Shown one piece after another: positions 1 to 64,000 of a stretch of 64,000 bases of DNA. The DNA comes from Morinoia aosen (Eukaryota > Arthropoda > Malacostraca > Amphipoda > Talitridae). How positions within the stretch are numbered: the first letter of the stretch is position 1; each line of letters starts with the position of its first letter. Both the position numbers and the translations under genes were made by a program. The notes below the pieces were generated by a model. The model worked only from the letters and a program-made list of their open reading frames with translations. It ran no database searches and had not been told where the DNA came from. The DNA lies in NCBI GenBank assembly GCA_030386875.1, contig CM059575.1, forward strand, positions 51,490,859 to 51,554,858, written 5' to 3'.

Positions 1-1880
1 AGGGCCAGGAGGGCCAGGAGGGGCAGGAGGGGCAGGAGGGCCAGGAGGGCCAGGAGGGGCAGGAGGGGCAGGAGGGGCAAGAGGGGCATTAGGGGCAGGA
101 GGGGCAGGGGCAGGAGGAGCAGGAGGAGCAGGAGGGGCAGGAGGGGCAGGAGGGGAAGGAGGGGCAGGAAGGGCAGGGGGAGCAGGAGGGGCAGGAGGAG
201 CAGGAGGGGCAGGAGGGGCAGGAGGGGCAGGAGGGGCAGGAGGGGCAGGAGGGGCAGGAGGGGCAGAAGGGGCAGGAGGGGCAGGAGGAATAGGAGGGGC
301 AGGGGGAGCAGGGGGGGCAGAAGGGGCAGGAGAGGCAGGAGGAGCAGGAGGGACAGGAGGAGCAGGAGGGGCAGGAGGGGAAGGAGGGGCAAGAGTGGCA
401 GAAGGGGCAGGAGGGGCAGGAGGAATAGTAGGGGCAGGGGGAGTAGGAGGGGCAGAAGGGGCAGGAGAGGCAGGAGGGGCAGGAGGGGCAGAAGGAGCAG
501 GAGGGGCAGAAGGGGCAGGAGGGGCAGGAGGAATAGTAGGGGCAGGGGGAGCAGGAGGGGCAGGAGGGGCAGGAGGAGCAGGAGGGGCAGGAGGAGCAGG
601 AGGGACAGGAGGAGCAGTAGGGGCAGGAGGGGCAGGAGGGGCAGGAGGAGCAGGAGGTGCAGGAGGAGCAGGAGGGGCAGAAGGGGCAAGAGGGGCAGGA
701 GGAGCAGGAGAGGCAGGAGGAGCAGGAGGGACAGGAGGAGCAGGAGGGGCAGGAGGAGCAGGAGGGACAGGAGGAGCAGGAGGGGCAGGAGGGGAAGGAG
801 GGGCAAGAGTGGCAGAAGGGGCAGGAGGGGCAGGAGGAATAGTAGGGGCAGGGGGAGTAGGAGGGGCAGAAGGGGCAGGAGAGGCAGGAGGGGCAGGAGG
901 GGCAGAAGGAGCAGGAGGGGCAGAAGGGGCAGGAGGGGCAGGAGGAATAGTAGGGGCAGGGGGAGCAGGAGGGGCAGGAGGGGCAGGAGGAGCAGGAGGG
1001 ACAGGAGGAGCAGGAGGGCAGAAGGGGCAGGAGGGGCAGGAGGAGCAGGAGGGACAGGAGGAGCAGAAGGGGCAGGAGGGGCAGGAGGAGCAGGAGGGAC
1101 AGGAGGAGCAGGAGGGGCAGAAGGGGCAGGAGGGGCAGGAGGAGCAGGAGAGGCAGGAGGAGCAGGAGGGACAGGAGGAGCAGGAGGGGCAGAAGGGGCA
1201 GGAGGGGCAGGAGGAGCAGGAGGGACAGGAGGAGCAGGAGGGGCAGAAGGGGCAGGAGGGGCAGGAGGAGCAGGAGGGACAGGAGGAGCAGGAGGGGCAG
1301 AAGGGGCAGGAGGGGCAGGAGGAGCAGGAGAGGCAGGAGGAGCAGGAGGGACAGGAGGAGCAGGAGGGGCAGAAGGGGCAGGAGGGGCAGGAGGAGCAGG
1401 AGGGACAGGAGGAGCAGGAGGGGCAGAAGGGGCAGGAGGGGCAGGAGGAGCAGGAGAGGCAGGAGGAGCAGGAGGGACAGGAGGAGCAGTAGGGGCAGGA
1501 GGGGCAGGAGGGGCAGGGGGAGCAGGAGGGGCAGGAGGGGCAGGAGGAGCAGGAGGGGCAGGAGGAGCAGGAGGGACAGGAGGAGCAGGAGGGGCAGAAG
1601 GGGCAGGAGGGGCGGGAGGGGCAGGGGCAGGAGGGGCAGGAGGAGCAGGAGGGGCAGGAGGAGCAGGAGGGACAGGAGGAGCAGGAGGGGCAGAAGGGGC
1701 AGGAGGGGCAGGAGGAGCAGGAGAGGCAGGAGGAGCAGGAGGGACAGGAGGAGCAGGAGGGGCAGAAGGGGCAGGAGGGGCAGGAGGAGCAGGAGGTGCA
1801 GGAGGAGCAGAAGGAGCAGGAGGAGCAGGAGGTGCAGGAGGAGCAGAAGGAGCAGGAGGAGCAGGAGGGGCAGGAGGGCT
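1..1880. repeat. G-rich minisatellite with 9-bp basic unit and higher-order duplications
   Basis: The basic unit is about 9 bp (variants of AGGAGGGGC, AGGAGGAGC, AGGAGGGAC) and the array runs off the left edge of the window. Larger periodicity is superimposed. Positions 1081-1260 and 1261-1440 are identical as read, which is a 180-bp tandem duplication. A block starting near 381 recurs near 795, an offset of about 414 bp. The plus strand has almost no T and the unit is a multiple of three, so long Gly/Ala-rich (plus) and Leu/Pro or Ser/Cys/Pro-rich (minus) frames stay open. I treat those as artefacts of composition. The dense G runs could form G-quadruplexes, which is inference. Confidence 0.95.
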
Positions 1881-4800
1881 AGATGGCGGCAGCACAGTGG
1901 CATGAGAGCCACCATGAGAGATCATGGCTGCCAGGACGCCAGGCCCAGTAAAGGGGATGTGCCTTTCCACGTGGCCCTCTAAAAATAAGGAGACGCGAAA
2001 CAGGGAACGGCGGTGAGCACAGAGGTTGTAGTCGGAGATGAGGAAAACTCTTAGGAGCTCAGGGCTAAAGGGAAGCTGTGGAGGAGGAAAGGGTTTAGTA
2101 ATTATTTAATTGGGGGTCAAGTACTGTAAAACTGCAAGAAATGGAAATAAGAGAGGTCTTACTGGGCTACATGCAGATGTCCAGTTGGTATTGAAATATG
2201 AACTGAAAAAATAGCAGTAGGAGAAGAAAATAAGCAATGATATCACTTGATAATCATCGATATGAAACAAATGCGGGTGTGTCTCTTTCGAACAATGCAA
2301 TTTTGAATATTGCGTTTTACGAGTATACTTAAGGGGAAAATGCTTTTCTCAAAATTCTGAATCACGTCAGTCGAAACAACCGAAGCATTTGAACACTAAT
2401 TTTTTATAATTACAAATATTTCATCTTATATACAAAAAAGAATAATGAATTGACTGCACCAGCGTTGTGAGCAATAATCTGTCACGACTCCAGCCTAGAA
2501 AGAGAAGGGTCTTATGAAAGACTTTTTCATTGGGTTGAACATCACAGCTCACAGATTGCGGAGACATGTTCGTCTTGAAGCAAGACGCACTGCAGGAGCG
2601 GTAATGATCGATGGTAGGCCGTGGCAGCTCACATTTCTCAACACTTCCACTCATTGGAGAAGAGCCAACTCATGTTTACGAGCATCTTGCGTCGCACTAC
2701 GTTTATTTTTAGATAAAATATTTTTCATTATCAATTTGCGAACAAGATTGGATTTAACACAAGCATGATTGTTTTCAATATTATGTGCATAAGTTATAAC
2801 AGATGCTGCAAAGTGTGTTCATGTAATTTTAAATATGATGCAAACAGCCCCTTACCACATAGTTACCTGAAAGCACAAAATACGATAGTCTGCTCATGGC
2901 TCGATTTTCGTTCCTTGTATGTTTTCATAAAAACATATAACATTTGTACATAAAGTACTGTGCTTATCCGCGTAATTTTTGGTCTATTACCTTTCTTGCA
3001 TTTTGCACAAATACGGAGTATTTAGGTCTGAGTTTTCAGTTTTGACATGAAGATTAATTTTATGCATTCATCCCGTAAATTACGTGCAGTTTTCTGGTGC
3101 TTTATTTAAAATCATAATGTGAAGCATCGTCGAAAGCCTGAGTGCATTTCAACTGATATTGTATATTATTAAGCTAACACTGAAAATAACCATGCTGAGA
3201 AATATTAATATGATTTAGCTCTTGAGTACTTGGCCTTTGCACAAACAATCATTCAGAGGCTGAGTATGCTCATTCAGCTGAGTATGCCCAAAGTAATTTG
3301 TCGGCGGGTGCAGATGCCTCCCTTCACAGAGTTGCATTTTAAAAATGTCTCCAGCGAGCTACGCACCCCGAAGAGGCCGTTTGGAAAAAATACAAGGAAA
3401 TGACACTGATTGTCGTATTTCCTTAACTTTATTCCAGAGTAAAACTTTAAACGATTATTCATAGCACAGTGGGCCAAAATTACAATTACTATCGCTTGGT
3501 TTCGTCGTTTATCAGGGATCGTTTGAGTCAGCAACTTTCATTTGACAAGCAAATGGTGCAAAATGACTGAGAACTCAATTTAATACAGCTGCAAATTTTT
3601 CTCTTACATGAGTCATAGACCTCAACAACGAAAAGTAAAATTTTTGCATGAAGGAGAAAAAGATAACGGATTTCCAAAAAGTTGATGCGAGGTATTGTAA
3701 ACTCTTGCGAAGATCAGAATTAAGCCTTGGGAGGAGTCTTAACGGTATATGCAACATCTTAGCTCGACTTACTAAGTTTTATTGACCAAAATGCTAAACT
3801 AAGAACATTCTTTTTATTCACCAATTAAAAAAAAGCTCTCCATCAATTTTGAGACCTTATTTTACCCTTATTGAATTTTTTTTAATATGAGACTAGATCA
3901 CTCAATCTCTTCATGTGATCCTCTATTTTTTTATCGTTGAAGAATTTGAGAACGTGTTGTGTAGGATTTTACTACAGATAATCGTATTACTTCCATAAAT
4001 TCTTAAAATAACAACGATTTGTCTACCTTAATGACTAGAATGGCGGACGCTGTACCAGGTCTTTACCGTTATTTGAGAAGTATTTCTAAAATTTCACGTG
4101 TTGAGATCAATATGCTATGGTCGAAAAACTGCAAACTTCTTCCAAAGAATTTGAAGCATTTCTTTATAAATATAGAAAACTTATCACTCTGCCGTACAAG
4201 ACTAGAAAACATGTCCTAATATCTGCAAGTTACTTTAAAACCACTGGTTCCACATAGCAGGTGCACGAGTTTCACATCCCAATTAGAATGTACTTTACGA
4301 AGTCGGACAGGTTATTGACATCGCCCCGAGTAAGGTGAGCAAGCGGAAAAATTAAAGTATTTGATCAGTAAAGAAGGCTAATGTACGTTCTCGCAGACTT
4401 TTTTGTTTTTCAATGCTACAGCTATGTTTAAAAAAGGCAAACACTTAGAATTTTTCAAGTTTCCAACCATTAAAACTGAGTGTCGAATGAATTTGCGAAA
4501 TTCCAAAATTTTGTTCAGAACTGATGAATAGTGCATCTGAAAAGATAGAATTGCAGAAAAGATATTATCGAGCAGTGTACAATTTTCCCCTCAATAATAA
4601 GTTCACTATACCCAAATTAAAAACATCAGTATATACGTACATGTAGAAGATAGCCTAAGGGCATAGAGGCGCCTATCTGTTGGTTGTTGCTGCCTCATTG
4701 ACTCGCAGGAATGAGTGAGAAATGTGCTTTTACTTTCACCCTGCTTTGTTGAGATAGAAAGGGACGCCCAAAGAAATGCCGCTCGTTACTTTGTTTTGAT

Positions 4801-7800
4801 CCCTCAGGACAAGAAATTTTGAGGTAAATGGCTGAGTTTACTCGCTCAATTTTCTGCGAACATTCTGCACTATTTTAGTGTCATATCTACATACGCGTAA
4901 AATTACTGAATAAATTTAGAGTTTTGATATGTTTTAAGCTCATGACAAAATTTCGTCCGAGAAAAGGTTGGGAAGGGAGTTACTTTTCACGTCAAAAAAG
5001 TAAGGTTTTCTTTCTTCGGAAGTTGTTATTTCGACGTAGGCTCTCACTTTTTGGCCCTTGGAATTTTTCGTGTGAAAGAGGCTTGAGCACGAAGCATGAA
5101 TGCAGCAAGAGCGTGAGCTTAAAAGTTCTCCAATAATATAGTTCATTCAGCCTCAATAGTGGTTCAATAAAAAGCTGAAGAATTTGAACCAAACCTTCTC
5201 AGCTGAGAGTTGTTCCCTATTTTGAGTGCCTTACTCTAACGAAAAGTTCATCAGATCGCAGCATACATCTATGCAAAAGCCTGATCACACTAATTACTAT
5301 TATGTTCGTTTCGTTTCTTACGAATGGGCATATTCTTGATCCCTCTACACCTTGCAAGAAAATATGTGCCCGACAATGTGCGGATTTCAACGTATATAAA
5401 TTTACGTCCACTCTATTGCACTTGAGTCCTTGGATGATTGCTGGATTTCGTAGTTCAATCCAATACTCCTCTATATGAGGGAGTAGCGTCATCATTAGGA
5501 TTAAGTTATAACTACGCACGTAATGCCATGAAGCAAGTTTCAACGAGTAAAAATAACCAACTGCTTCAATACGAGAACTGAGAATTAGGCCCATCTGATG
5601 ATATTGACTTATAAATATCTCATATCCTCAAATTAGACCCCACATTCTATAACGCGTCAAGGTCACAAAAATATATTTTTCTGCATGAAGAATTGAATTC
5701 CATTTCTGGGTATCACTGAAAAGTGTTTTAGATACGCGATATGGGGAAAAATGGACATTTCCCTAATAAATTTTGTTTCTGAAATTTATCGTCAGTACAG
5801 TACGTGAGAGATGAAGTAAAAATCAAAACTTTAATACTACGATTGGCTGAAAATCTAGCGATCAAACACAAAGTAATGGAAGATAAAGGACGAACGACTC
5901 GTGTATGTGAGATCATAGAAGCGGAGAAGACCCACCGAGAAATTCACAGTAAACGAAAACCAAATATACTGCTTGATAACATTGATGTTATCAACAAGAC
6001 TCCACTGAGGAAGGTCTGTTAACATTAGAGCAGTAATCTCATCAGCCCTTGCACGTGCGCGAACGGTTCCTTTGTTGTTCGCGCGCACGGAGGCAGCGTT
6101 TTCATCGTTTAAGAGGAGTAGCCAGAAGTTAACTGAACGCTAGAAACCGACCAACGAGGCAGACGAACAATAAAACATTAGAAGCGTGTCATCACTGTAT
6201 GAAGGAGAGAGCTAAAAACAAGGACCTGAACATTACATATGCGAACATTTGCATGCTGTGTACCGTGAACCTTGATTATGTACGTTTTTTATACCCGGTG
6301 CACTGAATGTGTGAATTTAGAGCCAATATTTCAACTGGATGTTTTTTTCAAGTCATAGGGAAACGATAATATTCGTTAGCTTCAGGATATTTCTCAACGA
6401 AATGAACTCGCAACTTTCCTACGGCAGCTAGTTTTCTTGTTACACCGAATTTACCACTTTGGACGAATAATAATAATTTAAATGTTGCGAACAAAAGAGC
6501 AAATACTTTTGGTGAAGAGCCATTACGCAACATCAATAAGACACGCGCGCTTTAGAGCTCTTAGATTTCCGTTAGTCTATCGACTGAATGGCCTGCATGC
6601 CCTTGTCGGAGTTGGTTATCCGTAAGTTATTAGATGAAGTGAAAAATGCACATTTTCCTCTTTTCGCGCAATATATATTTTCAATATCAAGGCGAACAAT
6701 ACAGCTAGAGAATAAGTGGCCTCAAAAGCTGTACATTCAATGCAGGAGTAAGTCTCGGCTTGCTACTGACAGCATATCGTGATCAATTTCCCCAATAATC
6801 GATTCCAGCATTCCGCCTGGGGGAGGGGCTCACTAAATTACAATTCAAGCGGGATAATTGATGACAAAATTTTATCAAAAAATTACTTTCATAATTTGTC
6901 ATGTGTCTGAACTCGAATAACAATGATTTGAACACGAGGGTTCATACTGAATTTTTGAAGAATTATTTATTTGTGAGAAGCACGGGAGGTTCTCCCCCTA
7001 ATACAATATGGTTCTCAACATAGTCGACTGATACTTGCCAAAAGAGTCAGATATTTCACTCCTTGGCGCATCGCCAATTCCACGAGTCGCATGTGGACAC
7101 CAAAATAGTTTCCCAATTGTCTTAGCACTCTGCTTGGTATCTGCCAAATTGCAGTGAAAATTATTATTCGACGTACTCGAACGCACCTAACACAAAGCTG
7201 TCAATATTGCATATACTTCTCTTCTGCAACTCCATTAAAGTATACCACATTTAGCAACTTCAGCTAGACTACTAGCTCGCTAGAAAGCAATACTTTCGTG
7301 CAGTTGTTTCTACTGCCATCTGTTGCTAAACGCTAACCACTAATTTTAAGAATTCAATTAAAACCTATCAAAACAACGGGAAACCTATTTTTAATCACTA
7401 AAAGAACAGTTAAGATGATGGAAATTCCATTCCCATTTCATCTGTTTCCATTCCAGCATTTCTATATGATTACGCAACCAACGGTGTCACATTCCCGGAA
7501 ATAAAAGCAATGAGCAGGATGAATAATTACAGGTTAGGAGACAATGAGGAAAAATTAAGAAAAGTTTTAGGTTAGGCATAAAGTATAATGAGCGCAAATA
7601 TCACATCAATTAGGAAGCAGGCAGTACTGCATGTGCAGGGTTCCCTCTTTTCTTTACAAAACTCTTCTTCTTGGAATTCTCCTCGCATATCTTTATTAAA
7701 GAGCGGATGAGAATATTACTTCTGACTTAATCAAGGAAGTTGTCCTTGATAGCGCATTTTCTACCATCATCTCTAATGTTTAGCTTGAGCATTATTGTGC

Positions 7801-8053
7801 AGCCAAGTCATACGGACTCAGCTTTACGAGTCATGCAGGTATACCAGTGAAAGTCATTGAAGTGTTGCGGCTTGAAGAAATGAAAGACTGGTTATGCTGC
7901 AATGCGAGTAATATAGATAAACTGAGCATTTTCGTTTCACTCCTCTTTGATATTTCTTCAAAAATTCGAATTTGAAGTTGGTTTGAAGTTTTTTAAGGTT
8001 ATAGGATGTTTCAGTTTTCGTTAAAATTAATGATCTTGCTCGTAGTGATAAGT
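1881..8053. other. Gene-free AT-rich stretch
   Basis: I see no recognisable coding region, RNA gene or mobile element here. Open frames of 60-125 codons occur on both strands (for example 5217-5594 minus) but none shows a domain, a family resemblance or convincing splice borders. One GC-rich hairpin at 6054-6089 is listed separately. Confidence 0.6.
6054..6089. repeat. GC-rich inverted repeat (hairpin)
   Basis: CGTGCGCGAAC (6054-6064) faces GTTCGCGCGCACG (6077-6089). The arms pair over 11 bases with a 2-nt bulge and a 12-nt loop. It is notable because the surroundings are AT-rich. No function can be assigned. Confidence 0.5.
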
Positions 8054-9895
8054 TTAAACAATTTATTTGCCACAAGCGATACATCAGTAGATTGTGCTTT
8101 AATACTATTACAATGTATACATATGAGTACTTCTACTTGGAGGCCCGAATAAGTTCAGTGACTTCTAGGACATCCTGTCATCAAAGCCATTATACCGTGT
8201 AAAATTATGCTCAGCGTAATTCACTCAACCTAGTCGAACACTTGACTGTTCAATGAACGGGTTCGCTCAAGATTCGCTGATTAATTTTACGACAATAGTT
8301 AATATGGAATACATGGGAAAAGTATTTCTTAGAGAAGGCTTAAGATTTATATCATTATTCTTGGTACATTATCCTCTCAAGATAAATCATTTAGCAGAAA
8401 AGATTTGTCTTGAGTTCTTTATGTGATATTTATTCCCACAGAAATAGGGATTCAAGATTCGTTTTGAAAGTTTTGTAAGAACTTTTTTACCGATCTCAGT
8501 AGGGATCGAATTCCAAGTCTTGGTTTCCATTAAGAGGATACTGCGTACCTAAATAAATATACCTAAATACAGATTTGAGTGCAGTCAATCTGTGCATTGC
8601 TTCAATCTACTGACATGTTTCTGTGTGTGTGAGTGTTTAATTGCGCGCATCTGTGTGTGTGTGAGGCTTCCATGGGTGTGGAAGTACGTGTGTATGAGTG
8701 TGTGTGCTTGTGTATGGGTGTGTTAGTATGCTATACGAGTCAGGGTGTGTGTCAGTTCTATTCTGCTGCTTGAAAGAGAATTAGGCTCTAGTCTGTGCTG
8801 TTGATTTTTTACGTCGAAAACCAAATTTTTATCATAGAGAAATGATTTCTGTTCAAAATAGGAATACACTTTTAAATATAATTTTCTTGAATATTTTGCT
8901 AACACATTGGTAGTACAGAGACGGGTCTTAAATTATCAACGCAAGTTTAACCACCAGTGTTAAAAAGGAGCTCACCTGGCAGTTCTGAGAGAGTCGGGGA
9001 AACTACCTAGGAACAGCGACTGGTGAATGATATTGGAGGCGAACGGTGCTATTATATTACCTATACCTTTAATAACTTCAGCCGAGAACGTTCTCAATCA
9101 ACTGTATTTATTTTCAAGTTGTTTATGCACATAATAATATCGGAGGAATTAGTAGGCGCAAAGAAAAAGAGTTGTGTTCATGGACTGGATTAATGTAGTC
9201 CAATAGGCTCACTAGAAATACCATCAGCAATATTGTTACCCACGCTTACAAAAAATTTGTTAAACACAGTTGCAATATCTTTTTTTCGTGTTATTTTTCA
9301 TAATCTTGAACAATGGATTCAGTTGTTTTCGTAGTTCTATTATTTGATTCATAGACAGAATTAAGCATGCGCCAGGTTTTTTGAAACAACGTTGTAATTG
9401 AGCGAACTTGGGAGTAAAGTAATTCTTTTCGATGCTCTTATTTGTTTTCTTATATAATTTCTGAATCTGTTGTATATTTCTTTAGATATTCTGCCTTTGC
9501 ATAGTAGAGCTAGGTACGCTTGACGTTTCTTTACATCAATAATGATATCCGCAGTAATCCAAGGCTTTTGTCTATTTTTCGGAGTAAATGTACAAGTTAT
9601 GATCGGACAACGTTGATTATATGCAGTCGTTATAATTTCCATTAAGCTTAGTATTGCTTCATGAAAGTGTGCCGCATTTTTGTCCTGATGATTGATGTTC
9701 AATGGTGGCATTAATTCTTCTAGAACTGTGCGCATTTTCCCAAAATAAATTCATTAACGCAACGATGTGAGTAAGCTTCAGCCAGTGGCTTGGTAATAGT
9801 ACTAAAGACATTTCTCTTTATAAGAAACACCGGAAAATGATCAGATGAGTCTGAAGTTATTATTCTTGTATGAAAATCAGTGGGATCTATCACGA
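8054..9895 (-). pseudogene. Decayed L2/CR1-type non-LTR retrotransposon ORF2
   Basis: Reading the minus strand from high to low coordinates gives the ordered landmarks of an L2/CR1-like ORF2. An endonuclease end with SDHFPVF lies at about 9828-9851. The linker containing KPWIT and RFRNYIRKQIRASK is at 9361-9735. DIATVFNKFFVSVGNN is at 9220-9279 and an RT motif DNLRPVSVLP at 8909-8938. The following RT segment, with YSYFEQKSFLYDKN, is at 8723-8905 in a shifted frame. The C-terminal WNSIPTEI block is at about 8440-8519. The palm core with the YADD-type motif is missing, and a GT-rich tract lies where it should be. Several frameshifts and stops are present, so it is dead. The 3' end at 8054 matches two fragments elsewhere in the window. 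The clade call rests on motif style only. Confidence 0.75.
8618..8755. repeat. Degenerate GT microsatellite
   Basis: An interrupted (GT)n-rich tract with scattered GA, GC and AT interruptions. It lies inside the L2-like pseudogene, between the N-terminal RT segment and the C-terminal WNSIP block, exactly where the RT palm is absent. Confidence 0.8.
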
Positions 9896-10150
9896 AGATA
9901 TTACACTGTGGAACACTTTTTCAGTAACTTTGAGTTGCATTGAAAATTTTAACTGGTTCTGAAGCAGTTTTAGGCTCTGATGTCAAATTTGAAGTTAGTT
10001 TTTTTCTACGAGCTCTAGTTTGTGTGCAATTTGAGGCTAATGAAATTGTACAAATGTGAACTTGCGTAAACCATTTACAAGTATTTTCACTTCTAAATAA
10101 CTAGATATGTTCTAATATTTTGATAATTCTTCTTTTGTTCCAGCTCAAAC

Positions 10151-11894
10151 ATGGCTTCCAAAGAAAAACATCATTGCAGAAACAAGCCTGATGCCTTCTG
10201 CTACATATGTGGATGCTACACAGTCAGTCGTCAGAGACGTAGCATCTCCTCGTTCGTCCAGCGTGCCTACAAGGCATATTTTGAAGTTTTTCGATCTTGG
10301 TAATTAAGACAAGTAATGTGCTCCTCATGTTATTTGACACAATTGTGAGGAAATGTTTCGAGGCTGGACCAAAGGAAAAGGTAAATGTCTGCCTTTTGGA
10401 GTTCCTATGCTTTGGCGTGAACCCACCAACTACGTAACTGAGTGTTATTGCTGCTTGGTAAACACAACGTGTGTTGTGAGGAAAAACCAACATAATATTA
10501 TGTATCCGAACATTCACGCAGCTATTCGGCCTGCTCCGCACTCTGAGGAAGTTCCTGTTCCAGTTTTTACGGGCTTTCCTTCATTGAACGATAAAGACAT
10601 AGGACACGATACAAGCGAACAAGACAGTTGTGACAGTGAATTGTCAGAAAAGTGATCACAATCGAAGAACAGTTCTCCAGACACTGAACTTCTTCCTGTC
10701 CTCAAGCCTCTTCCCCAGGCTCAACTGAATGATTTAATGCGGGATTTAGGTCTTTCAAAGAAAGCAGCAGAGCTATTGACATCAATATTATAAGGCCAAA
10801 ATCTTGTTGATCACTCTGTTAAAGTTTCATATTCAAGAAAGCGTGACCAGCTTGTTGTGACCTTCTTTTCTGAACACAGGGAGTTTGTTTACTGCTATGA
10901 TATCCCAGGGCTGCTCAAGGAACTGGATGTACCTTAGTATAGTCCTACTGAATGGAGACTCTTTTCAGACAGTGTCAAAACGCAGCCTGAAGTGTGTTCT
11001 TTTACGTAATGACAATGTTTATGAAGCAGTAACTGCCGGTCACTCTGCGCTTTGCGGGAAGACTATGATAATATGAGAATATTCATGGCCTTATTGAAGT
11101 ATCATAAGCACAATTGGATTATTTGTGTAGACTTAAAGATGGTCAACTTTCCTCTTGGATAACAGAAAGGTTTCACTAAGCCCTCATGTTTCCTCTGCAT
11201 GTGGGACAGCCGAGCACGAGACAGACATTGGGTCCAGAATGACTAGTCTATTAGTGATACCAAGGAGGTTTAAGATGTATCCAACTTCCTTGAGTGATAC
11301 CCTTGAAGCAGGCCTGCCAAATATATAAGACCTAATTGTAAGCAGAGAGAAAAATATCTTTTCGCCTCTTCACATCAAATTAGGTTTGATGAAGCAATTT
11401 GTCAAGGCACTGGAAACCGAAGGTGAATGTTTCCAACACATCATCGCAGCTTTACCAGGGTTATCATTTGAGAAGATCAAAACAGACGTGTTTGATGGCC
11501 CACAGATTCGAACCCTAATTCGTGATGATCAGTTTGTTGCTAAGATGATAGCAGAACTTCATTGGAAACAATAAGGCGGAGAACTACAGCGAACTTGTGA
11601 ACAGAATGCTCCTCGCTTTCCGTGATCTCGGGTGTAACATGAGCTTCAAGCTTCATTTTTTGAACAGCCACCTTGATAAGTTCCCGGACAATCTGGGAGC
11701 TGTGAGTGACAAACAAGAGAACGATTCCACCAATATCTAAAGGTCATGGAAGAACGCTACCAAACTATTAAAGGCGCTAGGACTAAAGTATGAGGGCTGA
11801 CTACTGCTGGAGCATTAAACGAGATTGTCCAGATGAAGTGTACAGACGCAAAAGTTACAAACGCAAATTCCTGCCTGAAAAAATACACAAATAA
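10151..11894 (+). pseudogene. Broken copy of an uncharacterised multi-copy arthropod protein gene
   Basis: The gene can be followed from an ATG at 10151 to a TAA at 11892-11894, about 580 codons, through roughly ten stops and frameshifts. The N-terminus has a zinc-binding-like cluster (HHCRNKPDAFCYICGCYT). Further blocks are MLWREPTNYV and AIRPAPHSEEVPVPVFTGFP (10353-10655), KRSLKCVLLRND, WIICVDLKMVNFPLG, CFLCMWDSRARDRHW, and APLHIKLGLMKQFVKALE (about 11365-11420). Then come NSHLDKFPDNLG and a clean C-terminus (ADYCWSIKRDCPDEVYRR through KFLPEKIHK). From memory this resembles an uncharacterised protein present in many copies in arthropod and some cnidarian genomes. Its copy number would suit a mobile-element protein, but I cannot prove that. 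The spread-out lesions indicate an old inactive copy. Confidence 0.65.
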
Positions 11895-14800
11895 ATTGAT
11901 ACGCTTTCATCAGCTGTGGTGATCTGGAGTTTGCTATTCTAACTTTGGGATAAATATCTGGTTAATAAGAAACGCTACCAGAAAATACGGAACAACTAAC
12001 AAAAGTGTAATTTCGAATCGCATTTTAACGTTCTGCTTCTTTTGCCTTAATAAATATACAGAAATAACTTTAATACCGTTTTAAGATTCAAGTGAACAAA
12101 AGAATTGTGGCTGATATAGCAATTTCCTGTAAAAATGAAAAATTAAAACATTAAAATCTTTAGCTATTGGACAAAACCCGATTTCAGATTTGATATCAAC
12201 ACATACAATTGATTGTAGAAAGGTCTTTTTCTTTGAATACAACAAAATGAGTGTTACCCAGTGAATTATCAAGCAGCGTTACAGATTCTGACTAGACCCG
12301 TGAATGCTTCGTGAGTATTCGAAAGAAAGATTTAGACTGAAATGCATTTATGAAGTTTGAGATTTATTCACAGCTTTCATGTTTTAGAAAGTCATAGTAG
12401 AAGCCACCGTATATCATTATGTCGTTGTATAAACACAATTGTCAAACTGCGACCTAATATTCTCGAATTTATTCAGGAAAGATACAGAACAGTCTGTTGA
12501 AGGTCATGATTTATAGTTGCACTTGCAACGATTTTCGAAGCCATGTGCTTTGATATATACGTACTCATGAATTCTCCACGTTTATTATCTTTATTGAAAT
12601 TTTATAATTGAAATACTAAGAAAACTCATGTTTGCTGTTCATATTTAATTATTTATTCTCTTAAATAATACAAATTTATTTATTAAAGCTAACACATATT
12701 TTATTTGTTTTAAAAAATGAAAGATAATTTAAACATAATTAAATAACCTTCAATCTTTTATATAATCACTTTTGCCTCCAGTTTATGTTCTTATGTTTAC
12801 CTACAAGTTTTCTTAAACATAATTCAGAGGTGTGCTTCTCACTTATTTATTCAAAGAAATACTCAGTTTATATTTTTCCAGATCAAGGAAGCTTCCCGTG
12901 AGAAGATTCTCCAGATTATAGGAAAATATAGAAATCATATGAAGACATGTCTAAGACAAGAAACGTGTTGGGCATCATTTCCCAGTCAAAAGCCTGCCTC
13001 TAACCTCGAGTCACGTGCTACAAGAGGATGTGCAGTGTCTCATTAAAGGATGACTCTTTCGATTGACCAATTCTATGTTCTTTGATGCTAGAGCTCTCTG
13101 AAGCCTTTATAGTCACTGCATTTTCTTCAGATGTAGTGCCATCTGATTTTTTTCATTATTTACTGCAATTTAATCAATTACCATCTGAGAAAACCTCTTC
13201 GTTTTATAGGAAAAAATAAAAATTGAGGGGAAATTTTTTTTAACTTGAAAAAGAAGAACGGGATTTGTATCAATTTAAAAAAGAATAAATTGGCTGGCAA
13301 AAGCTGTTGGCATAGAAGGAGACTAGATCAAAAGTTAATATGAAGCTCTATCGCCGTTTAATTATTCAATTAATCCTTTAGATGAATTAAAGAAGTACAA
13401 GCCGAATTTATTGCACGATTCAAACGTGAAATACTTTCGAAATTTCTCAAGACAAATGACGTGCTGAGCGTGTGTTAAGTCTTAGGAAAATCATTGACGA
13501 ATAAATCTACTTTATTTTCATTATACATTTTTATCACGGAAAACTATAGTCCGCTCGTGTCGTCTACTCTCCCGTTATTGTCCGCTTGTCCCCCGTAATA
13601 ATTATATTATAATTATCGCCGTAAGCTGGCAACGAGGCTGTCGATCTGTTCCTCCCATTTCTGGGATATCGGCACAACAGCGTAGTTCTTGAGGTAAAAG
13701 ACGAATACCGATTGTGTCAATGCCTCTCTGAGCAAACTTAACCAAGTGGAAATTGCAATACCCTACCATTGATGATGGGGCTACTACCAGAAAACTTTTT
13801 CTCTCGTGCTGCACAGTAATCCAAGTCTAATTAAAAATCCTCCAGGAACGGAAAATGAACAAAAGTGTTTCTGAAATAAAAAACTTTCATGGAATGAAAT
13901 TCAAAGCTGCTCTGTCTACAAAATCATGAACGTAGTCCTAATGCAAGTAAATAACAGAATTGAGATGAAAACTTATTACTAGTATAATTTATATCATACA
14001 ACAAATCAGAAAAAATTTTGGTGGAAAATTTTCCGACACACATACTTACCTGAATGCCCGCGCTGTGAGCTCACAAGATGGTAAAATATTCAATTCTGAA
14101 ATCGGTTACTGATATTGTATTAGAACATCTGGACATGAAATGCTTTAAATATAAGGTTCACACACACACACACACACTAAGCACACACACATGCGAGCAA
14201 AATTTAGACAGGTCAGGTAACAGTTAAAAATTGATTTAGAATATATTTTGAAACGAGAAATTTAGAAAAAGAAAACCATCATAATCATGCTTCAATATTG
14301 ACTCACAGAATGCAAAGAAGATCGTAAACTCACACGACTGTTTACATATTCAAAGCGGTTAAGCGGTGACACCAAGAGCAAGTGAGGGAGGCGTGCAGTA
14401 TCGGTGTTCATAAAGTGCTCATATATTCTGAGCAAAAATTCAAATGTAATATACGTACGAGCAATTAAGCTTTAGGAAAACACAGCGAAGCTAGAAGTTT
14501 GAAAGAAACAAGTAGAAACATGCAAGTTCATGCTATCTACACTGAGAGAAGGAAGAGAGCAAAATACCAAGCATCAAGTTAATTGAAGACTCGCCACTTA
14601 GAGTTTACACATTCTTGCCATCGCTGGCTGTCACCACCAAATATTCACATCGCCTCTTGTCACAAAACACGATTAGGACATCGTAACGATTGATAAAACC
14701 GAACCTACTATAAAACAAACCATCACAAATTCTAACAACTGCAATGATTTCCGCAACAAACGTTTTGATATGTATTTGTATAAGTATTAAGAGCAAATAT

Positions 14801-16719
14801 TTTCTTATTGAAAAATGAACGCAGCAATTAAAACTGAGTTTTTATTGTTCATCTGATAAGTCTCAACGCCTTTGGCAAAGAATGCTCATAGCGTAACAAT
14901 TTCTATTTTAGCCACTAGCAGCAAAACAAGCAAAATAGACATAAACGTAGGATTTCCTTGATTTCTGTCGGAAATACTAAGGATTTTTGCGGTAGATTTG
15001 AAGCATATTGCGTGCGGTGCTTTAAACATCAGGATGCTTGGGTACATTTGAAATTCCATGTTAAATATTTTATATCCAGTTTAAATGGCTATCGGGCTCT
15101 AACATGACACCAAGAAGAGCAAAAACTTTGAAGTAAACAGAAAAATATCAGAAGCTGAAGGCATCGTGTTCCAGCTAAGAAATTGCGCTCCCGGCGCTTC
15201 CCCACTAACTAGAGACTATACATATTTACATGAGTGCCAAAGAAACGTTCACAAGCATGAGGATGACTGCACAGATGAAATTACGCTCAAAACATTATTG
15301 GAGCATATGCAGTGATATCTGCTGCAGTATTTCAATTAAAAACTAAGACGCTCAATGCCCTGTATTTCTAATCAAACTGCAGAACATTGCTTTACTGAAA
15401 GAGAATTCGGACAATTTGCAACAGTCGATTGTACATCTCTTAAATAATGTGCAGGAGAGTTGTCATTTTCTTGAACTCCTCACCTGGTTTGACGATCATT
15501 TTGGCTGGTATTCTGGTTCAGCTGAGAAAATAACCTTCCTTCACAGGTGCTCTAAAGTCTACCACAGCAGCAGCACCTGCGAGCAATCGATGGCAGATGT
15601 CGCTGGCCTGCATGGAACAAACGACACAGCGTTCGTTGTCAAGTGCACCGATCCCGACGCTTCAGGGACCAAAGACTGGAAGACCCGATAGCATTCCAGC
15701 GAGGTTAACATGACCCCTTTCTGAATAAGTTTTCTTACGTCAATCCATTTCAATGTTTTAATGTAGTCCCGAATGAGGTTTGAGCAAGAAATCCGTGAAC
15801 TTCTTACGTAACACCTGATACTGAAGAACCGAAAAGATTATAGCTTAAGTAGCGAAGAGATCACATCTGTGAGATTGTGGACCTTATGGAGTCTAAAGTG
15901 CCGATCTGATCAGAAAATATGACTAAGCAACAATTTTAATAGCGGGAATTAGCATTAACTAGGAAATTAATAAAAAAGAATATTTAGGGTGGAAAGATTA
16001 TCGGATTCTGGATGCACTTTTATAGCCAGGACCACAACTCGAATATTTCAAGCTTCACAGTTTAATTGCGAAGTGGAGGGCCACACCACCACAGAAATAT
16101 AGTTAACTATAGTTAATGAAGTAATAGCAGATAATAAGTCCTCAGAGTGCAACTTGTCAGTTGCATAGGCTCTCTTATAAAGTGCAACAGAGTAATAAAC
16201 AAAGCGTGTAAGATGTCCAAAAAAGTGCCAAAATTTAAGTAAGGTCAATCTGTTTAAAAGACAAAGAAATAAAGGACTTTCACTTCAAATATCAAAACAG
16301 AAGATATCTTTCAAATTTATGGTAAAAACTTCCAAGGTGAAAACAATAAACGCAATAAATAAGAAACGGAAGAAAAATGAGCAGAGGATGAAGAATGTGA
16401 GTAAAGAATTCATTAAACGAAATTCCTCACAAGTTACCTAGATTGACTTATTTTTTGGCCAAAATGATCGAATTTGATATTATCAAGTAAAGTTTGGCCA
16501 TCAAAATCTCTCGGTTTGGTCTCTATGACAAATTATAGTTAAAAAATAACATTTTTAAAAATTTTTACCAACGAAAAGGGGATTAAGTATTCCTGACTTG
16601 TAAATACCAACAATGTTGACTGGTCTGACATGGCTACAATGTGAGTGATACCAAAATTATATTAAAATAGATGAATAAGTTGACGTTTGAGATTTCTTAT
16701 TCACTACAAAAAAGTTTCC
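11895..16719. other. Gene-free AT-rich stretch
   Basis: Nothing recognisable is encoded here on either strand. Apart from a CA microsatellite at 14158-14196, the stretch is unstructured AT-rich DNA. Frames at 13602-13814 (minus) and 15416-15691 (plus) are open but show no family features. Confidence 0.6.
14158..14196. repeat. CA microsatellite
   Basis: An interrupted (CA)n run of about 39 bp. Confidence 0.85.
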
Positions 16720-16724
16720 TAGAG

Positions 16725-16965
16725 AGTAGGGAGGAAAGTAAGGAAGAAAAGGGGCGGGGAATCTACGCACTAAATGTGTCCCCACACCCTGCGCATAGAA
16801 ACAAGATTAAAAGAAATTTATGAGTTAAGGAAAAAATTGAAGAACAAAGTAATAGGTGGAGAAAAATGACAGCAGTAGTCCGAAAAAAGCTGGTCGACAA
16901 GAAAGCAAAAACCTTATTCAATTTAAAAAAAGGCCTGCCGAACCTTTATCTTGCAACTTCACGTC
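16725..16965. repeat. Interspersed repeat family A, copy 1
   Basis: This segment aligns by eye with 43936-44225 and 51350-51555. The shared landmarks are GGGGAATCT, then CACACCCTGCGCATAGAAACAA (read here as two adjoining blocks), then AGTTGAAGAA-like, GACAGCAG-like and AAGGCC-AACCTTTA-like blocks in the same order. All copies face the same way. No coding capacity is evident. A short non-autonomous retroelement is possible, but the ends are not resolved. Confidence 0.55.
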
Positions 16966-19044
16966 TCTCCATGAGAGCACTGATTCCCATAGATACAATA
17001 GTTGAATCTCTCTGATGGGCGCTTACTGACAACCACCATAGGGGCATTACAGACTACAACATTCCTCGTTCTAAAAACATTCGTTGTAAGGTAAAACTCA
17101 GGCATTTGTTTAGGATAGAGATGTCAGAATGACATAATAATAATTCGAGAACCGAGTGTTGGAGTTGAGATAAGATACACGATATTTATTTTGATTTTAT
17201 ATTTATAACATTATTCCAAGCTAATTGCTTCAACCTTTTATCTTTGTTCTGCAAGAACAAATAATTTGTTTTTCCAGTTGAATTCTTTGAGTTGAACATA
17301 CATTTGAAAAATTAAAGTTATAACAACAACTGTGTGCTGGTATTTCGTTTACTGTATTGTTTGTCTGAAAAAAATCTAGTTCATAGCATATACGTTGGAA
17401 AAATACGCATTCGTCAAGAATAGGCTGCTAATGACATTCTCAAAATTTATCTTCGGAGTGAAAGACCTTCATGATGAAGACGACATTTTCGATGCTGACG
17501 ATAGACCTTCTTTTTTGATGTTTTCTTCGTATAAATTAGGCTATATTGATTTCAATAACTCAATTCTAGCCGCCAATTTTCTCCGAATTCTTTGGAGTAT
17601 AATCAGAGATGATTTCTCGTATGAAATTGGTCCGATAAGTTCGAGCAATTTCGTTCACGTTTATAATACAGTTGCAGCTTGCTTACTCTCAAAATCGTTT
17701 GTAAGAAAAAGTTACACAAACATAACGATTTGTTTAACTGAAAGCTCCAATTTTTCCCACCAAGGTTTTTGAAAAAACGCTTGCTTTGAAAGACCGCAAA
17801 AATTCACTACTTGGCTATTCTACAGCAATTTGTCCTCTGTTGTGACATAACTCTCTTAGTATTTGTCTTTTTGTTTGCTTTAGTTAAAAACGCATCTTAC
17901 TCATACAATATTTTGTACTCTCACTTACATTAACAGCAATGAGTCTTCAAAACACCTAAACCGTTGTCTTTATCTTCTGTTAAATCTTTTTTCGTGATGC
18001 TTTTTGAGCAAATCTTACAGTTTTCTTGGTCGTCCGTTCTTGAAACATGAGTGTGCTCTCAACGAATATTTTAATAAACAATTATTTTTCTGATATGCAG
18101 CTCAGCTCTTAAGATTCGAACATTCGACTCTAGTTGTAATTTTATTTTTTTATTTCCCAGAGTAAAACGTTATTGTTTGTAAGCATCCGATTTATGTACA
18201 AGTTCATTATTAATCATACATCCGTAAGCATCCTATGAAACACCCACGTGGACGTGAAACTTGATTTCACCATCGGAAGTTAATGGGGAATCTTTGACAT
18301 GTATGCGATGTTCGAAAATAGAGGTAAGAGGTAAGTAAATTTATCATTCACAAAATCAAATTTACTTTTCAGGATGAGAATTTTAGAAAGAACAAAATCA
18401 TTAACCGTGTTTTGTGGTGCAGTACTAACTAAGGAGAGCCTAAATTGAAATTTGAAACAGCCTTCTCAAAATCCTACTACTCGTGAAACTTTCTTTCCAG
18501 GGAATGTCGAATAGATATTCTTACAACTGCTATATTTTGACCAGTAAAAAAGTTATATCTTTAAATCAGAATGATCAATTTCCTTTCGCTGAATGAAAGC
18601 AATTGTAGCGATATACCTGATTGATCAGAACAACAGCCTATCTTCACAACAGAACTGTGCCTATTTGTTGGAATTCTTCTGAGAAAAAGCTTAAATTTTA
18701 TTATTTTTTGACTTGGAGCAGTAAAATAATGAAAGTGGAAGATATACTTGGCGTGCACTAATGAAATCGATTTGTCTTCTGTTACCTTCTTCAAATTAGG
18801 AGTGAATGCTGAAGTTAATTTAATATTTTAGATACTTCAAAATTGCGCAAGGTTTCATTTCAATTAGTCGAAAATACGTTGGAAGGAGCCTTTGGTAACA
18901 GTGGTGTAAAATAAATCGTCATTGCTCAATTTTATAGCCGTTGTATTTAATTGCAGCTCTAAATTAAAATATCATAACCTTTGCAGTTATTAAGACCAAT
19001 TTACTTCTAACACTTTGACATTTTTAACTCTGTTGATTTGCAAT
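16966..19044. other. Gene-free AT-rich stretch
   Basis: A 125-codon open frame at 17395-17772 (plus) begins with TTG rather than ATG, has no recognisable domain, and I do not call it a gene. A ~60-bp segment at 18505-18565 is repeated at 19350-19410. Confidence 0.5.
18505..18565. repeat. Dispersed direct repeat, copy 1 (partner 19350-19410)
   Basis: The block containing ATGTCGAATAG, ATTCTT, CAACTGCTATATTT and GACCAGTA recurs about 850 bp downstream in the same orientation with few differences. Family unknown. Confidence 0.6.
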
Positions 19045-19120
19045 ATGGATATATATATATATATATGTATACATATGTATAGATGTATGTGCATATGTGT
19101 GTACTCATATATATATATTG

Positions 19121-19151
<31 letters not shown>

Positions 19152-19210
19152 CAATATACATATATGAATACATATATATCTATATATATATATATTATAT
19201 GTATATATGT
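19045..19210. repeat. TA-rich microsatellite
   Basis: A long interrupted (TA)n tract with TG and CA interruptions. It directly abuts the 3'-end fragment of the L2-like element that starts at 19211. Confidence 0.9.
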
Positions 19211-19305
19211 AAACAATTTATTTACCACAAGTGATACAGCAATAGATTGTGTCATAAATCTAGCACTAGTACAATGGACATATTCGAGTATAGCTACTTG
19301 CAATA
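19211..19305 (-). mobile_element. 3'-end fragment of the L2-like retrotransposon, copy 2
   Basis: The minus strand ends with CACTTGTGGTAAATAAATTG, the same terminus found at 8054 and 40936. About 90 bp are shared, including the stretch around CAATGG and GAGTATAGCTACTTG on the plus strand. This is a typical 5'-truncated insertion. It sits against a TA microsatellite. Confidence 0.7.
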
Positions 19306-19349
19306 TATATATAAATATGGAACAATTGTGATACATTTCTAGTACAAAT

Positions 19350-19410
19350 GGCATGTCGAATAGCCATTCTTGCAACTGCTATATTTGACCAGTATAAAAG
19401 ATCTTTAACA
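19350..19410. repeat. Dispersed direct repeat, copy 2 (partner 18505-18565)
   Basis: Same block as at 18505-18565 in the same orientation (ATGTCGAATAGCCATTCTT, then CAACTGCTATATTTGACC). Confidence 0.6.
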
Positions 19411-19701
19411 ACATTTACGTTTAAGACCGACAATTGTTCTTACGTACGTGTAGCCATGAACTGGATTCGAGACCGCGAGATCAAATATCTGTTTAGTAGA
19501 CCGAGGTCTTTCCGCTGCAGATTTAGTTAAATTTTACTTCTTTTGACGCTAAAGTGTTTGATGTTCTTAACACAAATAGGTACCTTTGTAAACGCTGGGA
19601 ATATTAAAGCTCAGCATTGGTTTCCCCATCGTGGGCAACAAGAACGTGGCAAAATTAATTCGGTAACTTTCAAAACTTATGCCAGATTTCCAGTATAAAA
19701 T

Positions 19702-20487
19702 TACCAGGGTGTTTAAAAAACACCCTCCATTTGAATGGTAATGCATAGCTTGCTTACTAATCACCCGATTTAAATGTTCGTTTTGTGGTTAGATGCTGGA
19801 AACTGTATTTTGGAATACCAAGAAGACAATTGTTTTATTAACGTAGTTAAAACGTGCGAGTGTATCCGAAACCGTTTTTTAAACAAATAATTGCAAGTGT
19901 TATTAAAACTTACGGAATTTATTTGGTGCAATGAATGCGAACAAAAATGCGAACATACGTTTTTGATAAATAATGAATTAAGCTTCCGTAACAAAACTTT
20001 AGTAAATACTTGGAGTAAATGCGAGATTTTTCCCTCTTTGAACTTGACAATCGTTTTTCCTAACGCGATCTCAAATTTTTTTTAACTGTTTCATTGAGCG
20101 GTTGATCAACCGCGGATTTTGGCTGAGAACATTGAAGTTTGTCGTAATCTTTTTTTTTAATGCGTCAACATTCAGCGGCGAAAACATTCATTGCAAATAT
20201 TTGCTTGCAAAAATTTAACGATGACTAGGAGCACAGTCCTGCATCCACCAGACCGAAAAAATTATCAGACTTGCGAACACCTTAAAATAATTTTTATTTC
20301 ATTCGCGATTATTGATTTCTAAAAGGCTTCTGGATACCTACGCATATTTTAAGTAGCTGAAACCAGTTTTTATGCCTGAAAACAATTTCCTGCATTTAAC
20401 GAAGAAAAGAACTTTCAAATCAGATGAACAGTTAGCAAGTTATTATTATTTAAGCAGCGTGTTCGAGTTTCTGTGAAACACCCTGTA
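19702..20487. mobile_element. Non-autonomous TIR element of Tc1/mariner type
   Basis: The left end reads TA-CCAGGGTGTTT (TA at 19702-19703) and the right end AAACACCCTG-TA (TA at 20486-20487). This is the CAGGGTGTTT terminus with TA target sites common in mariner-like elements. The similarity of the ends extends inward for over 100 bp: CTTGCTTACTAATCACCCG and ATTTAAATGTTC on the left match CTTGCTAACTGTTCATCTG and ATTTGAAAGTTC on the reverse of the right. The 786-bp interior has no transposase that I can recognise. The left tip also contains a local palindrome, AGGGTGTTT-AAA-AAACACCCT. Confidence 0.65.
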
Positions 20488-22924
20488 TAAAACAAGCGAA
20501 CGTATCCGGCTCAGGAAAAGATCTATAAATCTGGCATGTATTTAAAATGAAATTATAAAAATTTTAATAATGTGAGTGTTAAACCAATTCGAAAAAATAA
20601 TCAGGACAAATATTGCAGGTCTGTGAAATTTTTAAAACGCTTATCCTATACAGATAAGTTTTTCATTGCAACATTAACTCACCAATACGAATAACGACAT
20701 ACCTGAAGTGAAAATATGAGTGAGTAGACTTGCAGTGTTTAATTTAGTGTGTTTTTTGTGAGATAATAATAAGACTATATTCTCTTAGCTGGTAGATCTA
20801 ATGTAGAAAAATAATTCAGATTTACATGTTAAGTTAAAGAATTTACTGATGATTTCTCCACATGGATGATTTCCGACAAAATAAGGTAACAAATGTGTAG
20901 GAGTGAAGCTCTAAAAGGTCTGCCGTAACTCATTAAGTTTCATGAGTAACAAGTACGAAGCTGGCAAAAAATCTCATTAATGATAGAATTTTTAAAACAT
21001 AAAGAAGAAAACAAAAACAAAACTAGGGCACAGAAAAGTAAAAAAGGGTAATTTAAAAATAGAGCACGAAAAATAAATTTTAATAATTTAAATAATTGCA
21101 AGCTTCAGTATTTAGAGAAGTTGAAGAAAATTTTGATCAGAATTGGAATTTCAAAGGGAAGAAGTGAATAGTAAACCGATAAATCGTATGTTAAAAACAG
21201 AGGAACCTCGGTTGTACTGCACATCACTCCAACTCGTTTAGTCTCAACAGTGAGGACAACGAGATCGTTACCGTCGATTTTCTGCGTCTGTGCTCCAGAA
21301 TAGCTCTAGGAACCTCCACTCTAGGACAGGCCTCCTGTTCCAGGCATCTTCGGTCCAGGCCAAACCTTTCTTCCAAGAAGTGGGTTGAGTGACTTCTCGT
21401 ACGCCAAGTCTACTCTCTCATTTCCGAGAAGTTACAGCTGTCGCTTGTTTCACGAGAACTTAGTAGGTCTATACAATAATTCAATGGTTATACATGAATG
21501 GGGCTCTGCAAAAGCCAGTCACACGTCTTCTCCAAGAGATGGAAAAGATAAGCAAGAAACTTTTTTAGTACAAGCAGAAGACTTTTAACCACAGGAAGGA
21601 ATTTATCGAAGGAACTAACTATACAATAAATTATACAAGTTTAGCAGCTAAGTTTTACACTAAATTCTGCGAAGAAGAGAAAAAAGCAAAATTAGTGCCA
21701 CCGGCAACCTCTACAGCGGTTCTGAGGGATGAATTTTTACACAAGATTCGACAGTACGCACAACTGGAGGCCAAAATTATTCATGACATGGGAAAGAAAA
21801 ATATTGAGGAATATGAACACTAGTAAAGAGGAAGATATCCTCGCAAGGCAACAGCGAGGTCTAGGAAGAAGTTTCAAGAAATCTAGATGGTAAAGCAAGC
21901 TTTCTGGGGAAAATTTAAGGCTATATTAGTCGGGAAGCTACAGGGAGACGTGGACACATGGCAGGCAGACGTCACGGTAGCTCTAGGGACACAAAGTCAC
22001 ATCATTTATTGGGAGACAAACCACTTCGGTAGAAAATTACACTTTGCACTGTTCCACGACTTACACTCTGCTTAAAAGTGGTTATTTGTTGCTTGAACGA
22101 TCAATACAGATCAAACTGGAAGAAAGATAATGAGCACCAAGCACACGAAGCAATTTTAAAGGTTTGGTTTAATGTTATAAAACGTAAACAAACACTGTAA
22201 GTTTATTCATCTACGTGTACAAATACTTTGCTTTTATGCCGTTGCTCAAGACGACGTGAAAATTAACACAAAAAAATATTTCTTTTATCAAAAATTAAAG
22301 GTCCTCTGCATTCATCAAACAAACGAAAAACAAACCACAAACCTGCCAGTTCAGGATCATCTTTTCCTTCGTAATAAATTTCTTCCTCCATTTTGCCGTC
22401 ATTCACGCGTCTACAGCTCACTTATTTTTGTTGACAAAGAATTGAAGTCCTGCCTGCAAACGGCAGCAATCGATTCACATTTCTGGGACAATGTTTTTCA
22501 GAAAACAGTATTTTGAACTGTCCGCCATTCCCGTCGGCCTACGAAAGTCTAAGCCAATTTGAAGATTCATGAAGACACACGCACGGTGAATTCAATCAAC
22601 GTTCGGACCGGGAAAAGGATGAAGGAACAAAATACTGAAACAGCAGTACTTCGGACGGTATTATTCCCTGAGAAGAGCGAGAAAAAAAAGTTTGACTGCA
22701 TGTATTTTACCTTGGATTGAAAGAAGCCTCACACAATAATAGCAGCAAAGTCTTCTTCATCAAATCGCTTGCATGTTAAGAAACGTCGAAGTCAATTCGG
22801 GATATTTCCTAAATTTTGCAGCAAAAAAGAACTACAAACCTTTTGAAATAGACAGTTAGTGATCGGTAGCTTATGGGGATCTACTACCCTGGACTTCACC
22901 TAATGTACCAAATTTTATAAACTT
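20488..22924. other. Stretch without a recognised gene
   Basis: Mostly featureless AT-rich DNA. An open segment at about 21626-21823 (plus, no ATG) reads like a soluble helical peptide containing FYTKFCEEEKKAKLVPPA and HKIRQYAQLEAKIIHDMG. It could be a decayed exon or element fragment, but I do not recognise it. Confidence 0.45.
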
Positions 22925-23190
22925 CTTTTTTCCCATTTATATTGCAACTAGGTTAACGAAAATGCATACAGATAGGTAAAATTGAATTTCATTCATATTT
23001 ATGTCTATCAAAATTCTCAATTTTTACAAAAAATATTTATTGCGCGATTATAATGAAAATAAATATACTCGCGCAAAACTTTTCTCACTCTACAGTTTTC
23101 AACGTAGAAGCGTAATGTTGGTCTCATTTGACGCGGAAGGACTGTAGAAACCTCGTAATGAAGGATTTTTTTTGTATTTCGGACTAGAAA
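22925..23190 (-). repeat. Repeat family C, copy 1 (inverted)
   Basis: The reverse complement of this segment aligns with 23640-23935 almost from end to end. The shared order is TCCGAAAT, then CTACAGTCCTTCCG, then AATGAGACCAA, CGCT-CTACGTTGAAAA-TGTAGAGTGAG, then AATTCAATTTTAC and TGCATTTTCGTT. It stands head-to-head with copies 2 and 3. Confidence 0.75.
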
Positions 23191-23264
23191 AAAGTTATTG
23201 TAACACATATCCAACATGTAAAAAAATGTCAGTTTTTCCAAATAAAAATTTAATTTGTAATTCA

Positions 23265-23336
23265 AATAGAATTTCCCTTCGTTACGCTGTTTCCACCGTT
23301 GAACCGCATCAAATGAGACCAACATCACGCTTCTAC

Positions 23337-23367
<31 letters not shown>

Positions 23368-23605
23368 GGAGCTTGCTAGCGCTTCAGAGGGAACCTCTAT
23401 GTCGTACCAAAGGTTCACACGCTTCTACGTTGAAAATTGTAGAAGGGGTGTGGTTTTGCGCAAAAAAATGTAATTTACTATATATATATATTCGCTCAAT
23501 AACTTTTTTTCTATTGTGAAAATCGAAATTTTCTTAGGGGAAAATGTGTTTGGAATTCAATTTTACATATCTGTATGCATTTACGTTCCTCTATTGCAGT
23601 AGAAT
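23265..23605 (+). repeat. Repeat family C, copy 2 (with internal TAG-repeat insertion)
   Basis: This copy carries CATCAAATGAGACCAACAT followed by CGCTTCTACGT, then a (TAG)n run and a ~60-bp insertion. It then resumes with CTTCTACGTTGAAAATTGTAG and continues to AATTCAATTTTACATAT and GCATTTACGTTCCTC. The duplicated junction suggests tandem slippage or an internal insertion. Confidence 0.65.
23336..23366. repeat. TAG trinucleotide microsatellite
   Basis: About nine TAG units inside repeat C copy 2. Confidence 0.85.
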
Positions 23606-23639
23606 GTTGCAATCTAAGATTAGAAAAAGTAATCTAGAA

Positions 23640-23935
23640 TTTTTCTGGGGAAGACATTTTTCGGACATATGTAACAATAAATGTTTTTATAATCCGAAAT
23701 TCAAAAAATCCTTCGTTACGGGGTTCCTACAGTCCTTCCGTGTCGAATGAGACCAAAATCCCGCTCCTACGTTGAAAATTGTAGAGTGAGAAAAGCGTTG
23801 CGCAAGTGTATACATTTTTTCTAATAATCGCGATTTTTTTTTGCGAAAATCGAAAATTTTCATAGAAGTAAATGTGTTCGGAATTCAATTTTACAAATCT
23901 TGATGCATTTTCGTTCCCCTAGGTGGAATAGAAAT
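23640..23935 (+). repeat. Repeat family C, copy 3
   Basis: The most complete direct copy: TCCGAAATTCAAAAAATCC, CTACAGTCCTTCCG, AATGAGACCAA, CTACGTTGAAAATTGTAGAG, GCGAAAATCGAAA, AATTCAATTTTACAAATC and GCATTTTCGTTCCCC. No coding capacity. Confidence 0.7.
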
Positions 23936-24875
23936 GTGTACAGTGAAATTTGAAAATGAGGTAAAGTGCAGGGTAGTGGAATGCCTTATGCAATCAAAGC
24001 TTTTCATATTTTACTGGTTTGTGTTGAAAATAAACGCTAGAGTCACATTTCAAAGGAAGGACGTCTGAAAGCAGAAATGTTATCAAAAGCGGTACTCCTA
24101 ATGGAAGGTCACTCAACAAACGATGATTTACCTCTTGGAGGAGGGTTTCACTTTTTCTCAGCCACATTTCTAAAAACATATTTCTTCTACAATTTTAAAG
24201 TAGTTTTACTCTTCACAGGACTCAATGTTTAGCGAACACTTAAAAATTAATTAATTGGTTGGAGTTTGAAAAAATTATTTTGTTGAAACCCTGCGTCAGA
24301 ACTTGTGTAACCCAGTATGTCTGTATGTCATCAATGGAGCTCTGGCAAAGACAGCCGGCAAACACGAAGGTTCATATTCTCCACTCATGTTAACAAGATA
24401 ATGAATTCGACTTACGTCGGACATGAATGCAAAACTGAAAAATGGATGCAAAGTGTGCAAAAATAGATTTCTAAATGAGCAATTAAATGTTGCTCACTCT
24501 GGCGGTCCACGACATTAGTATTTTCTGGAAGACTTCCTATTACATTGGACGTCGGTAACAGAAACCAGTGATATGCCTTCAAATTATTGTCTTCTCATTT
24601 TTAGGATAGGCACAGCCTAAAAAATATTTAGCTAGTTAAGAAATAACGGAAAAGATGAACTCAACGGTGCTCCTGCGTTATTATTCTAAGTGATTCAAGA
24701 AGTCAAGTTGCATTGTGTTTGGTCACTTTTACAAATATTAATTATGGGAGAAGAAATACATTTACGCTGAGACAGACGATCTTTAGTTTGAGAGGAAATT
24801 GTTCTACGTAATTCGAAAATATCCAAGCAATTTTTTTAAATAATAATGAAGGCATCTACGGATGCTTTATTTCCA
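23936..24875. other. Gene-free AT-rich stretch
   Basis: I see no gene, RNA or repeat structure here. Confidence 0.5.
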
Positions 24876-24879
24876 ATCA

Positions 24880-25128
24880 AGCCTGATACATATCACCTTG
24901 TACATTGGATTTTCAAATGCCTTATAACTAACGCCAGGACGCCATGACGCTTTCCCCCGGTCAAGACCGGTACCCATTTCAGACACCTGGGTAGAGTGGG
25001 GTATTGTGCTTGGAATTTTTCTCCTATACCCAACAGAGAAAATCGCCACTGCCAGCGCCGAGATTCGATCCCGGGTCTCCCGCACGGCGGCAGAACCCTC
25101 TAGCCACATGGCTATGGCGGCACATACT
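24880..25128 (-). mobile_element. tRNA-derived SINE
   Basis: On the minus strand a tRNA-like head starts near 25125 with GCCGCCATAGCCATG. It holds an A-box-like TGGCTAGAGGG, and a B-box-like GGGATCGAATC follows about 30 bp on. Both match RNA polymerase III internal promoter consensus well. A unique body follows (CTCTGTTGGGTATAGGAG, ACCCAGGTGTCTGAAATGGG, ACCGGTCTTGACCGGGGG) and then a tail with AATAAAG near 24865-24870. There is no protein. It would rely on a LINE for mobility. Transcription would be by pol III from the internal boxes. Confidence 0.75.
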
Positions 25129-26554
25129 GATTTGTGCATTTGAGGTGCATAGTTGAAAAATATCTAAATGACTTGTTTTTATCAGGCTTTTTAGAAACAT
25201 TCAGTATTCTTCAGAATTCCCCTTGCTGATATATGGAATTCAACAGACTGAAAACTTGGTCTAAAGCAAAATCAACAAAATTGTTCGCTTAATGCCCTGT
25301 AGTGCTTCATCACATTTCTGCTTCATCACATTTCATCACGTACATCAGTGTGTGAACCTTAATTTAACAGTACTGCAATTTTTATTGCCACTCGCTAGTA
25401 TCGTGACATCTTTTCAAAGATGTAAAACTAACCACTGCCATAATAATCTAAATCATTCACGAATGCCAAATAAAGTTCATGAAATCTCTGGTGAAAAAAG
25501 TTTTAAATTTTAATCTGTGTCTACGATAACAAAATATTGTTACCCAATGTTCAGGATGACTTTTCTCGTACGGTTTGCGATCCATAGACATTGTAAGCAA
25601 ATTTTCTAGACGAATGATGCTTGACTCTCTCCAGAAAAAATTAGTTGTGTCTGTGTATAAACGATACGATTGTGAAATTGCCATATTTTTTTGCCTTGTA
25701 GTGTATTGAAGTTTTTAATGTTTAGACAAAGAATGTTATCGACAGCGAAAAATAATCAAATTTAATCTTTCGTAAGAGTTATTGTGGCATTATTTTTTTG
25801 ACACAACGTATTTAAAAAAATAAAATATTCAGCCTTTAAATAAGTAGATTATATAGCTTAATGTCAAGGTTAGGCTTTGTTTTCCGCCTTGATAAGACTT
25901 CTTAAATCTTCTGTAAGTTTCTCATGTGTGAGGAAACAGAGAAACGAATGCAATAGACACCATCAGTATTTGTGATGAGGTGGGAAATCAAATAAAACAA
26001 TTCTACTTCACTTTGGCAGATAATATAGTTTGGACCTCTGCTAAGTCAATTTACAGAAATGTCTCAAGAAAAGTAACGTTAAATAACACGTTTATCTGTA
26101 AATTTGAGATAAACAATTGAAAATAGGATCCAAGTGGTCATTTCTCACAAAAACATTGACCAATCAAACTCAACGATACACTGATGGAAATAGAAATGAG
26201 GTCCTTCATATTCGTTCTGAAGTGTTATACGATCTTTATGAACTTGGAAGGTAATTACGGCACTGAGAATTAGCAGCCTTTCAACACAACCTCGGCCGCT
26301 AGCTTGCTGGCATCTCTAAACGTTCATCATGCCGCAAGTAACGCTGCATTCATCGTGTCATAGCAATGTTGTTATGAAGCACCGAGCGAGGGGGTATGAA
26401 CGACACAAATCTAGGAATGCGAAATCTCAGTGGGGTATTAGTTTTCGACATCAATTTAATATTTATGCAAATGACTTTGCTCCCAGATAAACTTCCAAAT
26501 TGTTAAGAAATGGCTAACGTTTCATGTTTTTTCATAATTTTCACTAACATACCA
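25129..26554. other. Gene-free AT-rich stretch
   Basis: I see no gene here. A short duplication, GCTTCATCACATTT, occurs at about 25306-25335. Confidence 0.5.
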
Positions 26555-27085
26555 TGAGCTGGAAAATGAGTGATAATCGTGTAGCTATTGTTGAGCTATG
26601 TATGTAGCACTAACAGATGATTAGTAAATCAGAGACGGTCAGGCTGCTGAAGTGCCAAATTCTGCAGTTCATGAAGTTTTGTTTTGGTGCAACGAGCTTG
26701 GTATTGACGACAATTGCGCTCGAAGTGGCCTCACTCGAATCCCTCGACCTGTTAAGAATACATCAAAGCCGTCAATGTAAGGATCGGACGAAACCTAACG
26801 AAATCAGTTCGGAAGTTTATGTCACAAATATAAATGCGAGCTAAAAAGCATGCTATATAAATAGTGTCAAAAACGATTTGAACTTTTCATTAAACATTCA
26901 GAAGCGTCAGCAAATGTCAACACAACCAGCACATTATAGGAAAAAAGATTCACGATTGAAATTTTTTTATGGACGAGCTCAAGGAAGGTGAGTTCACAGA
27001 TAACGTTGTGCTGTCAAATAGAACAGTTTTCACGGCTGAAGTTAAATACACTACCAGAATGACGAAGTGCTGAGAATGTCCTTTC
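26555..27085 (+). pseudogene. Possible decayed mariner-like transposase
   Basis: A peptide reading MDELKEGEFTDNVVLSN then RTVFTAEVKYTTR (about 26970-27060) resembles the region around the first catalytic Asp of mariner-like transposases, where a Ser-Asp-Glu is followed by Phe-His and a Lys-Val segment. Here the Asp has become Asn. Upstream, WKMSDNRVAIVELCM resembles the N-terminal helix of the DNA-binding domain. Several stops and frame changes separate the pieces. The resemblance is weak and I cannot exclude chance. Confidence 0.3.
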
Positions 27086-30000
27086 CAAGCAACCAAGTAT
27101 CCTAAGTATTGTTTGCTGAACAATTTTCAAAACCGACATGAGTGATGCTGATGTTACTATTTTCGAAAGTTAGTGTTCACATTACATTATTAGTTTAATG
27201 GGATGCCAAAGTGTACATCAGTTCCTGTAACGAGCGATTATTTTTCTTGCACTCAAAGAAACTATTTAGCACTTGAACAAGAAGCTGTACACCTTTTAAT
27301 CGGATTGTTGACACTTCATACGTCAATAAGAGTGCAACGGTTGTGTTGGGTAATTTTCAATGGTCCAACCCAAAAATGACGATTTTACTCACTGCCTGAT
27401 TTAACTAAACGGAATGAAAAATATATTTAACACTTTGTTATTCTAAGAACTTCTCTCGCATGAGAATGGTACAACCATGTCATCAGCAAAGAAAGATGGC
27501 TACTGTTCGAATAAATCATGTTTTTTGCCCCTAGATGATGCATGGTGTGCAAGTAATCCAAGAACGAAAAAAGAGTTTACATAAAAGCGTTATCAGTGGA
27601 TGTTAGCGCCGCACTGCAAACAGTGATCAATAATGATGCGCATAAAAAAGATGGATAAAAACGGTATTCTCTCACACCTGAAATATCTCGTGACTGGGGC
27701 AAGCTGCCTCAAGATGCTGCAAAATTATGTCATTAGATAAAGCAAAAACCCCTCTTTAGCGGTGATTACAATTGCAGTGTTAGGCGAGTATCAGACACTG
27801 CATACCACGGAGCCATGTACAAAACCCCATGCACTACAAACACCGCTTACCGCAAAGACGTTACCAAGATAGCAAAGTGCATGCATCGTGAAGAGCTGAG
27901 ATCGCTTATCTTCAGCACACGAAATATGCTTCTACAAGGTGAAAGGATCATAAATTTCCAAGAATAGATTGATTCACCAAAGTTTCTACCACACTACTCA
28001 ATATATGAAAAACGGGATCGTTTCAAGTAAACTGTAGCTTCTTTTTCACAGAACTTGATCAATCTGGGCAGCAGACAACTCGAGATTGCTCTCGAGTTGT
28101 ATGGTCTTAATGCTCTTGAGAGCTGTATCACTCAATTTGAAATCAAGCGATAAGTTCCGTAATGATTGGAACTTACTGTTTGAGAACTACAGCTTATTCA
28201 AATTAGGATGATTTAAAGCTAATGTGTACTATAAACCGAGAGAAAATAGCAGTTCACGTTAATAAGATTTTTGTTGCATTCTTCAATTGAAATTTCAGAG
28301 CTCTCGGGGAGACTCATTATGATCATGTTGCAATACATGAAAAATCATTATGGTTTTACAGTTACGTATACTTGCACACAACTCCTATGATAATTTATTT
28401 TCTCGTTACATGTATATCATGTGATGGTTTTTCAAGGTGGTACTATTCCTCGTTGAATATTCCCTAAAATGCTTTTATTGAAAGTTTTGCTATATTTTTA
28501 GTTACAGATATTGAGAGAATTTCATCAAATACATTTGTTGCAGCATGTTGAGATCACGTATTCACAAATATTATACGCAAATATTGTGAGCATTAAACTT
28601 TACTACGGAAATATCTAAAAATTTACCCTCTTTCTTATGTAAATTTATGAGCTGAAGAGTTAAGTGTCAAACCCGGCACATTCTGGGAGGACTGAATATT
28701 CCTTGCAGGAGCAGGAGAGTATTAAAGAGTTAAAATATACCAAATTGAAAATGTCGCTGTGCGCAGATCTTATGCTGCTTGTATCTTTTATGCCTTGCAA
28801 TCTTTTTAATTATTTGATAAGCAATGGGAACATGTCAGAGGAAAGCTGCTCACCACTTTAAATGATTGGTTTTATTCAGGCCTGCAGCACTAAACAATCA
28901 ATTCATTGATGACTTTGTTCATTGATTGAACAAAACTGCCACAATAACCAGCGTCTGCGGTAAGTTCCAAGACCCATTCATATATTAAAAAGCAGCCTCA
29001 AAGAATGAAAGTACATACAACGTATTTACTACATCAGTCCCAAAGATCTAGTACAGAAAAAGTTGCCTTTGTAATTCCACTTCTGCTACTTATTAGAACA
29101 AAAATAATACGTCGTTTTGAAGATTGGCGATGCGAGACCCTAATCTTGTGAAGGCCTTGCTTGTGTGCCGCTTTAATACTTTCTTAAATTAAATAAAGGT
29201 CGCACGTGCTGAGCAATTTCATCCTTTAGCAGCGTTACCTGGGGGTCCAGTCTTGAGCGCAGCGCTGGCTAATGAGAGGCGGGCGAGAGGGAAGGGACTA
29301 CAGCAGCAGCCGATGAGGAGGGCGACCTACCATGATAATGACCACTTATCCCACGGGATAGTGGCCTTCTAGCTCAAGTTTGGAACTAACTGCGTGCACC
29401 TCAGTTCAGTTGTAATTCTGATAGCTTAATTTGATGAGAATGTGTAGAAATTCAAAAACAAAAACACGCATACAATGATAAGGACTGAGTTTTAACGGTA
29501 TTTGAGATGGTGGTTGTAAAAAATTCAGAAGCATTAATTGAAATTGAATTATGATGTAAAGAAAGTTACGATACTCCATGAGATTGAAGCCTCCGCTCTG
29601 ATTAATACATTTTGTTAGAATTATTTCCCTTTTTCATTATTATTGCTGTTCCAAATTTGCTCAGGCCGAATCTTTATATTCCTCTCATACTTAAATAAAC
29701 TGCAAGGCAAGCACCCTTATCTGTAAAAGATTTTCGTATATTCATTCTGAAGTCACAGTCGAAAAACAAATCCAGTTCGTCTCCTATCAAACTCATTTGC
29801 AGTATCCACGTCATAATTATCTGACCCCGTAAACTGAGCAGCAATCCAGCACGAAGGCAACCGCAGTTATGAGCATAAATCATCCTAAGGAAGAACGTGC
29901 GGGTAGATGAAGAATTATAGCAAGTCTGCAGTTCTCATTGCAAACTTGTACTCTTCAGTAAATTGAGCCGCAGTAAGCTAACAGCTACAAATTCATTTAT

Positions 30001-31996
30001 CTCTACCTCTGGTGGTAAAATATTCCTGGCATCGAACACGAAACTTTCGTGTTATGTTGATTAGGAGTTCTCTCCCAAGTTTTCTCTTTAGCTGATGGGA
30101 GGGGACTTGGCTCGTGCGTCTCACTGAGGTAGACGGGCAGAGTTCTGGAGCGAGGGTCGACCAGAGGCAGCCTGGACGGCGCTCGGACGACATTAATGGA
30201 AGGGAAGGCAAGGTCAGGGCTGCCGCAGGGACGAGCCGCAGTATTACTCGCCTCGCTCAGTCATCGATTTGGTCTGCATAACGCATAGTTCTGGGTGACA
30301 AACTGACTAGATTGCCGAGCTGCGCATGAGCAACCATTTGTTGAATGTGATAATATGGCCCTGTTGTTCGCAGTTGCTGCACCATGCGTCATCTCTGAGA
30401 TGGTAATTTCACGGTCGCACTCGCTTTCAACCGCGTATTGGTGTTGGTAGCTAATGATTTTTCTCGTAGCTGACATTACATGACGGGTCTATCGCTCCTC
30501 ACCTGTTGAGTAACTAACTCATCGTGAATCACGGGATTTGAAAGCCAACCTGCATTAGTTCACTGGAAATTTTTTTGTTACTTCTACTAAATTTTTTTTG
30601 TTTGCACCAGCTGTTATATTTTCCGGTGCGTATGATTTTAAATTTTCTCATTAACAGATTTGTTACAAAATTCTACTATTTTCGTTGTCACTGAAGCTTC
30701 AACTCCGTTTCCGATGAAACTCGGCTTCGTTAATTTTGTGGAGTAACAAAAAACTTTTTGCTCATAGTGATTAGCCTGCAAAGTTAGCCTCCATAAGTGA
30801 GCCTGTAAAATAAAGCGAAGCAGTAACTCCCCGTACCTGCAGTATTCTTTGTCGTCGTCTTAAATACGTGTCGTCTCCTCAATATATACCTGTTTATTTT
30901 TACTCTGCCATTGAATCCTCATTTTTCCTTATTTCACGTATCATAGAGTGAACATTTCGTTAAAGTTCGTTGTATTGTACTCTTTTTATGTCAAAGCTAA
31001 TCATAGAATTTCCCTGAATATGTTCGAAACCTTGTGAAGGAATTTAAATGAAATCTAGTAATATTATAAAGAAACAATTATGACGCACGAAAAAGAGGGC
31101 ATGAACAGCACATTTGTGTTTACAGGTGGTCTCTTTTTAGGCGTAACAAACGCACGCCGAAAAGTAAATATTAATAAGTGGTCTCAGTATGATAGCATCA
31201 TAAATTATCTTCTACAACAAGGGCAGTCTAAGTATTTCTCATTGAAATTTGCGTATATTTTTTAGTAAATTAAAATTATGATCATGCCCCACGTGCTTCA
31301 TGCCAAGAATGTTAGCCCATATAAATTTACTGACAAGCTGGAGAGCCATGAGAACAAGCAAACTTGTGCATTATCGAATCATCTGCATGAACCAAAGTAC
31401 CACACTAAATTTTTGTAATCCAATTTTCCTAACGCTTATTGCGATAAATAGTGAATATAAAAAATGGTATTCCTTAATAGGCATGTAGGGTTATCCCTTT
31501 GAGTAATTATTGGCATCATACAATAAAAAATTTGTAAATTCTTAAATAAATTATAGCAAAGAGAAAATTTACAGCCAAAACATGAAGGGCCCAACGCGGA
31601 CGTAGAGCAGCATGCTGACTGTTCCAAGACGATTGTCATTTACTAAAGCAACGTTTGGTATGTGCTGAACAGTAATAGAAGTGACGTTAAACATGAGCAG
31701 ATGTTGTGTGATTAGCTTGATCGATAATTTAACGAGTCGTTAACTAGGTTCAAAAATGAAATATCATGTACATCTGTACACCACTCAACGTCTCAGTTCA
31801 GCGGTACGGTCGCTTTTCTCTTCTATAAAGTTGACTCTTTCTAGACCATAGATGACGACGGTGAGTAGCTTACAAAGATCAATCAACTTAGTTCCCAAAT
31901 TTAGTTTATTAGATGTTTCTAATGGAGCTACTAAAAACTAACCGCAAACGTTGCAAAAAATTCTTAACTTGAGCAGTTTTTCAGATGAACGATCAG

Positions 31997-32025
31997 AGTA
32001 AAAACGTTCATAGAACGTTTTTACT
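31997..32025. repeat. Perfect 12-bp inverted repeat
   Basis: AGTAAAAACGTT, a CATAG loop, then AACGTTTTTACT. All 12 pairs match. The 3' side is T-rich, but I see no gene beside it for which it could act. Confidence 0.6.
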
Positions 32026-33327
32026 ATTTTTGAAAGACACGGAAAGTTTAACACTTCCATGAAAATTTCCTATCTATATAATAGGATACGTAAAACAAAT
32101 GTAAAACAAAAAAGAGACATGTATCATTTTCGAAAATAACTTTAAAAGGATTGAGGATGATCTACTAATCGAAAGGAGTAATACACACAGGAAGAGAGCA
32201 CCATTTATGCGTCATTAATTGGTTGCTATTTTAAGTGCAAAAGGTCACAGGGCTTGCGCATCATACAAGCTTTGCCTCACGGGACGAAGGAGAGTAAAGA
32301 TAGGAAGAACGAATCAACTATTTAACCACAGCAGCGGGGGATCGCCAGATATACAATATTCGTACAGCAAAGAAAGACTGACATAGGAAGACTCGAGACA
32401 CATATTTGCAGGCACACACACACCCTTCAAGAGAACACACACGAGTTTAATCTACGTTTTAAGGGTTAACGAGCTTAGACAGTCTAGCAGGACAATTTTA
32501 CTGCATCGAATCTGTCATTGAAAACGAATACTTTGGCTGAAGAGAAACGTACGTTTTAATCTCGAATCGCTTTAGTTCCCGCTCATGCACGAGCATATAT
32601 AAGCTCTGCCTGGTCAATCTGGCTGCTACTGGGAAGAAGTGCGAGCGGGAACACTTGATGAATGATACGCTACCCAGTGCCGCCTAATTGAGTACTTATG
32701 CACGGGGCCAGAATATTGCGCACAAAGTTCGTGGGTGTGGCGCTATCAGCTACTTACTGTTTTAGACCTTGGAATTGACTGGCCCGTTAGTTCGATGGGT
32801 AGCCTTTCTATAGCGAGGAAAATGGCTTCCCAGTATTCGAACCATGCGCTTGAGAGCAAAAATACTATGCCTGTCTCATGTCGAGACAAAAATATCTGAT
32901 GATTCTGGAGGGAGGAAGCCGTTAACGTTTTCTGCCACAGAGAAAATTTCATTTTATGTACAGGGCAAAAGTTTTCAAAATTTTGTAATTACGGCGACGA
33001 CATTTTTTCATGGAGAGGCAACAAATTATGAAAAGCCCCCGGAGTATACCGAATGTACTTTAAGTGGTCTTGTGTTAAAATGCGGAAGTAGGAGCGAAAA
33101 TGAAGATTGGTGTGTGAATATTCCATGTTTACAAAGAACCAGTATTTTTATGCATGTTTTTTTCTAAATCTAGTGCATTGACGAAAATTTGTCAAAACGA
33201 ATGAAACACAAACCGCAAAATTGTGTAAATCTCATCTGAATTTCATTTATAGACTAACTACACACATTGCACCTGTTGGAACCTATCCAGATGAAGGAAT
33301 CAACGGCAATTGTTGTCACTTAATATT

Positions 33328-33376
33328 ATAGTGAGAGCCATGTAAAATTGTGTATAGTGAGAGCCATGTAAAATTG
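33328..33376. repeat. Short direct duplication
   Basis: A 23-bp block beginning ATAGTGAGAGCCATG occurs twice with a 3-bp spacer (33328-33350 and 33354-33376), with no differences as read. Confidence 0.8.
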
Positions 33377-35302
33377 ATCGGGTAATTTCTCAACTGTTAC
33401 CATTATCTGAGTTGTAGCAGGAAATGATAGATATGCGGAAAAAACATAAAATATTATATTAAAGTGGGATGATTTCCATGTTTAATATTATCTTGAACAA
33501 AATTTTACAGCTCACACCAAGATTGAATTTTGTGAAGCTCTACATATTATCCACAAGTATCATTCCCATGATCATCGCTGGTTCGGGGACTCTGATGCGT
33601 AATTCAATTTATCAAATCAAACAAGTTTGTTTAAACATGAAAATACGGATTCCTAACAGAAAATATGTAAAATCAGAGAATCAACCTCAAATCATCAGGC
33701 AACTCACAATGCCAAGTGGAGTCGAGCGGATACTACAGAAACAGAAAGACAATAAATTTCCTGTTACCGAACTCTATGTCTACGCAGTTTCTGCTCCCAT
33801 TCTCAGCAAAGTTATCACTCCGCTCAGCGGACGTACGCACGAGCGCATGTGTTCAGATTTGCAGTACGCCTCGAGTAGAAGAACTGACGGCGAGCTATTT
33901 CGAAAGAACTACACGAGAGTGCAATATTTACTTGCATCCGTTGCAGCACTAATCCAGGCTCACACACGACCTCAAATGCGTAGTGTCAAATCATGAGCGT
34001 GACAGAAATATCTCCAATGTAAAACTGAATGTTACGCTGCATCATCATGTCATACTACATTACAAGTAAGAGAAAATTTTAAAATATCTTTTCGTTCTCC
34101 GCATGATCAGAGCAGTAGCTGTTTCGACAATCAAAATGAATTACTTGCGTGAATAAAGACTTCTTGATGTTATCACTCACGTAGCTGCGTCTAACTCTGT
34201 AAAACCGAATTATCTTCCATAGGTTCCTCATAAAAATGACGACGAGGAAATTTAATAAAATATGAATGAAGACTGAAAAACTTTTCGTGGCTAAATTTTT
34301 CAGCTTTATATCAGCTTTTATAATTTCCTCACAAAACGAGTTCCAGTGATGCTCGAGCTATTCGGCATGGAATGTAGATAAGCAGCGCCGCAGCTGGGCA
34401 AATGTGTTTAAGAGCATTTCATGCAGTGCCATAGCCGAACAGCCTTCAAAAGTGTACCAGTAGAATCGAACTAAGATAAATTCTGATGCTTCTTGCGCGT
34501 ATTTCTGATTTAAAGGATAACTACAAAACGGGGCTCATTTATAAACTCCTTCTCGCACTCAACTGCAACGAGTTAACTTCGTTGAACAGCTTTTACCCGT
34601 GCATCGAAAATAATTTTTAATGATCAATCGATATGAAAATACACGAGTTTAAATTTTCTCACATTCCAAATTTCGCCAGGAACAAGTGAAAACTCTACAT
34701 AAATTTGTCAATCTATTATTTAAAATGCATTATTCAAAGAGAAAGTCGAACTCGAATTACAAAGCATTCAAACCCCATGGATGTAATTAATATCACCAAT
34801 TACATGGCAGACTAATTGAATTTACAATAAAAGGATTCATCGTACACTTGAGAATCGCTTCAAAAGCAACAAGTGAAATTGTTTGCAAAAGTTTTCTCAA
34901 AATAAATTATGAAATAATGGATCTCCATGGCAAGGATAGTTAAATGTGATGACGTATTACCGTAGACTCTTCTGAAATACAGTCTATACCAATTTTACTG
35001 CTGTAAGTATTCTGACAAGTCATACCTCAACCATACACTCACCACATTGTTTGGAATCACTGTCAAAAATGACTCTTTACATCTTACGACAAAATCATAA
35101 GCAATAATTTAGCATGTCTCAATTTGCATTTAACGGTGCCGGCTTGTCAGTAACAATTAGACCGTCATTAGAAATGAATACATTATCAGAATCACGCCAG
35201 AGAAGCGGATCGTGTAGCTTTAGCTTGTTGAAATTTGTAGAAATAATGTACGGGAACACAAATAAACGTTTTTGCGCTCGTGATTCATAAATCGCAACAC
35301 TG

Positions 35303-35640
35303 ACGACGTTAAGTGTACTCTGATGCAATATTACGCTTCCCAAATTACAACAGCACCGAAGTTATGAGAACTCTGATGCAACATTTAGCTTCTCAAATTA
35401 CAACAGCACCGACATGAAATAAACTCTGGTGAAACACTGTATTCCCTAAATCATAACAGGACCGATGATGCACGTACTCGATCTGATGCACCATTTCGCC
35501 TCCCAAACTGCAACAGCACCGACGTCAAAGATACACAGATGCAACTTTGCATGTTACCAATGTAATAGGACTGATGTTAGAAGTATTCTAATGAAACATT
35601 GTGCTTCAAGCTTGAGTAACAGGAAGAAATTCGCTAAAGT
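35303..35640. repeat. Degenerate ~53-bp tandem array, six units
   Basis: Units of 52-57 bp follow the pattern CGACGT, variable, ACTCTGATGCAACATTT, CTTCCCAAATTACAACAGCAC. Unit starts fall near 35303, 35356, 35409, 35462, 35519 and 35572. The 5' units are closest to each other and the last two have drifted most. Unit lengths are not multiples of three, so the frames inside are not evidence of a protein. Confidence 0.8.
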
Positions 35641-37279
35641 CTGCATGCAAGTGAAAGGCTAGAAGCCAGTATGTGAGACTTTCAAGCTATGAATTCATGA
35701 ACATACTCAATTTAATTACTCGGCTCTAGTGCAGTCACATTTTTCCAAAAAAATAATCATATAATACACGAAAATATGTGACACTCTAGAGTTTGTTAAA
35801 TTCATCGTGAGGGAGAAAGAACTATAAGATGCCATAAGGAATTCATTGCATTACATTAATTACCCAAACGAAGAAGGCTTTGGTTTTGAAGCGCATAGCT
35901 TGAAGCGACAGTGACTGAACGCAACTTACGGCTGCGTTCAGTCTGCGAGGGTACCTTATGATTTAAAAAATTTGATGCAAATTTATGCAGTTACAAGTAC
36001 AAATTTTACCTGAGTTACTAACCATTCTGGGAAGGGAGTCACGTAACAATGTATGCGTGTTTCGCCCGGAAACAAGAAAAATTTGTAGCAAATTGAAGTG
36101 GGACAACTAATGTTTGATGAGCTTTGATGTAGTTAAATTTCTTAAAACACTTTGTTGCAGGAGTAGGGATGATAGAATAGTAAACAGCAGCGGGATGCAG
36201 CATGATTGAAAAATGAAATTATTTTGTCGGTCTCGTGACAAGATTCACGGTATTATGTTCATTTTACCGCACATTAAGTGAATGTGGATTCGATTTATTT
36301 TTGGCATTCCTTTTCTGATGCTAAGAGCGTCAGAAAGAGGACTGAAACATTTACCGTTATTATTCAAATTGCTCCGTGACCTATGTACAAAAATATGGGT
36401 CTACTTCTCTCATTAACATACCTATAGTTTAATGGAAATATGACATACGTAACCATCTTAAGCAACAACCTCTGGAAGAGCTTCATACTGATGTAACTTC
36501 ACAACAAGAATATAATTCACTTTTTGCTCGACACAAATTAACGTGCGCTCGTAAATTTAGTTTGGAAAGTTGCGGCAACGTAAGAGGACCGTCACGAGTA
36601 CATCTTTCCTCTAACTAATTTAACTAAGTTGACTAGCAGAGGGCAGAGGAAAGGTCACGCGACCCTGCTGCATACGAAACCCTCACGGAAAGTCGGCCGG
36701 TTTATCACATTTTGCGCATCCGCAAGGATGTGGGCTTCCGTCTTCAAAGGACTCATAAACCCTTTCAGCTCCGAGGTATTGTTTTTGCAAAGGAATTACA
36801 TAATTTACCGCTCTTAAAATGCAATGGGACGCGACCTTATCAATGAAACATTGTGAATGTACGAATGGCATGAAATATTCTTAATGACCTTTGGGAACGC
36901 AAGATCCACTTAAGGTTAAGAGAAGGAAAGAGTGTGGAAGTGAAAAGGAAAAACAATCATTTTAAATCTTTTTATAAAAGTAAAATCAGCGTTGACGAGT
37001 GTCGATGCTGGCATATTTCAACACAATGCAACGTGTGCGAGCGTTGCGTATGTTAAGCCCACACATCTGTGTATATTTAAAAACTCAAGTTAGCGTAGCC
37101 AGCATGAGCTAGATGCGATTTGTTTAAACGAATAAAATTTGGTTCACGTTACCGAGGTATTTTTTAAACTAGCGTAATTAATTAGTCATCAACGAATAAG
37201 AAGAACATTGTGATATCATACAAATTACAAAATAACGGCATGCGTCTTCTGTAAAAAACTTTAGTTTTTCTAGTTTACA
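35641..37279. other. Gene-free AT-rich stretch
   Basis: I see nothing recognisable here beyond short chance frames. Confidence 0.5.
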
Positions 37280-37460
37280 AAACACGCCACGTGCGTTCTC
37301 GCGTACGTTTGTATATGGTACATGCCAACCTTGCGCAATGTCGTACACGATTCATGTTCACCGTAAACAAAGAACATCACTACGTGATGGACGTGCATCG
37401 CGTGAATTGTACGTGATACAAGTTCAGCTCATCATGCACACACGTGCTGCAGCGGCGCAA
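37280..37460. promoter_or_regulatory. Cluster of ACGTG/CACGTG motifs in a CpG-richer patch
   Basis: At least eight CGTG or ACGTG cores lie within about 180 bp, including CCACGTGCG (about 37289), CTACGTGATGGACGTGC, ATCGCGTGAATTGTACGTG and CACACGTGCTGCAG. Such cores bind bHLH and bHLH-PAS factors in animals. The density stands out from the flanks, but no transcription start or adjacent gene is visible, so an enhancer role is only a guess. Confidence 0.25.
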
Positions 37461-37770
37461 CACTCGACTCCAGCCCTCCACTTCGTTTTAAAATTTGTTT
37501 GAATTTGTGTATAATTTACCATAAAGAAATTTTTGGATTATGGTTTTAAGCGGCATCAACATCTCCTTATTACAGCGTCACACACAGATCTGGTGCGGTA
37601 AAACTTTTGTTATGGGCGTCTATGCACTGATTTAATCATTGCTATTATTGGTGAAGTAAAAAACGATCAAGTAAAGGACTTGTGGCTTCGAAGTTAGCTT
37701 CCCCAGACATCAACTCTGTATCAACAACATTACCACTGCATCAGAACATCTCGGGGTGAAAAAGACACAG

Positions 37771-37921
37771 CGAAGAAGAAAACAACGTCCACAACATTCC
37801 AGACCCTGGATAGAAGAAAAGAACGCTCAAATCATTGCAGACACTAGTATGAAGACAACAACGTCCCTAACATTGCAGACACTAGGAAGAAGAAAACAAC
37901 GCTCGTAGCATTTCAACTAGG
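37771..37921. repeat. ~38-bp tandem array, four units
   Basis: The unit pattern is GAAGAAGAAAACAACG, variable, AACATTGCAGACACTAGG. Four units of 37-40 bp run without gaps. The outer units are more divergent than the inner ones. Confidence 0.75.
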
Positions 37922-40910
37922 ACAAAGGACAATCGACGTTGAGGTTCAATCGAGAGTAAAATTGACGTCACTTTACACTACAACCAAGTAATCGGTGAAT
38001 TTATTCCACAAAGGTGGACACACTTCTAGTGTTGACAAAACTTTAGTGCTGAGAATACTCAACACTAAAGCATCAATATCACGTAATTATCGTCGACATA
38101 GTTGTGCTGCAGCGCAGCCTCATAGAACAATACCAAGGAACCCTGGAGTTCCACTTTGTCTAGATGTTTTGTATTTTTTCGATTCTGATGGTTACCGACG
38201 AATTTTTTCGAAATTATCCCACTGAATGATCATGGGATAATGGAGTTTAAAATTTGTTCTTGCTAGAAAATTTTTTGGATGATGTCATGAAATCATTGCA
38301 AAAGGATGGTTCTCATATATAGCACCCAAGTTAACTTTCTTCCCTCTAGCTTTTTCCGGACTTAAAATTGATGGGAGTTTATTATATGAAATTCTGGGTT
38401 AATACTTTGGGAAATTATTTTTGTTATTTGATTTCAATTTAAAAGCTCTACTTGAGTCTGGTGAAGCCTATAATCCCCACTACTACTAGAGTAATCTCTC
38501 GTTGTCATGTACGTGAATTATTGTCCAAAAATAAATATCTGCTGGATAGTTTCCTGATGAATCTCTGTGGAGTTCAAACGGCGTGTAATAGTGTGGTCAG
38601 TGTAACTGTTTCCTTTCCATTTAAAGTGAAGTTCTACGGAGAGGTAAATTCGTTGCTTGCATTATTTTTTTCTGATACGCTATACAGAAATTTTAGCAAC
38701 GATTTACTTGAATTGCTAATGACTTCACGCTAATTTCTCCGTCATAGCAAAAATCGAAGTAAAATGTCCAGAATATCTCAAATCAGTATTTTCTCTTGCT
38801 GTATGGGAAAATTGAATTATTTTCCATCAAATTACGCGTTTGTAATTTTGAGAAACCTATAGAGCGTGTAAAATATGATATACGAATTTTAGGTGTAAAC
38901 TTCATGTTTCTTTGCTACGGTCAGCCACACAATACGCGCAGTTTTGAAACAAGTACGAAAGCTTCACCCACTTCTCATAAGCCCATCATACTACTTTATA
39001 ATGGGTTTATTCCGCGAAAGAAGACAACAAATAACACGTAACTGCGACGCTAATTATAGTATTTGATCTACATTCTTACCTTCACCCACATTATTACCTG
39101 GACCCCATCATTACCTTCACGCATGCTAACTAGCAAATTTAGATCCTAACGTTTCTCTTTTTGTGTAATTTAAAATACGCTTAATTTCAATTACAGACAT
39201 CACTGTGTTCATAGCATCACTACTTTTTCAATTCATATGTAGCATTTACTTGACACAGCTCACGATAGCTGTCAACAGACATACATATTACACCACCAAT
39301 ATCAAAAAATTAAACTATCGAAACGCCTCATTCATATTTTTCACTGGTTATCAAAAGCAATTGTTTTTTTCTTGTGAAATGTACTCCTGACTGCACTCGA
39401 TTCAGAACCACGGAGTTCCAGCCGTGATCGCCACGCATGATAAAGCTGAGCTTCTGTTAGCATGCGTGCAGACACTCGCCTTCCAGAAGGAAGTATTGTT
39501 AGATCGAGGGCGCCAGGCAAACATTCACATGCTCATTAAAGTTTCATTTGGTATCGGCTAATGGTGCAACGTGACATGAAACACCTCTTGCCTATTGCGC
39601 CAACGCACTTTACGCGTAAAGCTTCACATTTCCAGGAAATAATCCACGTGTTGCACTTCGCCATCAATGACGGGTGACGTTTACACTAGTGGTTCGGACA
39701 TCGTTACCAGGCCCGAAGTCGTAACCTGGATACGTGGATGCGGAAGTGCGGCCGGCATGAGAACGAGCACCAACACAACTGATCGTCAGGAGAAGACTGA
39801 GCATACCCTCGCCACAGCCGCGAGTCGGTCGGTGCCTGGACCACAGGAACAAGCAGAGGGAAGCACGTCGTCGAATTCTGACGGAGTACAACCAACGAGA
39901 GCACGCCTTTGCTACTCAGTCTTATGCATGCAAAATTGATTGAGAAAGTGTCGTACGTGGGTGCTTTCCTTTTTTATTAATTTGTAGAACCATTATATTT
40001 TTCAGTCTAATAATAATTGAATGTTACTTCGTTCTTTATCTCGTATAGTGTGTACTAATAAAGAACAAACTAATTATATAAAATTCAGTAGAGTCACATT
40101 AAAAGCTCCCGCCAACGCTAGGATTCCGAACCGATAAATTTAGTCATTTCAGATTTCGTTTTCATTCAATGCCACTCTTCTTTCGGCGCCTTCAATTGGA
40201 GAACTTCAAACGAAGTCTCCATCAAACATGCACAGACTCCAGCCCACAGCGCTCGCTTCACAAGCGAGGCTGTTCAATTCCACTCGAGCTCGGACTTCCA
40301 AAGAATTGCATACAACTGGGCGACATGGGACACTGTAATTAATGTTGTTTTTTCGGAGATTCCTATTGACTGTCGTTACGTCGTACCCCAACGAGAAGTC
40401 TTATAACTACACAATGAATTAATCGTTAAGTGTGTACTACATGAGGAGCTTCGGTACGAAAATCGAAATTGTTAAGGCTCTCGACAATCTTGACGGGTCG
40501 GCTCCTGCAAATGACTCAGCTTTGCTCAGTTCTGACGGCGAGCGCTGCATGTGCACGCGTGTACGTCGAAACGGTCGCATGACGGTCACCCACGCACGCA
40601 CCGACTTGGTGAGCTGGAAAGCAATCTCCCCGCGGGGTTCTTTTCATGCCCGCGCTGAAATTAGCTTCGATAATTACGGGTGCGGACGTATAGTACGGGT
40701 TATTTAGTTTAAGCTAAGCCACAATAAGGACCTAATTAACCTATCAAATAATAGGTTTTGGAATTAAGTAGATATCCTTGGAACTTCTTGAGCTATTTTC
40801 GCTGCTCGGATCTATGCTACAGATCATGTGATAAATCTAGGTTACAGCTTTTTGGTTCACGGCCTCATTTTTTGAGTATTTTGTGGTCACTTAATATGAA
40901 GCTAAGTCAC
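37922..40910. other. Stretch without a recognised gene
   Basis: This contains a small palindrome (38041-38070) and two GC-rich islands, about 39640-39920 and 40480-40690. Both islands have overlapping open frames on one or both strands, but none resembles a known family. They could be unrecognised exons or promoter-like CpG patches. Confidence 0.45.
38041..38070. repeat. Near-perfect palindrome
   Basis: CTTTAGTGCTGAG, AATA loop, CTCAACACTAAAG. Twelve of 13 pairs match, with one C-A mismatch. Confidence 0.6.
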
Positions 40911-41030
40911 ACAATTTAAACCATTTAAACAATTTAAACAATTTATTTACCACAGGTGATACAGAGGTAGAATTTTTCTTAAGTCTAGTACAATGGTCAA
41001 ATTTGAGTATAGCTACCTGTGGTAGACTGC
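40911..41030 (-). mobile_element. 3'-end fragment of the L2-like retrotransposon, copy 3, with 9-bp tail repeats
   Basis: The body (40936-41030) matches the 3' ends at 8054 and 19211, with TTTACCACAGGTGATACAG and TCTAGTACAATGG on the plus strand. It is followed on the tail side by four tandem 9-mers of the ACAATTTAA type (40911-40946). Short tandem repeats at the 3' end are a hallmark of CR1/L2 elements. The copy is strongly 5'-truncated. Confidence 0.7.
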
Positions 41031-41074
41031 TGGCATCTAAGCATCATAAGAGGATATTTTTAGTTTTGTTTCCC

Positions 41075-41850
41075 TCGATAATGAACCACGTTGTTTGAAT
41101 TTGCATTCCTAAGAAAGATCGAAGTGATTACATGGATCTTTTGAGCAGCGCACATGGTGGAGGGTTACTGGTCTGGCCGCTGGAAGCCAGGACTGCGGCA
41201 GCCAGCCGTGACTGCGGCAGGGAGCGAGCATTACGAATTATTCGCCTTCAATCTTCCATGATGACATCGATCACTGGGGCTTTCTAACATGGCAGAAATC
41301 ACGCCAGTGAACTGTGCACTTGGATTGAAAGTTTTGCTTCTTCACATTTATTAACATCCAGATTCAATTTTCGAAATCATTTTGCAGGAGCTGCCAATTA
41401 GCATCTGCTGGAAAACATTGAGTGGTGCAACTTCCGTAGCCAAAGTTGGGGGCTCATTTGTTCTCCCACCAAAGTTCAGGGTCTGACATATGTTCATTGC
41501 TCCCAACTTTGGCCTTGGAAGTTGTTCCACTCATTACGTTCCAGCAGTTGATGTTTGGCAGCTCTTACAGAATGATCTTGAAAATTGAATCTGGATAATT
41601 ATAAATGTCAAGAAGTAAATCTTCCAACTCATATAAGCAGTTTATTATGGAAATTTCTAAATTTTCAGAAAGTTTCAGTGATCGATGTTACCATGGAAGA
41701 CTATAGGTGAATAATGACCCTCCGTCATAAGTGCTGCTCAGAAGGTTCGGGAGTGCATTTATTTCGATCTATCTTAGGATTACATGCATATCAGAAATCA
41801 TTGGAAAGTCAATCTATTCCATGGTCGGGATAATGAAAAGAAAAGGTCTT
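41075..41850. repeat. Long imperfect foldback (inverted repeat)
   Basis: The core arms are 41335-41453 and 41499-41616. They share ACTTCTT/GCTTCTT, ATCCAGATTCAATTTTC, GAGCTGCCAA, CTGCTGGAA, GAGTGG, CAACTTCC and CCAAAGTTGGG, at roughly four in five positions identical by eye. Outward similarity continues through CTTCCATG-GACATCGATCACT to TTCTGAGCAGC and TCCTAAGA-AGATCGAA. The left arm carries an extra ~75-bp GC-rich block around 41170-41245 that the right lacks. No coding potential was found. It looks like an old foldback or MITE. Confidence 0.65.
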
Positions 41851-43935
41851 TTTTATTATTTTACTTTCTCAGCGGGGCTTAATCTTGCATCATACAATGA
41901 CAACATTCTCAAAAACTCTGAACATATACCCTTCTTCAAGAAGCCGTAACGAACATTTTTATCACGATCAATATCATTTTGCTTACCAGAATAAAATCAC
42001 TCAAGTGCTAGGGGATCCAGTTTTTTTCAGATAATCGCGGAGATTGGTCAGGTATTTCTTAAGGCATAATTTAAGCTAAAAAATTTAGTTTAAGTTCACA
42101 CCCATCAACGCCTGTTAAGGGTTGAGAACGCCAATCGTGAAATGAAAGGAGAAAGCTTCGCTGAGATGGCTTCCCTGCTCACCAGGTAGATATAGGCGCA
42201 TGGGCGACCGTTGCTACACGCAGAAGTGAGCAGGCAGAGTGCCAGGATGCAGCGAGTTGAAGTTGTCGAAGACAGGACCCGGCAAGCATGCAATATTCGG
42301 AAATATGTCGTTTACATTAGCTTGTGATTTAATTGTCACCGGGAAAGGCAATAACAATAAAAACAATTGGCGATCAGAACAAAGGGAGAAACAGATTAGT
42401 TGATGAAATACGAGCACAGTAAGATATAACCGTTCCTACGCCGTTCGGACAATGGAATATTTAGTGCATCCTTAATTGATTAGTAGCGCTGTCTTGTTTA
42501 TTCAGATGCTGTAAGGTACTTGTCCTGGCCAATTTAAGCGAGAGTTCTGGTTTCAGATCCTTTCTATAATTTGCCGAAATGATTTTGAAAGCCGAAAAAT
42601 CACGATTCAGTTTTGTTAGCTACAAGCGTTCGATGAGCAGGATTTTATATTAACTCTAAGGACTTTATGATGATTGCAGTGCACGATCTTCACCATTCAG
42701 AGCTGCAAAAAACGCTCAAAGTTTAATTAAGAGTTTATAGGTTGCTCTTTTTATCCAAAAATAACTATCTACCTGTGAGCTTTCTTTCTTCTGATAACGA
42801 ATATAAATTCTCAATGGTATTGTTGCATGCCCCGTCATTATTTGTCGACTTTCTTTCCGTGTCTTGTTGAGGTTTTACTGACAGCTCATTGTTTGATATC
42901 TTTATAATGATAGTTTCAGCTCTCGGTGGCCAGTGCAGTTACAAGAAATTTTGCAGTAATCTTCATCGGGAGTCTTAATCATTATGTGGACATTTCTTCG
43001 TCGCGTTGAATGGCGTTGAAAAATTTTTGGGAGGCTATTTTCTGTTCGCCTGCTGCAGAGAGTTGGTGCGTAGATTCTAATTTAATAATGTATTGTTTCA
43101 CTGAAGAAGATTGTTTTCTGCGAAGTTGAGTTGAAAATTTTGGTGTTATTGTTTTGTCTGAATATTTTACTTTTTCTTTGATGCGCGTTGTTATAAGCCC
43201 TTCTACAAATGTAATTTTTATTTCAGTGGAGGTGGATTTTGATAGTTTGTAGAGATGTTCTCCAATTTCATTCGTTTTATCATCCATGTTATTCATTGAA
43301 GCTTTGAATTTGCGATTCCAGGGCATTTTATTTTTTTCGAGTTCTGAATTTAATTTCAAGCTTCGGTAGCACATCAGAGATCAATCAATTGACTGTTCTC
43401 GTAGAGGTCTTGACGCACTCTTCTTATGACTGTTGGGAGAAAGACAACATCTCTGCACAACCAAATCTAGCGCAGTCTTTCAGCTTCCGTACTTGCATTA
43501 CTATTCTCACTTAAATAGTACGAGTTGTTCGTCATCATTTCCAGTAGATATACCGCGTACGACTTATTGTATCATCTTGTGTAAGCCGTCAGAGGCGATG
43601 AAACATTTTTGCACTTGGTTGAGAACTCTTGCTCTGTCCCCCGTTACCACCGGACTAACCTTCATCGGACTACCAGTTTGCACCGATTTCTCATGCTCTT
43701 TACCAGCAACACTTAAACAATTACGAAGATCTGAAAAAATGAATTGCCAACTGGAACACCTCAAAGTAACAAAGATTTTCCTCAGAAGAATATCAAAAAT
43801 AAGAGGAAAATGAGTAATATTAATTCTTAACAAGCGATGACGCATTGCCTGAATAAAACATTTATTATCTTCTACTGAGAGAACAGTTCCTTTCAATAAA
43901 AACTAAATTTTTAGATCATAGCTTAAGTTAATTGC
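41851..43935. other. Stretch without a recognised gene
   Basis: Open frames at 42982-43374 (minus, ATG, 130 codons, very polar, Lys/Ser/Glu-rich) and 43433-43813 with its antisense partner 43564-43896 have no family resemblance. I leave them uncalled. Confidence 0.45.
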
Positions 43936-44225
43936 AGCCCCATTATCCCACAAAAGGTGTTCCGAAGAGAACAAGGAGGAAGGCACGATTTTGTATGGAA
44001 TTGAGAGAGTGGGGAATCTTTACACAAGGAGCGTCAGCACATCCCTCGCATAGAAACAACGGGATGGAAAAAAAGCTTAGGAAACGAGAGAAAAGTTGAA
44101 GAAGAGAGTTAAAGGCGCTGGAAAAAAACAGCGAACCAAAAACAAAGTCGATCTGTTGCAAAACAAAAGACCTATTCTATTGCAACAAAAAGAAGGCCAA
44201 CCTAACCTTTAGGTCTGAACTTCTA
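43936..44225. repeat. Interspersed repeat family A, copy 2 (longest)
   Basis: This is the best-preserved copy. It shows GGAGGAAGGCACGATTTTG, TATGGAATTGAGAGAGTGG, GGAATCTTTACACAAGG, CCCTCGCATAGAAACAAC, AAAGTTGAAGAAGAGAG, CGCTGG then AAACAGCG, CGATCTGTTGCAAAACAAAA, and AAGGCCAACCTAACCTTT. Landmarks occur in the same order at 16725-16965 and 51350-51555. Confidence 0.6.
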
Positions 44226-45439
44226 TAAAAAAGTTAGAATTATTGACCTGAGTTATTGGGTTAAGTATCTTCTTTTTCACGTAACCCACAAGCGGCAAGG
44301 GAAGTATCGTGACTCGAGTTAGCAAGACGCTGCCGGTCTTCGCAATCCCGCCCATTTCTGTCGAGTGTCAGCTTTCGTGACGCAGTACTTCGGCGGACTA
44401 CGCCAGACTTCAATAAACGAGGCCGACGACGACTTGGCTCTGGAAACCTTATTCGAAACACATTAATAGCAGCGAAATGAGTGTAAAATATATCTTATTC
44501 AAAGGTATTCTAGTATGTACCAGCATTTTCTGGGTATCCCGGGATTCTTTCTCCCTCAGGCAAGGGCTCGATTTCTCGGCCTATGGGTCAAAGAATGCTG
44601 TTACTGTTGATGTGTTCAGTTTCACCGTAGCGGAAAGATGTGTGGTTAATGCCTGATATATTATATTCGTGTAATATTCCATTGAAATATGGAATTGATT
44701 ATCTCATGTAAAGTATTCAAAATGAAACGACTCGTAGAAAAACAACGCACAGAGTGGTCTGTTTTTTGGTTGCGACTCAGACACCAATCACGGTGTCACA
44801 CTGCATAATGCAGTGAGAGGTAATGGGGGCTGCATTAGCAATTGGGTAGAACTGCCCAATTTGCGAGTGGTATCGCTAAAATTATCTTCAATTAAAATGT
44901 TACCAGCACAGAAACAGATTAAATACAAGCTTCCTTGTACTGTACGTTCTATTACATACAAGCTCTAATATAATAATTTCCAGAAACTGAAGAAAAACAG
45001 TAAGCCAACACTTCACAGTTCTTAAGTGTTGCCATTTAACGATTACAGATTGGAACTCGAGCATTCGATCCTCACCGATTTTTCCACGGACGTCAGTAGA
45101 CGTAATTCTGTACAAGAACTTCACACTCCATGGCAATTTTTTTTAACAGTTGCGGTTTCGATGAGTTTTTACGAGGTGGTTCAGGGACGCAAAAGTTATA
45201 CATGATCTTACACCAAAGATCTTAAACATGAGAAGCAGAAAAAAGCGCTGAGAATGGGGTAGAATTTTTGACTTCATAGTTAGAGACATTGAAAAAAAAT
45301 CTAAGGACATTATGCTACCAGTTTAAAAGGCATTGGTCCGAGCTCTTCTTAAATAGTCGGTGGAAATTGGTCTCTTCGCTTAGACGATTTATAAAAAAAC
45401 AAGTGAATCAAGCTTAACACTCTGATTGCGGTAGGTAAA
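44226..45439. other. Gene-free stretch
   Basis: I see no recognisable gene here. A GC-richer patch at 44270-44460 has a 66-codon minus frame rich in Arg and without a domain. Confidence 0.5.
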
Positions 45440-45640
45440 ACTGAAGTTTAATATTCAATTAACTTTAGAGTCAATTGTAGTAAGCAATGTTGAAAATAGT
45501 AGACCCTAAATAAATAATGAACTTTATTTAGGTTTCATTGAGTATTTATAAAAATTGGGTTCGTGACTATTTTCGGTCAGCAGCATGATGAAAATTCCCC
45601 CGTGACCACCGCTGGCTCACGTCGAAGGCAAAGTGTTAAG
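45440..45640. repeat. Interspersed repeat family B, copy 1
   Basis: Aligns with 52730-53070: GTCAATTGTAGTAAGCAAT, TTGAAAAT, then GAGTATTTATAAAAATTGGGTT, ACTATTTTCGGTCAGCAGCA and ATGAAAATTCCCCCG, GTCGAAG-AAAGTGTTAAGG. No coding capacity. Its ends are not resolved. Confidence 0.6.
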
Positions 45641-45859
45641 GGGACGAACTGGGTGAAAAAAAGTCCGTAATTTACGGATGGATTTCTCTGAAATTTTCAC
45701 AGAAGGTGTGAAATACTCTAAATATCATTTTATTACTAATGCATTTTTCTGGTATATGCATTTTTTTTCTTTATTTTATTTAAATATTCGAAAAAATAGG
45801 GTTTTTCAAATTCTATCTTCTACGATTTTGAAGTTACAGAAGCGGATATTCGTTTTTAT

Positions 45860-46420
45860 ATAGTTTATTTACCTGTATAACCGTAAGGAATGGGGAATTT
45901 CGATAACTTTATTTATGGAATTTTGGGAATTCTTTAAATATAAAATTGACTTTTTTTTCATTTTTTTTCATGTGTAATTTTCAAAATAATAAATGTATCG
46001 AAAATTTGTATTCCTTATGGATACACCTTGCTAAGCCCTATCGAATGGTATGTAAACCATTCTTGTACACCTAAAACTGTGGAAAAAGTTACACTTGAAA
46101 ATCCAATTATCAAGTTTCCAGGAAAAACGTGTTTTACACAAAAAAATTGTTTTTCTTCTTATCTTTTGAACTAGGGGTTTTCTACAATGAACTTTTAAGC
46201 TTTTGTAGGTCTTTTTAAGCCCTTTCGATTGATATAATTTAGAATGCTGTAGCTTTGGAACTCTGGGAAAAAATCTACATCAAAAGACAATACATGTAAT
46301 TGTTCAAAACACCCACTTTTTTGAACTTTTTTTTTCAACCAAAATACGTTTTTTTTCAATTCAACTCCTCTACTTTGTAGCTATTTTCAAGCCCTTTGGA
46401 TTGGTGTGCTCGCCATAGCC
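45860..46420. repeat. Degenerate satellite-like tract, period ~173-185 bp
   Basis: The block AAGCCCTTTCGATTG recurs at about 46033, 46218 and 46391. Between recurrences the order CTGTGGAAAAAGTTACAC, an AT-rich run, then TTTTGAACT and CTTTTGTAG is repeated with drift. An earlier, more degraded unit may lie upstream. Confidence 0.5.
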
Positions 46421-49400
46421 GTAGCTATGATACTGCAGCTGTCATCGAGCTATGAATGAAAGCGTGTGTACACAGAACAGCTAAATTCTTAAATTGTCAT
46501 AAATTATCAAAAAATTTTACTCAGCGTTAGAATGTTTCGTTTGAATATGAAAGCACTTTGAGTAGCCCATGAAAAAACTCTATTGCCATTGCCGCAAAGA
46601 AACACGCTCAATTGTTCCCCAATATTGAGAGGTGGGAGGGAGGGTCAAGGTCACGCCACCCTCATCGCTTTCCCCCCTCTGGGGGGCGTACCATTCGGAG
46701 TAGACGCAAACGAAAAGTACCAATGGAAGCGCAAGAAAATCCCCTATAAGATGCATATAAAAACAGAAAATCGATACTTATCCCGATTTCCACCCAGTCC
46801 GTCCGCTTAAAGCCACCCAAGTTTTCCCGAACTCCATATGACCTAAGTTATACGAGCAACGTCTCCAACTGACTAAACGCATTTCCCTTGAAGGAAGGAA
46901 ACCGACATGTCAGTAATAGAGTCCTACTAATATCTTACAGGCTTCCATGATGTTACCTCACCAAGTCTTTACACACCGAGGACTTCGCGTGCTTCCTCCG
47001 GTCGATAATATCGGTAGCAGAATTTCTTCGCGAGATATTAGGGTTTATTTGGTAATGCCGCATCGGATAGTAGCGTCGGTATGGCCTGAAGAAGTGATTT
47101 TGCCTCTAGTATTTCCAATCAGGTCTACTTATGGAACCACACTGTGACGGCTTCAGTACGAGATATTGTGCTGACATGAATGTACTGATGCTTGTGCGTG
47201 AAAATTGATGGCAATTGTTTCATAGGTGCCGGCTCGTAATTGGTGTTCGATGGTACGGGACTTCCGAGGGACAACCTGAAAATGGGCCACTTGGTTCTTT
47301 CTTATTGCCAACACCTGTTCTGTTTCATTTCAGTCTGACCTCGTATGATTTTGATGGCTCTACTTCTGTCAAGCCAAAATAATTTGTCCATTCTTCTCTC
47401 GACTATTGAGCGAGAGCCGCCGGGTACGCAGTTCGTCCGATGTTGCTTGCAATAACTTTTAAGCTTTCGTTTTAATCTTCGCAAAATTTGCTAATCGGAA
47501 CCTTAAGACGCGCTATGCTCCTTTTGACCAGATATTTTACAAGTTCGTATTGCGTACTCTACTGTACATCACAAACCCAGCTAAAAAAAGGAATAAAGTA
47601 AATTTGCTTCGTAAAACTAGACCGAGTTCATCTTCCATAGAATTCAAATTAAATTGCGTACATCACTAAGACAATTCGGGGTGAAATTAAAATCGTTCAT
47701 AGAACTTGGAAAAGTTGATGAATATGTTCTCTCAATAAATGAGTCCCTTCTAAAAATTTCCCCTTAACTGTGGCATGGAATTTTCAATTGATTTTCCATT
47801 TTTCTCAAGCTCCACTCCGAAGCCATCTCGCTTCCGAATGCGCAGTTTCCGCGTCCTGTATGAGAACTATCGAGTAAAACCTTCCGGCATGGCTAATTCT
47901 GGCACGTGCGTCATCTTCTGCTACAAATTAAACATTTTCTTCCTGCCATGTCATATAAGCGGTTACCAAATCTTCAGCACTGAGGAAAATGACAAAAATA
48001 TCCAACGTATGGACTGGGCAGAATCAAACCCGGCGGTAACCGAGCCGACTCTTGCATTTCCGTTCAGCGAGAGGGTCAAGGTATGCGCTCACATTAAAAA
48101 AAGAAATGCGTGGCAAATTTCATAGTTTGGATTCGATGTTGGCGTCCTAATACAGTCACGATTGCAGAAAATGGGATATTCGTAGAGCATAAGGTATTGA
48201 CTGGGCCACAGGTGAGGAAAATATTTACGTTGAATGCTTTTCAATTTATCTTAAAATACAACCATAAATTTAGTAAGACCAAGTTGAGTAACATTGCACC
48301 CGAGTAAAACACGAGCAAGGAAAAAAAGCTTTGGCTTTCGAAAGTTTCATTATGTTCTTACTGGAAATATGTAAAGAAAAGTTGGTTTCATCGGTGGTAG
48401 ACATTCGGATGGTCATGGTCGGGTATTAATTATAAATTTGTTCTAATAGCTGTTGGGTTAACTTCCACCTCGCGTCCGTTGACATTATATGTTCAAATAA
48501 CTTGGTTAAGAATATCAAACTATTTTCGGGGCAATCATGGTATAGTTTGAAAACAAAGGCATATTAAAATCATTCAGAGAACCAGTACAAGCGTTTTTCC
48601 TTTGAATTAAAACTTCATGTCACTATGCATAACTGGCCTAATCAAGAAAGCATGTTATTGGGAGGTGAAATTTACAACAATAAGTAGTATTCCTATAGTA
48701 ACATAAAGGAAATCATCCTCTGAGAATTTGATTCGATTTTTGCTGCATCCGAGTAATGACGGCGCTTGACATCTAGTTTCCTTCACATGGTCATATGCTA
48801 ACTAAATTATAGTACGCCAAGTTACTCTTCACGCAGACTTTTCAATTAACCCTAAGGTGTTGGTGCACCATCCAGATATTTTGAAACTTCAAATTTAGGA
48901 CATGCAAGAGATCAACATCTCGACGTTCTCTATTTTACGTACACACTAAACATTCATCACAAGGGCTCGCCATTACAAGTTTCAGCAACTTGTGTCTTAC
49001 GTAAAATATCCTTTGGAGTCATTTTCAGCCATTTCAGTTTAGGTTAAATCGTAAAATTGCCAAAGACGTTCTACTTCCGTGTCAGGGTTTTCTTCTTCTT
49101 CATCATCAGAGCAGATGGGAGGAACCCCGTCGAACGGTAAGTCGGCGAGTTTGCAGTACCCTTTCCGAGTGTATTGCGTTACGTACTTTTGTATAGTAGT
49201 ACGGCAGCGGAGCACGTCTGACATCATCATGTAGTACTTGGTGGGCCGTTGACAGCGTATGCAGTGTCTGCGGCAAGGGAAGACCGTCAAATGGGCGACA
49301 GTTTAATATATCAAAGTATGATCGGCTACTAAACAATCGTGTAATGCACATAGAATGAACGACAATAAGAAACCAAGAAGAGTTTTTTGGGCTCTGTTTG

Positions 49401-49794
49401 AAAGATGTGCTCGTAGCTTTGTTATCATTATTTCCTGTAGAGAGAATTACAGCCGATGTTTGCTTCCTATGACTTGAACTATGTATAATGAAGAAAATTC
49501 CTTCTGCACACTTGTAACTTTGTACAAAACAGTACAATACAACAGGGACAGAAGACTTTGTTGAAGGACTCTGAATTGAAAATGGTTACGTACAAAACAT
49601 CTGCCTTGCAAGTAAAAGGCGACTTGACCAGGAACGATGCGCTGGGATCTTAATGAATGGTTTTATGTAAAGATTGTATGCTAGTTTGGGCCTTTCTAGC
49701 CCCGTAAAATGTCTTCAAGAGAGTCGAGAAGAAGGAATCGCGTAGTTTAGAATGAAAAGAATGGTAAATCTTAGCTCAAGGGTGTTCCCGCTCT
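46421..49794. other. Stretch without a recognised gene
   Basis: A possible SINE relic lies at about 47920-48085. Otherwise I see only short chance frames and a GC-rich patch near 46620-46700. Confidence 0.45.
47920..48085 (-). mobile_element. Possible decayed tRNA-derived SINE
   Basis: On the minus strand, AGTCGGCTCGGTTACCGCCG is followed by GGGTTTGATTCTG, which resembles a pol III B box and its upstream arm. The body then reads TTGGATATTTTTGTCATTTT, CCTCAGTGCTGAAGATTTGG and a stretch ending CATGGCAGGAAG. The style is that of an arthropod SINE, but the A box is not clear. Confidence 0.35.
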
Positions 49795-50824
49795 GGGTAA
49801 ATGTTGAGGACTTGACCATAATTGATTTTCGAATTTTCGATGCCTAAATAATGCTAATCAGATCAAAAGAAACAAGTTTTCTTCAATGCACTTTCCGGTG
49901 GAAACGAGTATTTTAAAAGTTATAGCGGTAAATGAGTTAACGGAACTCCAGTGTTTTAGGCGGGAATAAATGAATAAGGGAAGCATCACCCTATTACAAA
50001 CGTAAAGAGGTTGGGTCGAGAGGGGTAGCCACAGTTCTTTTAGTGAAAATTGGAAATGAATTGAAATTCTACTACGCATAAACATAATTAATGAGATGAC
50101 GAGTTATATTGTCGATGCGAAAGACTTAACTCGAAAGTTCCCAGATACGTCGAACCGACGATATACCGTCATCTCAGGGCTGCCAGTGACGTCGAAGCAG
50201 CGGTAAACACTTTATAAGCAGCGGTAAACACTTTATTATAAACGTAAAGAGGTTGGGTTGTGAGGGGTAGCCACAGTTCTTTTAGTGAGAATTACCAATA
50301 AAGTGAAATTCTAGTATGCATTAGTATAAAAACTGAGATGACTAGTTCATTTGTCGATCCGAACGAATTCATTCGAATGCTCTCAGATACGTCGAACGTT
50401 CGACGTACATTTGTCGATCCAAACGAATTCATTCGAATGCTCTCAGATACGTCGAACGTTTGATGTAGTTGGTCGGTTAAAACCTTTCTTTATAATTTTC
50501 ATTAAAAGAACTGTTGCTAGCCCTCACGACCCAACCTCTTAACGTTTGTAATAGGGGGTTTACTTCTCTTCTTTATTTTTTCTAGCGAAGTCGGCTTGGT
50601 TGGCGCGCGGCAACGCCTGTTTACTTTCACGTCGGACCGCGCGGTATATTTTTCCCTGCCTGAAACACTGGAATTACGTTACCTCATTTACTGCTATAAC
50701 TTTTAAAATACTCGTTTCCACCGGAAAGTGCATTGAAGAAAACTTGTTTATTTCCATGTCATTCACATTATTACGGCATTGAAAATTCGAAAATCAATTA
50801 TGGTCAAGTCCTCAACATTTACCC
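49795..50824. mobile_element. Foldback MITE with ~250-320-bp terminal inverted repeats
   Basis: The left end starts GGGTAAATGTTGAGGACTTG and the right end is its reverse complement, ending CATTTACCC. The arms match for hundreds of bases, through ATTTTCGAATTGAAA-type, AAACAAGTTTTCTTCAATGC, CTTTCCGGTGGAAACGAG and AACCTCTT blocks, to AGAACTG near 50045 and 50510. The sequence CGCTCT flanks both ends (49789-49794 and 50825-50830), a likely target-site duplication of 6 bp, or 8 bp if CCCGCTCT is taken. The right arm holds a GC-rich block (about 50590-50645) absent from the left. The middle repeats part of the left arm (about 50240-50340). No transposase. The superfamily is not certain. Confidence 0.75.
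50348..50467. repeat. 60-bp tandem duplication inside the MITE
   Basis: CATTTGTCGATCC followed by AACGAATTCATTCGAATGC and CTCAGATACGTCGAACGTT occurs twice with an exact 60-bp period and about three differences. The unit is a multiple of three, which makes a short repetitive open frame at 50351-50542 that I do not treat as a gene. Confidence 0.9.
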
Positions 50825-51019
50825 CGCTCTGAATTCATGTCCATGGAAACTAAGGTAAAAAAATAATAAATAAATAAAAAATAACGAAAAGGATAAATAA
50901 TGACTGAAGTAAATAAAGAATTGCTCGCAGTGACAGAACGAGTATAGTACTTAGTTTAGGGTTCTGTTGCTGATGCACATACGTCTTCGCAGAGGAAAGA
51001 GAAAGACAAAGTCATTTAG

Positions 51020-51180
51020 TAGGTACTAAAAAAACTAAGTCAAGCACAAGGTCTGTTCCCACACTAGGTAGTTATCCTGCATGTAGAAACAGCAAATTAA
51101 AAAATAAGAAATCACAAAGACGAGATAGTGAAGAAGGTATAAAAAGTGAAAAATGAATAGGAGACACGGAAGATAGATGC
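51020..51180. repeat. Possible repeat family A relic
   Basis: CAAGCACAAGGTCTGTTCCC, TGCATGTAGAAACAGCAAATT and GAAGAAGGTATAAAAAGTG follow the order of family A landmarks but are strongly diverged. Confidence 0.3.
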
Positions 51181-51349
51181 ACGGAGCCCAATACAAAGGT
51201 GAAGCAACTTTACAGTATGCCATGAGGAGCCAGTTCCCACAGCATACGATAGACATGCCAAATTGAATGTTTTGCCTCTCAGATCCCCTCTGAGGGGCTT
51301 ACGATGAGACCTATACCTAATAATTAGATGAGGTAAGCTATTTCAAGCC

Positions 51350-51555
51350 TCCCTGTTCGAAATAAGTTATTACAAAGGGGGGTAGGAAGAAGGTACCATT
51401 TAGTATGGAATTGAAAACGTAGAATTTATGCACAAGGTGTGTCCATGCTCCCTGTGAATACGAGCAGAAAATTTGAAAGGCGTTCACGATAAACTAAAAA
51501 AGTTATAGAAAGGGACCTGTGGTGGAAAAAACGAAAGCAGTATACTGAAACATAG
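51350..51555. repeat. Interspersed repeat family A, copy 3
   Basis: GGTAGGAAGAAGGTACCATTT, with TAGTATGGAATTGAAAACG, ATGCACAAGGTGTGTCC and GGTGGAAAAAACGAAAGCAG align with copy 2. It ends about 30 bp before the mini-transposon at 51588. Confidence 0.55.
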
Positions 51556-51587
51556 ACGGATACTTTAACACGGGGGCTGCGTACTGG

Positions 51588-52182
51588 TACCGGGTACTGT
51601 TTTTCAAATACGGGACCTGAATAAATATGTAAGAACTTTTGAAACAGTGAACGGATTTTAAAAAAAACGCTGTAGAATCCTAAGATTTGTATCTTTTATT
51701 TGATAATTACGTATTCTTGATATATATATGTATACACACACAACAGTCAAAATAAGAATCAGAGGTCACAGTAAAATTCACCCTGCTTCAAAACTGCCGC
51801 CAAGATGAACTGGACAAAGGAACAATTATCTTACATAAGCACTGCATACTTCTCTAATGGAAGGAGAATTGTTCTAGCCCAGCAAACTTCAATAGAGTAC
51901 AACCTGATAAGTTCCTCGCCGAAGAAGGTCATTTATAGATGCGTAAACAATTTAGCCAACAGTGGGAATCTGGCGAAGAAAAAACAGGATGGACGACCTT
52001 GAAACGTTACTGCAATTATGTTATAACTACATGAACGTTATAAATGTTATATTGTTATAACGTTAAATAAATGAAAGATGTAGATCTCAGGATTTTACTG
52101 ACAATTTGTTTCCAAAAATCCGTTCATTGTTTCACAGTCCAAGATTTATTTCGAGTCTCATATTTAAAAAAACACCCTGATA
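51588..52182 (+). mobile_element. Internally deleted mariner-like mini-transposon with long TIRs
   Basis: The ends are TA-CCGGGTACTGTTTTTC (TA at 51588-51589) and the reverse of AAACACCCTGA-TA (TA at 52181-52182). The two ends align as imperfect inverted repeats for about 110 bp, sharing GGG-TGTTTTT, AAATA, GAATAAAT, TGAAACA-TGAACGGATTTT, AAATCCT-AGAT and ATCTTT-ATTT. TA target sites and the CAGGGTG-like tip fit the mariner/Tc1 superfamily. Only the N-terminal DNA-binding part of a transposase remains (51805-52002) and the catalytic region is deleted. It cannot move on its own. Confidence 0.75.
51805..52002 (+). CDS. Truncated transposase N-terminus, DUF4817-like helix-turn-helix
   Basis: This is a 65-residue frame starting with ATG and centred in the TIR element. 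It begins MNWTKEQLSYISTAYFSNG and ends LAKKKQDGRP. That is the pattern of the DUF4817/HTH domain at the start of many arthropod mariner-like transposases: a W-T-x-E-Q helix, a YF-x-NGR turn, a second helix with V-x-x-x-V-N-N-x, and a closing GxLxKKKxxGRP linker. The frame stops at TGA right after GRP, where the second HTH and DDE domain would follow. If expressed it could bind TIRs without catalysis, which is inference. Alternatively it is simply the undeleted remnant of the parent gene. Confidence 0.6.
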   Translation: MNWTKEQLSYISTAYFSNGRRIVLAQQTSIEYNLISSSPKKVIYRCVNNLANSGNLAKKKQDGRP

Positions 52183-52689
52183 TACAGCATGAGTGTAACC
52201 CGAGGTAAATTGGTCATTGAGGAACCAGTATCATTGAATAGCATCTTTTTGATTTCACCAATTGTGTTTAAATTAGACAATGGCGTACAAGTTGAAACAT
52301 TTTTGGTCAATTATATTTTACCCGCTTCTTAGAAAGAAACTGAAATCAAACAGTCGAGACGGCTTTTCAATTCTTCTACTTCCAACCCTATCCAAACCGA
52401 CCGTAGCAAGCGCGCAAACGCACTCAATAAAAATCGAGTTCAACTTGGTAATCATTTTCAAATTGTCTCATTTAAACATGTGGCACCAAAGCTTGGGTTG
52501 AAGATGAACGAATGCCTCTTGCATGAGGTTGGTTGCAAGGCAAGCCTGCCTTTTCAAAGAGAGAAACCGTAGCGAAGAATGAAAAAGAAGGCCTACCAAA
52601 CTACAAATCTATACCCGTAGATTAGATTTGAGTTTAAGCCTCCCTAACTGCAACAAAGGCCCTCTAGAAAGAGGAAGGAAGCATTCAAT

Positions 52690-53070
52690 ATGCACTTTGT
52701 ACTTTGACCACAATCGATAAATTAAAGTTCAACATTCAACTCAAATTCAAAGTCAGTTGTAGCAAGCAATTTTGAAAATGGCACACATTAACTGGGGATG
52801 CCTTCATTTTAACTTTAATGGAGTATATAACACTTTGACTGCGACTACTAAACATTAAGTTCAACACCAAACTCGAATTAAAAGTCAATTGGAGTAAATC
52901 ATTTTGAAAATGCCAAACATGATTGGGATCGTCCCTTCTTTTAGTTTTGATTAAGTATTTTAAAAAATTGAGTTTTTAACTACTGGTCGGCTAGCAGCAT
53001 TATGAAAATCCTTCCGCGCCCGTGGTGGCACACGCTGCATGATGTCGAAGTGTTCAGGAAACGCCGAATC
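52690..53070. repeat. Interspersed repeat family B, copy 2, with internal tandem duplication
   Basis: TTAAAGTTCAACATTCAACTC, AGTCAGTTGTAGCAAGCAAT, TTTGAAAATGGC and the following ~80 bp are repeated at about 52855-52960 (AAGTTCAACACCAAACTCG, AGTCAATTGGAGTAAATCAT, TTTGAAAATGCC), a period of about 130 bp. The 3' part (TTAACTACTGGTCGGCTAGC, ATTATGAAAATCC, GATGTCGAAGTGTTCAGG) matches 45540-45640. Confidence 0.65.
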
Positions 53071-53084
53071 TAAGCATAAGATGT

Positions 53085-53215
53085 ACAGAAACAGGAAGTT
53101 CAGAGCGAAGTTCATGAAACAAGATAAAAATTGAAGAAAAAGGTAGTTGGTTCTGAAAAAGCAGGACAGCAGTGAACCGAAAAAGATAGTCTTTAACCTA
53201 ACAAACCGCGTTTTC
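53085..53215. repeat. Possible repeat family A fragment
   Basis: ATTGAAGAAAAAGGTAGTTGG, CAGGACAGCAGTGAACCG and TAACCTAACAAACC resemble the 3' half of family A and directly follow family B copy 2. A and B may therefore be parts of one longer element. Confidence 0.35.
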
Positions 53216-53299
53216 ATTGGAAAAAGCGTTCCTATGTCTCAGTTTGGGACCTCACATTTTCCTCCTGGGAGAGCAGATTTCCTTAGATACAAAAGTTAT

Positions 53300-53420
53300 T
53301 TCCTCTGAGGGGGATTCGAACCGACAAAAGAATATTGCGATGTGTTACCGAATTCGCGGTGGGCAGATCGGGTTACTACCGAGGAGCTCCAGTCCCCGAA
53401 AGTAACTAGCACCTGGGTAA
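53300..53420 (-). mobile_element. tRNA-derived SINE head
   Basis: On the minus strand GGGGACTGGAGCTCCTCGG (A-box-like GAGCTCCTCGGTAG at 53376-53390) leads, after about 54 bp, to GGTTCGAATCC (53312-53322), an exact B-box consensus, and then CCCCTCAGAGG. The arrangement and the matching GGGG start and CCCC end are tRNA-like. However, the A-to-B spacing is longer than in an ordinary tRNA and a cloverleaf is not clean. I therefore call a SINE head rather than a functional tRNA gene. The body and tail are not delimited. Confidence 0.5.
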
Positions 53421-53630
53421 AAATGAGAGAGCCTACTTCGGTAGAACTACGCACTAGAATGAATATCCTCGAGGAGCGCTAGTTCCGTAAGACGAGCTTA
53501 TGTATGATTTCTTTAAGCCCATTTCTATGCAGAAACGTTAACTCACAAATGGAATGAATGCGCTGAGTTACGAGACAACGATAGAAAGAATGAACTGCTT
53601 CACCACCAGAACACATTTGAGTCACCTTAC

Positions 53631-54404
53631 AGACGGGTCCGGGAGGCAACGCTGGCAAACCGAATCACCGCATCCCCCGAAAACAGCGAATTCATCACCA
53701 AGCTTCTCATCACACACCATGCATTCGGTACGGTCATCTTCTATGCTGGCGGCTTGGATCTTCAGCCACAAGTCCTCCCATAGTTTACATTCGTCCCTGT
53801 AGACAGAGAAGAAGTTAGCAGTCACTCTTCCCGTTTCTTCAAGTATCTTTTCTTGCATGTTCGTGTATATTAGGAGGAAAAGGTCTTTCTCTGGTCCATC
53901 ACACTCTTCGGACAAGTCCACCAGAAGATTCAAAGCCATGAGTTTTTTGACAGTTTCCTGCAGGTCCTCTGTGTAGCTTTTTTCTAAATTCTGTAAGAAC
54001 AGATCAGAGGAGTCCTGTGAGATCTCAGAGTTCCAGAAGCCAGATGTGCGAATCTGATTTCCAAAACTGAGAAGCCGTTTCTTCACCGTGTCCAACTCTA
54101 AGATGAGGTCGACGACTTCCCTTGCAGAGGTTTTCTTGTCAAGCCACCGTTCTACGTTCACCCGCAACAAGTTAATTCCTCTGGTCAAGATTGAAAATAT
54201 TTCGTGTTTTTGTTTAATAGAAGCTGGTGAAATAATCTTTTCTCCAATACAAGATAAAATTCGTGGTTTATTTTCAAAAACTGAGAGGGTGTAAGTGAAT
54301 CCTTTGGCCACATCTATCGGATGGTGATTGCACGCTTCCGCTATCAGGTATTTTACACGACCATCGAAGCTCTCGAGATTCCACGCAAGCCTTTCGTCAT
54401 CCTC
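53631..54404 (-). CDS. Internal exon of a host gene, RING-like zinc motif at its end
   Basis: This 774-bp exon encodes 258 residues with no stop. Upstream is a textbook acceptor (a pyrimidine tract ending TTTCTTTTCAG, AG at 54405-54406). Downstream is a GTAAGG donor (GT at 53630-53629) followed at once by TGA if read through. Both borders are phase 0. The sequence starts EDDERLAWNLESFDGR and is amphipathic and mostly helical. Near the end are YTNMQEKILEETGRV and LWEDLWLKIQAASIEDDR. It finishes CMVC, 13 residues, CGDSVCQRC, then LPDPS. That is the first two thirds of a RING finger (C-x2-C, C-x-D-x2-C-x2-C), with Asp where His is usual. The remaining Cys pair must lie in a later exon, which I did not find. 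An RNF213-like giant E3 ligase is one possibility, from the placement of helices before a RING, but this is unproven. Confidence 0.6.
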
Positions 54405-54960
54405 CTGAAAAGAAACGCAGAAATCAGAAAAAAGAGCTGAAATGTCAAATCTTGTCACATGGCTTATTAGCTTTAATAATAATAAACTCAGTTAACGACA
54501 ACTTCGGTCAGTGACTATTTAGTTGTCGCTTTGGTAAACTACCAAAGTATTTTTTCACCATCACGACTTGATATTTCCATCCTAGTTCAAACCTCAGTGC
54601 TTCCGCCAATAACCAAATTTCGTTCGTCCATGCACGGTACTCCCAATACCCTCACTTTGCTTCTCCACTCAATCCGAACCACTAGGGTTGGCGTACAGCC
54701 CAGCTAACTGAAGTCCAAATAATTGAAACATTTCGACCAGTAGAACATTCGGGGCCACGAGTTTAGTCTCACTACACAGACGAGTTCCGGAACCATGATC
54801 CCCTTGCAATGGGTTTACTCTCACAATCACCAACGTATATCACCTTTAGGCGCCCCGAGCGCAACAGACCGATGCAGACCAGAATTACCAAGAGTCGGAG
54901 AGATTAATTGCATTTGGAATTGTGGGCGGGGCAATAACTTCTAAGTTATCTTACGGGCAG
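54405..54960 (-). other. Presumed intron sequence and possible distal 3' UTR of the I-like element
   Basis: This segment lies between the exon acceptor and the structured 3' region of the retrotransposon. A TTA-type trinucleotide run (minus strand TTATTATTATTAAAG, about 54470-54485) could mark the element's 3' end, since I-group elements often end in short trinucleotide repeats. I found no target-site duplication, so the boundary stays open between about 54470 and 54960. Confidence 0.4.
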
Positions 54961-54981
54961 TAGTTAGAGACTCCCCTGGCA

Positions 54982-55083
54982 GGGGTTCCAGCTACCCACC
55001 CTAACTTTGGCCGAGCGTCTCACCCATGCTGGAACCCCCCTCTCATCAGATCAGAGAGGGTAATAGCACAGGACGCTCGGCCA
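54982..55083 (-). ncRNA. Candidate structured 3' UTR element with interleaved stems
   Basis: On the minus-strand RNA, TGGCCGAGCGTC (55083-55072) pairs perfectly with GACGCTCGGCCA (55019-55008). GGGGTTCCAGC (55038-55028) lies inside that loop and pairs perfectly with GCTGGAACCCC (54992-54982), which lies outside it. A third hairpin, CCCTCTC with GAGAGGG (55060-55054 with 55044-55038, 9-nt loop), sits between. Stems one and two interleave, so together they would form a pseudoknot, or else they alternate. Non-LTR reverse transcriptases commonly recognise 3' UTR structure, so a template-recognition role is a reasonable inference. Confidence 0.5.
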
Positions 55084-55215
55084 TTGTTCTTTAATACTTT
55101 CCATCATAGCACTTCCATCATTCAAGTTCTCACTATTGTTCAGGTCAACTTGGAAATCAAAGTTCAGAGATAAACCAGACTTTCATCAATTATACTCACT
55201 CATATCTGTTAAGAT

Positions 55216-56740
55216 TTACAAATTACCGAATACATTTATTTCCTTCACATATTCAAGCACTTTGTGGATAGGTCCTCCATCCGATAGCACAATCGCCACA
55301 CTCATTCTTCCTCCAGCCACTGGTCGAAGTAATCTGTCTCTGGCCTGTTGTAGTGAAGTACACTCTTCCAACATGTGCTTCACCGTCAGGACTGCATCGT
55401 TACACCACCCGCATATAGGTCTCTGCCCAAGAGTTTCTGGTTCGAAGAGATAGCTGTGGGTCAACGCTGTGTGGTTTAGTCGGAGCCTATTGATGACGAC
55501 TTCCTCCTGGCGGGTCAACTTGAAGATACACTTCTTCCATTTTCCAGGGCAAGTTTTGACAGCTCTGAGGCCTCTCTCAGCTTCACGCCATTCCCTGTTC
55601 CACATTTCATATGTTCTCTTTCTTATTAGCGGGAACCAATCTTTGTAAGGGGTCAATATAAATTCTGCGGGTCTCTGCGCTGCTGCTCTTGCAGCCTCGT
55701 CTGCACGCTCATTCTCCGCGACACCCACGTGCGCCGGGACCCAACTGATGGTAATGTTTTTGCCATCTTCTATGAGTTGATGCATTTCTAATAAGATCTT
55801 TTTTAGCAGTTCGTTATCTCCGGTATAGTTGTCAATTGCTTGTACCGAGCTCATTGAGTCACTGCAGATGACATAGTTAAGAGACGAAGTTTCCTTAATG
55901 ATGTTTAGAGCGAGCTTGATTGCGTGGAGTTCAGCTGTAAATATGCTTGCTACGAGCGGTAGTGAGGCCTTCCTGACGATGTTCCCCATCACAGCCGCCG
56001 CTCAAACTCCGGTTGGCGACTTGGATCCATCGGTGTCAATTACTTTGCTGCTGTGGTATTTACTCATAATATCGTTATGCATATGTCTTAGGATAGATGG
56101 GATAATTTCCGCCTTTCTTAAATCTGTCATTTGCTGCTCAAACTTGGGTCTGCGGAGAGTCCATGTATATGATGCAGGGGTGAAGTACGGATGGACTGGC
56201 TGGGTCGGAATGTTGTACTCCGTGATGGTCCGGCGCAGTCTTTGGATTACTGGTGCTGAGCATTTCCGGCTAGTAAAAAACAGTTCTAGGTTTGAGTTGC
56301 AGATTGAGCTGTATGCTGAGTTGATGTAGTGACATTTGAGTTTGAAATAATATCTTAGCAGCAGGTCTTTTCTTCTGAGTTCCAGTCTCGGTTCGTTACA
56401 TATTACCTGTAAGTCTGTTACTGGCGTCATCTTGAATGCTCCAGTGCTAATACGCATTGCTTCGTTCGCCACTACGTCCAGTTCCTTTAGCGCAGTTGCG
56501 CTCGCCGAGCCATAGACCACACAGCCATAGTCAATTTTGGAGCGGATCAGGGAACGGTACAGTCTCATTAGAATTTCTTGATCCGCACCCCAAGCAAAGG
56601 AAGACACGGATTTCAGTAAATTAAGGTCTTTGCTGCATTTAGCTTTTACACTTCTGATGTGGGTAATCCAGTTTAGCTTCTTATCCCAATGAAGGCCGAG
56701 GAATTTTGTGCTGTCTACTGGGAATACTTTGTTCGTCCAT
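55216..56740 (-). pseudogene. ORF2 C-terminal part: RT thumb, RNase H and zinc motif (frameshifted from EN-RT)
   Basis: This part continues ORF2 in another frame after a one-base slip near 56735. It starts around DSTKFLGLHWDKKLNW, runs through WGADQEILMRLYRSLIRSK and IDYGCVVYGSA, and reaches RNase H. The RNase H catalytic residues are present in order: Asp in DTDGS (about 56041), Glu in FTAELHAIKLALN, Asp in ICSDSMSSVQAI, and Asp in NERADEAARAA. A TGA interrupts the domain at 56002-56004, where the neighbouring residues suggest a former Gly codon; the same frame then continues to 55216. Near the end, CGWC then HMLEEC forms a CCHC-like zinc motif typical of I-group ORF2 tails. RNase H would remove template RNA during second-strand synthesis. 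Confidence 0.8.
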
Positions 56741-58930
56741 CCGTAATGTTGGAATTACCATTGGTTCATTCCCTCTATAGAATTGCATTGCAACAGTTTT
56801 CGTGGGTGAAAATCGGAATCCGTTATGTTTTGCCCACTGGTTGACTCGATCTATTGTCGACTGTATTGTTGTTTGAACTTCGTAGCTATTGTGACCAGCA
56901 AAAGCGATAAGAAGGTCGTCTACGAATAAGGAGCTGAAAACTTCACGAGGGATTTCCTTTGCTAATGAGTTAATTTTGATGGCAAACAGAGTGACACTAA
57001 GTGTGCTTCCCTGCGGTGTTCCAGTGGCCAGTTCTGTTAAGGGGGACAATTCGCCAGACACTCTCACTCGAAATGTTCGACCCCTGAGGAACTCCTTCAC
57101 AAACCTTGGTAATCTTCCTCGCATTCCTGCCGCTGCTAGGTCTCGTAATATCCCGTACCGCCAGGTCGTGTCATAGGCCTTTTCTAAATCAAAAAATACA
57201 GCGTGGACCACTTTATTTTCCGCGAACGATCTTCTCACATAGGTGTCGAACCTCACGAGATGGTCTACAGTTGCTCGATTCTTCCTGAAACCGCACTGGA
57301 TGTTAGTAAATATTTTGTTGTTTTCGAGGTATTCCATCAGTCTGCTGTTGATCATTTTTTCGTAGGTCTTGCATAGACAGCTCGTCAATGATATGGGCCT
57401 GTAGTTTTTCGGATTGCTGTGATCTTTACCAGGTTTAGGGATAGGTACAATTATGGCTTCTTTCCAACGTGGGTGCACATATTCTTTAACCCATAACTTA
57501 TTGTACACGTTCAGCAGGTATTGGTGAGCATTGTCCGGCATGTTTTTGATCATCAGGTTGCTGATATCATCTGCTCCTGGTGTTGTAATTCTATTACTTT
57601 TGATGGCGGATGTAAGTTTCTGCATTGTGAAAAGTCTGTTATAGGGTTCCTCATTGCTGCTCATGAAGTTGATGGGAGTTTGTTCTGCGAGTTGCTTGTA
57701 TCGTACAAATTGTTCTGAATAGTTCACGTTGCTGGATATGATTTCGAAGGTCTCTGCGAGCTTCTGTGCTATTTCCTTCGTGGTCGAATAATGATTTTCT
57801 CCTTCACTTAGCATTTTTATTTTCCTCTTGGCCCTTCCTCGAATTGTATTTATTGTTTCCCAAATATAACTACTGGGTGTGGTGGATTTCAGAGTTGATA
57901 CGAACTCTCTCCAGGTGTTCTGCTTAGCTTCCTTGAATGTCCTCGTTGCTATTGCTCTTGCCCTCTTCCACCGTATTTTGTCCTCCATTTCCCCAGTCCT
58001 CTTGTATACCCTGTAGCACTTCTCCCTCTCTCGCCAAGCTACTTTACAGTCCGCTGTCCACCATGGTTTTGCGTAGTGCCGTCTTCTCTTGTACTTAGGC
58101 GCCCAACTCTCAGCTGCACTATTGAATCTTTGATAGAGTTCATCGATTGCAGCCTCTGGGTCCTCTGGTATTTCCACCTGGTGTACATTTTTCCATATGG
58201 TGTCTTCTCGGTACTGCTTCCAGTTACCTTTCTTGAAATTCCATGCTTCGGTCTCTAGTCGTCCATCTGCTTGCAGAACTGTACAGGTGAGCATTATAGG
58301 GAAGTGATCACTACTCAGGACCGAGGGTAGAACATTGAACTTTAGATCCGGTGTTATGTCTGAGGATGCGAGTGTGAGGTCTATTATAGTTCCTGATATA
58401 TGAGTGGATGAATCATCATTAATGATGTTGAGGTTTTCCACTGCCAGCATGTTCCGCATCATTCGTCCTCTCCCATCTGTTCTCTTATTCCCCCAGTCAC
58501 TATGGTGAGCGTTAAAATCACCCATTATAACAACAGGTTTGGGCAATTCCCTCAAGGTGGTGAATAATTCTTCGATATTTACTTGCTCTTTGGGTGGTAA
58601 GTATATTGATGCAACAGTTATTATCTTGAATTTACTAAGGGATATTCTCGTAGCAACTATCTGAGCCGGTGATTGTGTGTTGATCTCTTGAGTGGGTATT
58701 GATGAATGTATGTATAGTGCCACTCCCCCATGAAACCTGTGGTTGTAGTGACCTTGCTTGCAGAAACTAACATATCCTGATACTGGGGACACAAAATTAT
58801 CACCGTAGAACGTTTCCTGTACAGCTATCACTGCTGGCTTGTAGGTGTCAACAAGGTTTATGAGGTCCTCCTTAGAAGACGCCATTCCTTGTAGATTCCA
58901 CTGTAGGAATGTAACCTCTTGCTCTGCCAT
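56681..58930 (-). CDS. ORF2 N-terminal part: AP-like endonuclease and reverse transcriptase
   Basis: The first ATG is at 58930-58928, overlapping the ORF1 extension stop as TGATG; an upstream in-frame GTG is not needed. Residues 1 to about 215 form an exonuclease-endonuclease-phosphatase domain with QWNLQG, AVQETF, MGDFNAHHSDWG and LSSDHFPI. All of the usual metal-binding and catalytic positions are present. A linker with KPWWTADCK and KRARAIATRTFKEAK follows. The RT (about 440-720) shows NYRPISLTS, GFRKNRATVDHL, FFDLEKAYDTTWR, TGTPQGSTLS and the active-site variant FVDD. The frame then slips near 56735 and ends at a false stop at 56681. The protein would nick target DNA and prime reverse transcription on the cut. 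Without the slip ORF2 would be about 1240 residues, normal for the group. Confidence 0.9.
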   Translation of the reverse strand: MAEQEVTFLQWNLQGMASSKEDLINLVDTYKPAVIAVQETFYGDNFVSPVSGYVSFCKQGHYNHRFHGGVALYIHSSIPTQEINTQSPAQIVATRISLSKFKIITVASIYLPPKEQVNIEELFTTLRELPKPVVIMGDFNAHHSDWGNKRTDGRGRMMRNMLAVENLNIINDDSSTHISGTIIDLTLASSDITPDLKFNVLPSVLSSDHFPIMLTCTVLQADGRLETEAWNFKKGNWKQYREDTIWKNVHQVEIPEDPEAAIDELYQRFNSAAESWAPKYKRRRHYAKPWWTADCKVAWREREKCYRVYKRTGEMEDKIRWKRARAIATRTFKEAKQNTWREFVSTLKSTTPSSYIWETINTIRGRAKRKIKMLSEGENHYSTTKEIAQKLAETFEIISSNVNYSEQFVRYKQLAEQTPINFMSSNEEPYNRLFTMQKLTSAIKSNRITTPGADDISNLMIKNMPDNAHQYLLNVYNKLWVKEYVHPRWKEAIIVPIPKPGKDHSNPKNYRPISLTSCLCKTYEKMINSRLMEYLENNKIFTNIQCGFRKNRATVDHLVRFDTYVRRSFAENKVVHAVFFDLEKAYDTTWRYGILRDLAAAGMRGRLPRFVKEFLRGRTFRVRVSGELSPLTELATGTPQGSTLSVTLFAIKINSLAKEIPREVFSSLFVDDLLIAFAGHNSYEVQTTIQSTIDRVNQWAKHNGFRFSPTKTVAMQFYRGNEPMVIPTLRMDEQSIPSRQHKIPRPSLG

Positions 58931-58932
58931 CA
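58928..58932 (-). promoter_or_regulatory. TGATG stop-start overlap between ORF1 and ORF2
   Basis: The TGA closing the ORF1 frame (58932-58930) shares its A with the ORF2 ATG (58930-58928). Overlapping stop-start pentamers are known from insect non-LTR elements, where ORF2 is made by termination and reinitiation. Here the true ORF1 stop only comes into view if the earlier TGA at 59113 is regarded as a mutation. Confidence 0.65.
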
Positions 58933-59112
58933 CCTCCACCTGCGCCTGATGTCCTCAGACCTCCTCCTCTCGTCTTTGCCTCTCGGAGATCTCTTCCTGA
59001 AGCTCTCCCTCGATGTTGCACGTGAGCGTTGTCTACGCATCTCTCCCACTTTCGGACGGTTAGCTTTTTTCAGTTCTTCTTCATATTTGTCTCTATCAAT
59101 TTCTTCAGCTTC

Positions 59113-61347
59113 TCATATTTCTTTTGTGTATTCATCATAAATTTTCGTGGTTTCTCTCCTTCTAGATTCCCTTTCTTTTGCAGGTGATATTGCACCGTGG
59201 TGCAGGCTTACAGTCGTTGTGAAAAGCCTTCCGGTCTTGGGGCTCTCACACACAACCTCTGTCATCCTCTCTATTTCATCTTCCTTCGCCGACATACTTC
59301 TATTCCTGGACTTATTTCTTGTTTCGACTCCTTCAACCTTTTTCTTGCTTTGTTGTGGCTCTGGTGTTGATTCTCGGTCATCTGATCGGTTTCTCTTTTT
59401 ATTGTTTGTAATATCTTCTTTTATGGGGTTAGTGTGTGTCTTAATTGCCTTAGTGAAATTCATAGAGAAGTTCGGGTTGCGGCGGTTGAACATCAATCTG
59501 GCTTGCCCTTTTGAAACTCTTTCTTTACTCTGAATGGCCAAGATTTCCTCCTCCAGCACTCTCTGTCTGCAATTTCTTGATCCCGTTGGATGCTCCTCAC
59601 TGCAGTGGTAGCACTTGGTCTCGCTGGAAGTGCATTCGTCAATTAGATGCCCAGTCGAGCTGCACCTCGAGCACACTTGTTCTCCCTGGCAGTGTTTAAT
59701 GCCGTGGCCATATTCTTGGCATTTTTTGCAGAGCATAGGTCTGGGCTTAATTTCGTATACCTTGGTTTTAGCCTGCTCTCCAGGGACATCAATGTATTCG
59801 GGTAGCACGGGCTGCCTGAAAGACAACAGAATAGGCAGTGCCAGGTGACTTCTCGGTTTAATCCAGGTTGCTCGAACCGCATCTTGAGCTCCACACATTT
59901 CCAGTAATCCTTGCTTGAATTTTTCAAAGTCACTCAGATCGTATTCATATACATAGATAAGGCCTTTCTGCATAGCAAAATTGAGGTTCTCTTCGACAGT
60001 GATGGGCATTTGGTTTAGTTGCTGCATTTGTTTCATTTTCTGGCTCTGAGCTGCGTCACTCACTTCCACTGTAAACACTGTCTTGCTCCGCGATCTTATG
60101 GCTTTGGGTTTACTGCCGAGGTGGTCGGTGATACACTTCTCGAGTACCCATGGAGATATCTTTCGTCTATTAGCTTCATTCATCCTGCAATCAAAATGAG
60201 TGATGTACTTGCTAGATGGTGGGGCTCGTACAGTTTCATCCACTCCTTCCCTTATCTGTTTAGCTCTTCTTATGGTCACTTTTTCTCTCTCCACTATTTG
60301 CAACAAGCATCTTTCTTCTATTTCTCCGTCACACTGGATGCTGCCTGCTGCGTGTGGACCTCCGCAGTGGGCACACTTCGTCTCGTCAGACGTGCAGTTC
60401 AGAGCGGAGTGGCCGACCTCAGCACACTTTCTGCACACTGCAGAGGTATTTCGGCATCGCTTAGTGGTGTGACCATACATCTGACAATTGAAACACATCA
60501 TTGGTTTGTTGTTAAACGGATATACTTTGGTGTCTTGCCTTTCACCTGGAATATAGATGCTGTATGGTACGGTTTGTTGCTTGAACGTTATAAGAAAGGC
60601 TTGTGTTTCGGGATATCTTGGTTTAATGAAACTAGCTCTTGTAACTTCCTGCACATTGTACTGCTCCTGAAGGCCGGTTTTAAATTCGTTCATGTCGGTG
60701 ATGTCAAAGTCATTGATGTATATCAAGCCAGTCGAGTAATTGAACCTGCTGTATTCTGCAGTCTGACAGGGTACATTTTCCACGTGCGTCAGGCTGACAA
60801 TCTTCTTCGCTTGCTGCGCACTTCGCACTTCGACCATCATCATTTCAGGGCCCATGCTAAACAGCCTCTTGGGTTTTGTGCCAGTTACAGCCGCGATTTG
60901 TTGGAGAACTCCAAACGGGTTAGTTTTCCTTTTTCCTCCATGTTCAAAGGTGATGGAAAAGTACCTGGGAAAGAACTCTTCGTCAGGTAGCACCAGAGGA
61001 ACGTATTTTATTTTCTCCTTTTTTTGCAGTTTTCCACACTTACGTGCTGGCTGTTCCTGCCCTGAAGATGAACCACTTCGGGCCGAAATCACCGCTCTCT
61101 CAATTTCTGTTAGATGCTTCACAATCTGGTCCACTTCATTGGTGCTCATATTTCTGCAACTCTCATCACTCACATCACCCGCAATTGTTGCGATGGCTTC
61201 TTCAATTCTTCTCTTGATATTTCCGACGTTGTCACGTTGGTCCACCTTCGAGGCGAGGGGGTCATCTCCAGCGTCACCTCGCTGCCGCTGCGGATCCTCC
61301 ATTTCTTCCATGCTCGAAACTTGGTCACACGCATTCGAACGATTCAT
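59113..61347 (-). CDS. ORF1: RNA-binding protein with duplicated RRM-like plus triple zinc-knuckle modules
   Basis: The ATG at 61347 starts MNRSNACDQVSSMEE; 744 residues precede the TGA at 59113. An acidic N-terminus is followed by module 1 (about 125-355): an RRM-like fold, then CFNCQMYGHTTKRC, CRKCAEVGHSALNC and CAHCGGPHAAGSIQC. Module 2 (about 375-615) has the same order: GLIYVYEYDLSDFEKFKQGL against GLIYINDFDITDMNEFKTGL in module 1, then CKKCQEYGHGIKHC, CSRCSSTGHLIDEC and CYHCSEEHPTGSRNC. Most I-group ORF1 proteins have one such set. After the TGA the frame stays open for another 60 codons (EAEEIDRDKYEEELKKAN and an Arg-rich tail) to the TGATG at 58932. The stop is therefore probably a CGA-to-TGA change, and the original protein was about 805 residues. 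It should coat element RNA. Confidence 0.85.
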   Translation of the reverse strand: MNRSNACDQVSSMEEMEDPQRQRGDAGDDPLASKVDQRDNVGNIKRRIEEAIATIAGDVSDESCRNMSTNEVDQIVKHLTEIERAVISARSGSSSGQEQPARKCGKLQKKEKIKYVPLVLPDEEFFPRYFSITFEHGGKRKTNPFGVLQQIAAVTGTKPKRLFSMGPEMMMVEVRSAQQAKKIVSLTHVENVPCQTAEYSRFNYSTGLIYINDFDITDMNEFKTGLQEQYNVQEVTRASFIKPRYPETQAFLITFKQQTVPYSIYIPGERQDTKVYPFNNKPMMCFNCQMYGHTTKRCRNTSAVCRKCAEVGHSALNCTSDETKCAHCGGPHAAGSIQCDGEIEERCLLQIVEREKVTIRRAKQIREGVDETVRAPPSSKYITHFDCRMNEANRRKISPWVLEKCITDHLGSKPKAIRSRSKTVFTVEVSDAAQSQKMKQMQQLNQMPITVEENLNFAMQKGLIYVYEYDLSDFEKFKQGLLEMCGAQDAVRATWIKPRSHLALPILLSFRQPVLPEYIDVPGEQAKTKVYEIKPRPMLCKKCQEYGHGIKHCQGEQVCSRCSSTGHLIDECTSSETKCYHCSEEHPTGSRNCRQRVLEEEILAIQSKERVSKGQARLMFNRRNPNFSMNFTKAIKTHTNPIKEDITNNKKRNRSDDRESTPEPQQSKKKVEGVETRNKSRNRSMSAKEDEIERMTEVVCESPKTGRLFTTTVSLHHGAISPAKERESRRRETTKIYDEYTKEI

Positions 61348-61620
61348 TATTTCAGGAGTGGGTCCCCTTGATAAATCAAGGGGGCCTCGCTTGGACACGT
61401 CTATTCTACACTCAATATTTCAAAGAAATTTTATTACACAAAACAAAAGAGAAAAGACCCAGATGTTGGTGGGCGCCCCCCACGTTGGTTCTACCCACAG
61501 ATAACAATACAATAATTAATCTTATAAACACCTTGTTATCAATTTACATATAAACTATGTAATGAGTTACAAGACTCCAAATGGGTATATTAACGGTACC
61601 ACCACGGGAAGGTGTGGGTA
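61348..61620 (-). other. 5' leader of the I-like element and flank
   Basis: This segment contains the presumed 5' UTR with an internal promoter. A GC-rich patch, minus strand ACGTGGGGGGCGCCCACC (about 61468-61486), stands out. I cannot place the exact 5' end or a target-site duplication. Confidence 0.4.
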
Positions 61621-62560
61621 GGCTAGAATACTTGACAGGTGCAAGTAGTCCTTATCAAATCCTTGTCTGTTTAATGTTCCCTTCACAACGCACAAATAAT
61701 CAATATTCAGTTCGGCACCAGTAAAACGTGGTAAAGGGAACAGTGAAAATTCCTATTAGCTTTAAATCAGGTCATGCTGGAGATTCTGAAACAGCTGACC
61801 TCAGTGGTGGCCTGAAATTAGTATTTTTCAGCTGCTCGAAATAATTTTCCGACAAACATCCCGTGCACGTTGTTAGCGTACCCGAAATTTAAAGTTTTCC
61901 GTTATTTAACGTTATGAATCCTCTCGTAAAGTACATGTTCGACGCATGTCTATACTTCCGGTAGGTTTTCAACATGTCTGATTTATATCACGAAAAAATT
62001 CCGTTCGGGCATTTTGTCAGAGATTGAGTCGCGCTACGATACTAGCATCCACTTTAAAAATAAATTTTCAGAAAAAGGTAAATTAAACGCAACATGGGTA
62101 AGTAATAGAAAGGGAATGTTATTGCATGTATAATGTTCATTCAACACAAACTAGTTATGGTACATCATGCAACAAACCAATTTTCATTGTTGTACTCTAG
62201 AGCCATGGGCTTCAAGAACCCTCACAATTTAATGACGATCAGAATGAGTTAATTTTCGTACTTGATCACGATGCACATTACTAGCAGACACCTGAATAGG
62301 TCTTCATCAATCTTTTTCCGTATACTGCCTCCATCCAGGTAAATTTACTTTAGAATACCCTTCTAGTTCTCTATCGTGTTAGAATCGGTAGAGCTATAAA
62401 CATCTGACAACGAACCCATGGTAGCTAGAAAATTTTGCGGGTCTGTAAAGCGAGACAGCCCCTAATCGCGCTAAAACAAGCTTTTAGTGTCTTTGCAGAG
62501 GCATGTCATCCAACCACGGGAGACCATGCGCTTCCAAGAGCTAGCGGTAGGACATGGGAG
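61621..62560. other. Gene-free stretch
   Basis: I see no recognisable gene, RNA or repeat here. Confidence 0.5.
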
Positions 62561-62599
62561 TATAAAGTTTCCTCGTTCCAGTGCTCAAAACTGATCCTA

Positions 62600-62930
62600 T
62601 CAGGTTATTGCTAACCATTCCTGACCAATTCCTTGTTCTTGACGATGACGCTCTCGAGTATTTTTGATCCAACCTCTCACCCAGCCGTCAGGTGGGTCCC
62701 GAGTTTACCTTGTCTCGTCTGTGAATATCACCAGTTTCAGGTCAGTCGTCACCTTTCAGCCCATTCCAGCCGGAAAATTATATGTCGTTGCGTCACTAAA
62801 TGTCTTTCTTCCAACGTAATGTTCTGCCCCACGCCCCTGAGCAACCTGCATCGTACGTCAACTTTTGGAGGCAGATGGGATATTCTCATTCTCGTGAAGA
62901 GGTGCCACAACATTGTGCAATACACTTGGT
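62600..62930 (-). pseudogene. Decayed Tc1-like transposase fragment
   Basis: On the minus strand a frame reads GQNITLEERHLVTQRHIIF then RLEWAER. After two stops and a shift it reads NW then VIFTDETR, followed in a shifted frame by PPDGWVRGWIKNTRERHRQ. This is the layout of Tc1-like transposases, where an RLxWA helix precedes WxxVIFSDE, which carries the first catalytic Asp. The other catalytic Asp and Asp/Glu are not recognisable and no TIRs were found. It is an old fragment. Confidence 0.5.
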
Positions 62931-63030
62931 AAGGGCTTTGCTAGAAATTTCCTTCATGTAAACCTATTCTCAACCTCTGTTGTAATCATTATCCTTTCTA
63001 ATGATAGAACAATTTCTCCAGTAGCTAACA

Positions 63031-64000
63031 GCGGGGCACGGCGCCAAGCAGCGTGGCACGGCGCCAAGCAGCGTGGCGCGGCGCCAAGCAGCGTGGCGCG
63101 GCGCCAAGCAGCGCGGCGCGGCGCCAAGCAGCGCGGCGCGGCGCCAAGCAGCGCGGCGCGGCGCCAAGCAGCGCGGCGCGGCGCCAAGCAGCGCGGCGCG
63201 GCGCCAAGCAGCGCGGCGCGGCGCCAAGCAGCGCGGCGCGGCGCCAAGCAGCGCGGCGCGGCGCCAAGCAGCGCGGCGCGGCGCCAAGCAGCGCGGCGCG
63301 GCGCCAAGCAGCGCGGCGCGGCGCCAAGCAGCGAGGCGCGGCGCCAAGCAGCGAGGCGCGGCGCCAAACAGCGAGGCGCGGCGCCAAACAGCGCGGCGCG
63401 GCGCCAAACAGCGCGGCACGGCGCCAAACAGCGCGGCACGGCGCCAAACAGCGCGGCACGGCGCCAAACAGCGCGGCACGGCGCCAAACAGCGCGGCACG
63501 GCGCCAAACAGCGCGGCACGGCGCCAAACAGCGCGGCACGGCGCCAAACAGCGCGGCACGGCGCCAAACAGCGCGGCACGGCGCCAAACAGCGCGGCACG
63601 GCGCCAAACAGCGCGGCACGGCGCCAAACAGCGCGGCACGGCGCCAAACAGCGCGGCACGGCGCCAAACAGCGCGGCACGGCGCCAAACAGCGCGGCACG
63701 GCGCCAAACAGCGCGGCACGGCGCCAAACAGCGCGGCACGGCGCCAAACAGCGCGGCACGGCGCCAAACAGCGCGGCACGGCGCAAACAGCGTGGCACGG
63801 CGCCAAACAGCGCGGCACGGCGCCAAACAGCGCGGCACGGCGCCAAACAGCGTGGCACGGCGCCAAACAGCGTGGCACGGCGCCAAACAGCGCGGCACGG
63901 CGCCAAACAGCGCGGCACGGCGCCAAACAGCGCGGCACGGCGCCAAACAGCGTGGCACGGCGCCAAACAGCGCGGCACGGCGCCAAACAGCGCGGCACGG
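63031..64000. repeat. 20-bp GC-rich minisatellite, about 48 units, running off the right edge
   Basis: The units are GCGCCAAGCAGCGCGGCGCG on the left and GCGCCAAACAGCGCGGCACG on the right. The change from one form to the other is stepwise: AAGCA-GCGCG, then AAGCA with GCGAG, then AAACA with GCGAG and GCGCG, then AAACA with GCACG. One unit at 63781-63799 has lost a base. The plus strand of the unit contains no T apart from a few GTGG variants and the minus strand has no stop triplet, so all frames stay open. The ~320-340-residue minus frames with period PRCLAPCRAVWRRAALFGAV are therefore not evidence of a gene. Confidence 0.95.

Follow-up and report, generated by a model that had tools for sequence, protein, structure and literature searches.

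The window analysed here, a 64,000-nucleotide stretch of the Morinoia aosen genome (contig CM059575.1), holds a damaged LINE retrotransposon on its minus strand. Its ORF1 frame lies at 59113..61398 (minus strand) and is cut short by a TGA; in 28 of the 29 other fetched copies of the family the stop comes 61 codons later. Counted from the first GTG, the protein is 761 aa long; the first ATG of the frame is at 61347, the position at which the initial annotation had started ORF1. Besides the shortened ORF1, the copy has an ORF2 (55216-58939) that is interrupted in two places and split over three frames, all on the minus strand: a piece with endonuclease and reverse transcriptase (RT) domains at 56681..58939 (Pfam PF03372, PF14529 and PF00078), a piece without a Pfam match whose frame is broken at either side (56002..56607), and an RNase H piece at 55216..55992 (PF00075, 1.3e-11). 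Some other loci with the two-module ORF1 described below retain long open ORF2 frames, e.g., at C3:20806401 (1244 aa) and C14:46739236 (1261 aa), and there the RNase H sits inside the ORF2 frame. I-like elements carry RNase H downstream of RT, and the layout of apurinic-type endonuclease, RT and RNase H would identify the window element as an I-like LINE. Short-unit satellite arrays occupy both ends of the window: at 1-1878 a 9-bp G-rich unit recurs about 209 times, and at 63027-64000 a 20-bp unit about 49 times.

ORF1 contains two collinear modules on the minus strand, module 1 at aa 138-380 (60259..60987) and module 2 at aa 393-635 (59494..60222), and AlphaFold2 predicts an identical layout for both halves. 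The first domain of each, RRMa (aa 145-215, 60754..60966 in module 1; aa 401-470, 59989..60198 in module 2), is predicted to form a b-a-b-b-a-b sandwich and matches solved RRMs. The second, RRMb, includes GLIYINDFD in module 1 (aa 222-294, 60517..60735) and GLIYVYEYD in module 2 (aa 476-535, 59794..59973); a b-a-b-b fold with an unclear second helix is predicted in both halves, i.e., a noncanonical RRM-like domain, an assignment that in module 1 also draws on homology to RRMb of module 2. Pfam finds no RRM in ORF1, and the RRM assignment comes from structure prediction. A sequence search of solved structures returned chiefly retroviral-type zinc knuckles at module 1 (best E 0.00018) and otherwise weak matches, and a Pfam RLL match with an E of 0.066, below the cut-off, was dismissed as chance.

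Three CCHC zinc knuckles follow in each module. Those of module 1 (aa 302-356, 60331..60495) start at aa 302, 322 and 342 and are assigned by pattern, with a zf-CCHC score of 18.9 bits that is under the Pfam cut-off of 20.8, while those of module 2 (aa 557-610, 59569..59730) start at aa 557, 576 and 596 and are found by both Pfam and pattern. The zinc ligands are complete in both modules of the window copy. Each module ends in a helical tail, with boundaries set by us at aa 357-383 (60250..60330), running into module 2, and at aa 611-640 (59479..59568). Both tails carry a helical motif of approximately E-E-x2-L-x-I-x3-E-+-V-x4-A, for which we know of no name, and a variant form of it is present in all seven single-module ORF1s described below. 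The helical tail thus seems to be part of the Type I unit.

Pattern search and alignment agree with the initial annotation that ORF1 has six knuckles in two sets of three, each preceded by a related RRM-like segment, and structure prediction, which had been proposed as a check, yields an RRM in each half. The annotation had assumed one RRM per module, and this must be enlarged: each half has two RRM-like segments, making the duplicated unit larger than stated, and the quoted GLIY segments, RRM-like as claimed, belong to the second and less canonical of them. Likewise, the C-x2-C-x3-H-x6-C variant is indeed the third knuckle of both sets, but it is not peculiar to the two-module ORF1. It occurs in 7/7 single-module ORF1s examined, and this variant was therefore dropped as a marker of duplication.

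Type I LINE ORF1 proteins are defined by CCHC knuckles with one or more RRMs directly before them (as cited in PMC4120745), an arrangement predicted here in both halves. The order within each module, two RRM-like domains and then three CCHC knuckles, is that of the Type IB ORF1 of the Jockey lineage and its kin (Metcalfe and Casane, 2014, PMC4120745), and each half, its helical tail included, is predicted to be a whole Type IB unit. However, Table 1 of the same paper, covering 448 Jockey-superfamily elements with the I superfamily outside the survey, gives at most two RRMs and three CCHCs per ORF1, whereas the window ORF1 has this set twice. The description of Jockey-like ORF1s in PMC3905857 has one or two RRM domains with at least one knuckle after them, which we read as a single set, and two full sets in one frame therefore make the window protein a variant of the Type I ORF1 and not a plain member.

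The two halves are clearly homologous. Aligned to each other, aa 138-380 and 393-634 are collinear with one gap, 84 of 242 aligned positions are identical, and the whole-half Smith-Waterman score is 416. The knuckle-free part alone scores 249, while 5000 shuffles average 31 and never exceed 64. Scored separately, the stretch upstream of GLIY reaches 82 (shuffle maximum 57) and the stretch from GLIY to the knuckles 171 (shuffle maximum 48), each with 5000 shuffles, and the protein's N- and C-terminal parts gave no comparable match to module 1 (scores 24 and 32). The self-alignment of ORF1 that the initial annotation had proposed hence reveals two related halves, far above shuffled sequence. CCHC motifs are widely recurrent and might produce a chance or convergent likeness between two unrelated knuckle-rich stretches, but the knuckle-free score refutes this explanation, whose probability is now negligible. 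At DNA level the modules are 46% identical over 180 ungapped codons and 31% identical at third positions, so the duplication must be old, with silent sites apparently saturated. Between tail 1 and the first strand of module 2 lie about 15 residues, in which no N- or C-terminal ORF1 stretch is found.

Searched with ORF1, the M. aosen genome (2.0 Gb in 29 contigs) yielded 62 matches; 59 of 8532 candidates were scored, and the counts are therefore lower bounds. At least 34 matches span aa 1-761 at 97-100% identity. Among the scored candidates, all 17 matches at 64-66% identity start at aa 12-34 and end at aa 759-760, and hence span both modules. The window family was sampled through its 30 best-matching copies, including the window's own, a choice that biases the figures upward: in this sample, all 30 have six knuckles, 26 read through the 761 codons without a stop, and the copies are 98.9-100% identical to each other in DNA; at least two, L007 and L008, do not differ at all. 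Such near-identical copies indicate recent mobility. In the same genome, overlapping exact 60-base matches to the TTAGG repeat numbered 6351 + 8246, compared to 0 for the reversed control, as would suit an arthropod. One exact TTAGG array, at C1:29645296, lies in the interior of the 57-Mb contig C1 and is not terminal; it is an interstitial telomere repeat or an assembly join.

Beyond the window family, ten divergent loci selected for long frames (L061-L070) all have both modules, with ORF1s 63-97% identical. Together with the window copy they form about five groups that are 63-76% alike; L061 and L068, which belong to one group, are 78% alike. The knuckle pattern occurs six times in seven of the ten loci, five times in L067 and L069, and four times in L070. 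The frame of L067 opens only within RRMa of module 1, and a 2-residue insertion lies in its last knuckle; L069 retains its ligands with one knuckle glycine altered, and in L070 two histidines are missing from the knuckles of module 1. All three loci have the look of copies in decay. Elsewhere in the genome, 13 same-strand matches to the module 2 knuckles, at 67-69% identity, lie within about 3.1 Mb (C21:25218627-28333657); for five of these an RNase H frame, each time of 282 aa, lies a few kb away. Such a cluster points to segmental or tandem duplication of one old copy as the means of spread, and not to retrotransposition.

Single-module relatives are found in the same genome. An RNase H search, in which 150 loci were scored of 5206 candidates, led through the downstream RNase H to four ORF1s (L071-L074), all whole frames with one module; in L073 the second knuckle, with its x4-H-x3 spacing, falls outside the search pattern and was read by eye. 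The same search gave RNase_H matches of 130-174 bits at C27:56741882, 65943104, 67858280 and 71612683, where the next best among the 150 scored is 74 bits, and these four could stem from bacterial sequence within contig C27 or belong to an RNase H1 family of the host. Querying with the L073 module returned 143 matches, L073 itself among them, and three of the singles (L075-L077) are short pieces around one such match each. Since only one same-strand pair within 3 kb was seen among the 143 matches, by eye, these matches look single-module. That pair, at C13:48406633-48408786, consists of tandem ORF1 matches of the single-module type from different families, 59% and 95% identical to L073, and is a natural example of ORF1s becoming neighbours.

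The seven singles (L071-L077) resemble the window modules in having an RRM-like pair (by alignment), three knuckles of which the last is C-x2-C-x3-H-x6-C, and a helical tail. They differ from the window ORF1 in having one module, and their mean identity to module 1 or module 2 is 17-25%. The RT belonging to one of these single-module elements (L078) is 37% identical to that of the window (137/370). A MAFFT alignment also shows a 2-residue stretch ahead of "KVY" in 20/20 modules of the two-module ORF1s and in 0/7 singles.

Across the window copy and L061-L070, module 1 is 72-99% identical between loci (55 pairs) and module 2 71-96% (55 pairs), while the identity between module 1 and module 2 is 29-36% (121 pairs). 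The mean of the latter is 32%, compared to the 17-25% of module 1 or module 2 with each of the seven singles. For dN/dS within the modules, 26 of the 66 region-by-pair values had saturated dS; 39 of the 40 others were at most 0.27, and the remaining one was 0.62 at a dS of 0.08. Despite their divergence from each other, both modules are thus under purifying selection. Of 247 comparable alignment columns (L067 module 1 excluded), 42 show one residue throughout both modules, and at 31 each module is invariant but has a residue of its own.

The initial annotation had asked for a phylogeny of module 1 versus module 2. An unrooted tree of 27 modules, comprising 20 from ten two-module loci (L064 excluded) and the seven singles, places module 1 (96/95), module 2 (100/99) and the singles (100/99) each on one side of a branch. 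An unrooted 24-row tree with four singles again separates the three groups (module 1 87/91, singles 99/98), as do 4/4 rebuilds omitting long single rows, where the lowest value was 84/82 for module 1 (without L073 and L075-L077). Long-branch flags were raised for the 24-row tree, the 27-module tree and one of the four rebuilds. The stem branch of module 2 is longer than that of module 1 (1.30 vs. 0.91). With four singles, 4/4 were nearer to module 1, which had suggested module 2 to be a faster-evolving derived copy; this was dropped, as of all seven singles four are closer to module 1 and three to module 2. An unrooted split into three groups fits, on its own, a gain of a module in the two-module elements as well as a loss in the singles.

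We consider it likely that this I-like LINE ORF1 derives from an old in-frame tandem duplication of a complete Type I nucleic-acid-binding unit (RRM-RRM-CCHCx3-helical tail), which preceded the split of the two-module subfamilies sampled, and that purifying selection kept both modules while they diverged. A gain is favoured because modules 1 and 2 are more alike than either is to any single, because the 2-residue stretch ahead of "KVY" is confined to the modules of two-module ORF1s (its polarity being inferred), and because published Type I ORF1s have the single-set layout. Together with the collinear halves, this makes the intragenic duplication suggested by the initial annotation the simplest account. 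Placing it in the present lineage is likewise the simplest reading of the sequences, and not a proof.

An alternative is that the ORF1s of two separate I-like elements were fused, one element having inserted in or beside the other, and that the product was trimmed afterwards. Metcalfe and Casane propose that LINE-into-LINE insertion joins ORFs, in their case an ORF1 with a foreign ORF2 (PMC4120745), and the C13 tandem pair is a case in which ORF1s of different families have become neighbours. However, the modules are closer to each other than to any of the seven singles, and the gap of about 15 residues, which is without N- or C-terminal ORF1 trace, favours a duplication within the gene over a fusion of whole ORF1s. 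Fusion is therefore improbable, with the reservation that two copies of the same family, fused and later trimmed, would be expected to give the same tree and the same junction.

Alternatively, the duplication could be older: the two-module ORF1 would already have existed when the single-module families of this genome split off, and these families would then have lost one module. The three groups of the unrooted trees fit such a history equally well. Nevertheless, it requires that a module was lost in the ancestor from which the sampled singles descend, or was lost several times; it also sits poorly with the higher identity between modules 1 and 2 than of either to the singles, and with the survey of the Jockey superfamily, in which at most one set of two RRMs and three CCHCs is listed (PMC4120745, Table 1). 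We regard this history, too, as improbable.

Assuming an in-frame duplication in the present lineage, the doubled ORF1 may work much like its relatives. Type I ORF1 proteins are considered to bind the RNA of their element, and in SART1 all three knuckles are involved in mRNA packaging (as cited in PMC4120745). By analogy, the two-module ORF1 would coat the element RNA in a ribonucleoprotein, as other Type I ORF1 proteins do, and would chaperone this RNA during target-primed reverse transcription. Two linked modules could make the hold on nucleic acid bivalent and longer, either through higher avidity or through bridging of two strands. RNA binding, bivalency and a division of labour are all readings that we infer, and so is the doubled RNA-binding capacity claimed by the initial annotation; plain doubling may be too simple a picture after divergence to 29-36% identity, and modules 1 and 2 are probably no longer interchangeable.

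Such a divergence could reflect a division of labour, in which one module keeps the ancestral RNA coating and the other holds target DNA, cDNA or a partner protein. The 31 columns that are fixed differently in the two modules, compared to the 42 fixed alike, and the longer stem of module 2 would be consistent with specialization. On the other hand, the singles do not point consistently to one module as the ancestral one, and all zinc ligands are retained in both modules of the window copy; a division of labour is possible, though we find it doubtful. Another explanation is a neutral frozen accident, where the doubling gives no advantage and persists since either module alone no longer suffices. 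Constructive neutral drift also predicts divergence after duplication, but on sequence grounds this explanation is inseparable from retention of both modules for bivalent binding, and the conservation of both modules fits either; we judge it unlikely. More speculatively, and at a low probability, the elements could represent an undescribed I-like LINE clade defined by the doubled ORF1, with four RRM-like domains and six knuckles, in which one module has changed its nucleic-acid or partner specificity. If one module was re-specified in this way, the particle protein would grip two partners at once, e.g., its own RNA together with target DNA or cDNA.

LINE ORF1 proteins vary by domain swapping, and the Drosophila I factor, an I-group element with a nucleocapsid-like ORF1, has one set of three CCHC motifs. 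A likewise domain-level elaboration is kept in insect LINEs whose ORF1 or ORF2 proteins have captured a viral helicase domain (PMC5563155); there the domain came from outside, while in the window ORF1 the element's own binding unit was probably duplicated. No description of a duplicated RRM-CCHC unit was found in the titles or abstract openings of the papers listed by full-text literature searches, a scope that leaves Repbase and most subscription papers aside, and the excerpted text of PMC11203168 contains nothing on ORF1 domain duplication. Relatives beyond the M. aosen genome were found neither in viral contigs (ORF1 query and module alignment) nor in genome contigs (module alignment), collections that hold few eukaryotes and are thus uninformative on other arthropods. 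The term "lineage-defining" used in the initial annotation is accordingly supported within this genome and for the subfamilies sampled, where the tandem layout is absent from the seven other I-like ORF1s sampled.

Collectively, our results describe a doubling, real, old and conserved, of the entire RNA-binding unit of a LINE. It represents an apparently new form of the Type I ORF1, known here from one genome. The doubled ORF1 may serve as a simple marker for a LINE lineage. As a duplication of the whole unit that has been kept across several subfamilies and in a recently copied family, it constitutes a natural experiment on the number of RNA-binding units required by a LINE particle, and on a possible split of RNA coating and strand-transfer chaperoning between the two modules.
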